A DNA stretch of 64,000 nt, from assembly GCF_017068455.1 (NCBI RefSeq), contig NZ_CP070608.1, positions 2,399,488-2,463,487 of the forward strand, in the 5' to 3' direction. The position numbers and the translations under genes are program-made. Shown here piece after piece: positions 1-64,000 of the stretch. The notes under the pieces are model-generated. The model was not told where the DNA came from. It ran no database searches and saw only the letters and a program-made list of their open reading frames with translations. Every line of letters begins with the position of its first letter. Within the stretch, counting starts at the first letter, position 1. Source of the DNA: Fulvivirga lutea (GTDB lineage Bacteria > Bacteroidota > Bacteroidia > Cytophagales > Cyclobacteriaceae).

Positions 1-657
1 TTAAAAGATATTAAATGGCTTGCTGATTTTGGGGGCGCTCAGCCACGGGTGCTATCAAAGCAAAGAAATCTAATTTCGACAAATGATAACGAAATAAAGT
101 CTTATTCTTTAGATAAAGGTAATCTTTGGCAACAAACATTTACAGATCTTACGAGTGCTGAAAAAGCGAACTTGCATAGTCGGGTTTTAAGTAGTGATGA
201 CAAATTATTTTTTGGAATTGATGGCAATGAGAACAGGGGGATTTTTGTATTGGATATTCTGACAGGAACCGTCTTAAAAAAGTTTGATACAGAGAGCTAT
301 GAGATTTTTAAAAATGGTGATTATATCTATACAACAAAATTTCAGAATGTACTTTGTAGGATCAATACCAAAACTCTAGAGCTTGAGCAATGGGATTGTC
401 ATAAAATAGTTTCAGAAAATGGATTTCATAGTATTCATGACCATCGCTGTGATGTGATAAATGGTAGGTTCTACTTTACCCAATCAATTGGTGATATCAA
501 AGCAAAATTGGGTGTGTTAGATTGGGATAAAAAGGAACTGGTTTATAAGTATGATTTTGAACCGAAAAATGGAGCAATAGGAAGTATTCAAGTGAGTGAA
601 ACGAGAATGTTCGTACACACTCAAGATAATATTTTACATATTTTCTCTTCCATCTAA
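1..657 (+). CDS. PQQ/WD40-like beta-propeller protein, 5' end cut by window
   Basis: The frame is open from the first base, so the GTG at 49 is not a start and the true N-terminus lies outside the window. The roughly 218 visible residues are repeating beta-strand units, each an isoleucine/valine/aromatic strand followed by a turn with Asp/Gly and a Lys or Asp. Examples are the segments around residues SYSLDKGNLW, FVLDILTGTVLKKF and LGVLDWDKKELVYKY. This resembles PQQ-like or quinoprotein beta-propeller blades (family knowledge). No enzyme motif is visible. A small membrane protein starts 8 bp downstream on the same strand, so the two are probably co-transcribed. The function is unknown; the propeller assignment is by pattern only. 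Confidence 0.6.
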   Translation, partial: LKDIKWLADFGGAQPRVLSKQRNLISTNDNEIKSYSLDKGNLWQQTFTDLTSAEKANLHSRVLSSDDKLFFGIDGNENRGIFVLDILTGTVLKKFDTESYEIFKNGDYIYTTKFQNVLCRINTKTLELEQWDCHKIVSENGFHSIHDHRCDVINGRFYFTQSIGDIKAKLGVLDWDKKELVYKYDFEPKNGAIGSIQVSETRMFVHTQDNILHIFSSI

Positions 658-664
658 ATTAGAT

Positions 665-1279
665 ATGACCAAATCAATAAATATTATATTACGACTATCT
701 ATAGGTATAATGGCCATATTTCTTACTTATAAGATGGGTACTATTTTATTTAATGCGAGCACCGAAAATTTCAAGAAAATAAATGTATCAGGGATCGAAA
801 TTACCAGCATTAATCAAGGGCATGTTTATCTATTAGATATTTATGCAAATAATAAACATTATGTGAAGAGTTTTACCAGTATAAATACGTTAGCAGACAT
901 TCTAAATGAAATTTTAATCAATCCACTTCCTGCTGACTGGACTTCGTCACTACCACTTTCACTAAGTCAGTCAAGTGTTACCAATCAAATTGAGATAGAG
1001 GCCCCTAAGAATACAATTGAAAAGTTAAGAGTGAATGGAAAGCTTATCATGGGTTCGCAGGAAGATTCGGCAAACTTTAGCAAGATTTTGGGCTTGTTCT
1101 TTCTTGCAGGAAGTTTATTCCTCTTTATCACATGGTTACTATGGGTTATTAGTTTGATCAAACACCTAAATAAACATCATACCATCCAAAATTATCCTTT
1201 GAATAACACTGTAGCCGATGCTATAAATGGATGGAAATATATTTTAAGTGGATTTAAGAAGCCTGGTAAAAACCTGTAG
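665..1279 (+). CDS. Small two-helix membrane protein, unknown function
   Basis: Translation from the ATG at 665 gives 204 residues. I prefer it over an upstream in-frame ATG at 596 because the latter would overlap the preceding gene by 62 bp and add a segment that looks like its shifted tail. A first hydrophobic helix covers about residues 7-29. An extracytoplasmic region of about 110 residues follows, then a second helix at about 141-165 and a basic, His/Lys-rich cytoplasmic tail. No recognised domain is present. The 8-bp spacing suggests an operon with the propeller gene. Function unknown. Confidence 0.6.
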   Translation: MTKSINIILRLSIGIMAIFLTYKMGTILFNASTENFKKINVSGIEITSINQGHVYLLDIYANNKHYVKSFTSINTLADILNEILINPLPADWTSSLPLSLSQSSVTNQIEIEAPKNTIEKLRVNGKLIMGSQEDSANFSKILGLFFLAGSLFLFITWLLWVISLIKHLNKHHTIQNYPLNNTVADAINGWKYILSGFKKPGKNL

Positions 1280-1335
1280 TTCTAAAATATCACAACACTT
1301 TGAAAAAGTCTTAGCAAGCTTAACCAACTAAAAAC

Positions 1336-1365
1336 AAAAAAACCTCACTGAATTAGTGAGGTTTT
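1336..1365 (-). terminator. Intrinsic terminator of tRNA-Cys, possibly bidirectional
   Basis: A perfect 7-bp core stem (CCTCACT at 1343-1349 with AGTGAGG at 1355-1361) is extended by four A-T pairs and closes on a 5-nt loop. Read on the minus strand it lies directly behind the tRNA and runs into a T-rich tract. The shorter T run on the plus side could also stop transcripts from the upstream membrane-protein gene. Confidence 0.75.
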
Positions 1366-1367
1366 AG

Positions 1368-1438
1368 AGGCGCTGAGCGGATTCGAACCGCTGTAGAAGG
1401 TTTTGCAGACCTCTGCCTAGCCACTCGGCCACAGCGCC
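1368..1438 (-). tRNA. tRNA-Cys (anticodon GCA)
   Basis: On the minus strand the sequence begins GGCGCTG and ends CAGCGCC plus a U discriminator base, the discriminator typical of tRNA-Cys. The anticodon loop reads CTGCAAA, giving GCA. The T arm contains GGTTCGAATCC. The CCA end is not encoded. Length is 71 nt without CCA. Confidence 0.95.
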
Positions 1439-1456
1439 ATTATTTAAATGAAGTCG

Positions 1457-1487
1457 CAAACTTATGCATTCTTTGCATTTACATCAA
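1457..1487 (-). promoter_or_regulatory. Bacteroidota-type promoter of tRNA-Cys
   Basis: Minus strand TTG (1485-1487), a 20-nt spacer and TAAGTTTG (1457-1464) match the Bacteroidota consensus TTG-N19/20-TAnnTTTG. The site lies 19 bp upstream of the mature tRNA 5' end. Confidence 0.75.
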
Positions 1488-1507
1488 TACTTTATTCTCT
1501 TTTATAA

Positions 1508-2122
1508 TTAAAGAATTGGCCTTATCGCATTCAAAACGGTCTCTGCTACAATTTTATGACCATCAACATTCGGGTGAATTCCATCAGCCAGGTTCAGGTG
1601 TTCATTACCGGCAACACCATCTAGCAAAAAGGGTATTAATATTGCATCGTTTTTCTGTGCAAGTTGAGGGAAGATGCTTCTAAACTCATTGGAATACTCT
1701 TCACCCAGGTTGGGCGGCACCATCATACCTGCAATTACAAGCTGAACATCTGGGTTTTTGGCCTTTACTTTATCAATAATTGCCTGTAGATTCTTCTTCG
1801 TTTGATCTAATGGCAGACCACGCAGTCCATCATTCGCACCAAGTTCCAGAACAAAAATGTCTACAGGCTTTTTTAAAATCCAATCCAACCGATTAAGTCC
1901 ACCAGCAGTTGTTTCTCCACTTAATCCTGCATTTATAATTTCATATTCTTTTGAGCCATCATTTAATTTTTCCTCGATTAATGCGGGGAAGGCTTGCTCT
2001 TTAGACAAACCATAACCTGCAGTTAAGCTATCTCCATAAAAAAGAATTGTTTTTTTCTCATTTAATGGATTTGCAAAAGCACAAAGTAAAGTGCTTAGGA
2101 GAATGAAATAATATTTTGCCAT
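1508..2122 (-). CDS. TesA-like SGNH/GDSL arylesterase-lysophospholipase
   Basis: A 204-residue SGNH hydrolase with all catalytic blocks visible: YGDSLTAGYGLS with nucleophile Ser32, GAND with Asn96, and DGIHPN with Asp179 and His182. The first 17 residues form a hydrophobic signal peptide, so the enzyme is probably periplasmic. TesA-family proteins hydrolyse thioesters, aryl esters and lysophospholipids (family knowledge). The length is close to E. coli TesA. The gene is divergent from a YbbA/YbbP-like ABC exporter, an arrangement also found at the E. coli tesA-ybbAP locus, which supports the TesA assignment over a generic GDSL esterase. The substrate cannot be read from sequence. Confidence 0.88.
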   Translation of the reverse strand: MAKYYFILLSTLLCAFANPLNEKKTILFYGDSLTAGYGLSKEQAFPALIEEKLNDGSKEYEIINAGLSGETTAGGLNRLDWILKKPVDIFVLELGANDGLRGLPLDQTKKNLQAIIDKVKAKNPDVQLVIAGMMVPPNLGEEYSNEFRSIFPQLAQKNDAILIPFLLDGVAGNEHLNLADGIHPNVDGHKIVAETVLNAIRPIL

Positions 2123-2251
2123 GCCTCTAACGGTACAATTAAGATGCCTAAAATTAAAAAATCTGTTAATACGTAAACAAAATTAGCTAACCACGTAAAA
2201 AGATAGATATTAGTAAACTAAACGCATTCGATTAATTCGTGTTATACAAAT

Positions 2252-2941
2252 ATGGCAGATATTCTATCAGTTGAAAATTTAACTAAAACGTTCAAGTCAG
2301 GAAACAGGGAGCTCACTGTGCTGGATAATGTATCATTTGATATTGAGGAAGGTTCTACAGCCACCATTGTGGGTCCATCGGGGAGTGGTAAAACTACCTT
2401 GCTAGGGTTATGTGCCGGACTGGATGTGGCAACGAGCGGAACAGTTTCATTAAATGGTATTAAACTAAATGCACTGGATGAGGATGACAGAGCCTTTACA
2501 AGGAATCAGTATATAGGATTTGTATTTCAGAATTTTCAGTTGCTGCCAACACTTACAGCCTTAGAGAATGTAACGGTTCCATTGGAATTGAGAGGAGAAA
2601 AAGGGTATAGAGAAAAGGCCATAGATTTACTAACACGTGTGGGTTTGGGAGATAGGACCGATCATTATCCTTCTCAACTATCTGGCGGTGAGCAACAGCG
2701 TGTAGCCATTGCGAGAGCATTTATTACAGATCCAAAAATTCTGTTTGCTGATGAACCTACGGGCAATTTAGATGAAGAAACTGCGGCACAAGTAGAAGCA
2801 TTACTATTTGATTTGAATAAGCAGCAAGGCACCACTTTGGTGATGGTAACTCACAACCTTGAATTGGCATCAAAAACTGAGCGAATACTCAAAATAAAAG
2901 GCGGAAAACTCGTTGATGATCAAAAATCTGTTGTTGCCTGA
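2252..2941 (+). CDS. YbbA-like ABC transporter ATP-binding protein
   Basis: A 229-residue ATPase of the LolD/MacB/YbbA class. Walker A is GPSGSGKTT (about residues 42-50), the Q-loop lies in FVFQNFQLLP, the signature is LSGGEQQR, Walker B is ILFADEPTGNLD, and the H-loop is VMVTHN. The stop codon overlaps the start of the downstream permease by one base, so the two are translated together and form one transporter. By analogy with YbbAP, the complex may move lipid-like or hydrophobic molecules in the envelope together with the divergent esterase; this is inference. The start is an ATG with no closer alternative. Confidence 0.9.
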   Translation: MADILSVENLTKTFKSGNRELTVLDNVSFDIEEGSTATIVGPSGSGKTTLLGLCAGLDVATSGTVSLNGIKLNALDEDDRAFTRNQYIGFVFQNFQLLPTLTALENVTVPLELRGEKGYREKAIDLLTRVGLGDRTDHYPSQLSGGEQQRVAIARAFITDPKILFADEPTGNLDEETAAQVEALLFDLNKQQGTTLVMVTHNLELASKTERILKIKGGKLVDDQKSVVA

Positions 2942-5502
2942 TGGAATATAAAATCAAGATTAACAGAGATAAGAAAAACTTATTTAACGACCCATGGGTG
3001 TGGCGCATGGCTTATCGCGATGCTCGAAATAACCCCATGAGACTATTACTCTTTATTAGTTCGGTGATTATTGGTATTGCTGCATTAGTTTCTATCAACT
3101 CCTTCAACATCAACCTTCAAAGAAGTATCGATAGCCAGGCCAGAGAGCTAGTAGGTGCTGATTTTGTATTAAATGGAAATAAGCTCTTTGAAGAAGAGAT
3201 ACTTAATACCTTCGATACTTTGCCGGTACAGGTTGCGGGTGAGTCTAGCCTTGCTTCTATGGTTCAGTTCATGACCAGTACCTCCGGTGTTCGGCTTGTA
3301 CGGGTAGTAGCGCTAGATGGTGATTTTCCTTTTTATGGTGAACTGGAAACACTGCCCAATAATGCTTACGAGTTGATGAAATCTGGCCAATATGCTATGA
3401 TGGATGCTAACCTCATGGCTCAATACGATGTATCTGGTGATGACTCGATAAAAGTTGGTAAGCTCACTTTTAAAGTGGCAGGTGAGGTGTCTAAAATACC
3501 TGGAGGAGGCGGCATTTCTTCTACATTCACACCTTCGGTATATATAAATTCAAAGTATTTAGATTCTACCGGTTTAGTGCAATATGGCAGCCGGGTTAAT
3601 TACAAAATATATTTCAAAGTTAATGACCCTGCCCAGATAGAAAGTGCCGTAGCGAGCTTGGAGCCGTTGGCAAAAAAGTATGGGCATTGGGTGGAGACGG
3701 TCGAGGGAAGAAAAGATAATTTAGGAGATGGATTTAAAAACCTTTACAGATTCTTTAACCTACTAGCATTTGTTGCCCTAATTCTAGGCTGTATAGGTGT
3801 TGCTAGCTCTGTTCATATTTATGTGAAGGAAAAGAAAGAGTCAGTGGCTGTTTTAAGGTGCATTGGTGCTTCTGGCTGGCAGTCATTTAATATATTCTTT
3901 GTTCAGGCAGTAGTAACAGGCTTTATCGGCAGTTTTCTTGGGGTGGTGTTAGGGGTTGCCATTCAGTATGTGTTGCCATCGTTATTGCAAGAGTTTATTC
4001 CGCTCGATTTAGATATGCAATTGGCTTGGCCGGCTATTGGCGAGGGTCTTTTGTTAGGTCTAATAATAGGAATTCTGTTTTCGGCCTTGCCGTTATTGGC
4101 CATTCGATTCATTCCACCTCTCGCAGTATTGAGGTCTGGCTTTGAGCCCTTAAAAAACTTTTCAAAATCACGTGTATTTGTAACGGTTCTAATTATACTC
4201 TTCCCATTGCTATTTGCAGCTTACCAGTCGGATAGCCTTGAAGTAGGCCTGTTTTTCTTTCTGGGTATTTTAGTGGCATTTGCAGCATTGTCTGGTGTTG
4301 GCTGGTCGATTATGTATTTGGTAAAACGATTTTTCCCGTCCAATTGGGGGTTTGTCTGGAAGCAGAGCTTGGCCAATTTATACAGACCGAATAATCAGAC
4401 TTTGGTGCTAGTAGTGGTCATTGGGTTAGGAGCTTTTTTAATATCTACTTTAAATATTGCGCAAAGCAGTTTACTCAATCAGGTAGAGTTTGTGGGTGAT
4501 AAAAACCAATCGAACACCATACTTTTTGATATTCAACCTTCTCAGAAAGAGGGAGTTATCAAACTCACAAAAGAAAACAACTTAGAGCCTAAACAAGTGG
4601 TTCCTATTGTCACGTGTCGCATCAGTACAATTAATGGGAAAACCATTTCCGATATTCAGAATGATACGACAGATGCCATACCAAACTGGGCGATTACACG
4701 TGAGTATAGAGTTACGTATCGAGATTCAATACATACCTCAGAAGAATTGGTTGAAGGAAAGCTACAGCATATTTCCAATGATTCCATTTATGTCACCATC
4801 TCCAAAGGTATGCATGAAAATCTGGAGGTTGGAGTAGGAGATACCATCGTTTTTGATGTTCAGGGAATTCCGATTACGACTTATATCAGTGGTATTAGAG
4901 ATGTGGATTGGCCAGTAGACCCTCCAAACTTCATTTTTGTTTTTCCGAATGGAGTACTGGAAGAAGCACCGCAGATTTTTGTTCTTACTACCAGAATAGA
5001 TGCGCAGAGTGTAGCCAGCCAATATCAGCGGCAGCTAGTAGCGTTATTTCCAAATGTATCATTGATTGATTTAAGTTTAATACTTTCAACCATCAACGAG
5101 TTTTTTGATAAGGTTTCATTTGTTATTCGTTTTATGGCATTGTTTAGTGTGCTTACCGGACTGGTAGTATTGGCCGGAGCCGTAACTAACAGCAGGTATT
5201 TAAGACTACGTGAGAACGTGTTACTTAGAACCATTGGTGCTGTCAGCAAACAAATTGTGCGAATGACCATCTTAGAATATATATACCTGGGCTTTTTCGC
5301 AGGACTTACAGGCCTAACACTCTCTTTGCTATCCGGATTTTTGCTGGCAACATTTTTCTTTGAAGTAATCTTCCTGCCTGACTATCTGAGTCTTATCTAT
5401 ATTTGGTTAGCAATTATTGGCCTTACAGTTATTGTAGGCTGGTTAAATACCCGAAGTATAATCAACAGATCGCCTTTGGAAGTACTGAGAAAAGAGGTCT
5501 GA
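2941..5502 (+). CDS. YbbP-like FtsX/MacB-family ABC permease
   Basis: An 853-residue permease with an N-terminal helix (about 31-50) followed by an extracytoplasmic domain. Two FtsX-type membrane modules follow: about 270-395 with three helices, and a C-terminal set at about 730-840. Extra helices lie in the middle (about 410-465 and 480-505), which gives the duplicated YbbP layout of 8-10 helices. It ends with SPLEVLRKEV, typical of FtsX permeases. The ATG overlaps the ATPase stop by one base. The length matches the YbbP family. Substrate unknown. Confidence 0.88.
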   Translation: MEYKIKINRDKKNLFNDPWVWRMAYRDARNNPMRLLLFISSVIIGIAALVSINSFNINLQRSIDSQARELVGADFVLNGNKLFEEEILNTFDTLPVQVAGESSLASMVQFMTSTSGVRLVRVVALDGDFPFYGELETLPNNAYELMKSGQYAMMDANLMAQYDVSGDDSIKVGKLTFKVAGEVSKIPGGGGISSTFTPSVYINSKYLDSTGLVQYGSRVNYKIYFKVNDPAQIESAVASLEPLAKKYGHWVETVEGRKDNLGDGFKNLYRFFNLLAFVALILGCIGVASSVHIYVKEKKESVAVLRCIGASGWQSFNIFFVQAVVTGFIGSFLGVVLGVAIQYVLPSLLQEFIPLDLDMQLAWPAIGEGLLLGLIIGILFSALPLLAIRFIPPLAVLRSGFEPLKNFSKSRVFVTVLIILFPLLFAAYQSDSLEVGLFFFLGILVAFAALSGVGWSIMYLVKRFFPSNWGFVWKQSLANLYRPNNQTLVLVVVIGLGAFLISTLNIAQSSLLNQVEFVGDKNQSNTILFDIQPSQKEGVIKLTKENNLEPKQVVPIVTCRISTINGKTISDIQNDTTDAIPNWAITREYRVTYRDSIHTSEELVEGKLQHISNDSIYVTISKGMHENLEVGVGDTIVFDVQGIPITTYISGIRDVDWPVDPPNFIFVFPNGVLEEAPQIFVLTTRIDAQSVASQYQRQLVALFPNVSLIDLSLILSTINEFFDKVSFVIRFMALFSVLTGLVVLAGAVTNSRYLRLRENVLLRTIGAVSKQIVRMTILEYIYLGFFAGLTGLTLSLLSGFLLATFFFEVIFLPDYLSLIYIWLAIIGLTVIVGWLNTRSIINRSPLEVLRKEV

Positions 5503-5567
5503 CTTATGTATCTTTAATATTTCTATGGTTGAATTAGTCGGAATAAAACCATGTAAATGCTAATTCT

Positions 5568-8500
5568 ATGCTATCTTTTAAAGGTTGCACACTTATTTTT
5601 TTATTATCGATCTCAGTTTTAGCACATGCTCAAATTAAGCTGATTGAGAACAAAGGCCAGTACCCTGAACAGTTTGAGTTTGTTGGAAATATACCTGGTG
5701 GTCGGGTTTTCTTCTCAAAATCTGGATTAATGTATGAGTTTACAGATTTTGACTATCACAAACATCACACTAATGATGCGATTGAACAGTCATTGGATGA
5801 ATCAGGGTCCAACATGGTCAATGGACATGCTTATAATTGGAGCTTCATCAATGCGAATCCTTATACAACGGTAACTGGTTATCAACCCGAACCTACACTT
5901 CATTCATATTTTTTTGGAGATAAATCGAACTGGGTGAGTGGAGCAAGAGAGTTCAATGAAATAGTCTTTCAAGATATTTATGCAGAAATTGATTATCGAT
6001 ATGCAAAAACCGAGGGTACCATTCGCTATGATTTTATTGTGCATCCTAATGGAACACCAGAAGATATTCGAATAGCGTTGGGTGGCTTGAGTGAATCGTT
6101 TATTGATGGATCGGGTAATTTGAACCTAATCACTTCAGTTAGTAAGGTAGTTGAAACAAAGCCGTACACCTATCAAATAATAGATGGGCAAAAAGTAGAA
6201 GTACGCAGCCTTTTTCATTTGGAGAATAATATTCTCTCTTTTGATTTAATTGATAAATATGATCCATGCTATGATTTAATTATTGATCCAACACTTATTT
6301 TCTCTACTTATTCAGGATCGACTGCAGATAACTGGGGAAATACAGCCACTTTTGATAGTAATAGTAATTTGTATTCTGGAGGTATCACAAATCATTATAG
6401 CGGAGGAAATTTTCCAGCTTCTTCAGGTGCTTATCAAATTAGTAGCGCTGGTTTTTGGGACGTAGCAATCATTAAATATGATTCATTAGGTCAAAATGCG
6501 TTGTATGCCACCTATTTAGGAGGCGAACATTCAGAAGTGCCTCAAAGTATGGTAGTAAACGGTAATAATGAATTGTTGATCATGGGTGTTACAAGTTCAA
6601 CATCATTCCCTACGAATAACGCCTTTAGCTCTACTTTTAATGGAGGTGAAAAATCACTTGCGTTTGGGTCAGAAGGTGATAACCTATTTTTTGAAAACGG
6701 CACTGATATTTTTATTTCAAAATTAAGTGCAGACGGCCAAAATCTACTGTCTTCCACCTTTATTGGGGGAAGTGATAATGATGGATTAATGTCAGTTGGT
6801 GATCCGCTTACTGCAAATTATGGAGATCAATCAAGAGGTGATATCTTCATACGTTCAAATGGTAATGTATTAGTTGCTTCAAAGACCTTATCTTCAGATT
6901 TTCCAGTCCTGAACGCTCTGCAACCATTTAACGCAAGTGACACTACAGATGCTGTATTGTTTGAATTATCCCCAGATCTCAACACACTCAACTTTTCATC
7001 GTATTTCGGAGGTACGGATATGGATGCTGCTTATACAGTTAAGGAAAGCAGTACAGGTAAAATAATATTTGGAGGCGGCACTCAATCATCAAACATTGCG
7101 AATAACCATACTAATTTCTCATCCACCAGTTTTGGTAATATCGATGGTTGGCTGGCCATTATTGATGGGACTACTTATGCCTTGGACACTGGTTTTTACA
7201 TAGGTACCGGACAGTACGATCAACTCTATTTTGTTGATTTAGATATTGATGATAATATTTACACATATGGGCAATCTGCCGGCTCGTTTCCAGTGGTGGG
7301 AGGCGTATTTACTTCCGGAGGTGGCCAGTTTATTCAGAAATGGAATAGCGATTTAACGACTTTAATAGCTTCGACCAAATTTGGAGCCCCAGGGGATGCG
7401 CCTGACATTTCGCCTACAGCATTTTTAGTTAATGATTGCGACAATATCTATATCAGCGGTTGGGGTGGTGGTACAAATGGGACACCATACATCGGTGGAG
7501 GCACTACAAATATGCCCATCACCAATGATGCATTTCAGTCAGTAACAAGTGGCTCCGACTTTTATTTAATGACCATTTCTTCTGATCTCAGCAGCTTATT
7601 ATATGCCACTTATCTGGGAGGTAATCAATCTAATACACATGTTGATGGTGGAACGAGTCGTTTTGATAAAAGAGGATTTGTATACCATGCCGTTTGTGCT
7701 GGGTGTGGTGGCGTTTCTGATTTTCCAACTACCGAAGGCGCTTGGTCTAACACTAACAACAGTCCAAATTGCAATAACGCTGCCTTTAAGTTTGATTTAG
7801 CCACGCTAAGGGCTCGTATTCGAACTAACAGTATTACATTAGATAAACCGGGTATTGAAAATATCTGCTTTCCTGATGAAATAGCTTTTCAGAATTTAAG
7901 TATAGGAGGTGTAGATTACGAATGGGATTTAGGTGATGGCACTTTTATTAATACTTCTGATACAGCCACATTTTTTCACCAATATAAGCGTGCAGGTTTC
8001 TATCGCGTAACGTTAAAGGCGATCGACCCTACAACCTGCATTGGCGAGGATATTACTTCTGTTAATGTTAGAGTAAATACACCAGCTTTTACTGTAATTG
8101 ATAACCAGGCCATTTGTGAAGGAAGCTCTATAGAACTCAACGCTAATGGCGGTGTCAACTATTTCTGGATAAGTAGAGATGCTACTTTTCAATCTGAAGA
8201 AAAAAGTCCAGAGGTAAGCCCGGAAGCAACTACAGTATACAATGTAACCATCACGGATGATCTAGGCTGTAATGCCACCGATACAGTTCGGGTAGAAGTT
8301 GTGCCAAGCGTTGACGTAGACTTTGACTATCAAAAGGAAACAGATTGCTTTAGCAGGTCAGTACTTGGTTTAAAGAATACAAGTGAGATGAATGAAGGAG
8401 ATGTATATCAATGGTCTTTAGGCGATGGTAACACCTCTGATTTGGAAGAGTTTCTTTATAACTATCAAGAGGATGGAACTTATGAAGTGAAGCTTATTGG

Positions 8501-8789
8501 AAGAAAAGAGTTCTGTGTATATGAAAAAAGTGAGCTCATCGACATCAGTACGATAAAAGTGCCAAATGTATTTACTCCTAATGATGATGGAGATAATGAT
8601 GTGTTTGAAATTGTTTCTGGCACTCAGGTAGATCTCAAAGTTTATAACCGATGGGGCAGGTTAGTGTATGAGAATGAAGATTATCAGGATACTTGGGATG
8701 GAGCTACTGAACCTGCCGGCCTATACTATTTCGAAGCCATAATTACAGATGAAACTACTTGCAAAGGTTGGGTGCATTTATTAAAATGA
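5568..8789 (+). CDS. T9SS-exported SBBP/PKD protein with gliding-type C-terminal domain
   Basis: 1,073 residues. A signal peptide (about 1-21, ending AHA) is followed by a domain starting IENKGQYPEQ, typical of the DUF7948 region that precedes SBBP repeats. A seven-blade-like SBBP propeller comes next (recurrent ATYLGG, STFIGG and SSYFGG strands at about 250-720). A PKD domain (YEWDLGDGT, about 785-840) and a second PKD-like module (YQWSLGDGNT, about 945) follow. The C-terminus is a CHU_C/gliding-motility type-B sorting domain: VPNVFTPNDDGDNDVF, then VYNRWGRLVY, a central TWDG and a final strand ending in HLLK. This predicts export by the type IX system and surface attachment or release. Cargo function is unknown. 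The next gene starts 4 bp later. Confidence 0.88.
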   Translation: MLSFKGCTLIFLLSISVLAHAQIKLIENKGQYPEQFEFVGNIPGGRVFFSKSGLMYEFTDFDYHKHHTNDAIEQSLDESGSNMVNGHAYNWSFINANPYTTVTGYQPEPTLHSYFFGDKSNWVSGAREFNEIVFQDIYAEIDYRYAKTEGTIRYDFIVHPNGTPEDIRIALGGLSESFIDGSGNLNLITSVSKVVETKPYTYQIIDGQKVEVRSLFHLENNILSFDLIDKYDPCYDLIIDPTLIFSTYSGSTADNWGNTATFDSNSNLYSGGITNHYSGGNFPASSGAYQISSAGFWDVAIIKYDSLGQNALYATYLGGEHSEVPQSMVVNGNNELLIMGVTSSTSFPTNNAFSSTFNGGEKSLAFGSEGDNLFFENGTDIFISKLSADGQNLLSSTFIGGSDNDGLMSVGDPLTANYGDQSRGDIFIRSNGNVLVASKTLSSDFPVLNALQPFNASDTTDAVLFELSPDLNTLNFSSYFGGTDMDAAYTVKESSTGKIIFGGGTQSSNIANNHTNFSSTSFGNIDGWLAIIDGTTYALDTGFYIGTGQYDQLYFVDLDIDDNIYTYGQSAGSFPVVGGVFTSGGGQFIQKWNSDLTTLIASTKFGAPGDAPDISPTAFLVNDCDNIYISGWGGGTNGTPYIGGGTTNMPITNDAFQSVTSGSDFYLMTISSDLSSLLYATYLGGNQSNTHVDGGTSRFDKRGFVYHAVCAGCGGVSDFPTTEGAWSNTNNSPNCNNAAFKFDLATLRARIRTNSITLDKPGIENICFPDEIAFQNLSIGGVDYEWDLGDGTFINTSDTATFFHQYKRAGFYRVTLKAIDPTTCIGEDITSVNVRVNTPAFTVIDNQAICEGSSIELNANGGVNYFWISRDATFQSEEKSPEVSPEATTVYNVTITDDLGCNATDTVRVEVVPSVDVDFDYQKETDCFSRSVLGLKNTSEMNEGDVYQWSLGDGNTSDLEEFLYNYQEDGTYEVKLIGRKEFCVYEKSELIDISTIKVPNVFTPNDDGDNDVFEIVSGTQVDLKVYNRWGRLVYENEDYQDTWDGATEPAGLYYFEAIITDETTCKGWVHLLK

Positions 8790-8793
8790 TACT

Positions 8794-10158
8794 ATGAGCG
8801 TCAAATCAATCAATCCCGCAACAGATCAAGTCATAAAGGAATATAAGGAACATACTTCCAAAGAGGTAAAGGAATATATTTCCAAGAGCCATTTGGCTTA
8901 TGAAAGCTGGCGCAAGGTTTCGTATTCTGAGCGTGCCCTATGCTTAGTAAAAGCTGCAGAAATTTTAAGAAAGCGTAAGTCAGATTATGCCCAATTAATG
9001 GCATCTGAAATGGGAAAGGTGCTCAAGGATGGCGAAAGTGAAATTGAAAAGTGTGCCTGGGTTTGTGAATATTATGCAGAACAAGGGGAGGAAATGCTTT
9101 CGGATCTTCATGTTGAATCAGACGCTACCGAGAGCCTAGTATCATATCAACCATTGGGGGTTGTTTTGGCAGTAATGCCTTGGAATTTTCCGTTTTGGCA
9201 GGTATTTAGATTTCTGGCTCCGGCTTTAATGGCGGGCAACGGAGCGGTATTAAAACATGCTTCAAATGTAACTGGCTGTGCCTTGGCTATAGAAGATGTA
9301 ATAACTGATGCTGGTTTCCCTAAAGACTTATTTAAAACTCTCATCATCAATTCAGATCAGGTTGAATCCATCATAAGCAATGAACATGTTCAGGCAGTTA
9401 CTTTAACAGGTAGCACACCTGCGGGTAAATCGGTAGCATCTATAGCAGGTAAGCATATTAAGAAATCGGTGTTAGAATTAGGTGGCAGCGATCCTTATAT
9501 AGTGCTCGAAGATGCGGACATTGAACTAGCGGCTAAGACATGCGTAACCAGTAGATTGATAAATAATGGCCAAAGCTGCATTGCAGCCAAGCGGTTCATA
9601 GTAGTGAGTAGCATCAAAGAGGAGTTCGAAAAACAGGTAGTTTCTAATATGAAACAATACACTTTTGGCGATCCATTTAATGATGTAGATCTGGGAACAA
9701 TGGCGAGAAAAGATTTGCGGGATGAACTACATGACCAGGTAGTTAAAAGTATTGAAATGGGAGCCACTTTATTAATGGGTGGGGAGCTAAAAGATGGTAA
9801 AGGAGCATATTATGCACCAACAGTATTAACAGATGTGAAATGGGGTTCACCTGCATATCACGAAGAGCTTTTCGGGCCAGTGGCCAGTATTATTGAAGCC
9901 AGTAGCGAAAAAGAGGCCATTAGTATTGCCAATGATAGTTTCTTTGGACTTGGCGCAGCTGTTTTTACAAAAAATGTTGAGAGAGGGAAAAAAATTGCCA
10001 GAGAAGAAATTCAATCGGGCAGTTGCTTTGTCAACGATTTTGTAAAATCTGACCCTCGACTACCATTTGGAGGTATAAAAGGCAGTGGGTTTGGCAGGGA
10101 GTTAGGCCCTTTCGGAATTAAGGAATTCGTAAATATTAAAACGGTTTACATTAAGTAG
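8794..10158 (+). CDS. NAD(P)-dependent aldehyde dehydrogenase, succinate-semialdehyde type
   Basis: 454 residues with the ALDH catalytic set: Asn131 in MPWNFPFW, Glu228 in LELGGSDP, and nucleophile Cys262 in NNGQSCIAAKR. It oxidises an aldehyde to the acid via a thiohemiacetal with NAD(P)+ (family knowledge). The overall length and the GQSCIA/ELGGSDP signature best match the short succinate-semialdehyde dehydrogenase (GabD/Sad) group. No GABA transaminase is nearby, so the physiological substrate is open. The start lies 4 bp behind the preceding stop, and the stop abuts a convergent small gene. Confidence 0.85.
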   Translation: MSVKSINPATDQVIKEYKEHTSKEVKEYISKSHLAYESWRKVSYSERALCLVKAAEILRKRKSDYAQLMASEMGKVLKDGESEIEKCAWVCEYYAEQGEEMLSDLHVESDATESLVSYQPLGVVLAVMPWNFPFWQVFRFLAPALMAGNGAVLKHASNVTGCALAIEDVITDAGFPKDLFKTLIINSDQVESIISNEHVQAVTLTGSTPAGKSVASIAGKHIKKSVLELGGSDPYIVLEDADIELAAKTCVTSRLINNGQSCIAAKRFIVVSSIKEEFEKQVVSNMKQYTFGDPFNDVDLGTMARKDLRDELHDQVVKSIEMGATLLMGGELKDGKGAYYAPTVLTDVKWGSPAYHEELFGPVASIIEASSEKEAISIANDSFFGLGAAVFTKNVERGKKIAREEIQSGSCFVNDFVKSDPRLPFGGIKGSGFGRELGPFGIKEFVNIKTVYIK

Positions 10159-10353
10159 TTAGGCGTTATCTAACATCACCTTGACCGTGCGTAATTTTTC
10201 AATGACCTCATCAGGGTAATCGCTCCTGTATTTTTTTGTGTAATTAATGGCCTTTTCCACTTCTCCTGCGCTGTAAGGTATGGAGTTTACTTTACCTTCG
10301 TAATAGTCTTCTATCCAATTAATAACCTTCACATTTTTATTTACAAAGAACAT
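10159..10353 (-). CDS. Small conserved-looking protein of unknown function
   Basis: A 64-residue soluble, charged protein starting MFFVNKNVKV and ending VMLDNA. It has a good ATG. Its stop codon is directly adjacent to the stop of the convergent dehydrogenase. The composition (Lys/Glu/Tyr-rich, predicted helical) is that of a real protein, and no antisense gene explains the frame. No domain recognised. Confidence 0.55.
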   Translation of the reverse strand: MFFVNKNVKVINWIEDYYEGKVNSIPYSAGEVEKAINYTKKYRSDYPDEVIEKLRTVKVMLDNA

Positions 10354-10416
10354 GTCTTTTTTAAGATGAAACTTATCTCAAAAATTAGATCAGTACAATA
10401 CCCATTATTAGGTATT

Positions 10417-11598
10417 TTACATCATATCAATGTGTTTTTTGAATAAAATGGCGGCTGAATCCAGCAAGTGCAATCGGTATTGCAGAACTTCGGTGTGTTC
10501 TTCTCCAATTAATTCATAGACTTCTGCAGGATACCTTTGCGTGAAAGTTGAATGAACTAATGAATCACTCAATGTCTCTTTGATCAACTGTGATGAAGTT
10601 AAAAAGTAGTCTTGCGGCAAATTCTTTAAGAATACAGAATCCAAGTCATTCGTTTTCTTAGCTATGCTAAAAATGCTTTCTCCTTTTCTAAATGATTTAA
10701 ACTTGTTGGTAACTGAAACTACCAATTTATTCACCAATCCATCATCAAATCGGCAGAAAGCCATGTCTCTGTCAATGGGAAAAGGCTTAATAGATTGAGT
10801 TATGGAATCGTGCTCTAAAACCCATTTCCATTGCCCACCATGTCTGTCCCAATCGCTAATTAATAGGTCGAATAATCTGCACTTTAAAAAAGCCAGAGTA
10901 TCAAATGCATAGTTATTTTCTCTGCTGCTGAGCAACTCAAAGAGCTCTTCCGTGTTTAATATATCCTTTGGGTTATTAAACCTGGGTTTGTTTTTCCATT
11001 TTGATCCTGGTTCTTCTTCAAAAACAACAGCTTTTCCGGCAAGAAAATGATTGATGCTATCATGAAATTGAATGTTGTAAGGAACATACGCCACTTTTGG
11101 TGATGTATGATAAATTCCTAAAGCTTCAGAAAACCCTGCTACTACCTCTGAACCAAAAGGATTTAACGCTGAAGTTTGATCACGTAATAATAGTCTTAAT
11201 GCAGAAGGGTAGAGCCATTGGGGCAATACTTTAGCCTGATCTTTATCCAATGTGCGCAGGGTGAAACTTCGTTTGTCACTATCGCGAACCTCAATGCTGG
11301 TTGTTTGCATGCCGCCACCCACTTTATGAAATTGAAAGGTATCTAATTCATGAAGAACTGGCAGTAACACTTGGGTGCTCCATACTTCCCTATAATGACT
11401 TCCAAACAAAGTATTGACTAACCAACCTCTATCATAAAAATCACTCGCATTGATTTTAGTATATGACGTAGTGTCCTGTAAGTTTAATTCTTGTGCCTCT
11501 TCTAAATGGTGTGTGGAGGAGAAATGCTGCCTTTCTCTAAAATTGATAATATTGGGCAATCCATAAAACAAAAACAGCATCACACCCACTATCCACAA
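10417..11598 (-). CDS. Membrane-anchored HipA/FAM20-like kinase-fold protein (putative)
   Basis: About 393 residues. An N-terminal hydrophobic anchor precedes a domain with kinase-like landmarks in the right order. These are a glycine-rich turn followed by a strand with a basic residue (KVGGGMQTTS ... FTLRTLDKD), a catalytic-loop candidate LISDWDRHGGQW, and a metal-binding candidate PIDRDMAF. HipA, CotH and FAM20 kinases share DxDRHxxx plus a downstream Asp (family knowledge); kinase activity here is inference. No ATG exists at the N-terminus: the first usable codon is TTG at 11598. A lysine-rich stretch (TKKK) is encoded just upstream in the same frame, back to the stop of the methyltransferase gene. 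The real start may therefore be a non-ATG codon slightly upstream. Confidence 0.6.
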   Translation of the reverse strand: MWIVGVMLFLFYGLPNIINFRERQHFSSTHHLEEAQELNLQDTTSYTKINASDFYDRGWLVNTLFGSHYREVWSTQVLLPVLHELDTFQFHKVGGGMQTTSIEVRDSDKRSFTLRTLDKDQAKVLPQWLYPSALRLLLRDQTSALNPFGSEVVAGFSEALGIYHTSPKVAYVPYNIQFHDSINHFLAGKAVVFEEEPGSKWKNKPRFNNPKDILNTEELFELLSSRENNYAFDTLAFLKCRLFDLLISDWDRHGGQWKWVLEHDSITQSIKPFPIDRDMAFCRFDDGLVNKLVVSVTNKFKSFRKGESIFSIAKKTNDLDSVFLKNLPQDYFLTSSQLIKETLSDSLVHSTFTQRYPAEVYELIGEEHTEVLQYRLHLLDSAAILFKKHIDMM

Positions 11599-11622
11599 TA
11601 TTTTCTTTTTTGTGCCGATGCT

Positions 11623-12402
11623 CTAAAAAGTTAAAATGTGATTTTGTTTTCTTATTTCAGGATCAACGAATATCAACCCAAACTGGAATAAATCAATGCT
11701 AAGCGTTACCTCGAAATCGTCTTTTATATCCTTCCAGGCCTTTTCCATTTCAGCATTTCTGTGAATGTCATCAAATACCAAACACGCCTTATCCTTACAT
11801 TTCTTTCGAATTAGCTTAAAATAGTTCATCGTAGCCTCATAGGTGTGGTTGGCATCAAAATAAACCATATCAATACCTGAGGCCTGCTGTAAATATTTGG
11901 GAAGGGTATCATTAATATCTCCTTCAATAGTAGATACATTATTTCGCTTATTACCTTCAAATACAGCCTGAGCAATAGCTACCAGAGACGGATTACCTTC
12001 AAAGGTTGTTACTTTTCTAGATGCTTCGCAGCTTAGGTAGAGTGTGTTAATGCCTAAAGAAGTGCCTAGCTCCACAATGTTTTTTGCTTCCAAATAATCT
12101 GCTAGCCGATCTAAAAAATGGCAGTATTTTCTTTTAGTGATTCCCTGCGAAGCTATGGTTGATATTTTATTCGAACCTTTAAGTGTTGACTTAGAACCTA
12201 GATCTGTCAGTTCAATTTCTTTGTCACTATTCAAAAATTGGGTTCGCACTTGTTCGATTTTTTCATAGCAGCTTTTCGCTAATGGCTTTTTCTTAATTAC
12301 CTTTTGATATAAATCATAGACAAATGGGCTATGCAATGAGTGCTCATTTTCCTCGTTAAGCCAATAGGAGATTAGACTTTTGAATTGGTGTAGGAAAGAC
12401 AA
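11623..12402 (-). CDS. Class I SAM-dependent methyltransferase
   Basis: 259 residues with a Rossmann methyltransferase core. Motif I is NIVELGTSLGINT (about 109-121), the acidic end of strand 2 is VTTFEGNP, motif post-II is STIEGDINDTL, and motif IV is IDMVYFDANHTYE. The late motif LVFDDIHRN resembles O-methyltransferase-type enzymes. The first 90 residues are a family-specific helical cap. The substrate is unknown. It lies 9 bp downstream of apaG and 24 bp upstream of the kinase-like gene, so the three are probably one transcript. Confidence 0.82.
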   Translation of the reverse strand: MSFLHQFKSLISYWLNEENEHSLHSPFVYDLYQKVIKKKPLAKSCYEKIEQVRTQFLNSDKEIELTDLGSKSTLKGSNKISTIASQGITKRKYCHFLDRLADYLEAKNIVELGTSLGINTLYLSCEASRKVTTFEGNPSLVAIAQAVFEGNKRNNVSTIEGDINDTLPKYLQQASGIDMVYFDANHTYEATMNYFKLIRKKCKDKACLVFDDIHRNAEMEKAWKDIKDDFEVTLSIDLFQFGLIFVDPEIRKQNHILTF

Positions 12403-12411
12403 TTTCAGAAA

Positions 12412-12798
12412 TTAATTCAGTTTAAAAGGAGCCACCATAGTAAATTGAGGTATTGCAACACTAAAGCGGTTGCCATCAACAAGTTTTTCCATAAGAAATT
12501 CCCCTTTCATTTTACCGATGCCCGATTTAAGGTTACAACCCGAAACATATTGATGATATTGACCGGGCTCTAAAATAGGCTGCTGACCAACTACTCCTTC
12601 ACCTTCCACTTCGCGCATAGTGAGGGCTGCATCGTAGATTTCCCATTTTCTTCGAAGCAATTGTAGTGTGCTATCACTTTGGTTTTCAATTGTTACACGA
12701 TAGGTGAAAACATAATGGTACTGGCTCGGGCTTGAGTAAGCCGGCTGATATTCAGTTTCTACACTGACTTTTACGCCTGCAGTAATTTCAGTAACCAT
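12412..12798 (-). CDS. apaG: ApaG domain protein
   Basis: Translation from the ATG at 12798 gives 128 residues, the usual ApaG length; an ATG-like extension to 12813 adds only five residues. The sequence is the ApaG beta-sandwich: VSVETEYQPAYSSP near the start, VFTYRVTIEN, LLRRKWEIYD, and GEGVVGQQPILEPG. The end matches the conserved MKGEF and FSVAIPQFTM region. Family members are linked to diadenosine-tetraphosphate metabolism or divalent-cation resistance, but the biochemical role is unsettled. Confidence 0.92.
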   Translation of the reverse strand: MVTEITAGVKVSVETEYQPAYSSPSQYHYVFTYRVTIENQSDSTLQLLRRKWEIYDAALTMREVEGEGVVGQQPILEPGQYHQYVSGCNLKSGIGKMKGEFLMEKLVDGNRFSVAIPQFTMVAPFKLN

Positions 12799-12880
12799 TT
12801 TCTTTATTAACAATTGTAAAACACCTCAATTTATCGATTAGTTTTAAATTTAATTCTAAAATATTGGAATAGTAAAGAAT

Positions 12881-13543
12881 ATGGAAGTAAAAATTGAGAG
12901 CTCTTGGAAAGAAAAGTTGAATAATGAATTTGAAAAAGAGTATTTCAAAAGTCTTGCACAGTTCGTTAAATCCGAATATCAGAACCATACAGTGTATCCA
13001 CCCGGTAAGCTTATTTTCAACGCTTTTGATCATTGCAGCTTTGATAATACCCGAGTAGTAATAATTGGACAAGACCCTTACCATGGCCCGGGACAGGCCA
13101 ATGGCTTATGTTTTTCAGTGGCCGATGGTATACGGAAACCACCTTCTTTGCTTAATATTTTTAAAGAGCTAAAATCAGACTTGGGCATTGATATCAGGGA
13201 ATCAGGGAATCTGGAACGATGGGCCGAGCAAGGAGTGCTGTTACTCAATGCAACACTGACCGTGCGTGCAAATACAGCTGGTTCTCATCAAAAGAAGGGC
13301 TGGGAAGAGTTTACTGATGCAGTTATAAGAACTGTTTCGGAGGAAAAAGAAAATGTTGTTTTCATTCTATGGGGTGCTTATGCCCAAAAGAAAGGAGAAA
13401 TCATCGATGCCAGTAAGCACTTTGTTATCAAATCGGCTCATCCATCACCATTTGCAGCGGACAGAGGCTTTTTTGGAAGCAGACCATTTAGCCGAGCGAA
13501 TGAGTATTTGAAGGATAATGGGAAGGAACTGGTGAGGTGGTAG
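12881..13543 (+). CDS. ung: Uracil-DNA glycosylase, family 1
   Basis: 220 residues, standard length. The water-activating motif GQDPYHGPGQANG carries Asp65. The uracil-binding segment LLLNATLTVR and the Leu-loop motif SAHPSPFAADRGFFGSRPFS are intact. It removes uracil from DNA to start base-excision repair (established for the family). The gene is divergent from apaG, with an AT-rich 82-bp gap that must hold both promoters. Confidence 0.97.
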   Translation: MEVKIESSWKEKLNNEFEKEYFKSLAQFVKSEYQNHTVYPPGKLIFNAFDHCSFDNTRVVIIGQDPYHGPGQANGLCFSVADGIRKPPSLLNIFKELKSDLGIDIRESGNLERWAEQGVLLLNATLTVRANTAGSHQKKGWEEFTDAVIRTVSEEKENVVFILWGAYAQKKGEIIDASKHFVIKSAHPSPFAADRGFFGSRPFSRANEYLKDNGKELVRW

Positions 13544-13550
13544 ATTATTG

Positions 13551-13638
13551 TTCAAAGTTCTATGTTCGATGTTTATTGCTTAAAAATAGGCACATTAAAC
13601 TTCGAACATAAAACGTAGAACTTTAAACATTGAACTAA
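13551..13638. repeat. Imperfect inverted intergenic repeat between ung and lepB
   Basis: The left arm (GTTCAAAGTTCTATGTTCGA from 13551) is complementary with mismatches to the right arm, which ends AACTTTAAACATTGAACTAA. The right arm shares an exact run CTTTAAACATTGAACTAA with a repeat in the trpB-trpA gap at 56797, so this is a dispersed family. It lies between convergent genes and could act as a bidirectional terminator. Confidence 0.6.
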
Positions 13639-13640
13639 TG

Positions 13641-15101
13641 CTACTCAATCAAATTAAAAAATCTCGTCCATCTTACTTTGTTGAAGAAACTCTTATTAGC
13701 ATCTAATGAAAGCCATATAAAGAAGCCTTTTCCTACAATGTGGTCTTCAGGCACAAAGCCCCAGTAACGGGAATCAAGAGAATTATGGCGGTTATCACCC
13801 ATCATAAAGTAGTAATTCTGGTTAAAGGTGTATTCAGTTACTTCCTGGCCATCAATAAATAATTTCCCATCTCTAATCACAGCATTTTCAGTGTGATCAT
13901 AGAGAGTAATGGCATCGCCATAAGTAGCGAGTGTAATTTTGTTGATAGGAATAGTCATTCCTTCTGCAGGCATTACGATAGGTCCATACCAATCAGCATT
14001 CCATGGGAATAGCTCAGGGTCATTTGGAAATATTCCATTATCCAACTCACCTTCATTGTATGGTTCAAATCGCTTAAATGGATTGTTAGATGCCGCTCTT
14101 ATTTCTTTCACATATGATTCCTTACTTAGTCCTTCAACCTGCTCACTTGTTAAATACAATAGTTGTACTGGTGGGTCATTTGATAGCAGCTGAATTTCAG
14201 GGATATCAAACTTATCCAATACACGCTGGCTCAATACATTCGTTGAAAACACAAGATAGGAGTACTGCATTTGGTCAGGGTTTTCAATTGCACTGCCATT
14301 AATAAATATCTGCTTGTCTTCAATTTTCAAAGTATCACCGGGTAAACCCACGCATCTTTTAATGTAGTTGGTTTTGAGGTCAATTGGATAGTCAATACCC
14401 TCATTCAAGTGAATTGGAGGGATATTAAAAACCACCACGTCATTTTGTTTCACGTCTGTAAATCCTGGTAGTCGGTATTGTGGCAATTGGATCCAATCCA
14501 CATACGAAGGAATATCCGTTAACCAGATTTTCTGATGCGTTAAAGGTACTTGTAATGGTGTTTTAGGTGTTCTAGTACCGTAGTGGAATTTACTTACGAA
14601 TAGAAAATCACCAACCAATAGCGATTTCTCCATAGATGGAGTAGGGATGGTGAAAGCCTCCATAACTAGCCACCTGATAAGTGTAGCTGCAACCACTGCA
14701 AAAGTTATTGCTTCTACCCATTCTCTAGATTTAGATTTTTTTTGTTCTGGCAACGTATCAAGTTGTCCTATATATTTAACATTCTTATCGAAAGCCATAT
14801 ATGGCATATAGATAAAGCCAGCAACAATCATTAAGAAATGAGATTTGAGACTTGTTTTTCCAAAACAGTTGGCTAAATCAATATGTATTCCTGCAGCTAC
14901 AAATACGTTAACAATTGGTATGAAAATATAAAAAATCCACCACCAAGGTCTGCCTATTATTTGTAAATGCACATAATAGTTGTAGAATGGTATTAATGAT
15001 TTCCAGCCTTCTACTCCTGCTTTTTCGAATAATTTATAATATCCAACTGCTGCGCTTATAATTATTGGAGCAAAAATTACTGAGAGTATAATTGTGTTCA
15101 T
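13641..15101 (-). CDS. lepB: Signal peptidase I with extra N-terminal membrane domain
   Basis: 486 residues, nearly twice the length of a minimal signal peptidase I. Residues 1-105 form an added hydrophobic domain of several helices (DUF5684-like, common in Bacteroidota). A peptidase anchor helix follows at about 128-147. The catalytic Ser156 is in PTPSMEKS, the general base Lys248 is in NYIKRCVGLPGD, and the last conserved box is MGDNRHNSLDSRYWG (434-448). A long insertion separates the Lys box from the last box. It cleaves signal peptides of exported proteins, presumably including the T9SS cargoes in this window. It is the last gene of the parA-parB-DUF5683-dapB-lepB series. Confidence 0.95.
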   Translation of the reverse strand: MNTIILSVIFAPIIISAAVGYYKLFEKAGVEGWKSLIPFYNYYVHLQIIGRPWWWIFYIFIPIVNVFVAAGIHIDLANCFGKTSLKSHFLMIVAGFIYMPYMAFDKNVKYIGQLDTLPEQKKSKSREWVEAITFAVVAATLIRWLVMEAFTIPTPSMEKSLLVGDFLFVSKFHYGTRTPKTPLQVPLTHQKIWLTDIPSYVDWIQLPQYRLPGFTDVKQNDVVVFNIPPIHLNEGIDYPIDLKTNYIKRCVGLPGDTLKIEDKQIFINGSAIENPDQMQYSYLVFSTNVLSQRVLDKFDIPEIQLLSNDPPVQLLYLTSEQVEGLSKESYVKEIRAASNNPFKRFEPYNEGELDNGIFPNDPELFPWNADWYGPIVMPAEGMTIPINKITLATYGDAITLYDHTENAVIRDGKLFIDGQEVTEYTFNQNYYFMMGDNRHNSLDSRYWGFVPEDHIVGKGFFIWLSLDANKSFFNKVRWTRFFNLIE

Positions 15102-15148
15102 ATATTGTCAATTTTACCACTAGTATGACTAAAAGTGATTTTATTACA

Positions 15149-15874
15149 TCAATTGTTAATTTTTAAATCTTTTAGAAAATCAGCCATGCTCAGCACACCT
15201 TTTTTATCCTGTAGCCATTCAGCAACTAATACTGCTCCCATGGCAAATCCTTTTCTGGAGTGTGCTGTATGAGTAATTTCAATATCATCGATCTCAGAAG
15301 CGTATTTGATGGTATGCGTGCCTGGAGCCGGATCTTCTCGAACAGCCTCAATAGGTATTATTTCATTCGATTTCTCTTCTAGCGACCAATTTTTGTAGTC
15401 ACTTTTCTCTATAATACCTTCAGCAAGAGTAATAGCCGTACCACTAGGTGCATCTTTCTTCTGAGTATGATGAATTTCTTTGATAGATGCTTTGTATTGT
15501 TTTTGAGTGCTCATCAACTCTGCCAGTTGCTTATTCAGTTGGAAGAATAAATTCACTCCAATACTGTAATTAGAAGCATAAAAAAATGTACTTCCCTTTT
15601 CTTTCGTTAAGGTTTCAATTTCTTTCTTTTTATCTAACCATCCGGTAGTTCCACTCAATACGGGAATGTTGTTATTTACGCAATATTGCAGGTTTTTAAA
15701 GGCCGAATCAGGTTCGGAAAATTCTATGGCTACATCAGTATTAGTAGAGTTGTAGTTCGATAAATCAGATGCGTTTGTCTTTGATATTTTACCAACGATT
15801 GTATGGTTTCTTTCTACAGCTAGGGCTTCAATTTCTTTGCCCATCTTTCCATAGCCAATAAGGAGAATGTCCAT
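15149..15874 (-). CDS. dapB: 4-hydroxy-tetrahydrodipicolinate reductase
   Basis: 241 residues. An N-terminal nucleotide-binding fold begins ILLIGYGKMGKEIE. The substrate site carries EIHHTQKKDAPSGTA with the conserved His-His and Lys. The C-terminal box is HSRKGFAMGAVLVAEWL. It makes tetrahydrodipicolinate in the lysine/diaminopimelate pathway with NAD(P)H (established). The start overlaps the stop of the upstream DUF5683 gene by one base. Confidence 0.95.
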   Translation of the reverse strand: MDILLIGYGKMGKEIEALAVERNHTIVGKISKTNASDLSNYNSTNTDVAIEFSEPDSAFKNLQYCVNNNIPVLSGTTGWLDKKKEIETLTKEKGSTFFYASNYSIGVNLFFQLNKQLAELMSTQKQYKASIKEIHHTQKKDAPSGTAITLAEGIIEKSDYKNWSLEEKSNEIIPIEAVREDPAPGTHTIKYASEIDDIEITHTAHSRKGFAMGAVLVAEWLQDKKGVLSMADFLKDLKINN

Positions 15875-16485
15875 TAGAATTTGAATTTAAGGCTCAGTCC
15901 CGTATTAAAACTATTTCGGGAGAATTGATTTCTTTCGAGCATTGGGTCAACCGAAACTCGCAATTCCGGGTTAAGCTCAAACTCCTTTAAGTGCGCATCT
16001 ATATGAGCATCCAGAATTTGAAGCAAATAGAAAATGCCAGTTAGTATCATGTAATAATCTCTTTCTCTTCTCGCTTTGTCAATAGCTGATCTCAACTGAG
16101 CCTCATTGGCACCTGATGGGGGAGTGAAATTATCATCCTGTAAAAGTTGAAATAACTGACCTCTGAAATCAGTGTACTCATTGTGATAAAAATTGGCAGT
16201 TGCTCCAAAGAAAATCAGACCACCATATACAATCGGTAGCTTCCAGTATTTCTTGTTATAGATTTGTCCGCCACCAGGGAAAATAGCTGAATATAATGAA
16301 GCTTTACGCGGAACAAACTTATCTGCATAGGTCTCTATTTCTTCAATGTTTATTTCCTTATCACTCTCAACAATAATCTCATCATCATTTCGGGAAGAAT
16401 CAGGATTAACCGATGGGGGAGTGAGCTGACCAAACGAGTCAATGATGGAAAATAGTATGAAAGTAAATAGAGCTAGAAACTTCAT
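15874..16485 (-). CDS. DUF5683 membrane protein
   Basis: 203 residues with a signal peptide (about 1-19), an acidic linker and the diagnostic segment SLYSAIFPGGGQIYNKKYWK. Hydrophobic helices follow at about 90-105 and 145-160. This family is typically found beside parB and dapB in Bacteroidota (family knowledge). It overlaps parB and dapB by one base on each side, so translation is coupled. Function unknown; an envelope role is plausible. Confidence 0.85.
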   Translation of the reverse strand: MKFLALFTFILFSIIDSFGQLTPPSVNPDSSRNDDEIIVESDKEINIEEIETYADKFVPRKASLYSAIFPGGGQIYNKKYWKLPIVYGGLIFFGATANFYHNEYTDFRGQLFQLLQDDNFTPPSGANEAQLRSAIDKARRERDYYMILTGIFYLLQILDAHIDAHLKEFELNPELRVSVDPMLERNQFSRNSFNTGLSLKFKF

Positions 16486-17369
16486 CAGACATCTAAAATC
16501 TCAAGAATTCGGTTTAAGTCATCAACGGAAACAAAAGGTATTTTGATTTCCCCTTTTTTACCATCCGATTTCACCTGAATTTTCGTGCCAAAGTGAGAGG
16601 TAAGTTTATGCTGAAGATTAATAATCTCTTTGCTGGTTTCCTGTGGCTCTTTTTGAGCTACTTTTTTTGTACTACCTTCTTGCCTTACTAGTTCTTCAAC
16701 CTTACGAACCGATAAATCCTGGCTTATGATCTTTTTGAAGATATCTAGCTGAATGCTCACATCTTCCACACCGATGAGTGCCCTGGCATGTCCCATTGAA
16801 ATTCGCTTGTCTCTAATAGCAGCTTGAATGTCCGGTGGGAGTTTAAGTAGTCTTAGGTAGTTGTTAACTGTAGTTCTGTTTTTACCAACTCTATCTCCTA
16901 ATTCTTCTTGTTTTAAATCACACTCTGTCAACAATCTTTGATAACTCAGTGCAATTTCAATGGCATTAAGGTTCTCTCTTTGTATGTTTTCGATGAGCGC
17001 CATTTCCAGCATCTGCTGGTCGTCAGCTGTACGTATATACGCAGGAACAGCTTCTAGTCCTGCAAGCTTTGATGCCTGAAATCTACGTTCACCAGAGATC
17101 AGCTGGTATTTGCCTTTACTTAATCTTCTGACAGTAATCGGCTGGATGATACCTTGCACTTTTATACTTTCGCTGAGCTCTTGTAAAGCTTCCTGATCGA
17201 AGTCCGTTCTCGGCTGAAATGGATTTACCTCAATTTCATCGAGCCTGATTTCATTAATAGAACCAATTTCATTGGGATCACCTGTTTTAATGGTTTTATC
17301 CATTGAGGGTGAATCATCAAGCAATGCTCCTAATCCTCTTCCTAACGCATTTTTTCTTTTTGCTGACAT
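16485..17369 (-). CDS. parB: Chromosome-partitioning protein ParB
   Basis: 294 residues. The basic N-terminus KRKNALGRGLGALLDD is typical. The CTPase/ParB-nuclease-like domain contains VNPFQPRTDFD, GERRFQASKLAG and ENIQRENLNAIE (box II and III type motifs). A helix-turn-helix region follows (LTECDLKQEELGDRVGKNRT). The C-terminus provides dimerisation. It binds parS sites and works with ParA in origin segregation (established). It lies 10 bp behind parA. Confidence 0.96.
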   Translation of the reverse strand: MSAKRKNALGRGLGALLDDSPSMDKTIKTGDPNEIGSINEIRLDEIEVNPFQPRTDFDQEALQELSESIKVQGIIQPITVRRLSKGKYQLISGERRFQASKLAGLEAVPAYIRTADDQQMLEMALIENIQRENLNAIEIALSYQRLLTECDLKQEELGDRVGKNRTTVNNYLRLLKLPPDIQAAIRDKRISMGHARALIGVEDVSIQLDIFKKIISQDLSVRKVEELVRQEGSTKKVAQKEPQETSKEIINLQHKLTSHFGTKIQVKSDGKKGEIKIPFVSVDDLNRILEILDV

Positions 17370-17379
17370 CTTTTAACTC

Positions 17380-18150
17380 TTATGATATGCCGTTCTTGAT
17401 TAGAATCTCTTTAGCCAGATTCAAATAACTTACGGCACCTTTACTTTCTGCATCATGCGCTATAGCAGGTACACCAAAACTTGGCGACTCACTTAGCTTT
17501 ATGTTTCTAGGGATGATTGTGTCAAATACAATCTTTTTGAAGTGTGTTTGCACTTCTTCTACCACCTGGTTAGACAATCTCAGTCTAACATCGTACATGG
17601 TTAGTAATATCCCTTCAATTTCTAATTGTTTATTTAACCTCGTTTGAATGATTTTTATTGTGTTCAATAATTTACCTAAACCTTCCAAAGCGAAATATTC
17701 ACACTGCACTGGAATAATTACTGAATCAGCCGCAGTTAGTGCGTTAATGGTTATCAAACCTAAAGAAGGCGAACAGTCAATGATTACAAAGTCATATTCC
17801 CCTGCAATTTCTTTAAGGCTGTCTTTCATTCGTTCCTCACGTCTCTCAATACTCACCATCTCTACTTCTGCACCTACCAGGTCGATATGTGAAGGTAAAA
17901 TATCGAGATATTCAATATCTGTTTTGCTGATTGCTTTTTTAACACTCACGCCATCAACCATGCATTCGTAGATGCTAATTTCTACTTCTCGTGGATTAAG
18001 ACCTACTCCTGATGTAGAGTTTGCCTGTGGGTCGGCATCTACAATGAGTGTCTTATATTCCAAAGCTGCTAAACTGGCAGCGAGGTTAATGGCAGTGGTT
18101 GTTTTGCCAACTCCACCTTTTTGATTTGCAATGGCTAGTATTTTAGTCAT
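17380..18150 (-). CDS. parA: Chromosome-partitioning ATPase ParA/Soj
   Basis: 256 residues with the deviant Walker A motif KGGVGKTTTAINL at the N-terminus, A' motif VDADPQANST, and Walker B VIIDCSPSLGL. The length is that of chromosomal Soj-type ParA without an N-terminal DNA-binding domain. It is the first gene of the minus-strand series, with a promoter-like TATCTTTG about 146 bp upstream. Confidence 0.96.
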   Translation of the reverse strand: MTKILAIANQKGGVGKTTTAINLAASLAALEYKTLIVDADPQANSTSGVGLNPREVEISIYECMVDGVSVKKAISKTDIEYLDILPSHIDLVGAEVEMVSIERREERMKDSLKEIAGEYDFVIIDCSPSLGLITINALTAADSVIIPVQCEYFALEGLGKLLNTIKIIQTRLNKQLEIEGILLTMYDVRLRLSNQVVEEVQTHFKKIVFDTIIPRNIKLSESPSFGVPAIAHDAESKGAVSYLNLAKEILIKNGIS

Positions 18151-18295
18151 TAACGAAGTAGTTTTTAGGTTTTAGTTTCATCGATTCCTTAGAAGTTTTA
18201 TTATCGCATTAATAGGCTGTTAATGAGCTTTTTACCATCTGAATGCCGCAATTTCAGGCATTTTTCGGAATCTATCCTTTATTAAATAAGGGCTA

Positions 18296-18325
18296 CAAAG
18301 ATATAAGTTTAATTGAATTATGTAA
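18296..18325 (-). promoter_or_regulatory. Candidate promoter of the parA-parB-dapB-lepB series
   Basis: On the minus strand TATCTTTG (18296-18303) is an exact match to the Bacteroidota -7 element. A weak -33 element TTA lies 19 nt upstream. The rest of the 257-bp gap between yidC and parA is AT-rich and contains only the yidC terminator. Confidence 0.6.
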
Positions 18326-18354
18326 GAGCAAAGTGATTGCAAATAAAGAAAATG

Positions 18355-18377
18355 AAAAGCCCTCAATTAGAGGGCTT
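18355..18377 (-). terminator. Intrinsic terminator after yidC
   Basis: The stem AAGCCCTC/GAGGGCTT (18357-18364 with 18370-18377) with a 5-nt loop is followed on the minus strand by TT and an AT-rich tract. It lies about 30 bp past the yidC stop. Confidence 0.7.
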
Positions 18378-18407
18378 AATCCATTCGTATAATATGGTTA
18401 AAGAATG

Positions 18408-20219
18408 CTATTTTTTGCCCTTTTTCTGAGCTTGAGCTTTCATAGCATCTTCTAATCTTTGCTGAAATTTAGACTTCTTCCGGCTGCCAGCATTCTTCTT
18501 ATTCTCTTCCAGAATAGTTCTGATTTTGTCTTCGTCAACAAACCTTCTGATTAACACCTGCTGACCAAAAGTTACAAGGTTAGAGACAAAGTAATAGAAG
18601 CTTAAGGCAGCAGGGTATGAGTTCAATACAAACATGAAGATAATTGGCATCATGTAGGATAAAGACTTCATTGGCCCTTGTACTGTGCTCACTTGTTGTT
18701 GAGAGTAGGTGATAAGGATAGTGGATGCCGTCATCAGAAGAACAAATAAACTTACATGGTCTCCATAAAAAGGTATTTCAAAGGGTAGGCTTAAAATTGA
18801 ATCGTAGTTAGATAAATCGTCTGCCCATAAGAAACTTTCACCTCTCAACTCAATAGACTGAGGGAAGAAATAGAACATGGCCAGGAGAATTGGCATCTGA
18901 AGTAGCATTGGTAAGCAACCACTTATTGGATTTACACCTACTTGCTGGTAAAGCTTCATTTGCTCCTGCTGAGCCTTTGACATGTCATCACCATGCTTTT
19001 CTTTAATTTCGTCTAGCTCAGGTTTTAAGACTTTCATTTTTGCCATAGATAGATATGACTTGTAGGAAAGCGGAGATAAAACCAGTTTGATTATCAATAC
19101 AATCAGTATGATGATTAGACCGTAATTGTTCAGAACGTTGTTTAGAAGATCGAATAATGGAATGAGCACATATTTGTTCACCCAAAGCATTGGAGGATAT
19201 CCTAACCAAAGGTTTTTAGAAAAGCCTTCTGCGAATTCACTCGTAATGTGGTAATCATTTGGTCCAAAATAAAAGCGGAAATTAGCTCCTTCAGAGGCAG
19301 TAACATCTTCTTTTGGTATGGTTAATGATACCTTCGCGTTTTTAACCATTTCCGGGTTAGCCATATCTACATCAGTAGAAAACTTACCTTTTGAAAAGCT
19401 TTTTTCAGCTAGTATTGCCGAAAGGAAAAAACGCTGCTTGATCGTAGACCACTTTATAGGTTCGTTAATAATTTCCTCTTCGTATTCCATAGATCTTTCA
19501 GCGATCTCGTCAAAACCATCTGAAAGAGTATAATAATTTACGGTAGAGTTGATTCTACTCATTTCTACGTCCTTCTCCTGAGTGATCATCTGCTCGTTCC
19601 AATTGAACAGTACTTCATCTTTGGTTATATCGTTGTTCAGACCTCTTAGACGTAGGTTGTAGCCAACTTCATAGCTATCAGCTGCAAGAAAGTATTCATG
19701 ACTAACTGTTTTGCCACCACCAAGATTCAGTGTGAAAGTAATTTTCTGACCTTCAGATATGGTTGATGTATTGGCTGAATAGTATAACTCGGTCAAATCA
19801 ATAGATTTACCCATTGAAGTGACTTGAGTTACAAACTCATTGGTTTTATCAGTTATTAAACGAACAGGATTCTCATCTTTAGAGTTAAAGTTTTTGAGAA
19901 TAACTTCTCTTATCTCAGCACCTTTGGTGTCAATTGAAATTTTAACCAACTCATTTTCAAGAGTCACTAATTGACTTTCGCCTTTTGCACCAGCTGCAAA
20001 AACACCAAATTTGGTTTGGTTTTCAACGTTTATTAGAGAGTCAGGCAAGGTAGGGGCAGCACCTACAGATGTAGAATCAGGTAATTCCAGATTTGGAGTA
20101 ACTTCTTCAGTTGTTTCGACTAACTCCTCTTGTTGTGGTACTTCAGGTTTAAAAAACGTGAAATATGTAATGAGCATTAAGGCTATAAGAATTAAGCCTG
20201 TTGCTTGATTTTTATCCAT
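18408..20219 (-). CDS. yidC: Membrane protein insertase YidC
   Basis: 603 residues, the Gram-negative long form. It has an N-terminal helix (about 6-23), a linker and large periplasmic beta domain (about 65-350), and the conserved membrane core. The core includes NYGLIIILIVLIIKLVLSPLS, the cytoplasmic hairpin MKVLKPELDEIKEKHGDDM, and QQVGVNPISGCLPMLLQMP. The C-terminus is Lys/Arg/Gln-rich. It inserts inner-membrane proteins alone or with Sec. The gene is 14 bp behind pyrG, so the two form one transcript. Confidence 0.97.
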   Translation of the reverse strand: MDKNQATGLILIALMLITYFTFFKPEVPQQEELVETTEEVTPNLELPDSTSVGAAPTLPDSLINVENQTKFGVFAAGAKGESQLVTLENELVKISIDTKGAEIREVILKNFNSKDENPVRLITDKTNEFVTQVTSMGKSIDLTELYYSANTSTISEGQKITFTLNLGGGKTVSHEYFLAADSYEVGYNLRLRGLNNDITKDEVLFNWNEQMITQEKDVEMSRINSTVNYYTLSDGFDEIAERSMEYEEEIINEPIKWSTIKQRFFLSAILAEKSFSKGKFSTDVDMANPEMVKNAKVSLTIPKEDVTASEGANFRFYFGPNDYHITSEFAEGFSKNLWLGYPPMLWVNKYVLIPLFDLLNNVLNNYGLIIILIVLIIKLVLSPLSYKSYLSMAKMKVLKPELDEIKEKHGDDMSKAQQEQMKLYQQVGVNPISGCLPMLLQMPILLAMFYFFPQSIELRGESFLWADDLSNYDSILSLPFEIPFYGDHVSLFVLLMTASTILITYSQQQVSTVQGPMKSLSYMMPIIFMFVLNSYPAALSFYYFVSNLVTFGQQVLIRRFVDEDKIRTILEENKKNAGSRKKSKFQQRLEDAMKAQAQKKGKK

Positions 20220-20233
20220 TTTAAAGAATTATT

Positions 20234-21847
20234 TTATGATTTTTTCTTAACGATTGCCGCTTCTATAAATTTTACAAATAAAGGGTGAGGGTTAAGTACC
20301 GTACTTTTTAACTCAGGATGATATTGCGTTCCAACAAACCACGGATGATTTTCCAGTTCTACAATTTCCACCAATCCAGTTTCAGGGTTAATACCCGTTG
20401 CCTTCATGCCAGCCTTTTCAATAGCCTCTAAGTACTTGTTATTAAACTCATAACGGTGTCTATGGCGTTCACTAATATTTTGTTTGCCGTACACTCCGTA
20501 AACCTTACTTCCTTTTTTCAGTTTGCAAGGATAAGCACCTAATCTCATCGTTCCACCCATATTTGTAACTATTTTCTGATCCTCCATCAAATCAATCACT
20601 GGATTTTTAGTTTTTGGATCAATTTCAGTAGATGAGGCATCCTTAATATTTAGTACATTTCTGGAGAATTCTATTACAGAACATTGCATACCAAGGCAAA
20701 TACCAAAGAATGGAATGTTATTTTCTCTTACGTATTTAATGGCTTCAATTTTCCCCTGAACACCTCTTTCACCAAATCCTGGTGCCACTAAAACGCCATC
20801 CATTTGGCCAAGTATTTCTTTTGTATTTTCAGGAGTTACCGATTCAGAAGAAATCCAATGCAGGTTTACTTTACACTCATTATATGCACCAGCATGTATA
20901 AATGATTCTACAATTGACTTGTAGGCATCAGGTAACTCAACGTATTTACCAACTAAACCAATTTCAACTTCATCTGTTGGGTTTTTCAACTTGCCGAGGA
21001 AATTTTTCCATTGGTCGAGATTAGGCTCTTCTTTATTGCTGATTTTAAGTTTGGATAATACCCTCTCTGCCAGCTTTTCCTTTCGCATTAAAATCGGCAC
21101 ATCATAAATAGTCTCGGCATCAAGTGCTTCTATCACCGAGTTAATGTGCACGTTGCAGAAAAGAGCGAGCTTCTTTCTTATATCTTGAGGTAAATGCCTT
21201 TCCGATCGGCAAACAAGTATGTCTGGCTGAATACCAGCTTCTAAGAGCTGTTTAACAGAATGTTGCGTTGGCTTAGTTTTAAGCTCTTTAGCCGCACTTA
21301 AATAGGGGATGAGCGTTAGATGAATCACTAAAAAATTATTGATACCAACATCCCACTTTACCTGTCGTACTGCTTCAATAAAAGGAAGTGATTCAATATC
21401 ACCTACACAGCCACCTATCTCGGTAATAACAAAATCAAACTCTCCACTTTCACCAAGCTGGTAGATGTTGCGCTTAATCTCATCCGTTATGTGAGGGACA
21501 ACCTGAACAGTTTTGCCAAGATATTCACCCTTTCTTTCTTTGGTGATTACATTGTTATAAATCCTTCCTGTAGTAACGTTATTGGCTTGGGATGTGGGGG
21601 AGTTAAGAAACCTCTCATAATGCCCAAGATCTAAATCTGTTTCAGCACCATCGTCCGTTACAAAGCATTCGCCATGCTCATAAGGGTTGAGTGTTCCCGG
21701 ATCGATATTAATATAAGGGTCAAATTTTTGGATGGTTACATTATAGCCTCTGGCTTGTAGCAGCTTTCCGAGAGAAGCAGAGATGATACCTTTTCCTAGA
21801 GATGAAGTTACCCCACCGGTAACAAAAATATATTTTGCAGAGGCCAT
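20234..21847 (-). CDS. pyrG: CTP synthase
   Basis: 537 residues. The N-terminal synthase domain begins [16 protein letters not shown] with the P-loop, and has [18 protein letters not shown] and [12 protein letters not shown]. The C-terminal glutaminase domain carries the nucleophile in [15 protein letters not shown] and the His-Glu pair in QYHPELKS. It converts UTP to CTP with ATP and glutamine (established). A TACCTTTG element lies 43 bp upstream. Confidence 0.98.
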
Positions 21848-21889
21848 AAGTTGTAATAGCTGTGATTTTGTTGTTTAACTTATGGGATG

Positions 21890-21897
21890 CAAAGGTA
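21890..21897 (-). promoter_or_regulatory. Bacteroidota -7 element of pyrG-yidC
   Basis: The minus-strand TACCTTTG is a perfect TAnnTTTG element upstream of pyrG. The -33 region is only T-rich. The remainder of the 272-bp gap up to the giant gene is AT-rich, and I found no clear plus-strand promoter in it. Confidence 0.6.
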
Positions 21898-22119
21898 TCA
21901 GAATAACTTGATTTTATTTAAACTAACAGCACTAATTATTCTCAAAAAATAAAAAGCTTTAAAAAAGTGCGAAAGTCTGCGCATGTAAGGTTACAACTCT
22001 ATTCAAATTCATATTAACGCTAAGATTTCATTAATTAGATTAATTATTTAAACTAATTATTAATTACTAAGATTATTGTTAGTTTTAGCCTTTTGAAAAA
22101 TGTCAACCACCTTAAAATC

Positions 22120-25100
22120 ATGATGAAGTACTTTCGCTTCGTTGTCTTTATATTTTTTTATCTAACAGTTAACACTGAATTATTTGGTCAGAATTTAGTT
22201 TCTGCTACCCACGAAACGGATAATCAGTTGCAAGTTACTGCTGTTTTTGACTCACCTCCGACCAATATTGTAGCAAATTATTCGTTAGCTGGAGGCACAA
22301 TTCCAGTTTCATCTGTTTTCGTCTCTGGTAATACCGCATTTATAGCACTCAGTTCTCCCGTACCTATCGGTACTAGTTCTTTCAGTGTTTTATATATACC
22401 TACAGGAAGCACCGTAAACTCTGTGAATAATAGAATAGTTGACTGTGATGATTTTGAATGGGAATTAGTTGGAATTCCAACGCCACCTTGTGCTCCTGTC
22501 AACCCTCAAACACGAATGACATTTAGTATTGTGCCCGGAGTTCGTAATTCATCAAATTTTAATTTGGGCAATATAGTGGTTAGAGCTAGGTGGAATGACC
22601 CTGCAAATAACCGGTCTGATTTAGTTCCATTCGAATCTGATGAAAACGGACTGGCATCCTCACCCAATAATTTTTTTACGGTAAGTGCCGCTGCAGATGG
22701 ATTTAACTATCCTGATAATGAAAATGACTGTTCTTATGAATCGATATGGTTAGTTCGAATAGGTACAACGTCTTGTATTGCTAGTAACCCAGGACAGTTC
22801 GTTACATATGCCTCTCATAATGAAGATAATGAAGGTGGCGGTGTGATTAATTTACAACCAACGATTGCTAACACCGAGCTTGTTTGTTTAAATGATGAGG
22901 CGAACATGTCTTTTTCCGATGTATCAACATTAAACTGTATTAATGATCCGGATCAACCTAACGATGATGACAGGTGGGTGCGAGTAATATACGGGGATGC
23001 TGGAAGAGCTGATGCCGATAGAATCCCTAACGTTTTTGTTGGGGGTGTCCAAGTAACTGATGAAACTGGCGCGCTAATAGCGGGTGAATATATTCCTACA
23101 TTCGGAGGTGGTACTGGTGCAATTGGCACTGGTGACATTATTGGGGTGGTTGAATTCAATGACCCTGTAAATCAGTTGCCTTTTGGGGCTTTAGATCAGA
23201 TTACAACTGTTTCAACTGCAACGGCATTAGCCAACCGTGATATTGGAGACCGTTTTTATGTTACTATAGAATATTGGAATGTGTGTAATCCCTATTCTCT
23301 AGGTAATGCTGCGGGTAACCAAGTTAGCGCAAGTGATTTTTTAGAAATAATAGATATCCCGCCCGCTCCAACAGCCGTAGACGATATAATCTGTGAAGGT
23401 GATGGGCTAGGTGGAGTTAACTTCACGGTTGCTGGAACAGGAGGTAGTACACGCATAAACTGGTATGATGATGACCCTAATACCGGTGGCGTTTTGTCGG
23501 CTAATCCAAACGGCAATAATTCTGTAAACTTCCCTGCTACAAGCTTTCCTGGTGGTTTGAATACTAACAATCCAGGGATATACTCCATGTGGGCTACTTA
23601 TGTGATCGGGACAACAAATAGTTGTGAGAGTGATCCTGTAGAAATAACAGTTACGGTGAGAGAAGATTTAACTCAACCAGGAGCTATAACAGGCACATCA
23701 CCAATTTGTAACAATACCAACAATGTTACATTTTCAATAGCTGGAGCTCCCGGTAATAATCCTTTCGGTGGAGCTATAGAGTATGAGTGGAGTAGTACCG
23801 GAGGAGGAGGGGTAAATTTGGATGCCACTTCAGGTAATAGTATTACTGCCGATTTTAATATTGGAGGCTCTTTTACTTCGGTTACGAGGACTATAAGAGT
23901 AAGACGAATTTATTCATCAGCTCCAACATGTCCTTCTAATTATAGAACTTTCACAGTTACTATTTTTGGTACAACTCAAGGAGGAACGACAGGCTCTGAT
24001 AATGATATATGTGAAGGAGAGAGTACTGGAGTCATTTCACTTACTGGTGAAAGAGGATCAATTCTAAATTGGGAAAGACAATTCAATGGTGGTGGTTTTA
24101 TTGATATAGGTAACAATGGAAATACTTCTTTTAGTGAGATATTAGCGACTGAAGGAACGTATGAATATAGAGCAGTTGTAGATAACGGTCCTTGCCTTAC
24201 ACAAACTAGTTCAGTTACTACAATTACTGTAAATCCTATACCCGCTACGCCAACAATTACAGCCTCAGGAGGGGTGACAAACATTTGTGCCAATGGTGTA
24301 GATCAAATAATACTGCAATCAAGTAATACTGATGGTAATGCAGATGAATATGCTTGGTACAGAGATCCTGATTTGATTACACCCGTTCAGCAATCAAATA
24401 GCAATCAATTAATCCGTTCGACAGTTGCTCAATCAGGGAGATACTATGTCCAAGTAATTGGTGTTAATCCAACCAATTGTGAGAGTCCACTTTCTGCACC
24501 AATTGATATTACTATTGATCCATTACCAACTGCCTCAGGGCCAACAGGTGGTGGTTCAGTTTGTTCTGGTAACCCGGCTCCCGATATTGTTTGGAACTTA
24601 ACAGGAACGGCTCCATATCAAGTAACATACACAGATGGTACAAGTACCTTTGGTCCTATTGCTGAACCTACCAACACTTTTACTCTTTCAGGGTTAGTTA
24701 CTGCTGGTACCTATGAGATTACTGCATTATCAGACAATAATGGGTGTAACGCAACGAGTTTAGGCGGAACCGCATCTATTACAGTTGGCGGTACAGCACC
24801 TTCACTGGATACTCCATTTTCTTTGGATAATAATGTAGCGTGTGATGATGGAGCGTCTTCATTTAACCCAGAGTTGCTTTTTAGTCTAGATGATGCAAAT
24901 TCCGCATCTCAATCTGGCTTTGTTCTCATATACAGAATTGATGGTAGTACGAACAGAACTATAAACTTTGATACAGATGCAGTAGGTGATCCAACAGCAG
25001 CTATTGTATTTAATGATATTGAATTAAATAGTACAGTACCTTCTCCACATGACATTGAAATTGTTTCCATTGAAAGCCCAGCTGGTTGTTTAACAGTTTT

Positions 25101-28100
25101 AAATACTATTATTAATTTCACACTTAATCCAAGGCCAGCAGACCCAACAGGCCCTGTTAATGCTATTGCATGTTCAGACCCAGGTACAGGTCAGACAATA
25201 AGTGTTGATGTTCCAGCCGGTGGATTTACAGTTAGATGGTATACTTCATACACGGATCCCACTACGAATTCACCTGTAACGGGGGCAGATGGAACAATTG
25301 GAGGAACAAATGGTAATGAGTTTACGCCTGTAACCAGTTCCACTGCCACTTTTTTTGCAGCCATTGAAACTGACGCTACTGGTTGTTTGAGTAATGGAGC
25401 TGTGGCTGTAACACAAACTGAGGATACTGCACCAAGTGTGGCAAATGCTGATACCGATGGTGTTGGCAACAACGCAACTTGTAATGATTTTTACACTCTT
25501 AGTGGGAATATTCCAGGATCAGGAATTGGTACTTGGTCAACTGGCAATGTAATTTATCAAGCTTCATTCAACAGTCTTGTTGATGATGGAGCAGGTGTTG
25601 AAGGACCAGGCCCAGTAAATACTGATCCTGTGGTGGAGTCCTGGACAGTGGATGCTAGCGCTGGAAGTTTCACTGCGAGTACAGATTATTTCAGAGTTGA
25701 TGGGTCTCAATTCGTGGCTCGTGATGTGGATGGAGAAGTTATCTGGAGAACCCCTATAATTGATATCAGTGGTTTTCCCTTAGGAGTTGATCTGACGGTT
25801 GACCTTAGCAATAATGGGAATCTTGAAGCAGGTGATGACATTAATGTTTTTTACCGAATTAATGGAGGTGTTGAAACTTTATTTACTGCCGGTAGTCAAT
25901 CGGGAAATTTTGCTACTGTAACTGCTTCTGCTTCTGGATTAACAGGTACAACATTGCAAATTGTTATTCGGGTTGAAAACAATGCTGATAATGATGAAAT
26001 TTATTTTGATAATGTAGCGATCACAGAAGCAGGAACAAGTGCCCCGGTATTTGCTGACCCTAATCTACCAAATACATTGGTCACTAATCTTCCGGTAGGC
26101 AGCACAGATTTTACATGGACCATTAGTAGTGCCTTGGGTGTGTGCTCTGACGAGACGAGTACGGTAACCATTACCAGAAACCCTTTACCTGATGTGATTG
26201 ATCCAACACCAGAGGTCTGTGAAGACCAACCAAGAAATAGTGACAATGCCATAATTGATCTAACAACTTATGAAAATTCGATTACTTCATTACCTGCAGG
26301 TAATAGAACAGTAACTTGGTTTACGAACCCTGGGTTAACAATTAACCCTGGTGATGTTAACAATCACCCGGTAGGTAATAATGACATTCTATATTATATA
26401 ATTGAAAACAATACCACCAATTGCACGAATGATGGTCAAATTACTTTTACAGTAAATACATTGCCAGCAACGGCCATACCACCTCTTGGTGATAGAACAT
26501 TTTGCGAGGACGCTTTAGGCACTTCTACTCATGGTGGTGTTAACCTAGAAACAGCTTACAACCTTGCTGTAGCTAACGGAGACTTAACAAATAGAGATGT
26601 TACTTGGTTTTTAGCCTATGATATACCAACGGCTGTTTTCTCTTCTCCAATTGTTGTTGGTGCAGGGGTTGGAGAAACACAGAATTTCGAGGTTTCAGAT
26701 GGACTTACAATTTATGCCCGAGTAGAAAATACAATTACAAGCTGTGTGAATTTTGCTGAAGTAGACTTTACAGTTAATTCGCTACCAGCACCAAATCCGA
26801 TTAGAATTGGTGGGTCACCAGCCGCTAGCCCAGCAAACTTCTGTTTGAGTTCTACCCCAATTTTACTTTCAATTGATAATGCTACGAATACAAACTCAAC
26901 ATATCAATGGTCATCTACCACGCCTGATATTGAAATATTAGGAAGTACGACAAGCGAGTTTGTTATTGTGCGATTGGATGATGAAATTACCTTAGCAGAT
27001 AATGAGTTTTTACAAATTGTTGAAACCACTCAAGAAGGATGTCCAGGACCTGTTACCCAACTTCAAATAGTGGTTGAAACAGCTCCTTCTGCTCCTTCAA
27101 TTATTGGACCTAATGATGTCTGCTCGAACGAAGCCGGAGTTATATATTCCGTTTCACCGGCTAATCCTACTTCTTCTTATGCTTGGACCATTCCTGCTGG
27201 AGCTTCAATTTCTGGACCAACAGATGATCCTACAGTTACGATAAATTTTGGCACTACGGGTGGAAGTATTTCAGTGACTGAAACTAATACATTGGGATGT
27301 ACCTCTCCAGCTGCAGCTCCTGAGACTGTTACCATTCGAAATAGACCTACAATTACACCCGGTCTGAGCAGGACAGTTTGTAGTGATGATCTTTCAGGGA
27401 TTACATTTTCAACAACTGGGGTGCCTGTTGCCACATCTTACCAGATTACAAGCGTTTTTGTTACCCCCGGATTACTCGAAGATGCGGGTAATGCAGCATT
27501 AAATGGAACAAGTCATGCTAATGTACCAGCTGGGTTTATTGCAAATGACCGATTTAGAAACTTGACTGCTACCAATCTTTCTGTAGTTTACACTGTAGTA
27601 CCTACAACAGAAAATCCAGTTGGTAAATTCTGCGATGGAAATCCTGTGAATATTACACTTACTGTTCGACCTGAGCCTTATCTGTCAACAAGTTTGGATA
27701 GGGAAGTGTGCAGTCAAGAGATTTCGGGATTAGAAATGGATGAACAGCCTGGAAGTGTTAATGCTACTGCTTTTCATTATACCTTATTAAACACTAATGG
27801 ATTAACACCTGAGGCAGGTAATGCTGTTATTCCTTCCACTGGAGCTTTTCCTGCGGGTGCGCCCTTTGATTACGTTATTAATGATTCTTATATCAATACC
27901 ACAGGTGGTCCCGTAGTAGTTTCTTACACTGTTATTCCCATAAGTGCAGCTGGTTGTGAAAGCACGAGTGCTGTACCAATTGTGGTAAGGCTGACGGTAG
28001 ATCCTGAGCCGGTAGGCGCAGCGATCACGAGAGCAGACCAGTGTAGCGATGTAGCGTTTAGTTTGAGTCCGGCAAACATTTTGAATGGATTGGGCGGCAC

Positions 28101-31100
28101 GAGCACGTATACCTGGGTTAGAAACCCATTACCAGCAGGCTTGACAGAAGTAGCGGCAGGTACTGGTACAGGCAATATCGCAGAGACCTTACAGAACTTA
28201 ACAGGCGGCACGCTGAATGCGACCTATGTGGTTACCCCAACGTCAGCGGATGGTTGTGCTGGTGATCCCTATACGATTACCGTTCCTGTAGACCCAGAAC
28301 CAGTAGGCGCAGCAATCACGCGAGCAGATCAGTGTAGCGATGTAGCGTTTAGTTTGAGTCCGGATAACATTACGAATGGATTAGGCGGTACGAGCAGCTA
28401 TACGTGGGTGAGAAACCCATTACCAGCAGGCTTGACCGAAGTAGCGGCAGGTACCGGTACAGGCAATATCGCAGAAACCTTACAGAACTTAACAGGCGGC
28501 ACGCTGAATGCGACCTATGTAGTTACGCCAACGTCAGCGGATGGTTGTGCTGGTGATTCCTATACCATTACCGTTCCTGTAGACCCGGAACCAGTGGGTG
28601 CAGCAATCACGCGAGCAGATCAGTGTAGCGATGTAGCGTTTAGTTTGAGTCCGGATAACATTACGAATGGATTAGGCGGTACGAGCAGCTATACGTGGGT
28701 GAGAAACCCATTACCAGCAGGCTTGACCGAAGTAGCGGCAGGTACCGGTACAGGCAATATCGCAGAGACCTTACAAAACTTAACAGGCAGCACGCTGAAT
28801 GCGACCTATGTGGTCACCCCAACGTCAGCGGATGGTTGTGCTGGTGATCCTTATACGATTACCGTTCCTGTAGACCCGGAACCAGTGGGTGCAGCAATCA
28901 CGCGAGCAGATCAGTGTAGCGATGTAGCGTTTAGTTTGAGTCCGGCAAACATTTTGAATGGATTGGGCGGCACGAGCACGTATACCTGGGTAAGAAACCC
29001 ATTACCAGCAGGCTTAACAGAAGTAGCGGCAGGTACTGGTACAGGCAATATCGCAGAGACCTTACAGAACTTAACAGGCGGCACGCTGAATGCGACCTAT
29101 GTGGTCACCCCAACGTCAGCGGATGGTTGTGCTGGTGATCCCTATACGATTACCGTTCCTGTAGACCCGGAACCCGTGGGTGCAGCGATCACGCGAGCAG
29201 ATCAGTGTAGCGATGTAGCGTTTAGTTTGAGTCCGGATAACATAACGAATGGATTAGGTGGCACGAGCACGTACACGTGGGTAAGAAACCCATTACCAGC
29301 AGGCTTAACCGAAGTAGCGGCAGGCACCGGTACAGGCAATATCGCAGAGACCTTACAGAACTTAACAGGCGGCACGCTGAATGCGACCTATGTGGTTACC
29401 CCAACGTCAGCGGATGGTTGTGCTGGTGATCCTTATACGATTACCGTTCCTGTAGACCCAGAACCAGTAGGCGCAGCAATCACGCGAGCAGATCAGTGTA
29501 GCGATGTAGCGTTTAGTTTGAGTCCGGATAACATTACGAATGGATTAGGCGGTACGAGCACGTATACCTGGGTAAGAAACCCATTACCAGCAGGCTTAAC
29601 AGAAGTAGCGGCAGGCACCGGTACAGGCAATATCGCAGAGACCTTACAGAACTTAACAGGCGGCACGCTGAATGCGACCTATGTGGTTACGCCAACATCA
29701 GCGGATGGTTGTGCAGGTGATCCTTATACGATTACCGTACCTGTAGACCCGGAACCAGTAGGTGCAGCAATCACGCGAGCAGACCAGTGTAGCGATGTAG
29801 CGTTTAGTTTGAGTCCGGATAACATAACGAATGGATTAGGCGGTACAAGCACGTACACGTGGGTAAGAAACCCATTACCAGCAGGCTTAACGCAAGTAGT
29901 AGGCGGCAGTGGCACAGGCAATATCGCAGAGACCTTACAGAACTTAACAGGCGGCACGCTGAATGCGACCTATGTGGTTACCCCAACGTCAGCGGATGGT
30001 TGTGCTGGTGATCCTTATACGATTACCGTTCCTGTAGACCCAGAACCAGTAGGCGCAGCAATCACGCGAGCAGATCAGTGTAGCGATGTAGCGTTTAGTT
30101 TGAGTCCGGATAACATTACGAATGGATTAGGCGGTACGAGCACGTATACCTGGGTAAGAAACCCATTACCAGCAGGCTTAACACAAGTAGTAGGCGGCAG
30201 TGGCACTGGCAATATCGCAGAGACCTTACAGAACTTAACAGGCGGTACGTTGAATGCGACCTATGTGGTTACGCCAACATCAGCGGATGGTTGTGCAGGT
30301 GATCCTTATACGATTACCGTACCTGTAGACCCGGAACCAGTAGGTGCAGCAATCACGCGAGCAGACCAGTGTAGCGATGTAGCGTTCAGTTTGAGTCCGG
30401 ATAACATAACGAATGGATTAGGCGGTACAAGCACGTACACGTGGGTAAGAAACCCATTACCAGCAGGCTTAACGCAAGTAGTAGGCGGCAGTGGCACAGG
30501 CAATATCGCAGAGACCTTACAGAACTTAACAGGCGGCACGCTGAATGCGACCTATGTGGTTACCCCAACGTCAGCGGATGGTTGTGCTGGTGATCCATAT
30601 ACGATTACCGTACCTGTAGACCCAGAACCAGTAGGCGCAGCAATCACGCGAGCAGACCAGTGTAGCGATGTAGCGTTCAGTTTGAGTCCGGATAACATAA
30701 CGAATGGATTAGGCGGTACAAGCACGTACACGTGGGTAAGAAACCCATTACCAGCAGGCTTAACGCAAGTAGTAGGCGGCAGTGGCACTGGCAATATCGC
30801 AGAGACCTTACAGAACTTAACAGGCGGCACGCTGAATGCGACCTATGTGGTCACCCCAACGTCAGCGGATGGTTGTGCTGGTGATCCATATACGATTACC
30901 GTTCCTGTAGACCCGGAACCCGTGGGTTCTTTGGCTACACCTGCAGCTTTATGTAGTGATGCTACTTTAGCATATAATATTCAGACGCAAAATATAAATG
31001 CAAACAATGGATTATTAAGTCAATTCACTTATACTGTGTCCAGTGACAATCCTGATGTTGCTGCAGCTGCTAATAGGGTGGTGCCATCGGTAGATCCAAT

Positions 31101-34100
31101 CACAGATGGTTATATTAATGATTCAGGTTCACCTGCTAATATAACCTACTCAATTACGCCATTTAACTTGGTAGATGGATGCCAGGGTGATGATTTCGAT
31201 GTGATTTTCACATTTAACTCTAAACCTAAAGGGTTTGATGATACAGATGAAACCTGTAGCGATGTTGCTCTGAATTATGATATTCAAGCTCAAAACATCA
31301 ATGATGCGATTAATGGTAATTCCGTAGTAAGTGATTTCACATATTCCGTTGTTTCATCAAGTGGATCAGTACCACCTGCACCTAACCGAACTGTTAAGAG
31401 TCCTTTACCAATCACAGACACTTATACGAACAACACAGGTTCTCCGGTGGATATTACTTACACCATTGTACCAATAAGTCAGGGAACTAATTGTACAGGC
31501 GATCCTTTCACCGTTACATTCACTATACAATCAGAACCGCTAGGTTCAAATACAACAGTTGATGTATGTGGTGGTGGTGCTATTAATTTTAATTTACAAG
31601 GGCAGATTACAAATGGTATTACTAGTAGATTTTACTATACAGTTACATCATCAAGTCCGGCTGATGTTGCTCCAGATCCTGACAGACCGATAGGAAGTGC
31701 AAGTACAACAGGAATAAATACTTCGTATACAAATACATCTGGAGCTCCTGTATTAATAACTTATGAGGTTACACCAATTGCTAATGACGCAACTAACTGT
31801 GAAGGAAATCCATTCCAGGTAAGGTTTAACATTATACCTGGTCCTGAGGGAGCTGCTGATACACCAGCACCTACTTGTTCAGGTGAGCAGCTTAACTATG
31901 ATATTCAAGCTGATAACGTGGATGCATTAGGTAATGGAATACCCGGAAGGTTCACATATGTTGTTTCATCAAGTAATGAGGGTGTTATTCCAACACCAGT
32001 ATCTCTTGATAGAACGGCAGCTTCAGACCTTCCAATCACGGATACCTTTACAAATACATCAACTGTTCCAGTAACAGTTACTTACACAATTACGCCAATT
32101 AGTGATACCGGTGGGTGTATTGGTACTCCGTTTAATGTATTTTTTGAAATAACTCCTGTTCCAAGAGGAGGGGATGATCTCAATAATATTGTATGTAGTG
32201 ATGATCCTGTTGTATACGATATTCAGGTGGACAATATAGATACCTTTAATGGATTAGCTTCAGAGTTCATTTATACTGTAACTTCAAGTGACCCTGCCAA
32301 CGTGCCTGCAGACGCTGATAGGGTAGTATATGATGCTGCACCTATTAATACGTCCTATTTAAATACTACTTCTTCTCCCGTATTCATAACGTATTCAATA
32401 ACTCCAAGAGAAACACTCAGTGGAGATTTATGTGAAGGAGAAGAGTTTGATGTTCGATTCCAGATCAACCCTGAGCCGGTTGTAAATCCGGCATTAGACA
32501 ATACGGTTTGTAGTGATGAAAATATCAATGTGACTCTGGCTACGAATGGTGTATCGGTAAACGCTGCTAATTACAATTTAACGAATGTAACCATTCCTTT
32601 AGGCTTAACACCAAGAGCTGGTAATGTTGTATTCCCACAGAATGGTGTGAGTGCAACTTACATACGTTTTGATAGATATGAGAACTTGACAAATGCACCT
32701 TTAACAGTTGATTACGATGTGATTCCGATTAGTGCATCAGGGTGCCAGGGAGACTTGGTTACAATTCAAGTTGAAATTCTTCCAGAGCCTGTCCTCGATC
32801 CTTTATTGAGCCCAACACCAGTTTGTTCAGGGCTTCCTTCCGGGGTTATTCTGTCAGAAGATGCAGGTTCAGTGGCAGCAGTATCTTATAATATCAATGG
32901 TATTTCTGTACCAGCAGGCTTAACTGCAAGTGCAGGAAATGCAAATATTGGAGATGGACAAGGAGCAAATGCAATACAGAACGACACATTTATAAATACA
33001 ACAAGTGTTCCATTACAAGTGATTTATACCATTGTGCCTGTGAGTGCAGCAGGATGCGAAGGAGATGCACAAACTGTAACATTCACTATCAATCCGTCAC
33101 CGGCTTTAGCCAATCTAAATGATGTTGTGTGCAGTGATGCTGCTGTTGGAATAATATTGGCAACGTTACCATCAAGTACTTCAGCTACGGATTATGATAT
33201 AACTGATATTAGACCTGCTGCCGGATTAGTACCAGGCGGTTCGAATGCAGGAATTGGTCTAACAAATAATACAGCATATCTTAGCACGGATGTTTTTACT
33301 AATAATACTAATGGGATTCTTACAGTAGAATATGATGTTGTTCCAGTGAGTGGACCAGGATGTAGAGGACCTCAAGTTACAATTGTAATAACAATTGAGC
33401 CTGAAATTACTATTAATGATCCGGCAGATCAAAATATCTGTAGTGGTGATATTGTAAGTATTTTATTAGATTCACCTACTGTCCCATCTTCGGGCAATGT
33501 TACATTCGATTTTACTACTACAGTTTCGAGTCCTTTATTGACAGGGTATACAGTTGCTGCACAAAATAAATCTAACGGTAGTTTTATTTCCGATGCGATT
33601 ATAAATAACACTGATGACCCTCAAACTGTAACTTACCACATTACGCCTGAAGCAGTTGGTGCGAATAACGGTGCAGGTTGTACGAATCCATTATTTACAG
33701 ATGTTGTGGTTACCGTGCTACCAGTTCCAAAAGTGACAGCTTCAAGTAGTTTTGTAACCATATGTGAAGGTCAAAATTTATCAATTGATTTAACAAGCAC
33801 TACTAATCCGTCTATTGGTACAATACAATTTGAAATAACCAATGTAGTTGCTACCGGAGGCGTAACAGGGTTTAGCCCGATAGGCACATTTTATGCTAGC
33901 TCCGATCAGATTATGGATGCATTTGATAATCCTACAACGAGCAATCAAACGGTAACTTATACAATTACTCCAAGAGCATTTGGTACAGTTGCTGGTACAT
34001 GTAGTGGAAACCCTATAACGGTAGTGGTTACTGTAAGACCAAGAAGTGTGGTAACACCGACACTAACCAACATTGAATTATGTAGCGGTGAATCATTTAC

Positions 34101-36096
34101 TAATACCCTGTCATTTGATGTGGACATAAATTCGGTTATTGCAGAATGGACGGTTGCAGATAATGCTAATGTGGATGGGGATAATGGTAGTATAGGAAGA
34201 ACAATGTTCTTTAGTTTAGTTAATAATTCTAATGTACCACAGACCTTAGAATACATTGTAACACCACAGTCTTTGTTTGACGCAAGTTGTAGTGGTGACC
34301 CTGTTTCAGTGTTTGTTACGGTGAATCCAATTCCTGATGTGGTGATTATTGATACCGAGGTAGTAAGATGTGATGGTGATTTGTCAAATATACCACTTCA
34401 AGGTATTGGTACACGTTTTGAGTGGAGTGCAGATGTAATTTCAGGTAGTGTAGCAGGAGTGGATGGATCTAGTGGTTCAGAGGTTAATGATGGTAATGCT
34501 AGAATAAATCAGGTTCTAACTAATACTGGAACAACCCCAGCCATTATTAGATACACCATAGAATCATACTATGATAAAACATTATTAACAGGTAATGATC
34601 CTTGTGAAGGATTTGTGCCAGGCTTTGTGACTCTTACGCTGAGCCCTCCTGTAAGTGCTTCTATAGTTCCTCATCCACAAGATGGTACCAATACGCGTGT
34701 TAGATGTACAGGTAATGTAGAAGCTGTTCAGTTTGCCTTTACAGGTTCTGCACCTTTCACTCTTACCTTAGATGTAACTGACGCAAATGGTATTACAACA
34801 AGAGAGGTTATAGACAACCTGCCGTCTCAATACGCAGAATTAACTTCTGAATCTGTTACTTATGAATTAGTACAAATTGAAGATGCGAATGGCTGTATTG
34901 CAACTTCCACGGAATCACTGCAAGTTATTTTTGAAGAGGCCATTGCTGACTTTGAAGTTCGAGGTGCAGATGCTCTGAATACATTTGGTTTTACCAACGC
35001 AAATGCTACAGTTAATTTGGATTTTAATTCAGGCACTGGTACAGTTGAATTTAGGTTTAACAATTTCAACCCAGCTAATACGTACACATTACAAATTGGT
35101 GATGAAGTAATTAATGTTACTTCGCCTACATTGACCTACACATTTACTGAGCCATCAACATTTGGAACTCTTGGTTATGTTGCAGAATTGCAAGTGTCTA
35201 CTCCAACCATTGGCGATGTTTGTAACGATGTAAGTAGCTTCTTTATAGAAGTATTACCTCCGGAGCCAACAGTTATTGCTGCTGCTGATATTTTAGAGGC
35301 CTGTCCGCCTTTTAACGTGAATTTTGAAAGTTACAGGGAAGATCTTTCTTTATCCAGAAATGTAGTTGTCGAGAATTTAGTATGGACAATTAATGGACAG
35401 ACAATTCAGACACCTAACCCAACATTTACATTTACTCAGCCGGGTGTTTATAATGTTGAAGTGAAAGGTGATAATGGTCACGGACAAGAGGCTTTTGATA
35501 ACCTAGTGATAACGGCTTATCCAGTGCCAACAGCAGAGTTTATTATAACTCAAACTACCGTATACATACCAGATGATGGATTCAGACCAACTAACAGGTC
35601 ACAGGGTGCTACTAGCTTTGAATGGGATTTTGGAGACTTTAATACCTCGGTATCTAGAAACCCTGAACATTTTTATGAATTAGAAGGAGAGTATGAAGTA
35701 ACTCTTACTGCGATCAATGATTTTGGTTGTGTGAGTACAAAATTAGATACCGTAACTGTAGAAGAAGGTGGATTTACTAAAACACCGAATGCATTTACAC
35801 CTAACTTAAATGGTCCTTCTGGCGGTGCAGAGTTTGATCCAAATGTGCCAGGTTCCGGTGACTTGGCCAATGATATTTTCCTTCCTATTACCGTAGGAGT
35901 GCAGGAATTTAAAATGTGGGTTTATGATCGTTGGGGCAACCTGATTTTCTTTAGTGATAATAAGAGAATAGGATGGGATGGTTATGATAGTAAAGGAAAC
36001 CTACTACCTGCTGGAGTGTATGTGTATAAGCTTGACCTGATATTATCTAATGGTCAGCGTACCACACGTGTTGGAGATGTAACTTTGATTAGATAA
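22120..36096 (+). CDS. Giant T9SS-exported repeat adhesin with gliding-type C-terminal domain
   Basis: About 4,658 residues. I start at the ATG-ATG pair at 22120/22123 because it begins directly with a signal peptide (MMKYFRFVVFIFFY, cleavage after LFGQ), not at the TTG at 22093. The first part (about 20-1900) holds varied Ig/PKD-like beta modules with CxG or CxD signatures. Then comes a long series of one module family: CSD near the start, VTYxxxP and GCxGDPF near the end, closed by PxPxG. Ten of these (residues about 1960-2929) are nearly identical, and about a dozen diverged relatives flank them. A terminal PKD domain (FEWDFGDFNT) precedes the gliding-motility CTD (FTPNLNGPSGG, VYDRWGNLIFF, GVYVYKLDL, end VTLIR). 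The architecture predicts a T9SS-secreted surface adhesin in the style of SprB; function is inference. The partner PorP/SprF gene follows 17 bp later. Confidence 0.88.
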   Translation: MMKYFRFVVFIFFYLTVNTELFGQNLVSATHETDNQLQVTAVFDSPPTNIVANYSLAGGTIPVSSVFVSGNTAFIALSSPVPIGTSSFSVLYIPTGSTVNSVNNRIVDCDDFEWELVGIPTPPCAPVNPQTRMTFSIVPGVRNSSNFNLGNIVVRARWNDPANNRSDLVPFESDENGLASSPNNFFTVSAAADGFNYPDNENDCSYESIWLVRIGTTSCIASNPGQFVTYASHNEDNEGGGVINLQPTIANTELVCLNDEANMSFSDVSTLNCINDPDQPNDDDRWVRVIYGDAGRADADRIPNVFVGGVQVTDETGALIAGEYIPTFGGGTGAIGTGDIIGVVEFNDPVNQLPFGALDQITTVSTATALANRDIGDRFYVTIEYWNVCNPYSLGNAAGNQVSASDFLEIIDIPPAPTAVDDIICEGDGLGGVNFTVAGTGGSTRINWYDDDPNTGGVLSANPNGNNSVNFPATSFPGGLNTNNPGIYSMWATYVIGTTNSCESDPVEITVTVREDLTQPGAITGTSPICNNTNNVTFSIAGAPGNNPFGGAIEYEWSSTGGGGVNLDATSGNSITADFNIGGSFTSVTRTIRVRRIYSSAPTCPSNYRTFTVTIFGTTQGGTTGSDNDICEGESTGVISLTGERGSILNWERQFNGGGFIDIGNNGNTSFSEILATEGTYEYRAVVDNGPCLTQTSSVTTITVNPIPATPTITASGGVTNICANGVDQIILQSSNTDGNADEYAWYRDPDLITPVQQSNSNQLIRSTVAQSGRYYVQVIGVNPTNCESPLSAPIDITIDPLPTASGPTGGGSVCSGNPAPDIVWNLTGTAPYQVTYTDGTSTFGPIAEPTNTFTLSGLVTAGTYEITALSDNNGCNATSLGGTASITVGGTAPSLDTPFSLDNNVACDDGASSFNPELLFSLDDANSASQSGFVLIYRIDGSTNRTINFDTDAVGDPTAAIVFNDIELNSTVPSPHDIEIVSIESPAGCLTVLNTIINFTLNPRPADPTGPVNAIACSDPGTGQTISVDVPAGGFTVRWYTSYTDPTTNSPVTGADGTIGGTNGNEFTPVTSSTATFFAAIETDATGCLSNGAVAVTQTEDTAPSVANADTDGVGNNATCNDFYTLSGNIPGSGIGTWSTGNVIYQASFNSLVDDGAGVEGPGPVNTDPVVESWTVDASAGSFTASTDYFRVDGSQFVARDVDGEVIWRTPIIDISGFPLGVDLTVDLSNNGNLEAGDDINVFYRINGGVETLFTAGSQSGNFATVTASASGLTGTTLQIVIRVENNADNDEIYFDNVAITEAGTSAPVFADPNLPNTLVTNLPVGSTDFTWTISSALGVCSDETSTVTITRNPLPDVIDPTPEVCEDQPRNSDNAIIDLTTYENSITSLPAGNRTVTWFTNPGLTINPGDVNNHPVGNNDILYYIIENNTTNCTNDGQITFTVNTLPATAIPPLGDRTFCEDALGTSTHGGVNLETAYNLAVANGDLTNRDVTWFLAYDIPTAVFSSPIVVGAGVGETQNFEVSDGLTIYARVENTITSCVNFAEVDFTVNSLPAPNPIRIGGSPAASPANFCLSSTPILLSIDNATNTNSTYQWSSTTPDIEILGSTTSEFVIVRLDDEITLADNEFLQIVETTQEGCPGPVTQLQIVVETAPSAPSIIGPNDVCSNEAGVIYSVSPANPTSSYAWTIPAGASISGPTDDPTVTINFGTTGGSISVTETNTLGCTSPAAAPETVTIRNRPTITPGLSRTVCSDDLSGITFSTTGVPVATSYQITSVFVTPGLLEDAGNAALNGTSHANVPAGFIANDRFRNLTATNLSVVYTVVPTTENPVGKFCDGNPVNITLTVRPEPYLSTSLDREVCSQEISGLEMDEQPGSVNATAFHYTLLNTNGLTPEAGNAVIPSTGAFPAGAPFDYVINDSYINTTGGPVVVSYTVIPISAAGCESTSAVPIVVRLTVDPEPVGAAITRADQCSDVAFSLSPANILNGLGGTSTYTWVRNPLPAGLTEVAAGTGTGNIAETLQNLTGGTLNATYVVTPTSADGCAGDPYTITVPVDPEPVGAAITRADQCSDVAFSLSPDNITNGLGGTSSYTWVRNPLPAGLTEVAAGTGTGNIAETLQNLTGGTLNATYVVTPTSADGCAGDSYTITVPVDPEPVGAAITRADQCSDVAFSLSPDNITNGLGGTSSYTWVRNPLPAGLTEVAAGTGTGNIAETLQNLTGSTLNATYVVTPTSADGCAGDPYTITVPVDPEPVGAAITRADQCSDVAFSLSPANILNGLGGTSTYTWVRNPLPAGLTEVAAGTGTGNIAETLQNLTGGTLNATYVVTPTSADGCAGDPYTITVPVDPEPVGAAITRADQCSDVAFSLSPDNITNGLGGTSTYTWVRNPLPAGLTEVAAGTGTGNIAETLQNLTGGTLNATYVVTPTSADGCAGDPYTITVPVDPEPVGAAITRADQCSDVAFSLSPDNITNGLGGTSTYTWVRNPLPAGLTEVAAGTGTGNIAETLQNLTGGTLNATYVVTPTSADGCAGDPYTITVPVDPEPVGAAITRADQCSDVAFSLSPDNITNGLGGTSTYTWVRNPLPAGLTQVVGGSGTGNIAETLQNLTGGTLNATYVVTPTSADGCAGDPYTITVPVDPEPVGAAITRADQCSDVAFSLSPDNITNGLGGTSTYTWVRNPLPAGLTQVVGGSGTGNIAETLQNLTGGTLNATYVVTPTSADGCAGDPYTITVPVDPEPVGAAITRADQCSDVAFSLSPDNITNGLGGTSTYTWVRNPLPAGLTQVVGGSGTGNIAETLQNLTGGTLNATYVVTPTSADGCAGDPYTITVPVDPEPVGAAITRADQCSDVAFSLSPDNITNGLGGTSTYTWVRNPLPAGLTQVVGGSGTGNIAETLQNLTGGTLNATYVVTPTSADGCAGDPYTITVPVDPEPVGSLATPAALCSDATLAYNIQTQNINANNGLLSQFTYTVSSDNPDVAAAANRVVPSVDPITDGYINDSGSPANITYSITPFNLVDGCQGDDFDVIFTFNSKPKGFDDTDETCSDVALNYDIQAQNINDAINGNSVVSDFTYSVVSSSGSVPPAPNRTVKSPLPITDTYTNNTGSPVDITYTIVPISQGTNCTGDPFTVTFTIQSEPLGSNTTVDVCGGGAINFNLQGQITNGITSRFYYTVTSSSPADVAPDPDRPIGSASTTGINTSYTNTSGAPVLITYEVTPIANDATNCEGNPFQVRFNIIPGPEGAADTPAPTCSGEQLNYDIQADNVDALGNGIPGRFTYVVSSSNEGVIPTPVSLDRTAASDLPITDTFTNTSTVPVTVTYTITPISDTGGCIGTPFNVFFEITPVPRGGDDLNNIVCSDDPVVYDIQVDNIDTFNGLASEFIYTVTSSDPANVPADADRVVYDAAPINTSYLNTTSSPVFITYSITPRETLSGDLCEGEEFDVRFQINPEPVVNPALDNTVCSDENINVTLATNGVSVNAANYNLTNVTIPLGLTPRAGNVVFPQNGVSATYIRFDRYENLTNAPLTVDYDVIPISASGCQGDLVTIQVEILPEPVLDPLLSPTPVCSGLPSGVILSEDAGSVAAVSYNINGISVPAGLTASAGNANIGDGQGANAIQNDTFINTTSVPLQVIYTIVPVSAAGCEGDAQTVTFTINPSPALANLNDVVCSDAAVGIILATLPSSTSATDYDITDIRPAAGLVPGGSNAGIGLTNNTAYLSTDVFTNNTNGILTVEYDVVPVSGPGCRGPQVTIVITIEPEITINDPADQNICSGDIVSILLDSPTVPSSGNVTFDFTTTVSSPLLTGYTVAAQNKSNGSFISDAIINNTDDPQTVTYHITPEAVGANNGAGCTNPLFTDVVVTVLPVPKVTASSSFVTICEGQNLSIDLTSTTNPSIGTIQFEITNVVATGGVTGFSPIGTFYASSDQIMDAFDNPTTSNQTVTYTITPRAFGTVAGTCSGNPITVVVTVRPRSVVTPTLTNIELCSGESFTNTLSFDVDINSVIAEWTVADNANVDGDNGSIGRTMFFSLVNNSNVPQTLEYIVTPQSLFDASCSGDPVSVFVTVNPIPDVVIIDTEVVRCDGDLSNIPLQGIGTRFEWSADVISGSVAGVDGSSGSEVNDGNARINQVLTNTGTTPAIIRYTIESYYDKTLLTGNDPCEGFVPGFVTLTLSPPVSASIVPHPQDGTNTRVRCTGNVEAVQFAFTGSAPFTLTLDVTDANGITTREVIDNLPSQYAELTSESVTYELVQIEDANGCIATSTESLQVIFEEAIADFEVRGADALNTFGFTNANATVNLDFNSGTGTVEFRFNNFNPANTYTLQIGDEVINVTSPTLTYTFTEPSTFGTLGYVAELQVSTPTIGDVCNDVSSFFIEVLPPEPTVIAAADILEACPPFNVNFESYREDLSLSRNVVVENLVWTINGQTIQTPNPTFTFTQPGVYNVEVKGDNGHGQEAFDNLVITAYPVPTAEFIITQTTVYIPDDGFRPTNRSQGATSFEWDFGDFNTSVSRNPEHFYELEGEYEVTLTAINDFGCVSTKLDTVTVEEGGFTKTPNAFTPNLNGPSGGAEFDPNVPGSGDLANDIFLPITVGVQEFKMWVYDRWGNLIFFSDNKRIGWDGYDSKGNLLPAGVYVYKLDLILSNGQRTTRVGDVTLIR
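27997..30906 (+). repeat. Ten exact-length 291-bp tandem units inside the giant adhesin gene
   Basis: Units begin at 27997 and every 291 bp after that, each encoding 97 residues from VDPEPVG to YTIT(V)P. No unit carries an indel. Units 1 and 4 share PANILNG, while all others have PDNITNG. Units 2 and 3 share TSSYTW. Units 1-6 have TEVAAGTG, and units 7-10 have TQVVGGSG. At DNA level units 6 and 8 resemble each other in the first half, and 7, 9 and 10 form another group, which indicates duplication in blocks and gene conversion. Each unit has two Cys (QCSD and GCAG). Ag and GCG/ACG codons make the array look GC-richer than its flanks. Confidence 0.97.
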
Positions 36097-36113
36097 CTTG
36101 AGCTTGATTTGAA

Positions 36114-37163
36114 ATGAAAAAGATATTACTTCTTACTTTCGGACTCTTACTTGCTGGTAAGTTATCAGCTCAGGATCCACAGTTTTCCCAGTTTTATAAT
36201 GCGCCATTATATTTAAATCCTGGATTTACGGGTATTACTCCGCAGCAAAGATTGATAGCGAACCACAGATTGCAATGGCCAAACCTACCCCAAGTGTTTT
36301 CTACTTATGCCATTTCGTATGAAATGTTCATTGGTGAATTAAAAAGTGGCTTTGGTTTAATGGCTACAACCGATAAAATGGGTACTGGGGGGTGGAGAAC
36401 AACTACGGCAGGTCTTTTGTATAGCTACAAAATACGAGTAAGTGAAGATTGGGTATTTTCACCAGGAATCTATTTTGGCTATGGACAGCAGGGATTGGAT
36501 CAAAGTAAGCTACAATTAGGTGATGAGCTGGCATCTGATCAATCCGGATCAAATGATCCCGGAGTAGGTAGAATTGATAATGCCACTTATCTTGATATTG
36601 GTTCTGGCCTAATTATGTACAACAGAAATCTTTGGTTAGGTATTTCAGCATATCATATGAATCAACCCAATATTTCATTGATTGGAAATGAAAGCCGACT
36701 ACCTATCAAATACAATTTGCATGGTGGAATGCGTATTCCTTTGTATAATGGACCCAAAACCATCAGTAAGGTGTCTTACCTTACTCCAGGTTTTGTATAC
36801 AGAAGACAAGGAGATACTTTCTCTCAGCTAGATCTAGGTGTGAATTATCATATTGACCCAGTTTCAATTGGAGTTTGGTATCGTGGCGTTCCATTACAAA
36901 GGTCATTTCAATACATAGGATTAGAAGATAGTCAGGTACAACAAGATGCTCTGGTATTTTCGCTGTCATTACTATTTAATACTTTTCAGGTGGGCTATAG
37001 CTACGATTTTACCATTTCAGAATTAGCTTCTTCGGCAGGTGGTGCTCATGAAGTATCCATCATTTATGAGTTTGTAACTAAGCCATTTAGAAGAGGGGTT
37101 AGAAAGAAATACAGGCAGCTACCATGCCCTACATTTAACAGTAAAGAGGGATTCTGGAATTAA
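36114..37163 (+). CDS. PorP/SprF-family type IX secretion outer-membrane protein
   Basis: 349 residues. A signal peptide (cleavage after LSAQ) is followed by the family's opening DPQFSQFYNAPLYLNPGFTG. Alternating amphipathic strands of a beta-barrel come next (for example RLIANHRLQWPNLP, LLYSYKI, WVFSPGIYFGYG). The end SYDFTISEL with GGAHEVSI and PCPTF is also diagnostic. In Flavobacterium, SprF is needed for secretion or surface attachment of its adjacent SprB cargo (established). By analogy this protein serves the giant adhesin 17 bp upstream. Confidence 0.93.
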   Translation: MKKILLLTFGLLLAGKLSAQDPQFSQFYNAPLYLNPGFTGITPQQRLIANHRLQWPNLPQVFSTYAISYEMFIGELKSGFGLMATTDKMGTGGWRTTTAGLLYSYKIRVSEDWVFSPGIYFGYGQQGLDQSKLQLGDELASDQSGSNDPGVGRIDNATYLDIGSGLIMYNRNLWLGISAYHMNQPNISLIGNESRLPIKYNLHGGMRIPLYNGPKTISKVSYLTPGFVYRRQGDTFSQLDLGVNYHIDPVSIGVWYRGVPLQRSFQYIGLEDSQVQQDALVFSLSLLFNTFQVGYSYDFTISELASSAGGAHEVSIIYEFVTKPFRRGVRKKYRQLPCPTFNSKEGFWN

Positions 37164-37319
37164 TCCACATCCCTTAAACTGTATAATCTGCATCTTATCT
37201 TCAATTACAGCATTACAGCGATTATTCATCCAATTAGCTGATTTTCAGCGGTTTCATTATCGTACTTTGTAGTATTTAATCTTGTCTATGTGGCTTTATA
37301 ACTCTACAGGTGTAAAGCA

Positions 37320-40300
37320 ATGTCTAAACAGGCGATAATTTTCATTATCTTTTTTCTTATAGCATCAGTGAATGATGCTATGTCTCAATGTAATTTATTG
37401 AGGTCGCAGATTGACGTATCATTTAATACAGATCAGGACTGCGCGCCCGTAACGGTTACCGACTTTACTGTTACCTACTATTTTAATGCACCTCAAAACC
37501 CAGCTGACATAGAGATAAGGTTTGAGTGGAATGATCCGGGTAACCAGGTTTCATTCATAAATATTGGTAATGGGCTGATTGCAGGTGGCGGTAACACGGA
37601 ATTTACAGCGTCTGCACCAGCATTTTCCTACTTTATTAATAATGATTGTGCAATAAGGCCTACTTCATTTTTATACATTAATGGTGTTCTTTGTCCAACT
37701 TCAGAAGAATTACAGCTGAGTCCCTTTTGGGGTACAGACGAAGATGGTAATGGAGACGTTACTATCGACCCCATCAACTATGATGTTTGTTACAATAACC
37801 CAATAGTGAATGCCGTATTTACTGATAACTCAGAGTTTAATTGTAGAATACAAGTTGAGCCGGATAGACCTAACCAGATCACAAGACATACACAGTTTGT
37901 GTATGGTACTAATCATAATCCTGCAGCAACAATATTAAACCTCACACTTGAAGATGGGGGCACACAAGGCTTAACCGATGGTACGGGAAATATTGTAACG
38001 CCAGTCACCAGAAGTGGAGTAACAGCCGCTTATTTTGGCCCTATCGTTACTGTACCAACACCAGCACTTGGCCCTGCAGCCGTCACCTTTCCAATGAATG
38101 CACCTGCTGATGCTGCCAACTTAATTGGCAACACATTTGAAATAACACTTTACAACTGGAACTTCTGTAATCCTTATAATGGCAATCCACTTGCCCCAAA
38201 TTATGCAGATGCCATTGCAACGACTGCTTACCTTATAATTGTAGACGCACCTGCGCCTGATTTTTTAACGCGTAGAAATGATGCATCGGGAGCTATAACC
38301 ACAACATTCTGCCTGGATGAAAATATTTATTTCGATAACGAAACCCCTGGTTTAGGCGGATTGGGATTCACATGGGAATTTTTCGATGATAATACAGGAG
38401 CAACCTTACTTTCTACTAGTACAGATATAAACCCTACTTTTTCTTACACCACACCTGGGCAAAAATTGGTGAGATTAACTGCCTCTGATCCAACAGCGCA
38501 GGGAAGCTGTGATGAGGTATATGAATTGCTTCTGGATATATCACCTTCTTTGGTGGCAGATATTCAACTAACCGATTTATCCAACAATCCAATAACACCG
38601 GAATTCTGCCAGGATGCTACCAATAGCCTGAATTTCGATGTTCGCTTTTCAGACAATTCTACGGGTACTGCTACAGCCAATACCCGATGGCGCTGGGAGT
38701 TTTATGATGAAAATAACACTCTGATGTTAGAAGTTCCTGCCGCAGGAGCATTTTCATCCACACAACTGGGGCCTTTCGATCGCAATTTTATTAATCCCGG
38801 TGTTTATAGAGCAGTTCTTACTATTCGAGACAATGCCACATCATGTGAAAGTACAGATGAGGAGTTTGTCTATGTATATCCTGCTCCTGAGCCTGATTTT
38901 ACCGCTACACGTGTCTGTGAAGGTGAGCTTACCAATTTTACAGACAACTCCACTATCGCTGCTATAAATGGGGAGGCTATTGTTTCGTGGGAGTGGGATC
39001 TGGATTATGATGGTGTGACCTTCAACAAAGAGGCGACATTTGATAATCAATTGAATTTTGATTATTTGTACCCTGCTGCAGGTACCTATAACGTAGCCTT
39101 ATTAGTTACATCAGATCAAAATTCATGTGCAGAAATGCTTGTTCAAACAGTAAATGTTGACCCATTACCTGTTGCCAATTTCACTCCAGATGTAACAGAA
39201 GGTTGCAGTATATTAACAGTAAACTTTACCAATAATTCTGTGGGCTCACAGCCCGATGTAATTTCACAATATGTATGGGAAATTGATGATGGCAGTGGGT
39301 TTGTTACAGATGCAACTCAAGATCCGTCTGACCCTTCATTTAATGCTGTATTTACCAGGAGCTTTACGAATAATACAAATTCCAATATCACTTTTGATGT
39401 AAGACTTAGAGCTATTACCGTTAACAATTGCGAAACTGTTAGTGGAGTTCAACAGATTACAGTATTTCCGGCTCCCTTATCAGGTTTTAATTCTATCAAT
39501 TATTCACCATTTAATGATAACTGCTCTCCACTGGATGTAGACTTTCAAGTGGATGCTTTAACCCAGAGTCAAATGCCGAGTAATTACACCTGGACGATTT
39601 CGGATAATAATGGTCAGGTAGATCAGCAAAGTACCGGAATCACACCTTCATTTAATTATGAGTTTGAAAATAATACACAGACTATAAAAGATTACTTTGT
39701 TACTCTTGAGTCTTCAATAGGAGGTAGCTGTTCTGGTGATAGTACGATTACAATAAGAGTTAACCCAGTGCCGGTTTCAACTTTTGAGGTTGATACATTA
39801 GAAGTAACCTGCGAAATCATGCGCCTCTATGCTGAAGCCAATCAGAAAGGCTTGGCCGATTATGCATGGCAAGTGAGTATAGAGGGGACAATAGTTTTTG
39901 CTTCATCTGGTGCGCAGGACAACATTGAATATACTGTTAATAAAACAGGTATGCCATTAGACGTGGAAATTCAATTGGTGGCTACCAATTTTGCAGGTTG
40001 TTCAGGTCCGGCCGAAGTTCAGTTGATAACTGTTGAGGAAGAGCAAAATATAGCTGTTGGGTTTGATGTTTCTCCTCTGGTTCAAACGTTGCCCGATGCA
40101 ACAATATTTTTAACTAATACAACTAACGTTGGTCCATGGGAGTACCTATGGAGCTTTGGTGATGGAAACACAAGCACAGATCCTAATTTATCAGAATATA
40201 CTTATACTCAGGCAGGCACTTATTCTGTATCTCTCACAGCCAGTTTTGGTGAATGTACTGTTACAGAAATAAAATCAATTACCATTAATCCTATTCCACC

Positions 40301-41102
40301 GATAGTGGATTTTGATTATAACCCAGCATCCGGATGTGCACCGCTCCAAGTAACATTTACAAACCTCAGTCAATTCGCATTGAATGATTCATACGAATGG
40401 GATTTTGGTGATGGCACTACCTCAAACGCAGTGAATCCGGTACATACCTATTTTGAACCTGGCTTATATAGTGTGTCATTAACAGCATCAAATGCATTTA
40501 ATCAGTCATCAACCGAAGTGAAGCAGGACATAATAGAAGTTTTTGAGACACCTATAGCTCAATTCAATGCCCGTCCTACCATTGTTTTCGTTCCCGATAA
40601 TCCGGTGTATACAAATAATCAAAGTGTAGGAGCTAACAATTTCTTTTGGGATTTTGGGGACGGTGCCACGTCCACTGAAGCTGAACCGATACATTACTAT
40701 CAGGAAGAGGGTTTTTATGATATAACACTCATAGCTTCCAACTCTTTTGGTTGCGCAGATACGCTCACCAGAGAAGGTATTATTGAAGGGCAGATGAACG
40801 GAAGGCTTCTGGTGCCTAACGCATTCACACCCAACTTAAATGGGCCAAATGGGGGAGATATAGGTACATCCGGAGTGAATGATGTATTCCTACCGATTAC
40901 ACAAGGTGTGGCAGAATTTGAAATGTTAGTGTTCAATAGGTGGGGCGAGCTACTGTTCAAAACGAGAGATAAAACTATTGGTTGGGATGGCTATTACAAT
41001 GGCAGGCTTTGCCCACAAGATGTGTATGTCTATAAACTGAACCTAGTCTTTGAAAATGGACAGAAATCAACGAGAACAGGCGATATTAACTTGATAAGGT
41101 AA
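37320..41102 (+). CDS. PKD-rich T9SS-exported protein with gliding-type C-terminal domain
   Basis: 1,260 residues. A signal peptide (about 1-22, ending AMSQ) leads into an N-terminal region related to the start of the giant adhesin (FEWNDPGN, paired Cys, LYNWNFCNPY compared with IEYWNVCNPY). Several PKD domains follow (FTWEFFDDNTG, WEWDLDYDG, YLWSFGDGNTS, YEWDFGDGTTS, FFWDFGDGATS). The gliding CTD contains VPNAFTPNLNGPNGG, VFNRWGELLF, IGWDGYYNG and ends INLIR. The CTD is clearly a sister of that in the giant protein. The stop overlaps the start of a second PorP/SprF gene by one base. Confidence 0.9.
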   Translation: MSKQAIIFIIFFLIASVNDAMSQCNLLRSQIDVSFNTDQDCAPVTVTDFTVTYYFNAPQNPADIEIRFEWNDPGNQVSFINIGNGLIAGGGNTEFTASAPAFSYFINNDCAIRPTSFLYINGVLCPTSEELQLSPFWGTDEDGNGDVTIDPINYDVCYNNPIVNAVFTDNSEFNCRIQVEPDRPNQITRHTQFVYGTNHNPAATILNLTLEDGGTQGLTDGTGNIVTPVTRSGVTAAYFGPIVTVPTPALGPAAVTFPMNAPADAANLIGNTFEITLYNWNFCNPYNGNPLAPNYADAIATTAYLIIVDAPAPDFLTRRNDASGAITTTFCLDENIYFDNETPGLGGLGFTWEFFDDNTGATLLSTSTDINPTFSYTTPGQKLVRLTASDPTAQGSCDEVYELLLDISPSLVADIQLTDLSNNPITPEFCQDATNSLNFDVRFSDNSTGTATANTRWRWEFYDENNTLMLEVPAAGAFSSTQLGPFDRNFINPGVYRAVLTIRDNATSCESTDEEFVYVYPAPEPDFTATRVCEGELTNFTDNSTIAAINGEAIVSWEWDLDYDGVTFNKEATFDNQLNFDYLYPAAGTYNVALLVTSDQNSCAEMLVQTVNVDPLPVANFTPDVTEGCSILTVNFTNNSVGSQPDVISQYVWEIDDGSGFVTDATQDPSDPSFNAVFTRSFTNNTNSNITFDVRLRAITVNNCETVSGVQQITVFPAPLSGFNSINYSPFNDNCSPLDVDFQVDALTQSQMPSNYTWTISDNNGQVDQQSTGITPSFNYEFENNTQTIKDYFVTLESSIGGSCSGDSTITIRVNPVPVSTFEVDTLEVTCEIMRLYAEANQKGLADYAWQVSIEGTIVFASSGAQDNIEYTVNKTGMPLDVEIQLVATNFAGCSGPAEVQLITVEEEQNIAVGFDVSPLVQTLPDATIFLTNTTNVGPWEYLWSFGDGNTSTDPNLSEYTYTQAGTYSVSLTASFGECTVTEIKSITINPIPPIVDFDYNPASGCAPLQVTFTNLSQFALNDSYEWDFGDGTTSNAVNPVHTYFEPGLYSVSLTASNAFNQSSTEVKQDIIEVFETPIAQFNARPTIVFVPDNPVYTNNQSVGANNFFWDFGDGATSTEAEPIHYYQEEGFYDITLIASNSFGCADTLTREGIIEGQMNGRLLVPNAFTPNLNGPNGGDIGTSGVNDVFLPITQGVAEFEMLVFNRWGELLFKTRDKTIGWDGYYNGRLCPQDVYVYKLNLVFENGQKSTRTGDINLIR

Positions 41103-42115
41103 TGAGAAAGGTATTAGCAATCATATTAACATTAGTTGCCTTTCAGTCGAAAGGTCAAGACCCACAATTCTCACAATACTATGCGGCACCTTTGTATTTA
41201 AATCCTGCCTTTGCGGGAACATCTGTCGGGCATCGTTTCATTTTAAACTATAGAAATCAATGGCCTAATCTGAATAATGGCTTTGTCACGTATGCCTTTT
41301 CTTATGACTACAACCTGGATCACCTTAAAAGTGGAATAGGGGCTTTAGTGACAGTTGATAAAGCAGGTTCCGCTAACCTAACTTCCACCAATTTTAATTT
41401 TGTGTATAGTTATAAAGTCCAATTAGCTAATAAATGGGTGTTTACGCCAGGTTTATCGTTTGGCTATGCTAATAGGAGCATCGATTTTGATAAACTTGTA
41501 TTTGGCGATCAATTAGATTTTGACAGTGACGGACAAGTGCCAACTACAGACCAAAGTGTTAATTCACTGGGCAACGCTAATTATTTTGATTTTGGGGCAG
41601 GTTTTCTTCTTTACAGTAAGAATTTCTGGGCGGGTGTTTCCACAGCACATATTAATCAACCGAATCGATCATTATTAGATGAAGAAAGCGAGGTACCTAT
41701 GAAAACCTCTGTCCATGCAGGATTTAGAATTCCATTGTATCATGGATTAATGAAACGCGCCAGGGTATCCAGCATAGCACCTTCATTTATCTACAAAACA
41801 CAAGGTGAATTTGACCAATTAGATGTAGGTCTGCACTTTCTATACGAACCTGTAATGATAGGTCTATGGTACAGAGGCATACCGGTGCAGCAAAATGTAA
41901 GCGATAATATTAGTCAGGATGCCGTAGTGATTATACTAGGTATGCAGTTGAAAGATTTTGAAATAGGCTATAGTTACGATTTTACTGTTTCAGAATTAGG
42001 CACAATATCAGGTGGTGCACATGAAGTATCCTTACAATACCGTTTTGAAGCTATGAGTGGAGGTAAAGCTAAGAAGCCTGATAAGTATATTCCATGCCCC
42101 ACCTTTACTAAATAA
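41102..42115 (+). CDS. Second PorP/SprF-family type IX secretion protein
   Basis: 337 residues. A signal peptide ends SKGQ, then DPQFSQYYAAPLYLNPAFAG. Barrel strands follow (FILNYRNQWPNL, FVYSYKVQL, WVFTPGLSFGYA), and the tail has SYDFTVSEL, GGAHEVSL and PCPTF. It aligns along its length with the PorP/SprF protein at 36114. Translation is coupled by a one-base overlap to the 1,260-residue cargo, so it is the likely dedicated partner of that cargo. Confidence 0.93.
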   Translation: MRKVLAIILTLVAFQSKGQDPQFSQYYAAPLYLNPAFAGTSVGHRFILNYRNQWPNLNNGFVTYAFSYDYNLDHLKSGIGALVTVDKAGSANLTSTNFNFVYSYKVQLANKWVFTPGLSFGYANRSIDFDKLVFGDQLDFDSDGQVPTTDQSVNSLGNANYFDFGAGFLLYSKNFWAGVSTAHINQPNRSLLDEESEVPMKTSVHAGFRIPLYHGLMKRARVSSIAPSFIYKTQGEFDQLDVGLHFLYEPVMIGLWYRGIPVQQNVSDNISQDAVVIILGMQLKDFEIGYSYDFTVSELGTISGGAHEVSLQYRFEAMSGGKAKKPDKYIPCPTFTK

Positions 42116-42142
42116 TGACTTCCTATACAGCCTGAATAGTGC

Positions 42143-42150
42143 TACCTTTG
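42143..42150 (+). promoter_or_regulatory. Bacteroidota -7 element upstream of cca
   Basis: TACCTTTG lies 23 bp before the ATG of the nucleotidyltransferase gene. No clear TTG is present at the expected -33 position. Confidence 0.5.
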
Positions 42151-42172
42151 CGCCAAATTGTGTGCAGAGCTA

Positions 42173-43594
42173 ATGAATCTAAAGTCGAATCTCGATAACC
42201 CCATTTTTAAAGTTGTTTCTGAAGCTGGTGAGGAGCTGGGTATCGATGTATATGTAGTTGGAGGATTTGTACGCGATATTCTGTTGAAAAGACCAAGTAA
42301 GGATATCGACTTTGTAACTGTAGGAAGCGGGATTGAGTTAGCTCAAAAAGTGGCCGAAAAGATAAACGAAAAACAGGTTTCAATTTTTAAAAATTTTGGA
42401 ACAGCTAATATTAAATCCAAAGGTTTTGATCTGGAATTTGTAGGCGCACGAAAAGAGTCGTACAACAGAAATTCTAGAAAGCCTGTAGTTGAAAATGGTA
42501 CGCTTCAGGATGATCAGAACAGGAGGGATTTCACCATTAATGCAATGGCTATTAGCCTTAATAAAGCTAATTATGGTGAATTAATTGATCCTTTTGAAGG
42601 TCAGAAAGACCTGAAAAGAAAGGTGATGCGCACACCATTGCAACCTGAAATTACATTTTCAGATGATCCCTTGAGAATGATGCGGGCCATTCGCTTTGCT
42701 ACACAGCTTCAGTTTGATATTGAACCTGATACTTATGAAGGTATTGTTCAGAATATAGACAGAATAGAAATCGTTTCTATGGAGCGAGTTTCAGATGAAT
42801 TAAATAAAATCATTCTTTCCAATAAACCCTCTTACGGGTTCAAATTATTGTTTCATTCAGGCTTATTAAAAAAAATATTCCCAGAAATGGTTGATCTACA
42901 TGGCGTAGAAACCATCGATGGTAAATCACATAAAGATAATTTCTACCATACGCTTCAGGTATTGGATAATGTTTGCGAGAAATCCAATTACTTATGGTTG
43001 CGTTGGGCTGCAATTCTTCATGATATTGCCAAACCACCAACCAAACGTTTTGATCCAAAAGTAGGCTGGACTTTTCATGGTCATGAAGATAAGGGGGCCA
43101 GAATGGTGCCCGGTATATTCAAAAAATTGAAGCTCCCATTGAATGAGAAGATGCACTATGTGAAAAAGTTGGTGCGCTTACATTTGAGGCCAATCGCCTT
43201 GGTAAAGGATGATATAACTGATACTGCCATAAGAAGATTACTTTTTGAAGCTGGCAATGATATTGACGATCTGATGAAATTGTGCCGTGCTGATATCACC
43301 TCTAAGAATGATATTAAAGTTCAAAAATACCTCAGCAACTTTAAGAAGGTTGAGCGAAAGATGAAGGAAGTAGAGGAGAAGGATCAGGTGAGAAATTTCC
43401 AGCCACCGGTGTCAGGCGAAGAAATTATGAACGCTTTTAACATTGCCCCGGGTAGAATTATTGGAGAAATTAAGGAGGCCATCAAAGAGGCTATTTTAGA
43501 AGGAGAAATTCAAAATAACAGAGCAGAGGCGTTAGAATTAATGTACAAGTTAGCCAAAACAAAAGGGTTAGATAAAGTCTCTGGAAATAACTAG
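42173..43594 (+). CDS. cca: CCA-adding tRNA nucleotidyltransferase with HD domain
   Basis: 473 residues from the ATG at 42173; an in-frame TTG 15 bp upstream is less likely because it sits just behind the -7 element. Class II nucleotidyltransferase motifs are visible: VVGGFVRDILLKRPSKDIDF (metal Asp-x-Asp in DID), RRDFTINAMA, and SDDPLRMMRAIRFA. A C-terminal HD hydrolase domain contains ILHDIAKPP. It adds or repairs the 3' CCA of tRNAs; poly(A) polymerase is a less likely alternative. In agreement, the tRNA-Cys in this window lacks an encoded CCA. Confidence 0.92.
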   Translation: MNLKSNLDNPIFKVVSEAGEELGIDVYVVGGFVRDILLKRPSKDIDFVTVGSGIELAQKVAEKINEKQVSIFKNFGTANIKSKGFDLEFVGARKESYNRNSRKPVVENGTLQDDQNRRDFTINAMAISLNKANYGELIDPFEGQKDLKRKVMRTPLQPEITFSDDPLRMMRAIRFATQLQFDIEPDTYEGIVQNIDRIEIVSMERVSDELNKIILSNKPSYGFKLLFHSGLLKKIFPEMVDLHGVETIDGKSHKDNFYHTLQVLDNVCEKSNYLWLRWAAILHDIAKPPTKRFDPKVGWTFHGHEDKGARMVPGIFKKLKLPLNEKMHYVKKLVRLHLRPIALVKDDITDTAIRRLLFEAGNDIDDLMKLCRADITSKNDIKVQKYLSNFKKVERKMKEVEEKDQVRNFQPPVSGEEIMNAFNIAPGRIIGEIKEAIKEAILEGEIQNNRAEALELMYKLAKTKGLDKVSGNN

Positions 43595-43620
43595 TTTTGG
43601 CGTTTTAAAAAATTGAACCA

Positions 43621-44325
43621 ATGAAATATATAGCTATTCTATCATTCGTATTATTAAGTCTAAATGTAACTGCACAAGATGAAGCTACTCAGCCCAAACA
43701 AGCCTCAGCAGGCCAGGTGCTAACGAACCATTACATTAGAACTTATCAGGCTGGCATGCGATACAACGATTTTAGCGTAGCAAAGCACGCGCTGTATAAC
43801 ATATTGGTGGAGAACCCACAGAATGACTCAATCTTATACTCATTATCATTACTTTATTTTCAATCTCAAAATTATGCTTCCGCAGCACTTACTGCTCAGG
43901 ATATTATTGCTGTAAATCCTGATAACCTTGGAGCCTTAGAAATTGCTGCAGTTTCTTACGAAAATTTAGGAGTTAATGATAAGGCTCTAGAAACATACGA
44001 AACGCTCTATTTAAAAACGGATGATCTCCAAACGCTTTATAAAATGGCTTTCTTGCAGTTTGATTTAGAAAAATATGCTGAAAGTAAAACCAATGCAGAC
44101 ATCTTACTTAACAAGAAGGGGGTTGAAGAAATGAATGCTGTTTTTAATGACACTGAGGGAAAACAAAAAGAATACCCGGCTAAAGTAGCATTACTTAACC
44201 TGAAAGGTCTTATAGCTCAAAAACAAGGAGATAACAAAGTGGCTGAAAACTATTATCAGCAAGCTTTAACTATTGCTCCTGATTTTAAAATGGCTAAGGA
44301 TAATCTCGCTACTCTAAAAAAATAA
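43621..44325 (+). CDS. Periplasmic tetratricopeptide-repeat protein
   Basis: 234 residues. A signal peptide (about 1-18, ending VTAQ) precedes three to four TPR-like helical pairs: SLLYFQSQNYASAALTAQDI, EIAAVSYENLGVNDKALETY, and KMAFLQFDLEKYAESK. A last unit has GLIAQKQGDNKVAENYYQQA. It is a protein-interaction scaffold; the partner is unknown. It begins 26 bp after cca. Confidence 0.8.
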   Translation: MKYIAILSFVLLSLNVTAQDEATQPKQASAGQVLTNHYIRTYQAGMRYNDFSVAKHALYNILVENPQNDSILYSLSLLYFQSQNYASAALTAQDIIAVNPDNLGALEIAAVSYENLGVNDKALETYETLYLKTDDLQTLYKMAFLQFDLEKYAESKTNADILLNKKGVEEMNAVFNDTEGKQKEYPAKVALLNLKGLIAQKQGDNKVAENYYQQALTIAPDFKMAKDNLATLKK

Positions 44326-44351
44326 TTCTCTTCCATGCAACCTCTGTAACG

Positions 44352-44359
44352 TATATTTG
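44352..44359 (+). promoter_or_regulatory. Candidate -7 element of the sigma-factor operon
   Basis: TATATTTG lies 23 bp upstream of the TTG start of the ECF sigma gene. The -33 region is weak. Confidence 0.4.
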
Positions 44360-44382
44360 TCTATAATACAGAGGTTAAAAGC

Positions 44383-44925
44383 TTGGCACAACACGAATAT
44401 AATATACATCAGAATATTATAGATGAATGCTTGCGTGGCAGTCGTGCTGCGCAGTATGAGTTATATAAACTCTATTCTAAAGCCATGTATAATGCATGTT
44501 TTAGGATAGTGAGAAATTCTGGTGATGCAGAAGACGTTTTGCAAGATGCATTCGTTAGTGCTTTTAAGAACTTAAAAAGTTTTAAAGGAGATTCTTCATT
44601 CGGAGCATGGTTGAAGAGGATTGTAATTAATAAGTCTCTGAATTTTCTTAAGAAAAGGAGTATTGATGTAACACCAATGGACGAACTCCCCGAAGTAAAG
44701 GAAGAGAATGAAGAAACTTTTTATGGTGATCTTTCAGTTGAAAGAATTAAGGATGCAGTGGAAAAATTACCTGAAGGTTACAGGTTAGTATTCTCACTGT
44801 ATTTATTAGAGGGTTACGATCATGGTGAAATAGGTGAGATACTTGGGATTTCAGAATCAACCAGTAAATCTCAATTTAACAGATCGAAAAAGAAGATTAG
44901 AGAATTATTGCAAGTCAATGGATAA
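44383..44925 (+). CDS. ECF-type RNA polymerase sigma factor
   Basis: 180 residues with sigma region 2 (YELYKLYSKAMYNACFRIV, DAEDVLQDAFVSAF, FGAWLKRIVINKSLNFLKKR) and region 4 (LPEGYRLVFSLYLLEGYDHG, EIGEILGISESTSKSQ). No ATG lies between the upstream in-frame stop at 44347 and residue 30, so TTG at 44383 is the probable start. It directs RNA polymerase to a small regulon (family knowledge). The last eight bases overlap the next gene, a candidate anti-sigma factor, so translation is coupled. Confidence 0.92.
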   Translation: MAQHEYNIHQNIIDECLRGSRAAQYELYKLYSKAMYNACFRIVRNSGDAEDVLQDAFVSAFKNLKSFKGDSSFGAWLKRIVINKSLNFLKKRSIDVTPMDELPEVKEENEETFYGDLSVERIKDAVEKLPEGYRLVFSLYLLEGYDHGEIGEILGISESTSKSQFNRSKKKIRELLQVNG

Positions 44926-45457
44926 GCTTGATAAATATATAAAAGATCACAGAAGTGAGTTTGATGATCAGGAGCCTGCCATAGATTTATGGAGTAGGAT
45001 AGAAGCTGATTTGCCAAGCCCGAAGGATTTTACATGGATTTGGAAGGTAGCGGCTGTCATATTCTTTTGTACTTCTCTTTATTTAAGCTTAGACAAGTTC
45101 TCACAATCCAGTGAAGAAAATCTAGTCGCGCAAAAGGAGACTATATCCGATGATTTTGGTGATGTAGAGTCCTACTACTTTCAAATTATTTCAGAAAAAC
45201 GAGACCTTATCTATGAGTATGATACTGGTGAAGCGCCTATTCAAGTAGATTTTGAGCAGGATTTACAAAAGCTCGATGCGATGTATCAGGTTTTGAAAGA
45301 AGAGTTAAAGGCTAATCCAAGTAAAAAGGTGGTGGATGCACTTATTCTCAATCTGCTCGTTAGAATTGATGTTCTTAATGAAAAAATAGAGGAGCTTGAA
45401 GGGGATGATGATGCTCCAAACCGTGATGAGGCAAATAAAGAAGAAGTAGAGATTTAA
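44918..45457 (+). CDS. Candidate single-helix membrane anti-sigma factor
   Basis: 179 residues from the ATG at 44918. A short cytoplasmic N-terminus (MDKLDKYIKDHRSEFDD ... DLWSRIEADLP) is followed by one membrane helix at about 41-58. An acidic, predicted coiled-coil extracytoplasmic part ends EVEI. The DxxEPxxxLWxRIE segment is common in Bacteroidota anti-sigma or regulator proteins next to ECF genes. The overlap with the sigma gene supports the role; it is inference, as no ZAS motif is visible. Confidence 0.7.
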   Translation: MDKLDKYIKDHRSEFDDQEPAIDLWSRIEADLPSPKDFTWIWKVAAVIFFCTSLYLSLDKFSQSSEENLVAQKETISDDFGDVESYYFQIISEKRDLIYEYDTGEAPIQVDFEQDLQKLDAMYQVLKEELKANPSKKVVDALILNLLVRIDVLNEKIEELEGDDDAPNRDEANKEEVEI

Positions 45458-46167
45458 TAAACAGTAGTTTTTAAATCGAATTGCTCAACTTTTGAATCCA
45501 ATAACTTACCTTTTTCGCACTTCAGGATTCTCGCAGTATTATCCCTCACCAAGGTATGGTCATGAGTGGCCATTAAAATAGCAGTACCTTTTTTATTGAT
45601 GTCCAAAAATAGTCTGAATATCCCTTGAGATACTTCCGGATCAAGGTTTCCTGTTGGCTCATCGGCAATTAAAATGACAGGTTCATTAATCATTGCCCTG
45701 GCAATAACTACTCTTTGCTGCTCACCACCAGAAAGCTGGTGCGGCATTTTAGATCCCACTGAACCTAGTCCTACCTGCATGAGCACCTCTGCTTGTCTGG
45801 CTTTCATTTTCGAGTTATCTCTCCAGCCTGTGGCTTTCATAACAAATGTTAGATTTTCCGCTACAGTTCTATCCGGAAACAATTGAAAGTCCTGAAATAT
45901 GATGCCTAGTTTTCTACGTAATAGAGGAACTTGTGATTTTTTTATGTTACCAATGTTGTAACCGGCAACATCTATCTGACCCAGCCGCAAGGGTAAATCA
46001 GCATAAAGAGTTTTAAGTAAAGAAGATTTCCCACCCCCGGTTCTACCAATAAGAAAAGCAAACTCTCCTTTTTCAAGTTCAAAGTTTACCTCACTCAAAA
46101 CAGTATTACTGTCCTGGAAAATGGTAGCGTCCTTTACTCTTACAACTGGGTCAGTAGAAAATGACAT
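45454..46167 (-). CDS. ftsE: FtsE-like cell-division ABC ATPase
   Basis: 237 residues. Walker A is GRTGGGKSSLL, the Q-loop lies in IIFQDFQLFPDRTV, the signature is LSGGEQQRVVIARA, Walker B is LIADEPTGNLDPE, and the H-loop is LMATHD. The sequence around FQDFQLFPDRTVAEN and the length are closer to FtsE than to LolD-type ATPases. FtsE partners FtsX at the divisome; no ftsX is adjacent. It lies 3 bp behind fsa on the same strand and converges with the anti-sigma gene, sharing four bases. Confidence 0.85.
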   Translation of the reverse strand: MSFSTDPVVRVKDATIFQDSNTVLSEVNFELEKGEFAFLIGRTGGGKSSLLKTLYADLPLRLGQIDVAGYNIGNIKKSQVPLLRRKLGIIFQDFQLFPDRTVAENLTFVMKATGWRDNSKMKARQAEVLMQVGLGSVGSKMPHQLSGGEQQRVVIARAMINEPVILIADEPTGNLDPEVSQGIFRLFLDINKKGTAILMATHDHTLVRDNTARILKCEKGKLLDSKVEQFDLKTTVY

Positions 46168-46170
46168 AGC

Positions 46171-46827
46171 TTATTTATTACCTTTTTTATGGTCTGCTAA
46201 GAATTGAGCCAGTCCTTTATCAGTTAACGGGTGGTTGAGCAAGCTTGTAATAACATTCAATGGACAAGTAGCAACATCGGCTCCTATTTCTGCACACTGA
46301 ATTAAATGCATGGTGTGTCTAACACTTGCTGCAAGAATTTCGGTATCAAAACCATAGTTATCATAAATCTGCACAATTTGCTCGATGAGTGTTAAACCAT
46401 CATGAGAGATATCATCTAGTCTACCAATAAACGGAGAAACGTAGCTGGCCCCAGCCTTTGCTGCCAATAGTGCCTGACCCGCTGAAAATATAAGTGTACA
46501 ATTAGTTCTTATACCTTTATCACTGAAATATTTAATAGCCTTAACGCCTTCTTTGATCATCGGAACCTTAACAACAATTTTATCGTCAATTTTAGCAAGT
46601 TCCTCACCTTCCTTTATGATACCTTCATAATCAGTAGCAATTACTTCTGCACTAACATTATTATCGACAATATCACATATTGCTTTATAATGGTTCTTAA
46701 TGTTTTTATCACCAGTAATGCCTTCTTTGGCCATTAACGATGGATTTGTGGTTACGCCATCTAGTACGCCCAGGTCGTAGGCTTGTCTAATTTCGTCAAG
46801 GTTTGCGGTATCAATAAAGAATTTCAT
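46171..46827 (-). CDS. fsa: Transaldolase / fructose-6-phosphate aldolase-like protein
   Basis: 218 residues, the short TalC/FSA form. It starts [16 protein letters not shown] and has [13 protein letters not shown]. The Schiff-base lysine lies in [11 protein letters not shown], and [22 protein letters not shown] and FIGRLDD follow. Members act as small transaldolases of the pentose-phosphate pathway or as fructose-6-phosphate aldolases. Which activity applies cannot be decided here. Confidence 0.9.
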
Positions 46828-46933
46828 AAGGATATTTAGTGGTTAAATTTTAGATGTGCTAAGTTAATTATGAAATGGCAAGGTTCCTAAAAATTAATCA
46901 GAGTCAACCAAGAAAGGGGGAGGAAATAAAAAA

Positions 46934-47025
46934 GGCAAATCAAGTATCGCACCGCTACAACCGCTTACCCTTGCTACCTTCCGGTCCTGGGGGAGTTCAG
47001 CAGGAGCTGGTCGTACTGATTTGCC
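46934..47025 (-). ncRNA. ffs: Signal recognition particle RNA (small bacterial type)
   Basis: On the minus strand the 92-nt RNA starts GGCAAATCAGTA and ends with the complementary TACTTGATTTGCC, so the ends form the closing stem. The centre contains the conserved SRP apical hairpin CCAGGACCGGAAGGTAGCA with the GGAA tetraloop, followed by AGGGTA. A T-rich run directly follows the closing stem, serving as terminator. Confidence 0.95.
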
Positions 47026-47029
47026 ACTG

Positions 47030-47059
47030 CAAAGGTAGGCCGAATAACTGAATTGTTAA
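47030..47059 (-). promoter_or_regulatory. Promoter of SRP RNA
   Basis: Minus strand TTA (47057-47059), a 19-nt spacer and TACCTTTG (47030-47037). The -7 element is five bases from the RNA 5' end, which fits the Bacteroidota start-site spacing. Confidence 0.75.
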
Positions 47060-47113
47060 AATATAATTACCTTCTTTCAGCTATCTTTTTTAAATTGATA
47101 AAAAATTGCTGTT

Positions 47114-47464
47114 ATGGCTGAAATTACCTACCAATTGCGTTTGCTTAAGCTGCATTGCTACAGACAAGAAGAAAGCGATGGAGATGAGGTTTTTATTAAA
47201 TATAAGAAGGAGAAAATCTGGCCGCTTAAATCAAAATACGAAAGTATGAAAGAGGGCAGCTTAGATGTTAATGTAGATATAGCTGGCCTTGAATCCGGTA
47301 CTGAGGTAGAAATTGAACTCTGGGATTACGATTTACTCACTCCCAATGACAAGTTGGGAACTTTTAAGATGTTAGTAAATGAAAAAGGAGGCCCATTTAA
47401 AACGGACTTACTTGTTGAGTTGGGTGAAGATGCTAAATATAGCCTCGAATGGGAGGCTTATTAA
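47114..47464 (+). CDS. Small C2-domain-like protein
   Basis: 116 residues that read as one C2-like beta-sandwich. The strand YQLRLLKLHCYRQEE is followed by DGDEVFIKYKKEKIWP, an acidic loop, VEIELWDYDLLTPNDKLGTF and a closing strand YSLEWEAY. The ELWDYDxxxxNDKLG segment resembles calcium-binding loops of C2 domains (DxD). Membrane or calcium binding is inference. No signal peptide. It converges with the next gene, sharing four bases. Confidence 0.65.
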   Translation: MAEITYQLRLLKLHCYRQEESDGDEVFIKYKKEKIWPLKSKYESMKEGSLDVNVDIAGLESGTEVEIELWDYDLLTPNDKLGTFKMLVNEKGGPFKTDLLVELGEDAKYSLEWEAY

Positions 47465-47682
47465 CTGATACCTTTTAAATACAGATTGAACTCTATGGGG
47501 CTGGAAGGCTTGAATCCATCTTCATTAAAATCTTCATAAATATCAGAGTCAAACTGCATTTTTCTTTTTTCTACAGTTTTGTCTTTATAAATGGTGAGTT
47601 CTACACCTTCAAAAGTTTTCGGGTTTAACTGAACTATAATGGTGAAGTCTTCAAACTCCCGCTTAAAATATTCATGTATCAT
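47461..47682 (-). CDS. Small protein of unknown function
   Basis: 73 residues, starting MIHEYFKREFEDFTI, predicted alpha/beta with alternating acidic and aromatic residues. Its ATG overlaps the TGA of the upstream 163-residue gene (ATGA), so translation is coupled and the two products probably act together. No domain recognised. Confidence 0.6.
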   Translation of the reverse strand: MIHEYFKREFEDFTIIVQLNPKTFEGVELTIYKDKTVEKRKMQFDSDIYEDFNEDGFKPSSPIEFNLYLKGIS

Positions 47683-48170
47683 GCTATAGTAGCAGCAATA
47701 CTAACTTTTTTCAACGGTTTTTTAATTGTTTCTTTTTCGATATTAATATTCTCTATCAATTGCTCTTCTAACATAGATGCCCATGTTTTTAAGTATTTAA
47801 CTACATCGGCTTTTCTGTTGTGGCTTAAATAGCGTTCCTCAACAGGCAATTTTTGAAGCACATTTTTATCACTTAGTTTTTCCAGATGTTTCAGGTCATC
47901 GGAATCAAATCCAAAATCGAGCATGGTGGTGATCAGGTCATCCATAAGCAAACCACTTGTTGGGCAGTAGTCATTGAGTTGTTCATTCCAGTCACCATAT
48001 TTTTGCATAGCCCTGCTATGAATATCTGAACTTGAATAGTGAGTAATTTCTTGAGCCAGAAAACCACAATTACAGCTACCCATATGGCCCCATTGGTAAT
48101 TGTTACTTGAAGCTAATTTAGTTGCTGTTTTTCTTAAGACGTCTACAATTTCTAAAGTTGCTCTAGCCAT
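47679..48170 (-). CDS. Conserved-type protein of unknown function with Cys-x-Cys motif
   Basis: 163 residues. The N-terminal part has YQWGHMGSCNCGFLAQEIT, a His/Cys-rich segment that could bind a metal. A helical middle (LMDDLITTMLDFGFDSDDL) and a Lys-rich tail follow. I recognise no named family. It is the first gene of a two-gene unit with the 73-residue protein. Confidence 0.6.
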   Translation of the reverse strand: MARATLEIVDVLRKTATKLASSNNYQWGHMGSCNCGFLAQEITHYSSSDIHSRAMQKYGDWNEQLNDYCPTSGLLMDDLITTMLDFGFDSDDLKHLEKLSDKNVLQKLPVEERYLSHNRKADVVKYLKTWASMLEEQLIENINIEKETIKKPLKKVSIAATIA

Positions 48171-48337
48171 ATTTTCATCAGTTTATATTATAACAAAACC
48201 TTTGCATTATGGTTCTGTATTTAAAGTTTCACAATGCTTTATTCATTTCTATCCTTTGTAAAAACCGTTGATCAAAGATTGTCCGAGTCTCTTAACCGAT
48301 TTTCATAGATTTGCAATGCCAAATCTAACAACTAAAA

Positions 48338-50410
48338 ATGATTATGAAATTAACAAAAAACAACCTCGCTTGGCTTGCTTCCGGCATGATTTTACTATCG
48401 GCCTGCTCTGAGCCCAAGGAGGAAAAGACAGCCGAAGATGTTCAGGCGCTAAATATGGCTAATTTGGATTCTACAGTGAATCCTGGCGATGACTTTTTCC
48501 AATTCGCCAATGGCGGCTGGTTAAAAACTACTGAAATACCTGGTGACAGAGGCAGTTGGAGTTCTTTTGGCGAACTACGTGAAAACACAAACGAAGTGGT
48601 ATTGGAGGTACTTAATAGTGCTGCTGAAAGCGATAAGTATGCCAAAGGAACAGACCAGCGTAAAGCAGCAGATTTTTACTCTATTGGTATGGACTCACTA
48701 CTTGCTGAGAAAGCTGGTATACAACCTTTGAAGCCTCATCTGGAAATGATAGCCGCAATTAATGATGTGCAAAGTCTTCAAAAGTACTTGTCGGAACAAG
48801 AAACTTATGGTGGCGGAGCATTCTTCGGTTTTGGTGTATTTGCTGATTTGAAGAATAGCACAATGAATGCTGCATATCTTGGTCAGGGTGGTCTTGGTCT
48901 TCCGGACAGAGATTATTACACCAAAACAGATTCTCGATCCAAAGAAATCAGAGAAAAATATGTAAAACATGTTTCAAGAATGCTTCAATTAATGGGCGAT
49001 ACCCCCGAGTCGGCAGATGCGCAGGCTAAAAGAATTATGGCATTAGAAACCAGGTTAGCAGAAGCTTCTATGACGAATGTTGAGCAGAGAAATATACCTG
49101 CGCTTTACAACAAAATGTCGTTAAACCAGCTAGGGGAAATTGTGCCATCGGTAGATTGGAAAATGTATTTCGCAGATATGGGTGTTAACAAGATCGATAC
49201 AATTATTGTAACTCAACCGGAGTTCATGAAAGAATTTGAAGCCATAGTAAAAGATGGTAAAGTGGATGTATGGAAAGAATACTTAAAATGGAAACTCATT
49301 GATGGTGCTTCTGCATATTTAAGCAATGATTATGTACAAGCTAATTTCGAATTTTTCAGTAAAGAATTGAGAGGTGTAGAAGAAATGAGGCCTCGCTGGA
49401 AGAGAGTTTTGAGCACAACCAATAACTCTTTAGGAGAAGCAATTGGTAAACTTTATGTAGATGAGGTATTTCCTCCTGAAGCAAAACAAAAGGCTCAGGA
49501 AATGGTGGAAAACATTAAGCTGGCATACGCAGAGAGAATCAAAAATTTGGATTGGATGACTGATTCTACCAAAACTAAAGCATTAGAAAAGCTTAAAAAG
49601 ATGGTGGTTAAAATTGGTTATCCTGATGAGTGGAGAAGTTATGCTGAATTGGAAGTAAATGGTGATCCTGAAACTTCATCTTACGTTCAGAATTTAATGA
49701 ATGCTGCTAAGTTTGGATTTGAATACAATACTTCAAAACTAGGTGAGCCTGTAGATAAAAAAGAGTGGGGAATGAGTCCTCAGACTGTGAATGCTTATTT
49801 CAACCCGTTAAATAATGAAATTGTATTCCCGGCAGCTATTTTACAACCGCCATTCTATAATTATAAAGCAGATGCTGCTGTAAATTATGGTGGTATTGGT
49901 GCTGTCATTGGCCATGAAATTTCTCATTGTTTTGATGATCAGGGGAGTAGGTTTGATGCTGATGGTAACTTGAAAAACTGGTGGACAGATGTAGATTTGA
50001 AGAATTTTCAGGCAAGAACTGGTCAGTTGGTTGCACAGTACGATGCCTATGAGCCATTGGATAGTGTGAATGTAAATGGAGAATTTACATTGGGTGAAAA
50101 TATTGGTGACTTAGGGGGTATAAGTGCTGCCTATGACGGATTGCAGAGACACCTTGCCGCCAATGGTGATCCAGGTAAAATAGATGGTTTTACTCCTGAG
50201 CAAAGATTCTTTTTATCATGGGCGACTGTTTGGAGAGTGAAATACAAAGATGAGTCTTTAAGAACACAGATTCTTACTGATCCACATTCACCGGGAATGT
50301 ATAGAGCCAATGGCCCAATCTCGAACATGGAGGAGTTTTTTACTGCTTTTAATGTGAAGGAAGGCGATGCCATGTATAAACCAGACAGCACAAGGGTGAA
50401 GATTTGGTAA
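48338..50410 (+). CDS. M13 family metallopeptidase lipoprotein (neprilysin/PepO-like)
   Basis: 690 residues. The N-terminus has a lipoprotein signal ending LLSACSEP (lipidation Cys about residue 23). The zinc motif HEISH is at 526-530 in GAVIGHEISHCFDDQGS. The third ligand and partner Asp are in ENIGDLGG (Glu587, Asp591). The substrate-binding NAYFNPLNNEIVFPAAILQP upstream and the C-terminal VKIW are family-typical. Full M13 length. It cleaves oligopeptides in the periplasm or at the outer membrane (family knowledge). The start could also be the second ATG at 48344. Confidence 0.95.
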   Translation: MIMKLTKNNLAWLASGMILLSACSEPKEEKTAEDVQALNMANLDSTVNPGDDFFQFANGGWLKTTEIPGDRGSWSSFGELRENTNEVVLEVLNSAAESDKYAKGTDQRKAADFYSIGMDSLLAEKAGIQPLKPHLEMIAAINDVQSLQKYLSEQETYGGGAFFGFGVFADLKNSTMNAAYLGQGGLGLPDRDYYTKTDSRSKEIREKYVKHVSRMLQLMGDTPESADAQAKRIMALETRLAEASMTNVEQRNIPALYNKMSLNQLGEIVPSVDWKMYFADMGVNKIDTIIVTQPEFMKEFEAIVKDGKVDVWKEYLKWKLIDGASAYLSNDYVQANFEFFSKELRGVEEMRPRWKRVLSTTNNSLGEAIGKLYVDEVFPPEAKQKAQEMVENIKLAYAERIKNLDWMTDSTKTKALEKLKKMVVKIGYPDEWRSYAELEVNGDPETSSYVQNLMNAAKFGFEYNTSKLGEPVDKKEWGMSPQTVNAYFNPLNNEIVFPAAILQPPFYNYKADAAVNYGGIGAVIGHEISHCFDDQGSRFDADGNLKNWWTDVDLKNFQARTGQLVAQYDAYEPLDSVNVNGEFTLGENIGDLGGISAAYDGLQRHLAANGDPGKIDGFTPEQRFFLSWATVWRVKYKDESLRTQILTDPHSPGMYRANGPISNMEEFFTAFNVKEGDAMYKPDSTRVKIW

Positions 50411-50431
50411 TTAGTAATTCAACTAATTGTG

Positions 50432-50462
50432 AAACCTCTGGATATTTATTCAGAGGTTTTTT
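50432..50462 (+). terminator. Intrinsic terminator after the M13 peptidase gene
   Basis: A perfect 9-bp stem AAACCTCTG/CAGAGGTTT with a 10-nt loop is followed by more T residues, 21 bp after the stop codon. Confidence 0.85.
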
Positions 50463-50495
50463 AATTTAAGTGGTTCAATAGAAAAAATAAATATT

Positions 50496-50699
50496 ATGGG
50501 AAAAGGAGATAAAAAGACGAAAAAGGGTAAAATATCGATGGGGTCTTATGGTGTTACTCGACAGAGATCGAAAAACAAGAAGTCTGTAAATCGCCCAGCA
50601 GAGGCAAAGCCTAAAGCAGAGAAAAAGGCCGAACCTAAAAAAGCAGCTGCAACTAAAAAACCTGCAGCTAAAAAAGCCGCGACTAAAAAGAAGGAATAG
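50496..50699 (+). CDS. 30S ribosomal protein bTHX with Lys/Ala-rich tail
   Basis: 67 residues. The first part, MGKGDKKTKKGKISMGSYG with TRQRSKNK, matches the THX family, which sits in the 30S head. The remaining half is a low-complexity Ala/Lys/Pro tail (AKPKAEKKAEPKKAAATKK). It is similar in composition to histone-H1-like tails and could contact rRNA or DNA. The gene has its own space between two terminated units. Confidence 0.88.
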   Translation: MGKGDKKTKKGKISMGSYGVTRQRSKNKKSVNRPAEAKPKAEKKAEPKKAAATKKPAAKKAATKKKE

Positions 50700-50770
50700 T
50701 CTAAAAAAGTAGAATGAAAAAGAAATTGTAAAATTTTCTAGGAATCATTTTTTTATTTGAAAACCAAATC

Positions 50771-50778
50771 TATATTTG
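50771..50778 (+). promoter_or_regulatory. Candidate -7 element of the trp operon
   Basis: TATATTTG matches TAnnTTTG. If used, transcription would begin only a few bases before the first leader-peptide ATG at 50786, giving an almost leaderless trpL. No good TTG lies at the -33 position, so this call is tentative. Confidence 0.5.
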
Positions 50779-50785
50779 AGAATCA

Positions 50786-50833
50786 ATGAAGAAAAATTTT
50801 ACATATAACGCTTGGTGGTACTTTTCTAAATAG
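50786..50833 (+). CDS. trpL: trp leader peptide 1 (tandem Trp-Trp)
   Basis: A 15-residue peptide, MKKNFTYNAWWYFSK, with adjacent Trp codons at 50813-50818 and a TAG stop just before an antiterminator strand. Its position ahead of an intrinsic terminator and the trp operon is that of a ribosome-mediated attenuator leader. The Trp codons lie inside the predicted 1:2 pause hairpin. Confidence 0.85.
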   Translation: MKKNFTYNAWWYFSK

Positions 50834-50890
50834 AAAGGGAACAGCGTTATTGTATAAAAACATAAAACAAAACTTAAAGCTCGCTGTTCC
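50807..50890 (+). promoter_or_regulatory. trp attenuator 1: pause hairpin and antiterminator
   Basis: The 1:2 structure pairs AACGCT (50807-50812) with AGCGTT (50843-50848), and inside it CTTTTCT (50821-50827) with AGAAAGG (50832-50838). The antiterminator pairs GGAACAGCG (50838-50846) with CGCTGTTCC (50882-50890), nine perfect pairs, and uses the 5' half of terminator 1. A ribosome stalled at the Trp codons would break 1:2 and free this strand, giving the classical four-segment logic. Confidence 0.82.
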
Positions 50891-50907
50891 AACAGTGAGC
50901 TTTTTTT
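50876..50907 (+). terminator. Attenuator terminator 1 of the trp operon
   Basis: AAAGCTCGCTGTT pairs with AACAGTGAGCTTT (12 Watson-Crick pairs and one G-U), with a minimal loop, followed by seven T residues (50901-50907). Confidence 0.92.
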
Positions 50908-50919
50908 ATGACTAAAAAT

Positions 50920-50973
50920 ATGAACAAGACATTTAACAACTGGTGGTGGTATTTTAAAATCAATGGGGATTGA
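50920..50973 (+). CDS. trpL: trp leader peptide 2 (Trp-Trp-Trp)
   Basis: A 17-residue peptide, MNKTFNNWWWYFKINGD, with three adjacent Trp codons at 50941-50949 and a TGA stop. An in-frame ATG at 50908 would add four residues. It resembles leader peptide 1 in layout (basic start, Asn, Trp run, Tyr/Phe, Lys), which suggests the two units arose by duplication. Confidence 0.85.
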   Translation: MNKTFNNWWWYFKINGD

Positions 50974-51012
50974 ACGCAAGAAGTATGTCTAAAAGATAAA
51001 GGCCTTGTGTTC
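50960..51012 (+). promoter_or_regulatory. trp attenuator 2: antiterminator pairing
   Basis: GAACGCAAG (50972-50980) pairs with CTTGTGTTC (51004-51012), nine pairs including one G-U, and takes the 5' half of terminator 2. The competing early hairpin is TCAAT/ATTGA around a GGGG loop (50960-50973), at the end of leader peptide 2. It is weaker than in attenuator 1, so the pause hairpin is less certain. Confidence 0.7.
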
Positions 51013-51031
51013 ACTCACAAGGCCTTTTTTT
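50998..51031 (+). terminator. Attenuator terminator 2 of the trp operon
   Basis: A perfect 12-bp stem AAAGGCCTTGTG/CACAAGGCCTTT with a 6-nt loop and a T run to 51031. It lies only 18 bp before the trpE ATG, so any transcript into trpE must read through it. Confidence 0.95.
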
Positions 51032-51049
51032 ATTCCTATGAACTGAAAA

Positions 51050-52447
51050 ATGAAAATAAAATTAAATACCATACATAAAAAACTACTTGCTGATACACTA
51101 ACACCGGTTAGTATCTATCTGCGACTTAGAGATAAATATGCCGACAGCATTCTACTTGAAAGCTCAGACTATCACGGCAATGAAAATAGCTTCTCTTACA
51201 TCTGTTGTGAGCCACTTGCTGAGATAAAAGCAAAAGGAAAAATGCTCCACCAGCAACTTCCAGGCAATACAGAACAGATAAAATCTATTGAGGAGGGTCA
51301 ACTGGTAACCGAACTTGAGTCATTTAAGAATTCATTTCAGGTAGCCGACAATAATTTCAAATTCAGCACGAATGGCCTTTTCGGTTATATGGCTTACAAT
51401 GTCATTCAGCACTTCGAAGACCTGGATTTAAAAAATGAGAATAGCGAAATACCTGATTTACTCTACAGGGTCTATCGATTTGTCATTGTTGTAGATCACT
51501 TCAAAAATGAGATGTATGTGTTCGAACATACTACTGAAGGTCAGGAGAATAAGATAGAAGAATTGGTTTCATTGATCAACAGACATGCTGATCCGCAATT
51601 CGAATTCAAGATTCAGGGAGAAGAGTCGTCAGTTTATAATGACGAGCAGTTTTTAGAAATACTTCAAAAAGGAGTTGACCACTGCCATAGAGGCGATGTG
51701 TTTCAAATAGTCTTATCAAGGAGATTTATGTCCACCTTCCAAGGCGATGAGTTTAATGTGTATCGTGCCCTAAGATCCATTAATCCATCGCCTTATTTAT
51801 TCTATTTCGATTATGGAAGCTTCAAGTTATTTGGCTCTAGCCCTGAATCACAAATTCTGATCAAAGGCGACAGAGCATCGATATTTCCAATAGCAGGTAC
51901 ATTCAGAAGAACAGGAGATGATGCTGCTGATGCAGAATTAGCGAAGAAATTATCAGAAGATGAAAAGGAAAATGCTGAGCACATCATGCTTGTTGACCTA
52001 GCTAGAAATGATTTGAGTAGAAGCTCGAAGAATGTAAATGTTGAGGTTTACAAGGAGGTGCAATACTACTCGCATGTAATACACCTGGTATCAAAAGTAA
52101 CAGGACAGTTAAACGGACATGGTTCTTCGTTGCAATTAGTAGCCGACACCTTTCCGGCAGGCACGCTTTCAGGAGCACCAAAGTACAAAGCCATGGAGCT
52201 GATTGATCAATATGAGCAGACTAGTAGAAACTACTATGCTGGTGCCATTGGCTTTATGGGTTTCAATGGAGATTATAATCATGCTATTATGATTAGGTCA
52301 TTTTTAAGTAAAAATAACCAATTGCACTATCAGGCAGGAGCCGGGGTTGTGGCCAAATCCAGCCCTGAGAGTGAGTTGAAAGAAGTTGATAACAAACTGG
52401 CAGCATTGCGCAATGCCATTAAACTAGCGGAGGAGATAAACAGATGA
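51050..52447 (+). CDS. trpE: Anthranilate synthase component I
   Basis: 465 residues. The feedback-site motif LLESSDYHGNE is near the N-terminus, where tryptophan binds. The chorismate-binding core has PIAGTFRRTGDD, DEKENAEHIMLVDLARNDL and the box GTLSGAPKYKAMELID. It converts chorismate and ammonia from TrpG to anthranilate. The stop overlaps trpG by four bases (ATGA). It is controlled by the two upstream attenuators and, by the LLES motif, probably by allosteric feedback as well. Confidence 0.97.
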   Translation: MKIKLNTIHKKLLADTLTPVSIYLRLRDKYADSILLESSDYHGNENSFSYICCEPLAEIKAKGKMLHQQLPGNTEQIKSIEEGQLVTELESFKNSFQVADNNFKFSTNGLFGYMAYNVIQHFEDLDLKNENSEIPDLLYRVYRFVIVVDHFKNEMYVFEHTTEGQENKIEELVSLINRHADPQFEFKIQGEESSVYNDEQFLEILQKGVDHCHRGDVFQIVLSRRFMSTFQGDEFNVYRALRSINPSPYLFYFDYGSFKLFGSSPESQILIKGDRASIFPIAGTFRRTGDDAADAELAKKLSEDEKENAEHIMLVDLARNDLSRSSKNVNVEVYKEVQYYSHVIHLVSKVTGQLNGHGSSLQLVADTFPAGTLSGAPKYKAMELIDQYEQTSRNYYAGAIGFMGFNGDYNHAIMIRSFLSKNNQLHYQAGAGVVAKSSPESELKEVDNKLAALRNAIKLAEEINR

Positions 52448-53067
52448 AGATTTTAGTACTCGATAATTACGATTCATTTGTCTACAATCTTGTGCATGGT
52501 GTCCGAGAGCTAGGTTATGGTGAGGCTCTGACAGTTGTAAGAAATGATAAAATCTCATTAGAGGAGGTTGATCAATTTGATAAAATACTGCTTTCACCAG
52601 GCCCTGGAATTCCTGACGAGGCAGGTATTATGAAGGCGTTAATTGAAAAGTATGGTGCAACAAAATCAATCTTAGGTATTTGTTTAGGGCATCAGGCTAT
52701 TGCAGAAGTATATGGTGCCGAACTATATAACATGAAAGAAGTACTGCATGGCATTGAAGGAGAGCTTGTTGAGCATTTTGATGAAATTTTCGATGGAATG
52801 CCTGCGTCATTTAAGATTGGTCATTATCACTCATGGGCAGTAAAAGAGGATTCAATATCTAGTCCACTTAAGATCACGGCTAAAGATAAAAGTGGATTAG
52901 TTATGGGCCTCTCTCATGAACAATTTGATGTAAAAGGACTTCAGTTTCATCCAGAATCAATACTAACAGAAGGAGGGATGAAGATTATTGAGAATTGGCT
53001 TGCAAAAGAGAATCCCCTCCTTGGAGGGGCAAGGGGTGGGTATGAAGTGATTAAGACCCACCCCTAA
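52444..53067 (+). CDS. trpG: Anthranilate synthase glutaminase, C-terminus from inserted repeat
   Basis: 207 residues of class I glutamine amidotransferase. The start is ILVLDNYDSFVYNLVH and the oxyanion region is LSPGPGIP. Nucleophile Cys80 is in GICLGHQAIAE, and His169 and Glu171 are in QFHPES. The natural end is near IIENWLAKE. The last 18 residues (190-207, NPLLGGARGGYEVIKTHP) are translated from a palindromic repeat element that runs past the stop codon. The core enzyme is complete, so activity is expected to be kept. Confidence 0.96.
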   Translation: MKILVLDNYDSFVYNLVHGVRELGYGEALTVVRNDKISLEEVDQFDKILLSPGPGIPDEAGIMKALIEKYGATKSILGICLGHQAIAEVYGAELYNMKEVLHGIEGELVEHFDEIFDGMPASFKIGHYHSWAVKEDSISSPLKITAKDKSGLVMGLSHEQFDVKGLQFHPESILTEGGMKIIENWLAKENPLLGGARGGYEVIKTHP

Positions 53068-53083
53068 CCCCTCCCGAGAGGGG
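53014..53083. repeat. Palindromic repeat element captured by the trpG 3' end
   Basis: Long arms GGAGGGGCAAGGGGTGGGT (53023-53041) and ACCCACCCCTAACCCCTCC (53056-53074) are complementary at 17 of 19 positions. Each end also forms a mini-hairpin: CCCCTCC/GGAGGGG on the left and CCCCTC/GAGGGG on the right. It is GC-rich in an AT-rich genome. The trpG stop codon (53065-53067) lies within the right arm. Confidence 0.85.
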
Positions 53084-53109
53084 AATTAGAATCGGCTAAA
53101 TATAAAGAC

Positions 53110-54120
53110 ATGAAAGAAATACTATATAAACTATTCAATCACGAAACACTGGATAAGGAAACAGCCCGGCAAGTGCTTGTAGATCTTGCAGGAGGTAAAT
53201 TCAACCAAAGTCAGGTAGCAGCTTTTCTCACTGTGTATATGATGCGAAGCATCACTGTAGAAGAACTTACAGGCTTCAGAGATGCGATGCTGGAATTATG
53301 CTTGCCTGTTGAGATTCAGGAGTATGATGCTATTGATCTTTGCGGGACCGGAGGTGATGGACGAAACACCTTCAATATCTCTACACTGAGTTCATTTGTA
53401 GTAGCAGGTGCCGGACAGGCGGTTGCCAAACATGGTAATAATGGTGTTTCGTCTGTATGTGGCTCGAGTAACTTGATGAATTATTTCGGATATGAATTCA
53501 CCAATGACGAGGGGAAGTTGAAAAGGAGTCTTGAAGAAGCCAACATTTGCTTTTTGCATGCGCCATTATTTCACCCAGCCATGAAGAATGTAGCACCGAT
53601 TAGAAAGAATTTAGGAGTAAAAACCTTCTTTAATATGCTTGGGCCAATGGTGAATCCTTCTTTTCCAAAGAAGCAGTTAGTAGGTGTTTTTAGCCTCGAA
53701 CTTGCTAGGCTGTATGGCTATTTATATCAGAAAACAGACAAGCGTTTTCTAATCCTTCATGCACTGGATGGGTATGATGAAATATCTCTCACTGGAGGAT
53801 TCAAGATGATTTCCAATGCTGGCGAGCAACTACTAACTCCAGCAGATTTAGGATTAAATCAATTAAATCCTTCTGATATCTATGGAGGAGAAACTATTGA
53901 ATCATCAGCCAAAATATTTGAACAAGTATTGAAGTGTGAGGCTACAGAAGCTCAGCATAATGTTGTAGTAGCCAATGCCGGTTTGGCCCTGCATTGTGCT
54001 GATGAAAACCTTTCTATTGCTGATGCCATAGCAAAAGCAGACGAATCACTAAGGTCAGGGAAAGCACTAAACGCATTTAAAAATTTAATAAATAAAAATA
54101 TCACAGTACCAACGAACTAA
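53110..54120 (+). CDS. trpD: Anthranilate phosphoribosyltransferase
   Basis: 336 residues. The PRPP-binding loop is in DLCGTGGDGRNTFNIST, followed by VAKHGNNGVSSVCGSSNLM and the anthranilate site region FLHAPLFHPAMKNVAPIRKNLG. NMLGPMVNP is also conserved. It transfers phosphoribose to anthranilate. The gap from trpG holds only the tail of the palindromic repeat. Three bases separate it from trpC. Confidence 0.97.
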   Translation: MKEILYKLFNHETLDKETARQVLVDLAGGKFNQSQVAAFLTVYMMRSITVEELTGFRDAMLELCLPVEIQEYDAIDLCGTGGDGRNTFNISTLSSFVVAGAGQAVAKHGNNGVSSVCGSSNLMNYFGYEFTNDEGKLKRSLEEANICFLHAPLFHPAMKNVAPIRKNLGVKTFFNMLGPMVNPSFPKKQLVGVFSLELARLYGYLYQKTDKRFLILHALDGYDEISLTGGFKMISNAGEQLLTPADLGLNQLNPSDIYGGETIESSAKIFEQVLKCEATEAQHNVVVANAGLALHCADENLSIADAIAKADESLRSGKALNAFKNLINKNITVPTN

Positions 54121-54123
54121 GAG

Positions 54124-54933
54124 ATGAATATACTAGAAGAAATTATCGCACATAAGCATAAAGAAGTAGCTGAAAAGCGATCGCTATTTCCAGAGAAGTT
54201 GTTAGAGCAGAGCATTTACTATGGCTCTAAATCAGTTTCACTAAGGAAGTACATCCAGAGAGAGGATAAGTCTGGGATAATTGCTGAAATCAAGCGCAAG
54301 TCACCCTCTAAAGGAATGATTAATGCCCATGTATCTGTAGAAAGAACTTCTATAGGCTACATGCAAGCAGGAGCTTCGGCATTATCAGTATTGACAGATC
54401 AGAATTATTTTGGAGGCAAGAATGAAGATTTAACGACAGCACGTAAGTTTAATTTCTGCCCAATTTTAAGAAAGGATTTCGTGGTTGACGAATATCAAAT
54501 CCTTGAAACGAAATCTATTGGTGCAGATGCTATATTGCTTATCGCTGCTGCATTAGAAAGCAAGCAAATCAAACAGTTCGCAGAGTTTGCTAAGTCTTTA
54601 GGGTTAGAGACTTTACTTGAAGTGCATAACCAACAGGAGCTTGATGCATCACTAAATGAATTCATTGATTTGGTGGGAGTGAATAATCGCGATCTTAAGT
54701 CATTTGAAGTATCTATTGAAGCTTCAAAGTCATTAGCTCATGCTATTCCGAATGAGTTTGTAAAGGTTTCCGAAAGTGGAATAAGTGATCCGGAGATTAT
54801 TCTGGAGTTAAAACAGGAAGGATTTGAAGGTTTTTTGATTGGGGAAAGGTTTATGACAAGCAGCCGTCCTGAGAAGTCTTGTGCACGATTTATAGAACAA
54901 TTAAGTCAATTAGAAAAGAAGCAATATGCTTGA
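54124..54933 (+). CDS. trpC: Indole-3-glycerol-phosphate synthase
   Basis: 269 residues. A helical N-terminus is followed by the TIM barrel with GIIAEIKRKSPSKGMI (catalytic Lys), SVLTDQNYFGG, CPILRKDFVVDEYQI, GVNNRDL and VKVSESGISD. It decarboxylates and cyclises CdRP to indoleglycerol phosphate. It overlaps trpF by eight bases. It is a separate enzyme here, not fused to TrpF. Confidence 0.97.
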   Translation: MNILEEIIAHKHKEVAEKRSLFPEKLLEQSIYYGSKSVSLRKYIQREDKSGIIAEIKRKSPSKGMINAHVSVERTSIGYMQAGASALSVLTDQNYFGGKNEDLTTARKFNFCPILRKDFVVDEYQILETKSIGADAILLIAAALESKQIKQFAEFAKSLGLETLLEVHNQQELDASLNEFIDLVGVNNRDLKSFEVSIEASKSLAHAIPNEFVKVSESGISDPEIILELKQEGFEGFLIGERFMTSSRPEKSCARFIEQLSQLEKKQYA

Positions 54934-55540
54934 TCAATCTATCAAATTGAAGGTGTGTGGTCTACGTGATAATGTAGATGAGGTTGAAGGTGTAGATCCT
55001 GATTTTATGGGTTTCATATTTTACCCTAAATCACCCCGATTTGTAGGAGAAGATTATTTAATGCCTAAAGGGATTAGAGCTAAAAAGGTGGGTGTGTTCG
55101 TGAACCAATCGATAGAAGAAGTAATGAGTTTGAAACAGAAATATCAGCTGGATTATCTGCAATTGCATGGCGATGAGTCGGTGGACTATTGCGTGGAGTT
55201 AAAAGCTGTGGATTCAAAGATCATAAAAGTGTTTGCAGGTAATAAACCATTGAATCAGGAAGTGTTGGATAGCTATGCCGAATTCATTGATTTCTATCTA
55301 TTCGATACAAAATTGGATAAGCATGGTGGTAATGGTGTAGCCTTTGACTGGACTACTATCGATCAGCTGAGATTGAAAAAACCCTACATTTTAAGCGGTG
55401 GAATAGGCCTGGAGAATGTTGGTGAAGTATCAAGATCGGTAAACAAGCCATTTGCAATTGATGTGAATAGCAAGTTTGAGATATCACCAGGGCTGAAGGA
55501 TTTAGAAAAATTAAAAGAATTAAAAACAGCAATTCAATGA
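54926..55540 (+). CDS. trpF: Phosphoribosylanthranilate isomerase
   Basis: 204 residues. Catalytic Cys is in [13 protein letters not shown], then [30 protein letters not shown], and the general acid Asp in [14 protein letters not shown]. The end is [12 protein letters not shown] with AIDVNSKFE. It isomerises PRA to CdRP. The ATGA overlap with trpB (55537-55540) indicates coupled translation. Confidence 0.97.
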
Positions 55541-56727
55541 ATACATTGAAATATCAAGTAGACGAGAATGGATACTATGGGAATTTTGGCGGTGCCTTCA
55601 TTCCGGAAATGTTGTATCCAAACGTAGAGGAGCTAAGAACTAAATATTTGGATATTATTGGCGATGCTGATTTTCAAGATGAGTTTCAGGATCTATTGAA
55701 GCAATATGTGGGAAGGCCTACGCCATTATATTTTGCTTCAAGGTTATCAGAGAAGTATGGCGCTAAAATCTATTTAAAGCGTGAGGACTTATGCCATACC
55801 GGTGCGCATAAGATTAACAATACTATTGGGCAGATTATCCTGGCTAAGAAATTAAGAAAGCATAAGATTATAGCTGAAACAGGAGCGGGGCAGCACGGAG
55901 TGGCTACAGCTACTGTCTGCGCACTGATGGGCTTAGAATGCATTGTCTATATGGGTGAAGTGGATATGACACGTCAGAAACCTAATGTAGAGCGCATGAA
56001 ACTTTTAGGTGCGCAAGTTGTACCAGCAACTTCAGGTAGTAGAACGCTGAAAGATGCTACCAATGAGGCAATGAGGCACTGGATTGGCCACCCTGAGGAT
56101 ACACACTATATTATCGGATCTGTAGTAGGTCCACATCCATACCCTGATATGGTCACTCGCTTTCAGTCTGTGATTAGTGAGGAGATAAGAAAACAATTAA
56201 AAGAACAAGAAGGGAAAGAGCTGCCCGATTATGTGATGGCCTGTGTAGGTGGAGGAAGCAATGCAGCAGGAGCTTTTTACCATTTTCTGGAAGATGAAGC
56301 AGTAAATCTAGTAGCAGTGGAGGCAGCTGGCAAGGGTAATGATACCGGAGAGTCGGCTGCTACTACTGTACTGGGAAAACCTGGCGTATTGCACGGAAGT
56401 AAAACACTTCTTATGCAAACAGCTGATGGACAAGTGGTTGAACCATATTCTATTTCGGCAGGGTTAGATTATCCTGGAATAGGACCAATTCACGCACACT
56501 TGTTTGAAACTGGTCGAGTACAGTTTGAAAGTGTAACAGATCAGGAAGCCATGGAAGCAGGAGTGCGACTGAGTAGATTGGAAGGAATTATTCCTGCAAT
56601 AGAAACTGCTCACGCGTTGGCTTCATTAGAAAAGATAAAATTAAATAAGGACGATGTGGTTGTAATAAACCTCTCAGGCCGTGGAGATAAAGATTTGGAG
56701 ACTTACATTAATTGGGGGATGTATTAG
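55537..56727 (+). CDS. trpB: Tryptophan synthase beta chain
   Basis: 396 residues. The PLP lysine Lys92 is in [12 protein letters not shown]. The catalytic Glu lies in [11 protein letters not shown], the phosphate loop is [10 protein letters not shown], and [11 protein letters not shown] closes the active site. It joins indole and serine. It forms the alpha2beta2 complex with TrpA, from which it is separated here by a 90-bp gap filled with repeats. Confidence 0.98.
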
Positions 56728-56781
56728 TGTCAGGTTGAGCCTGTCGAAACCTAGACACATTTCGACAAGCTCAATGTGACA
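56728..56781. repeat. Palindromic intergenic repeat between trpB and trpA
   Basis: The left arm begins TGTCAGGTTGAGCCTGTCGA directly after the trpB stop. The right arm ends GACAAGCTCAATGTGACA at 56781. Over 22 positions the arms are complementary at 19. The sequence type TTGAGCCTGTCGAAA is a familiar dispersed intergenic repeat in Bacteroidota. It could form a strong mRNA hairpin within the operon and reduce or process transcripts before trpA. Confidence 0.8.
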
Positions 56782-56786
56782 GGTTT

Positions 56787-56816
56787 GAACATTCAACTTT
56801 AAACATTGAACTAACT
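56787..56816. repeat. Short AT-rich repeat shared with the ung-lepB gap
   Basis: The segment GAACATTCAACTTTAAACAT and the following TGAACTAA contain two related decamers (AACATTCAAC, AACATTGAAC). An 18-base run is identical to 13620-13637. It abuts the trpA start. Confidence 0.65.
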
Positions 56817-56817
56817 A

Positions 56818-57615
56818 ATGAACAGAATAAATAAACTATTTAAGGATAAAGGAAAGGACATCTTATCAGTGTATTACACTGCCGGATTTCCTAATCTCAA
56901 CGATACGATAACTGTGGCACAAAGCCTCCAACAATCAGGTGCTGATATGTTGGAAATAGGCATCCCATTTTCCGACCCTATTGCTGATGGGCCTACCATC
57001 CAAGCGAGTAATAATCAGGCTTTGAAGAATGGTATGACTCTATCAAAGTTGTTTGAGCAGCTACAAGATTTGAGAAAGTCAGTTACTATTCCAGTGATCT
57101 TGATGGGGTATATTAATCCTATCCTTCAATACGGTATAGAAGATTTCTGTAAGGCTTGTGAGCAGGTAGGAGTTGATGGCTTAATCTTACCTGATTTACC
57201 GATGATCGAATACCAAACCAAGTATAAAGCACTCTTCGAGCAACATGGATTACGAAATGTATTTCTGATATCTCCTCAGACTTCAGAAAGCAGAATCAAA
57301 GAAATTGACCAGCAAACTGATGCCTTTATTTACATGGTATCCACTTCTGGCACCACAGGTGCAAGAGATAAATTCAGCGATGAAGCGGTAAACTATTTCG
57401 AAAGAATTGGAAATATGAACTTGACAAATCCTAGACTTATTGGCTTTGGAATATCAAATCATATCACATTCGAACAAGCCTGTAAATCAGCAAGTGGAGC
57501 GATAATCGGAAGTGCTTTTATTAAGACCTTAGAGAAATCTCATGACTTGAAAACAGATATTAATGAGTTTTTGAAAACAATTAAAAAGGAAGGAATTCCA
57601 GCGTCTAACTACTAA
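56818..57615 (+). CDS. trpA: Tryptophan synthase alpha chain
   Basis: 265 residues. Catalytic Glu46 and Asp57 lie in LEIGIPFSDPIADGP. Further motifs are PVILMGYINPI, GLILPDLP, LISPQTSESR, YMVSTSGTTGAR and GFGISNH. It cleaves indoleglycerol phosphate to indole, which is channelled to TrpB. It sits behind the repeat-filled gap, so it may need its own ribosome loading. Confidence 0.97.
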   Translation: MNRINKLFKDKGKDILSVYYTAGFPNLNDTITVAQSLQQSGADMLEIGIPFSDPIADGPTIQASNNQALKNGMTLSKLFEQLQDLRKSVTIPVILMGYINPILQYGIEDFCKACEQVGVDGLILPDLPMIEYQTKYKALFEQHGLRNVFLISPQTSESRIKEIDQQTDAFIYMVSTSGTTGARDKFSDEAVNYFERIGNMNLTNPRLIGFGISNHITFEQACKSASGAIIGSAFIKTLEKSHDLKTDINEFLKTIKKEGIPASNY

Positions 57616-57640
57616 TTACTAACTACAAAATACTACTAGC

Positions 57641-58651
57641 ATGATCATACAACTAGAACCAAACATAAAACAAGATTTAAGAGATCGAATTATAACCAAG
57701 ATTAATGGCCTCAAATACAAGACTACTGAAGTGGCTACCCAAAAAGGGGAGTATATTGTAGGCATAGGTAAAAAGGATTTTGATATACGTGATATTGGCC
57801 ATATGCCAGGTATATCGGATGTTCATATAGTTTCAGACGACTACAAGCTTGTTTCTAAGAAGTGGAAGGTAAAACCTACTGTTATTGATTTAGGAGATGG
57901 AGTAGTTATTGAAGAAGGAGGGATGGCAATCATGGCAGGCCCTTGTTCCATAGAAGGAGAGGAGCAAATTGAGAAGACTATTCAGCATTTGTTGGATAAC
58001 AATGTGAAGATCATGCGTGGTGGTGTTTATAAGCCAAGAAGCTCTCCGTACTCATTCCGTGGTTTGGGGATTGATGGTTTAAAGGTTTGGTATGATGCTG
58101 CTAGAAAAGCAGGCATTAAAATCATTACGGAGGTTATGCAGGTAAGTCAGATAGAGGAGATGCATGATTATATAGATATCTTCCAGGTGGGTGCGAGAAA
58201 CACGCAAAACTTCAATTTGTTGGATGAACTGGGAAAGGTTCATAAACCTGTTTTGATAAAAAGAGGTATTTCTGGAACAATCGATGAATTACTTTCATCA
58301 GCTGAATATGTCTTTTCGGCAGGTAATGAGAATTTAATGCTATGCGAACGTGGAATAAGAACCTATGAGAAAGCAAGTAGAAATACCATGGACATTAATG
58401 CCATAACCATACTTAAAGAAAAGTCTCATTTACCAGTAATAGCCGATCCTTCACATGGCATTGGCATCAGAGATCATGTAGAGCCTGTTGCATTGGCTTG
58501 CATTATGGCCGGTGCTGATGGAGTAATTTACGAAACTCATGAAAAACCAGAGGAAGCTTATTCGGATGGTCAGCAAACCTTGAATTTCAGAGAATCGGAA
58601 AAGCTAATTAATAAGATGAGAAAGGTGTTTGAGTTGAGGGAGGAGATGTAA
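57641..58651 (+). CDS. aroF: 3-deoxy-7-phosphoheptulonate (DAHP) synthase, type I-beta
   Basis: 336 residues. An N-terminal ferredoxin-like regulatory domain (about 1-68) is followed by a TIM barrel. Motifs are MAGPCSIEGEEQIE (metal Cys), GGVYKPRSSPYSFRGLG, LIKRGISGTIDE, and the metal site ADPSHGIGIRDHVEP. It condenses PEP and erythrose 4-phosphate, the entry step to aromatic amino acids. Its location as the last trp-operon gene, 25 bp after trpA, puts it under the tryptophan attenuators. Its last 129 bp recur as a remnant at 59942. Confidence 0.95.
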   Translation: MIIQLEPNIKQDLRDRIITKINGLKYKTTEVATQKGEYIVGIGKKDFDIRDIGHMPGISDVHIVSDDYKLVSKKWKVKPTVIDLGDGVVIEEGGMAIMAGPCSIEGEEQIEKTIQHLLDNNVKIMRGGVYKPRSSPYSFRGLGIDGLKVWYDAARKAGIKIITEVMQVSQIEEMHDYIDIFQVGARNTQNFNLLDELGKVHKPVLIKRGISGTIDELLSSAEYVFSAGNENLMLCERGIRTYEKASRNTMDINAITILKEKSHLPVIADPSHGIGIRDHVEPVALACIMAGADGVIYETHEKPEEAYSDGQQTLNFRESEKLINKMRKVFELREEM

Positions 58652-58654
58652 AAG

Positions 58655-58680
58655 AGAAGGCCACAATAGTGGCCTTCTTT
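58655..58680 (+). terminator. Intrinsic terminator at the end of the trp operon
   Basis: A perfect 10-bp stem AGAAGGCCAC/GTGGCCTTCT with an AATA loop, 3 bp after the DAHP synthase stop, with a short T tract. It may also serve the convergent Kelch gene. Confidence 0.85.
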
Positions 58681-58700
58681 GCTTAGTATAGTTTGATTAA

Positions 58701-59870
58701 CTAGTCGACAAATTCATACCAGTCATTAACTGCAAAAATGTTGTTAGGATCTCTGTCATTTAGGCCATAACCCCAGTATGCATTTGACCCATCAGAAATT
58801 GCTAATGACCAAAATCTATCTGCGGGGATGTCCCTTTTTCTAAACCATTCATTGTCTTTGAAATAATAAAGAGCTTCACTTAAGCCCAAATATACATTTC
58901 CATTCAAAGTATATATGATTTCGGCTCGTTTCGTTGCTGTATAATCCAGGGGATTTTCTAACTGTACCCAAGTGTCAGAATCAGAAGAGTATTTCCAGAT
59001 ATCTCCACTATTTAAAATAATATAGCCATTCTTGTCATCTGAAGAAGCTAGGTTTCTGTTATTGGCAGACACTTCATTAAGGGGGAAATCTGTTTCAGTT
59101 CCCCATGATCTTGTAGTTGGATTATAGGATCGGATACTTCCATCAGGATAGATAAAGAAAGCTTTATCCAAAGACGATATATAAAATGAAAATTCAGGAA
59201 GTAACGGTGAGTCAAATATGACAGCACCCTCAACATTCCATTCATTGGTAATAGGATCATACTCTAAAAGGTGATTTTTTGAGTCACTTTCTATGAAATA
59301 GATATATCCTTTATCTTTTGTTCCCCAAGTATATGAATAGTGGCTTCTTAGTTGTGTATCATAAGGGGGTAGTTCTGACCACGTGTCCTGATCGGAATTA
59401 TATTTCCAAAAAGTTGCATTATCAACACCATTATACGTTGTGTGTATATAGACATTACCATCAATCATAAACGACATGTCGTAAATATCAATTGGGATGT
59501 TTAAAGCACTTTTTTCAGTCCATTCTCCTGCGGTAACTTCGAACTCTTGGCCAGTCTCAATAGTTAAATCACTACCGAATACTTTGACAGAGATTAAGCC
59601 AGTTTCTACGGGTTGTATTATTTGGAATTCAATTTTGTTTACCGATACAGATTCGGTAAGCATTTGGTCTTCACCGACAAATACAGCCACATTAGATTTA
59701 TTAGTAGGAAAGTTGGTTCCGTTGATTGTTACCACAGTCCCTAACTCTCCAGTTAATGGTGTTATTGATGTAACAGTAGGGTTGCTTACTTCATCATCGT
59801 CTGAGCAACCATTTAAAATAATGATTGAGGTTAATAATAACAAAAACTTGAGTTTTGGATAAAATTTCAT
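58701..59870 (-). CDS. IPT/TIG plus Kelch-repeat lipoprotein
   Basis: I start at the ATG at 59870, since MKFYPKLKFLLLLTSIIILNGC is a lipoprotein signal (Cys then SDDDE, an outer-surface-type tail). The ATG 48 bp upstream adds an unlikely leader. 389 residues. An IPT/TIG Ig-like domain (SITPLTGELGTVVTINGTNF) is followed by five to six Kelch-type propeller blades, with recurring WxxL patterns such as TFWKYNSDQDTWSELP, EYDPITNEWN, SYNPTTRSWG and WKYSSDSDTWVQL. A surface binding role is likely; the ligand is unknown. It lies between two copies of the DAHP-synthase 3' end. Confidence 0.85.
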   Translation of the reverse strand: MKFYPKLKFLLLLTSIIILNGCSDDDEVSNPTVTSITPLTGELGTVVTINGTNFPTNKSNVAVFVGEDQMLTESVSVNKIEFQIIQPVETGLISVKVFGSDLTIETGQEFEVTAGEWTEKSALNIPIDIYDMSFMIDGNVYIHTTYNGVDNATFWKYNSDQDTWSELPPYDTQLRSHYSYTWGTKDKGYIYFIESDSKNHLLEYDPITNEWNVEGAVIFDSPLLPEFSFYISSLDKAFFIYPDGSIRSYNPTTRSWGTETDFPLNEVSANNRNLASSDDKNGYIILNSGDIWKYSSDSDTWVQLENPLDYTATKRAEIIYTLNGNVYLGLSEALYYFKDNEWFRKRDIPADRFWSLAISDGSNAYWGYGLNDRDPNNIFAVNDWYEFVD

Positions 59871-59941
59871 AATTAGGTTTAATAAAGTTCGATGAGCTTG
59901 CGAAGCTAAGGAATTCAATTGGAATTGGACAATGAGTTAGT

Positions 59942-60070
59942 GTAATCTATGAAACACACGAAAAACCTGAGGAGGCATATTCCGATGGACAGCAGACCTT
60001 GAATTTCAGAGAATCTAAGAAGTTGATAAATAAGATGCGAAAAGTGTTTGAATTGAGGGAGGAGATGTAG
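59942..60070 (+). pseudogene. 3'-terminal remnant of a second DAHP synthase allele
   Basis: It encodes VIYETHEKPEEAYSDGQQTL and then NFRESKKLINKMRKVFELRE plus EM and a TAG stop. It is identical to the last 42 residues of the intact DAHP synthase except one Glu to Lys. At DNA level 17 of 42 codons differ, 16 of them synonymous. Nothing upstream of 59942 resembles the rest of the gene. The remnant follows the Kelch gene and ends 15 bp from the YfcC-type gene. Confidence 0.9.
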
Positions 60071-60084
60071 TTTATGCAAACATT

Positions 60085-61419
60085 TTAATTGTACCCTATT
60101 TGTACTGCTACAAGTATAGCAACAGCGGCAATACAGAGCATAAGCAGTGTTGGTTTAATAATAAAGGATATCCATTGATTGTATTTAATGCCACCTAGTG
60201 CAATAATGGCCATTAAAGCTCCATTAGTTGGAATAACTGCATCCATCATAATGGCGCCATATTGATATGCCAGCACTGTTACTTGCCGGGATAGACCAAT
60301 TAAATCTGATAGTGGAGTAAGAATTGGCATCGTGAGAATTGCCTGTCCCGAATAACTTGGAATTGGAAAATGAAGAATAGAATGAGAAATCATCATCAAT
60401 ACTGCGGAAATATTTGAAGGCACATTCTTCAATGGTGCGAAAAGTGCATGTATAATACTGTCAACAATTAATCCTTCTTTTAATACCAGTGAGATACAGT
60501 TAGCAAGACCAATAATGATACATGCAAAAATCATCTCTTTAAAACCGTCAATATAAACTTCGGTGGTCTTGTTAAAACTGAAACCAGCAATTGATCCAGA
60601 AACTAATGCCAGCGCAAAAAAGCAAGCTGACATTTCATTAAAGCCCCAGGATAGTTGAATAAGTCCATAGGTAACTATGCCAAAGGTAATGGCTAATAAT
60701 GTCAATATTGATTTACTCCTAATTGACAGTTTCTCAGCTTCAATATTGGCTACCGACTTATCTGCACGATTCTTAGAAACATATTTTACAATATAGATGA
60801 TCCAAACAATTGATGCGATTAGAAAAACAATCAATCTGAATTCTGAGCCGGAAAGTAATTCAATTTCTGCTTCTTTCTGAGCGATTATTACACCAAATGG
60901 ATTGAATGGACTGAATGCTGATCCAACGACAGCTGATCCAAAACTTGAATAGATCATAGCCGATGGATTATATCCCAATGTTCGTCCAAATAAGAGAAGT
61001 ACCGGAGTCATCGCAATAATTTCTTCCTGTATAGCAATTGCAAACCCACCAAAAAGAAACAAGATGCAAATTATAATCAAAGCCAAAAGTTCCTTCCCTT
61101 TTAAAACGGTTATCAGTTGGTTTAAACCCTGGTTAAGTGCTCCTGTTTTTTCTATTAAATAAAAGCATCCTCCCAGTATTAAAATGAGAACTATTAAATC
61201 AGCACGATCGGCAATTCCTTTTGGTATTGCCAACAGCACTTGAAAAACAGAAAGATGCGGAGCATCCATTTGTTCATAAGAATTGGCAATTACTGTAGTT
61301 CTGTTTGTTTCGGTATTTAACTCTCTTTGGTAATTCCCTTTGGGAATGATAAACGTCAGTATCCAGGCAAAAAGGATAAAGTATAATATTATCACAAAGG
61401 CATTAGGGAAATTTTTCAT
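60085..61419 (-). CDS. YfcC/DcuC-family (C4-dicarboxylate carrier type) membrane transporter
   Basis: 444 residues with about 11-12 hydrophobic helices. It starts NAFVIILYFILFAWILTFII and then PKGNYQRE, the characteristic start of the YfcC group. Conserved membrane segments include FLFGGFAIAIQEEIIAMTPV, FGSAVVGSAFSPFNPFG and HFPIPSYSGQAILTMPILTP. Relatives transport C4-dicarboxylates, amino acids or peptides; the substrate here is unknown. It lies between two DAHP-synthase 3'-end remnants. Confidence 0.85.
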   Translation of the reverse strand: MKNFPNAFVIILYFILFAWILTFIIPKGNYQRELNTETNRTTVIANSYEQMDAPHLSVFQVLLAIPKGIADRADLIVLILILGGCFYLIEKTGALNQGLNQLITVLKGKELLALIIICILFLFGGFAIAIQEEIIAMTPVLLLFGRTLGYNPSAMIYSSFGSAVVGSAFSPFNPFGVIIAQKEAEIELLSGSEFRLIVFLIASIVWIIYIVKYVSKNRADKSVANIEAEKLSIRSKSILTLLAITFGIVTYGLIQLSWGFNEMSACFFALALVSGSIAGFSFNKTTEVYIDGFKEMIFACIIIGLANCISLVLKEGLIVDSIIHALFAPLKNVPSNISAVLMMISHSILHFPIPSYSGQAILTMPILTPLSDLIGLSRQVTVLAYQYGAIMMDAVIPTNGALMAIIALGGIKYNQWISFIIKPTLLMLCIAAVAILVAVQIGYN

Positions 61420-61509
61420 AAGAAAGTGTTTGTAAGTACCTGACTAACATCTTTTTAGTAGGCACATGCCTTTGGATATAGTTCATTCCAAGCTAGTGAA
61501 TTGGATGAT

Positions 61510-61617
61510 ATGAGCCAAACTAATTTCGTTATTATTGTGACTTCAATCTTGATTTTTATACTTAAGACGATTTTTGAGAATAGATTTAAAATCTATCGAA
61601 TAAGAAAAATTGGTTAA
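61510..61617 (+). CDS. Possible 35-residue single-helix membrane peptide
   Basis: Starts MSQTNFVIIVTSILIFIL and ends with a basic tail rich in Lys, Arg and Ile. The layout, one hydrophobic helix then a positive C-terminus, is that of a small membrane protein. It lacks independent support, and its end overlaps a DAHP-synthase remnant in another frame. Confidence 0.25.
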   Translation: MSQTNFVIIVTSILIFILKTIFENRFKIYRIRKIG

Positions 61618-61648
61618 GATGATGAGGAAGGTATTTGAGTTGCGTTAA
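61604..61648 (+). pseudogene. Short second remnant of a DAHP synthase 3' end
   Basis: It encodes EKLVKMMRKVFELR followed by a stop. The corresponding residues of the intact enzyme are EKLINKMRKVFELR, 11 of 14 identical. The codons differ from the intact gene mostly at third positions. The frame is closed directly upstream by TAA at 61601. Being so short, it is less certain than the first remnant. Confidence 0.55.
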
Positions 61649-61724
61649 AATAAGTATTAATTAAAAAGAATGTTGGGGAATTTTCCGACATCCCTTTTAT
61701 AATGCTTTCTACATGTTTATTTAT

Positions 61725-62141
61725 CTAAAAGAATTTTTTAAGCATGTTAAGAACTCGCTCACCATTTTCTTCTTTACCTCCGAGAATATTATTGAAGATC
61801 GTTTCATCTTCTTTTGTAATGTCAGTATTGAAATTTACCTTCTCTTTTGGTAATTCTTTAGACCCCATATGCCAACTCGGAAATGACTTTTGTTTAATTG
61901 GGCTTAATGAAATCATTCGAACTTCAGAGTGCCTGGGATCAGTTTTAATTTTATCGTATAATCCGGTTATAACTTTAGACTCACCTTCTACTAACTGAAT
62001 AAATTTTTTCTTAGAATAGAGTAGTATGCCCGTAATATCTAACGGTGGGTTATTCTTTTTGCACGATTCCAGAATTTTACTTATTTCTTCCTGTGTACAA
62101 TTTGGCTTTCTGTTACTAACGTAAACAAGTTGTGAGAGCAT
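61725..62141 (-). CDS. Stand-alone BLUF blue-light photoreceptor
   Basis: 138 residues with one BLUF domain and a short tail. All key residues are present at the spacing known from AppA: Tyr7 in LVYVSNRK, Asn31 before PPLDITGILLY, Gln49 in KFIQLVEG, and Trp90 and Met92 in SFPSWHMG. BLUF domains bind FAD and change hydrogen bonding on blue light. No output domain is fused, so the signal must go to a partner protein. The C-terminal 40 residues are helical and charged. Confidence 0.93.
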   Translation of the reverse strand: MLSQLVYVSNRKPNCTQEEISKILESCKKNNPPLDITGILLYSKKKFIQLVEGESKVITGLYDKIKTDPRHSEVRMISLSPIKQKSFPSWHMGSKELPKEKVNFNTDITKEDETIFNNILGGKEENGERVLNMLKKFF

Positions 62142-62336
62142 AATATTAGATTTAGTTTACAGATCAACATCACAACCTTTACATTGTTTTAACTATTTGA
62201 AAATAAGTAAGTTAAAAGATGTTTGATTTACCGATTGCTTTAACCAAAAGACTAGAGGTTTGACTGGTTTGTGCGAAACATCAAACAGTTAATTGAATTA
62301 TCGTAAGAGCCTATTAAATACTTTAGCTTGATTACA

Positions 62337-63386
62337 TCAATTCTTTTTTAATTCAGCTATACTTTTTAGTAAATCAGCAATAGTTTCTGAAAAAGTAATT
62401 TTATCATCATAATAGGCATTTAGTGTAAAAAAGAAATCATCAAAATGATATTGATTAAAAATGTTTCTTTCAATCATGGTAATTGTGTAATTGTCGAAAC
62501 CCCTTTTTATAAATTCTTCCTGACAAATTTTACCGCATAAATAAAACAGACTTGCATGCCATAAATGAATAGGATAATCTATTTGCGGTTTTTCTGATTC
62601 AAAAACTTCAGTAATTCCACCGCGCCAAGGCCCACCATAATTAAATAATAAATGGGACCCTTCATGAAAAATGGTTTCAACAAAACCTAAGCTCAAAGAA
62701 CGTGGGTCAATGGTAGAAATAAATATGTTCATCTTAGGCCGTGATGGAGTATAAGCGCCTGCATAGTTGGCATAAACTGTTAAGTCCACACGTACCTTTT
62801 CATTCATAGGCCATTTGTTTAGTGATATCTTTTCCATTTTTGGAATAACTGGTGATTCCATTGACCTAATGACCTCTAAATGTTTTTGAAGAACTCTTTG
62901 ATTATGTTCTTTGTGTATGGGCCAGTAGGTTTTGGAATACACTTCTGAAGCACTATTTAATATACTTGTGTATTCTTCAGAGAAAAGTGTGTCGCGTATT
63001 AAAATAGTATTTTTTTGGTTCTGTAGCCAAACTCGAATATCGCCTAAATCTCTTAAAAGATCTTTTTCAATTAGGTGTTCAGTATAGTACTTAATTGCCA
63101 AATCCAGTTTATGCTGATCTTTTTTGTTTAATGACTTATAAATTCGAGACTCCCCAATATCAAGGAACTCTAACCCATCTTCTTGAAGTTTGTTTAACTG
63201 ACTACCTCGTGCTTTTTGATAAAGGAAGTGATGAAGATTGATCCAGTAATCATTATGAAACGAGTAATAGGATGTTGAATCAGCATATGAAGTTTTTATT
63301 TCTTGAGCTGATATCTTAAAAGAAGAAAGTAATAAGAAAAGGATTAAAATATTATATCTCCAATTTCTGTAAGTTAAGAGCCACAT
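62337..63386 (-). CDS. Secreted HEGSH (HExxH-type) putative zinc peptidase
   Basis: 349 residues. A signal peptide (about 11-28, ending SAQ) precedes a mostly helical protein. The only catalytic-looking motif is FVETIFHEGSHLLFNYGG with HEGSH at 241-245, in the form of a gluzincin-like zinc site. A downstream Glu (ITEVFESEKP) could be the third ligand. The family is not recognised, so protease activity is inference. The 195-bp gap after it and the 144 bp before it show nothing clear. Confidence 0.6.
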   Translation of the reverse strand: MWLLTYRNWRYNILILFLLLSSFKISAQEIKTSYADSTSYYSFHNDYWINLHHFLYQKARGSQLNKLQEDGLEFLDIGESRIYKSLNKKDQHKLDLAIKYYTEHLIEKDLLRDLGDIRVWLQNQKNTILIRDTLFSEEYTSILNSASEVYSKTYWPIHKEHNQRVLQKHLEVIRSMESPVIPKMEKISLNKWPMNEKVRVDLTVYANYAGAYTPSRPKMNIFISTIDPRSLSLGFVETIFHEGSHLLFNYGGPWRGGITEVFESEKPQIDYPIHLWHASLFYLCGKICQEEFIKRGFDNYTITMIERNIFNQYHFDDFFFTLNAYYDDKITFSETIADLLKSIAELKKN

Positions 63387-63530
63387 GATTTTAATATTGT
63401 AAAACTTTAAAATAGGGAAATCGGTCCTTTATGCCAAGATTGATTGAAATAGGGCATGTTACTGATTAATGTCTTATCGTTCTTACAGAACTGTAAACGA
63501 TAATAGTGTGATTCAATTAATAAGATGTTT

Positions 63531-64000
63531 TCACTTTTCTTCCTTCAACTCAACATCAAACCTTTCAACAGCCTGAATAATTAGTTTAACAGCTTCTATG
63601 TAAAAGTCATGATTGATATTATCAAATGTATCTGATGGCTGGTGATAATTTGGGTGATCTTCCACGGCAAAATAGATAAAAGGAATGCCTTGATCATGAA
63701 ATGGGGTATGATCAGAGGCGTCAGTCCAATCAGTTAACTCATTATTCGATGGGTCATCGTGGCCAAACTTTAAATTAATTGGTGATTTTAATTGATTCAG
63801 TATCAACTTCAGGTGAGGATAGTGGAATGTACCAGCAGCATACAACTCCATAGAATCATTCTTTGAGATCATATCCATATTAATGTTCAAAACAACATTG
63901 TTGATGTCAATTGGAAAATTTAGAGACAAGTAATAACTACCTTCTAATTCAATTTCTTCAGCATCTATAGCAGCTAAAATAAGTGTGTGATTCAGTGATT
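63531..64000 (-). CDS. M28-family aminopeptidase, 5' part cut by window
   Basis: The reading frame is open to the window edge, so about 155 C-terminal residues are visible. AAIDAEEIELEGSYY corresponds to the catalytic and metal Glu-Glu box of M28 peptidases. INMDMISKND carries the next metal Asp, and SDHTPFHDQGIPFIYF with YHQPSDTFDNIN gives the last His ligand region. It removes N-terminal amino acids using two zinc ions (family knowledge). It is probably secreted, but the N-terminus is not in view. Confidence 0.88.
   Translation of the reverse strand, partial: SLNHTLILAAIDAEEIELEGSYYLSLNFPIDINNVVLNINMDMISKNDSMELYAAGTFHYPHLKLILNQLKSPINLKFGHDDPSNNELTDWTDASDHTPFHDQGIPFIYFAVEDHPNYHQPSDTFDNINHDFYIEAVKLIIQAVERFDVELKEEK

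Follow-up and report, generated by a model that had tools for sequence, protein, structure and literature searches.

The window, by which we mean the whole 64-kb stretch of DNA analysed here (G000:C1:2399488-2463487), is part of a 4.14 Mb genome that forms a single contig. It carries a trp operon with the gene order trpE-G-D-C-F-B-A, which ends at position 57615. The best matches of trpE and trpF are their own families, yet their scores stay under the curated cut-offs. Upstream lies the gene for the small ribosomal protein bTHX (50496-50699), an assignment made by the sequence-only reading of this DNA and borne out by a TIGR04560 match of 49.1 bits against a cut-off of 26. A DAHP synthase gene (57641-58651) follows directly after trpA, and because it adjoins the operon, the first step of the shikimate pathway may share the trp attenuators. 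Between bTHX and trpE (ATG at 51050) lie two attenuator modules on the + strand, here called att1 and att2. Their elements are collected in table 1.

Table 1. Elements of the trp leader in the window, from the candidate promoter to the first gene of the operon.
Feature	Position	Strand	Sequence or detail	Basis
Candidate -7 promoter box, Bacteroidota type (TAnnTTTG)	50771..50778	+	TATATTTG	motif match; published placement (PMC9723704)
Putative leader peptide 1	50786..50833	+	MKKNFTYNAWWYFSK; ATG 50786, TAG 50833	ORF
att1 strand 1	50805..50811	+	pairs with 50844-50850	pairing; genus alignment
Trp codons of leader 1	50813..50818	+	two codons	sequence
att1 strand 2	50838..50846	+	GGAACAGCG; 5' side of the antiterminator, 3' of the leader 1 stop codon	pairing, folding
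Predicted terminator 1 with T-run	50876..50907	+	stem 50876-50903, 12 pairs	terminator scan
att1 strand 3	50882..50890	+	CGCTGTTCC; within terminator 1 (5' arm and loop)	pairing
Putative leader peptide 2	50920..50973	+	MNKTFNNWWWYFKINGD; ATG 50920, TGA 50973	ORF
Trp codons of leader 2	50941..50949	+	three codons	sequence
att2 strand 2	50972..50980	+	GAACGCAAG; overlaps the leader 2 stop codon	pairing, folding
Predicted terminator 2 with T-run	50998..51031	+	stem 50998-51027, 12 pairs	terminator scan
att2 strand 3	51004..51012	+	CTTGTGTTC; within terminator 2	pairing
trpE	51050..52447	+	first gene of the operon	ORF, family match

The sequence-only reading had described two complete attenuators in series ahead of the operon, and this description is confirmed: leader ORFs, alternative pairings and terminators are all present twice, on the same strand. 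In att1, strand 2 is the exact complement of strand 3; in att2, the two strands pair with one G-U. The strand 2 and strand 3 sequences of the two modules are unlike each other. Leader 2 has a second possible in-frame ATG at 50908. The spacing of 18 nt claimed between terminator 2 and trpE also stands for the end of the T-run, the stem ending 22 nt before the ATG. Reinitiation from a leader peptide near a gene start, of the kind described in PMC4833913, was set aside: a terminator and 76 nt separate the leader 2 stop codon from trpE.

The same reading had proposed folding with constrained ribosome positions as a check. A footprint of 30 nt was used for the ribosome, and the expected number of strand 2:3 pairs was computed at the stage before strand 4 is made. 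In this calculation both modules behave as classical switches, distinguishing a ribosome on the Trp codons, which allows the antiterminator, from one on the stop codon, which blocks it. With the ribosome on either Trp codon of leader 1, 8.9 pairs are expected in att1; on the Trp codons of leader 2, the value for att2 is 9.5-9.8. On the stop codon it falls to 0.0 in both. Strand 2:3 also forms without a ribosome (7.6 expected pairs in att1, 9.6 in att2), so the calculation tells 'on Trp' from 'on stop', not a stalled ribosome from an untranslated leader. When strand 4 is present, the terminator is favoured in every ribosome state in both modules; operation of the switch thus depends on timing. 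Such dependence is generally accepted for ribosome-mediated attenuators. The antiterminator of att1 has a strand 2:3 energy of -16.8, against a mean of -6.3 for shuffled strand 2 (z -5.9), and that of att2 one of -14.9 against -8.6 (z -2.6). The strand 1:2 helix is clear in att1 (z -4.3). In the window's att2 it does not stand out from shuffles (z -1.0); the equivalent helices of genomes G001, G014, G009 and G002 reach -16 to -24 kcal/mol.

Chance is a poor source of such modules. A detector was used that requires a short ORF with Trp-Trp followed by an intrinsic terminator within about 100 nt; the leader start is set at the in-frame ATG nearest the Trp run, and true starts may lie further upstream. 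Applied to both strands of the 64-kb window, it returns att1 and att2 and no others. Not one of 5000 dinucleotide shuffles of 50700-51049 contains even a single module, and 1.79 million strand-bases of other sequence yield 2 modules. The signal is also visible without the detector: in 309 regions from 450 to 40 nt upstream of trpE, exact copies removed, TGGTGG starts 561 times and its reverse complement 9 times, three Trp codons running being counted twice.

The arrangement recurs among relatives. A total of 336 trpE upstream regions was assembled, of which 5 were too short and 45 were copies, leaving 286 to be examined. The detector found one module in 224 leaders, two in 28 and none in 34; the last may have leaders that lack adjacent TGG codons. 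On reading, two loci were removed from the tandem class (L271 and L274, affected by an upstream gene end and by a 5S rRNA-like stretch with a terminator), and two from the Rufibacter genus (L196 and L234), in which an interrupted T-run had left one module flagged, were added. The net result is tandem attenuators in 28 of 286 non-identical trpE leaders, which is not a frequency because the sample leans to the window's family and to genera with tandems. Both putative leaders of the window, like both leaders of all 28 tandem loci, are short ORFs with adjacent Trp codons upstream of trp genes. In the Rufibacter genus all 15 genomes in which trpE was found have the tandem (16 genomes in the sample). 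The remaining six tandem genomes represent five genera: G082 and G142 share one, and G102, G039, G107 and G051 have one each, that of G102 being sampled by a single genome. No tandem occurs among the titled records with enough upstream sequence from outside Cytophagales (17 Flavobacteriales, 6 Sphingobacteriales and 1 Chitinophagales).

The window's own genus is divided. Related genomes in which the second peptide is not conserved had been named in advance as evidence against two working attenuators, and the outcome is mixed: att2 is kept in 7 of the 14 testable genomes and absent from 7, which have a single attenuator (the contig of the fifteenth ends within trpE). In every one of the seven att2 modules of the genus (L001, L002, L005, L007, L008, L009 and L012), strand 2 and the terminator are separated by a stretch that includes an invariant TATG element. 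The division lends some weight to a rival explanation, namely that regulation rests with one attenuator, its partner being a leftover or else a terminator that is weak, passive and in the course of being lost. The Rufibacter genus adds to it, as the terminator 1 stem there is followed by a T-run that is short and interrupted. Against this, both modules retain a Trp run and a terminator in 7 of 7 tandem genomes of the window's genus and in 15 of 15 Rufibacter-genus genomes with trpE, and both modules of the window fold as switches.

Conservation of the pairings bears on the same question. In the alignment of the window's genus, 98.2% of cells are paired for att1 strand 2:3 (14 genomes), and the six pairs of att2 strand 2:3 are paired throughout (100%, 7 genomes); slid controls give 17 to 69%. 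For att1 strand 1:2, 96.9% of cells are paired in 14 genomes; here 287 of 500 shuffles score as high, so the helix does not rise above the control. Covariation in related genomes had been suggested as a check. One att2 pair is A-U in 3 genomes, G-C in 3 and G-U in 1 of the 7; the three G-C rows form one clade, so the change may be a single event. Within the genus, covariation is weak at most: of 500 shuffles, 43 score as high for att1 and 59 for att2, and these shuffle controls are themselves weak because the helices hardly vary. In the att2 of the Rufibacter genus (13 loci), 88.5% of 14 pairs are kept, with no covariation above shuffles.

A further comparison exchanged strand 3 between lineages, a module passing when its own pairing outdoes 95% or more of the swaps; L196 and L234 were left out. 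The window passes with both modules. Passes number 6 of 26 for tandem att1, 12 of 26 for tandem att2 and 21 of 242 for single modules. Outside the Rufibacter genus, failure is clear for att1 of G102, G039 and G107, where 0.87 to 0.93 of swaps are as good, and the result is unremarkable for att1 of G008, G011 and G051, for both modules of G082 and for att2 of G142. The outcome is mixed across lineages: the antiterminator has good support in the window and in most att2 modules, and in several att1 modules it is a candidate. The upstream modules of L193, L244 and L245 have a leader, a Trp run and a terminator without convincing strand 2:3 pairing; they may switch differently or be passive. Unconvincing strand 2:3 pairing in att1 of G102, G039 and G107 and in att2 of G082 counts in favour of a single working regulator. 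Weighed against the conserved Trp runs and terminators and the folding of the window's modules described above, the reading in which only one attenuator regulates seems unlikely to us.

The numbers of Trp codons suggested another function. The sequence-only reading had proposed that different counts set two thresholds, so that one attenuator would open under mild starvation and the other when it is severe. The window has two Trp codons and then three, and all five unequal cases among the tandem leaders, the window included, run in that order (5 of 28). The idea does not hold generally: the longest runs are equal in the other 23 of the 28 tandem leaders (2/2 in 13, 3/3 in 10), and we consider two thresholds very improbable as the explanation of the tandem.

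Of the 28 tandem leaders, 27 have a TAnnTTTG box in the 60 nt that precede leader 1. One of the 28 has it between the leader 1 stop and the leader 2 start, where it lies inside att1 and upstream of terminator 1; control stretches contain it in 8 of 220 cases. Mapping in Flavobacterium psychrophilum, as reported in PMC9723704, places this -7 box at -12 to -5. By that published placement the window's transcript would start at about 50783, 3 nt before the leader 1 ATG. In a rival arrangement there would be two alternative promoters, one per attenuator, and part of the transcripts would contain the second attenuator alone. In its favour is a sigma-70-type match at 50933-50960, inside leader 2; such sites are no commoner than in shuffles, and the type is unexpected in the phylum. 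A second promoter between the attenuators is unsupported by the distribution of the box, and this arrangement seems to us scarcely credible.

Among 250 leaders with a module, 167 carry the box in the 60 nt ahead of the ATG closest to the Trp run; in 95 of those 167 it lies 4-10 nt before that ATG, compared with 126 of 2943 for all ATGs in the same regions. The trp leader peptides of the group thus often stand almost at the predicted mRNA 5' end (50771-50786 in the window, and equivalents). Leaderless mRNAs are put at 5.5% in F. psychrophilum in the account of PMC9723704, mRNAs with a 5' UTR under 10 nt are given as about 3.7% in Bacteroides thetaiotaomicron, and mRNAs with almost no 5' UTR are described as rare in the phylum. 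Leader 2 cannot start near the mRNA 5' end, so the two peptides probably differ in how their translation is initiated.

The history of the tandem was followed on a FastTree phylogeny of TrpE with 176 rows, 27 of them tandem. On this tree the tandem state requires 7 changes, of which starred branches force 3; the number is uncertain because several tandem rows sit on long branches. In the window's genus, the tandem genomes fall into two clades, of 3 and of 4 genomes, with single-attenuator genomes between them; the data do not reject a single origin in the genus (AU p 0.079). On inspection by eye, upstream modules of the tandems resemble the single module of relatives (14 rows align well), and the downstream modules differ between the two clades. 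This pattern points to att2 as the later arrival, placed between att1 and trpE. Judged from these alignments, the insertion perhaps occurred twice in the genus. Neither the repressor TrpR (PF01371) nor TRAP (PF02081) was detected in the genus, in searches of 15 genomes, both tandem and single, whose controls matched. Absence of a repressor may favour tight attenuation; it leaves the single module in half of the genus unexplained.

Upstream transcription was considered as a further cause. The terminator scan of the window finds no + strand terminator in 50699-50771, between bTHX and the trp promoter box, so that the trp attenuators may be where bTHX transcripts end. A tandem serving as a shield against read-through from bTHX was discarded as a general cause: in 15 of 15 Rufibacter-genus loci the closest large ORF upstream lies on the opposite strand, in a survey of 22 tandem and 110 other loci with flanks long enough. 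The survey's counts of bTHX itself were set aside, since its pattern seems to overlook reading frames that resemble bTHX, for instance at L009.

The explanation that we regard as likely is a 'double lock': two ribosome-mediated attenuators for the same signal, in series behind one promoter. The proposed mechanism is as follows. (i) A single promoter just upstream of leader 1 would give one transcript containing both attenuators, each sensing charged tRNA-Trp. (ii) When Trp is plentiful, a ribosome at each stop codon would cover strand 2, each terminator would form, and RNA polymerase would face two stops. (iii) When charged tRNA-Trp is short, ribosomes would stall on the Trp codons, strand 2:3 would pair, and both terminators would be bypassed. 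(iv) Output would then approximate the product of two read-through probabilities, as in an AND gate. That read-through multiplies had already been proposed from the DNA alone, and it is a reasonable expectation. As an illustration rather than a measurement, a leak of 10% per closed switch would become 1% for the pair. Compared with one attenuator, such a device would reduce basal expression and make the response wider and steeper, in a genus without detected TrpR or TRAP. The tandem probably closes the trp pathway more tightly than a single switch, the usual arrangement, would. A broader proposal is put forward tentatively, with less than even confidence. It holds that serial doubling of a same-signal ribosome-mediated attenuator recurs in Cytophagales, arose more than once and squares the termination ratio without a Trp repressor, and that a near-leaderless first peptide and an internally initiated second one sense Trp-tRNA by different modes of initiation.

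Attenuation by amino acids is taught as a one-switch mechanism. The classical trp attenuator, of the E. coli trpL type, consists of a short ORF with adjacent Trp codons, alternative 2:3 and 3:4 pairings and an intrinsic terminator before trpE. The window shares the Trp-codon ORF, the alternative pairings and the terminator between leader ORF and first gene; it differs in having two copies in series and in the predicted 5' UTR of leader 1, which is almost absent. The Rfam family RF00513 (Trp_leader) scores 31.1 bits over att1, under its gathering score of 41, and has no match over att2. A GibS match over att2 was taken as chance (31.4 bits against 115). T-boxes bind tRNA directly; none of their families is among the Rfam matches to 50300-51500 with an E-value of at most 1. 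For F. psychrophilum, PMC9723704 gives hints of leader-peptide attenuation before amino-acid operons.

Several known systems share part of this design. The macrolide-sensing mefA/msrD operon has two leader-peptide attenuators for one signal, presented in PMC10314930 as a 'double-lock' against basal expression; in that account mefA lies between the attenuators and the second controls msrD only, whereas in the window a single 5' leader holds both attenuators, which would control the same set of genes. In Salmonella mgtCBR, two leader ORFs in one leader mRNA each belong to an attenuator; the description in PMC3641672, which also covers the E. coli trp attenuator, has them respond additively to two signals (ATP and proline), through stem-loops unlike intrinsic terminators. 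The rimP-leader of several Gammaproteobacteria has two terminators one behind the other, and for the upstream terminator an antiterminator is possible; as characterized in PMC2965389 it has no leader peptide, and NusA is proposed as the probable regulator. A search of the open full-text literature, with subscription papers outside its scope, found no earlier report of two amino-acid leader-peptide attenuators for the same signal in one leader. A genus with one- and two-switch close relatives offers a ready test of whether a second switch brings lower leak, a steeper response or nothing. The nearest parallel is in Bacillota, where trp operons can carry two or three tandem T-boxes that sense tRNA-Trp and are expected to respond in a digital, pseudo-cooperative manner (PMC12452182). 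Both designs place serial tRNA-Trp switches ahead of trp genes; in the window, a translating ribosome would sense the charged tRNA, and phylum and RNA are different. The trp leader described here would thus be a leader-peptide counterpart to tandem T-boxes, built from an unrelated RNA.
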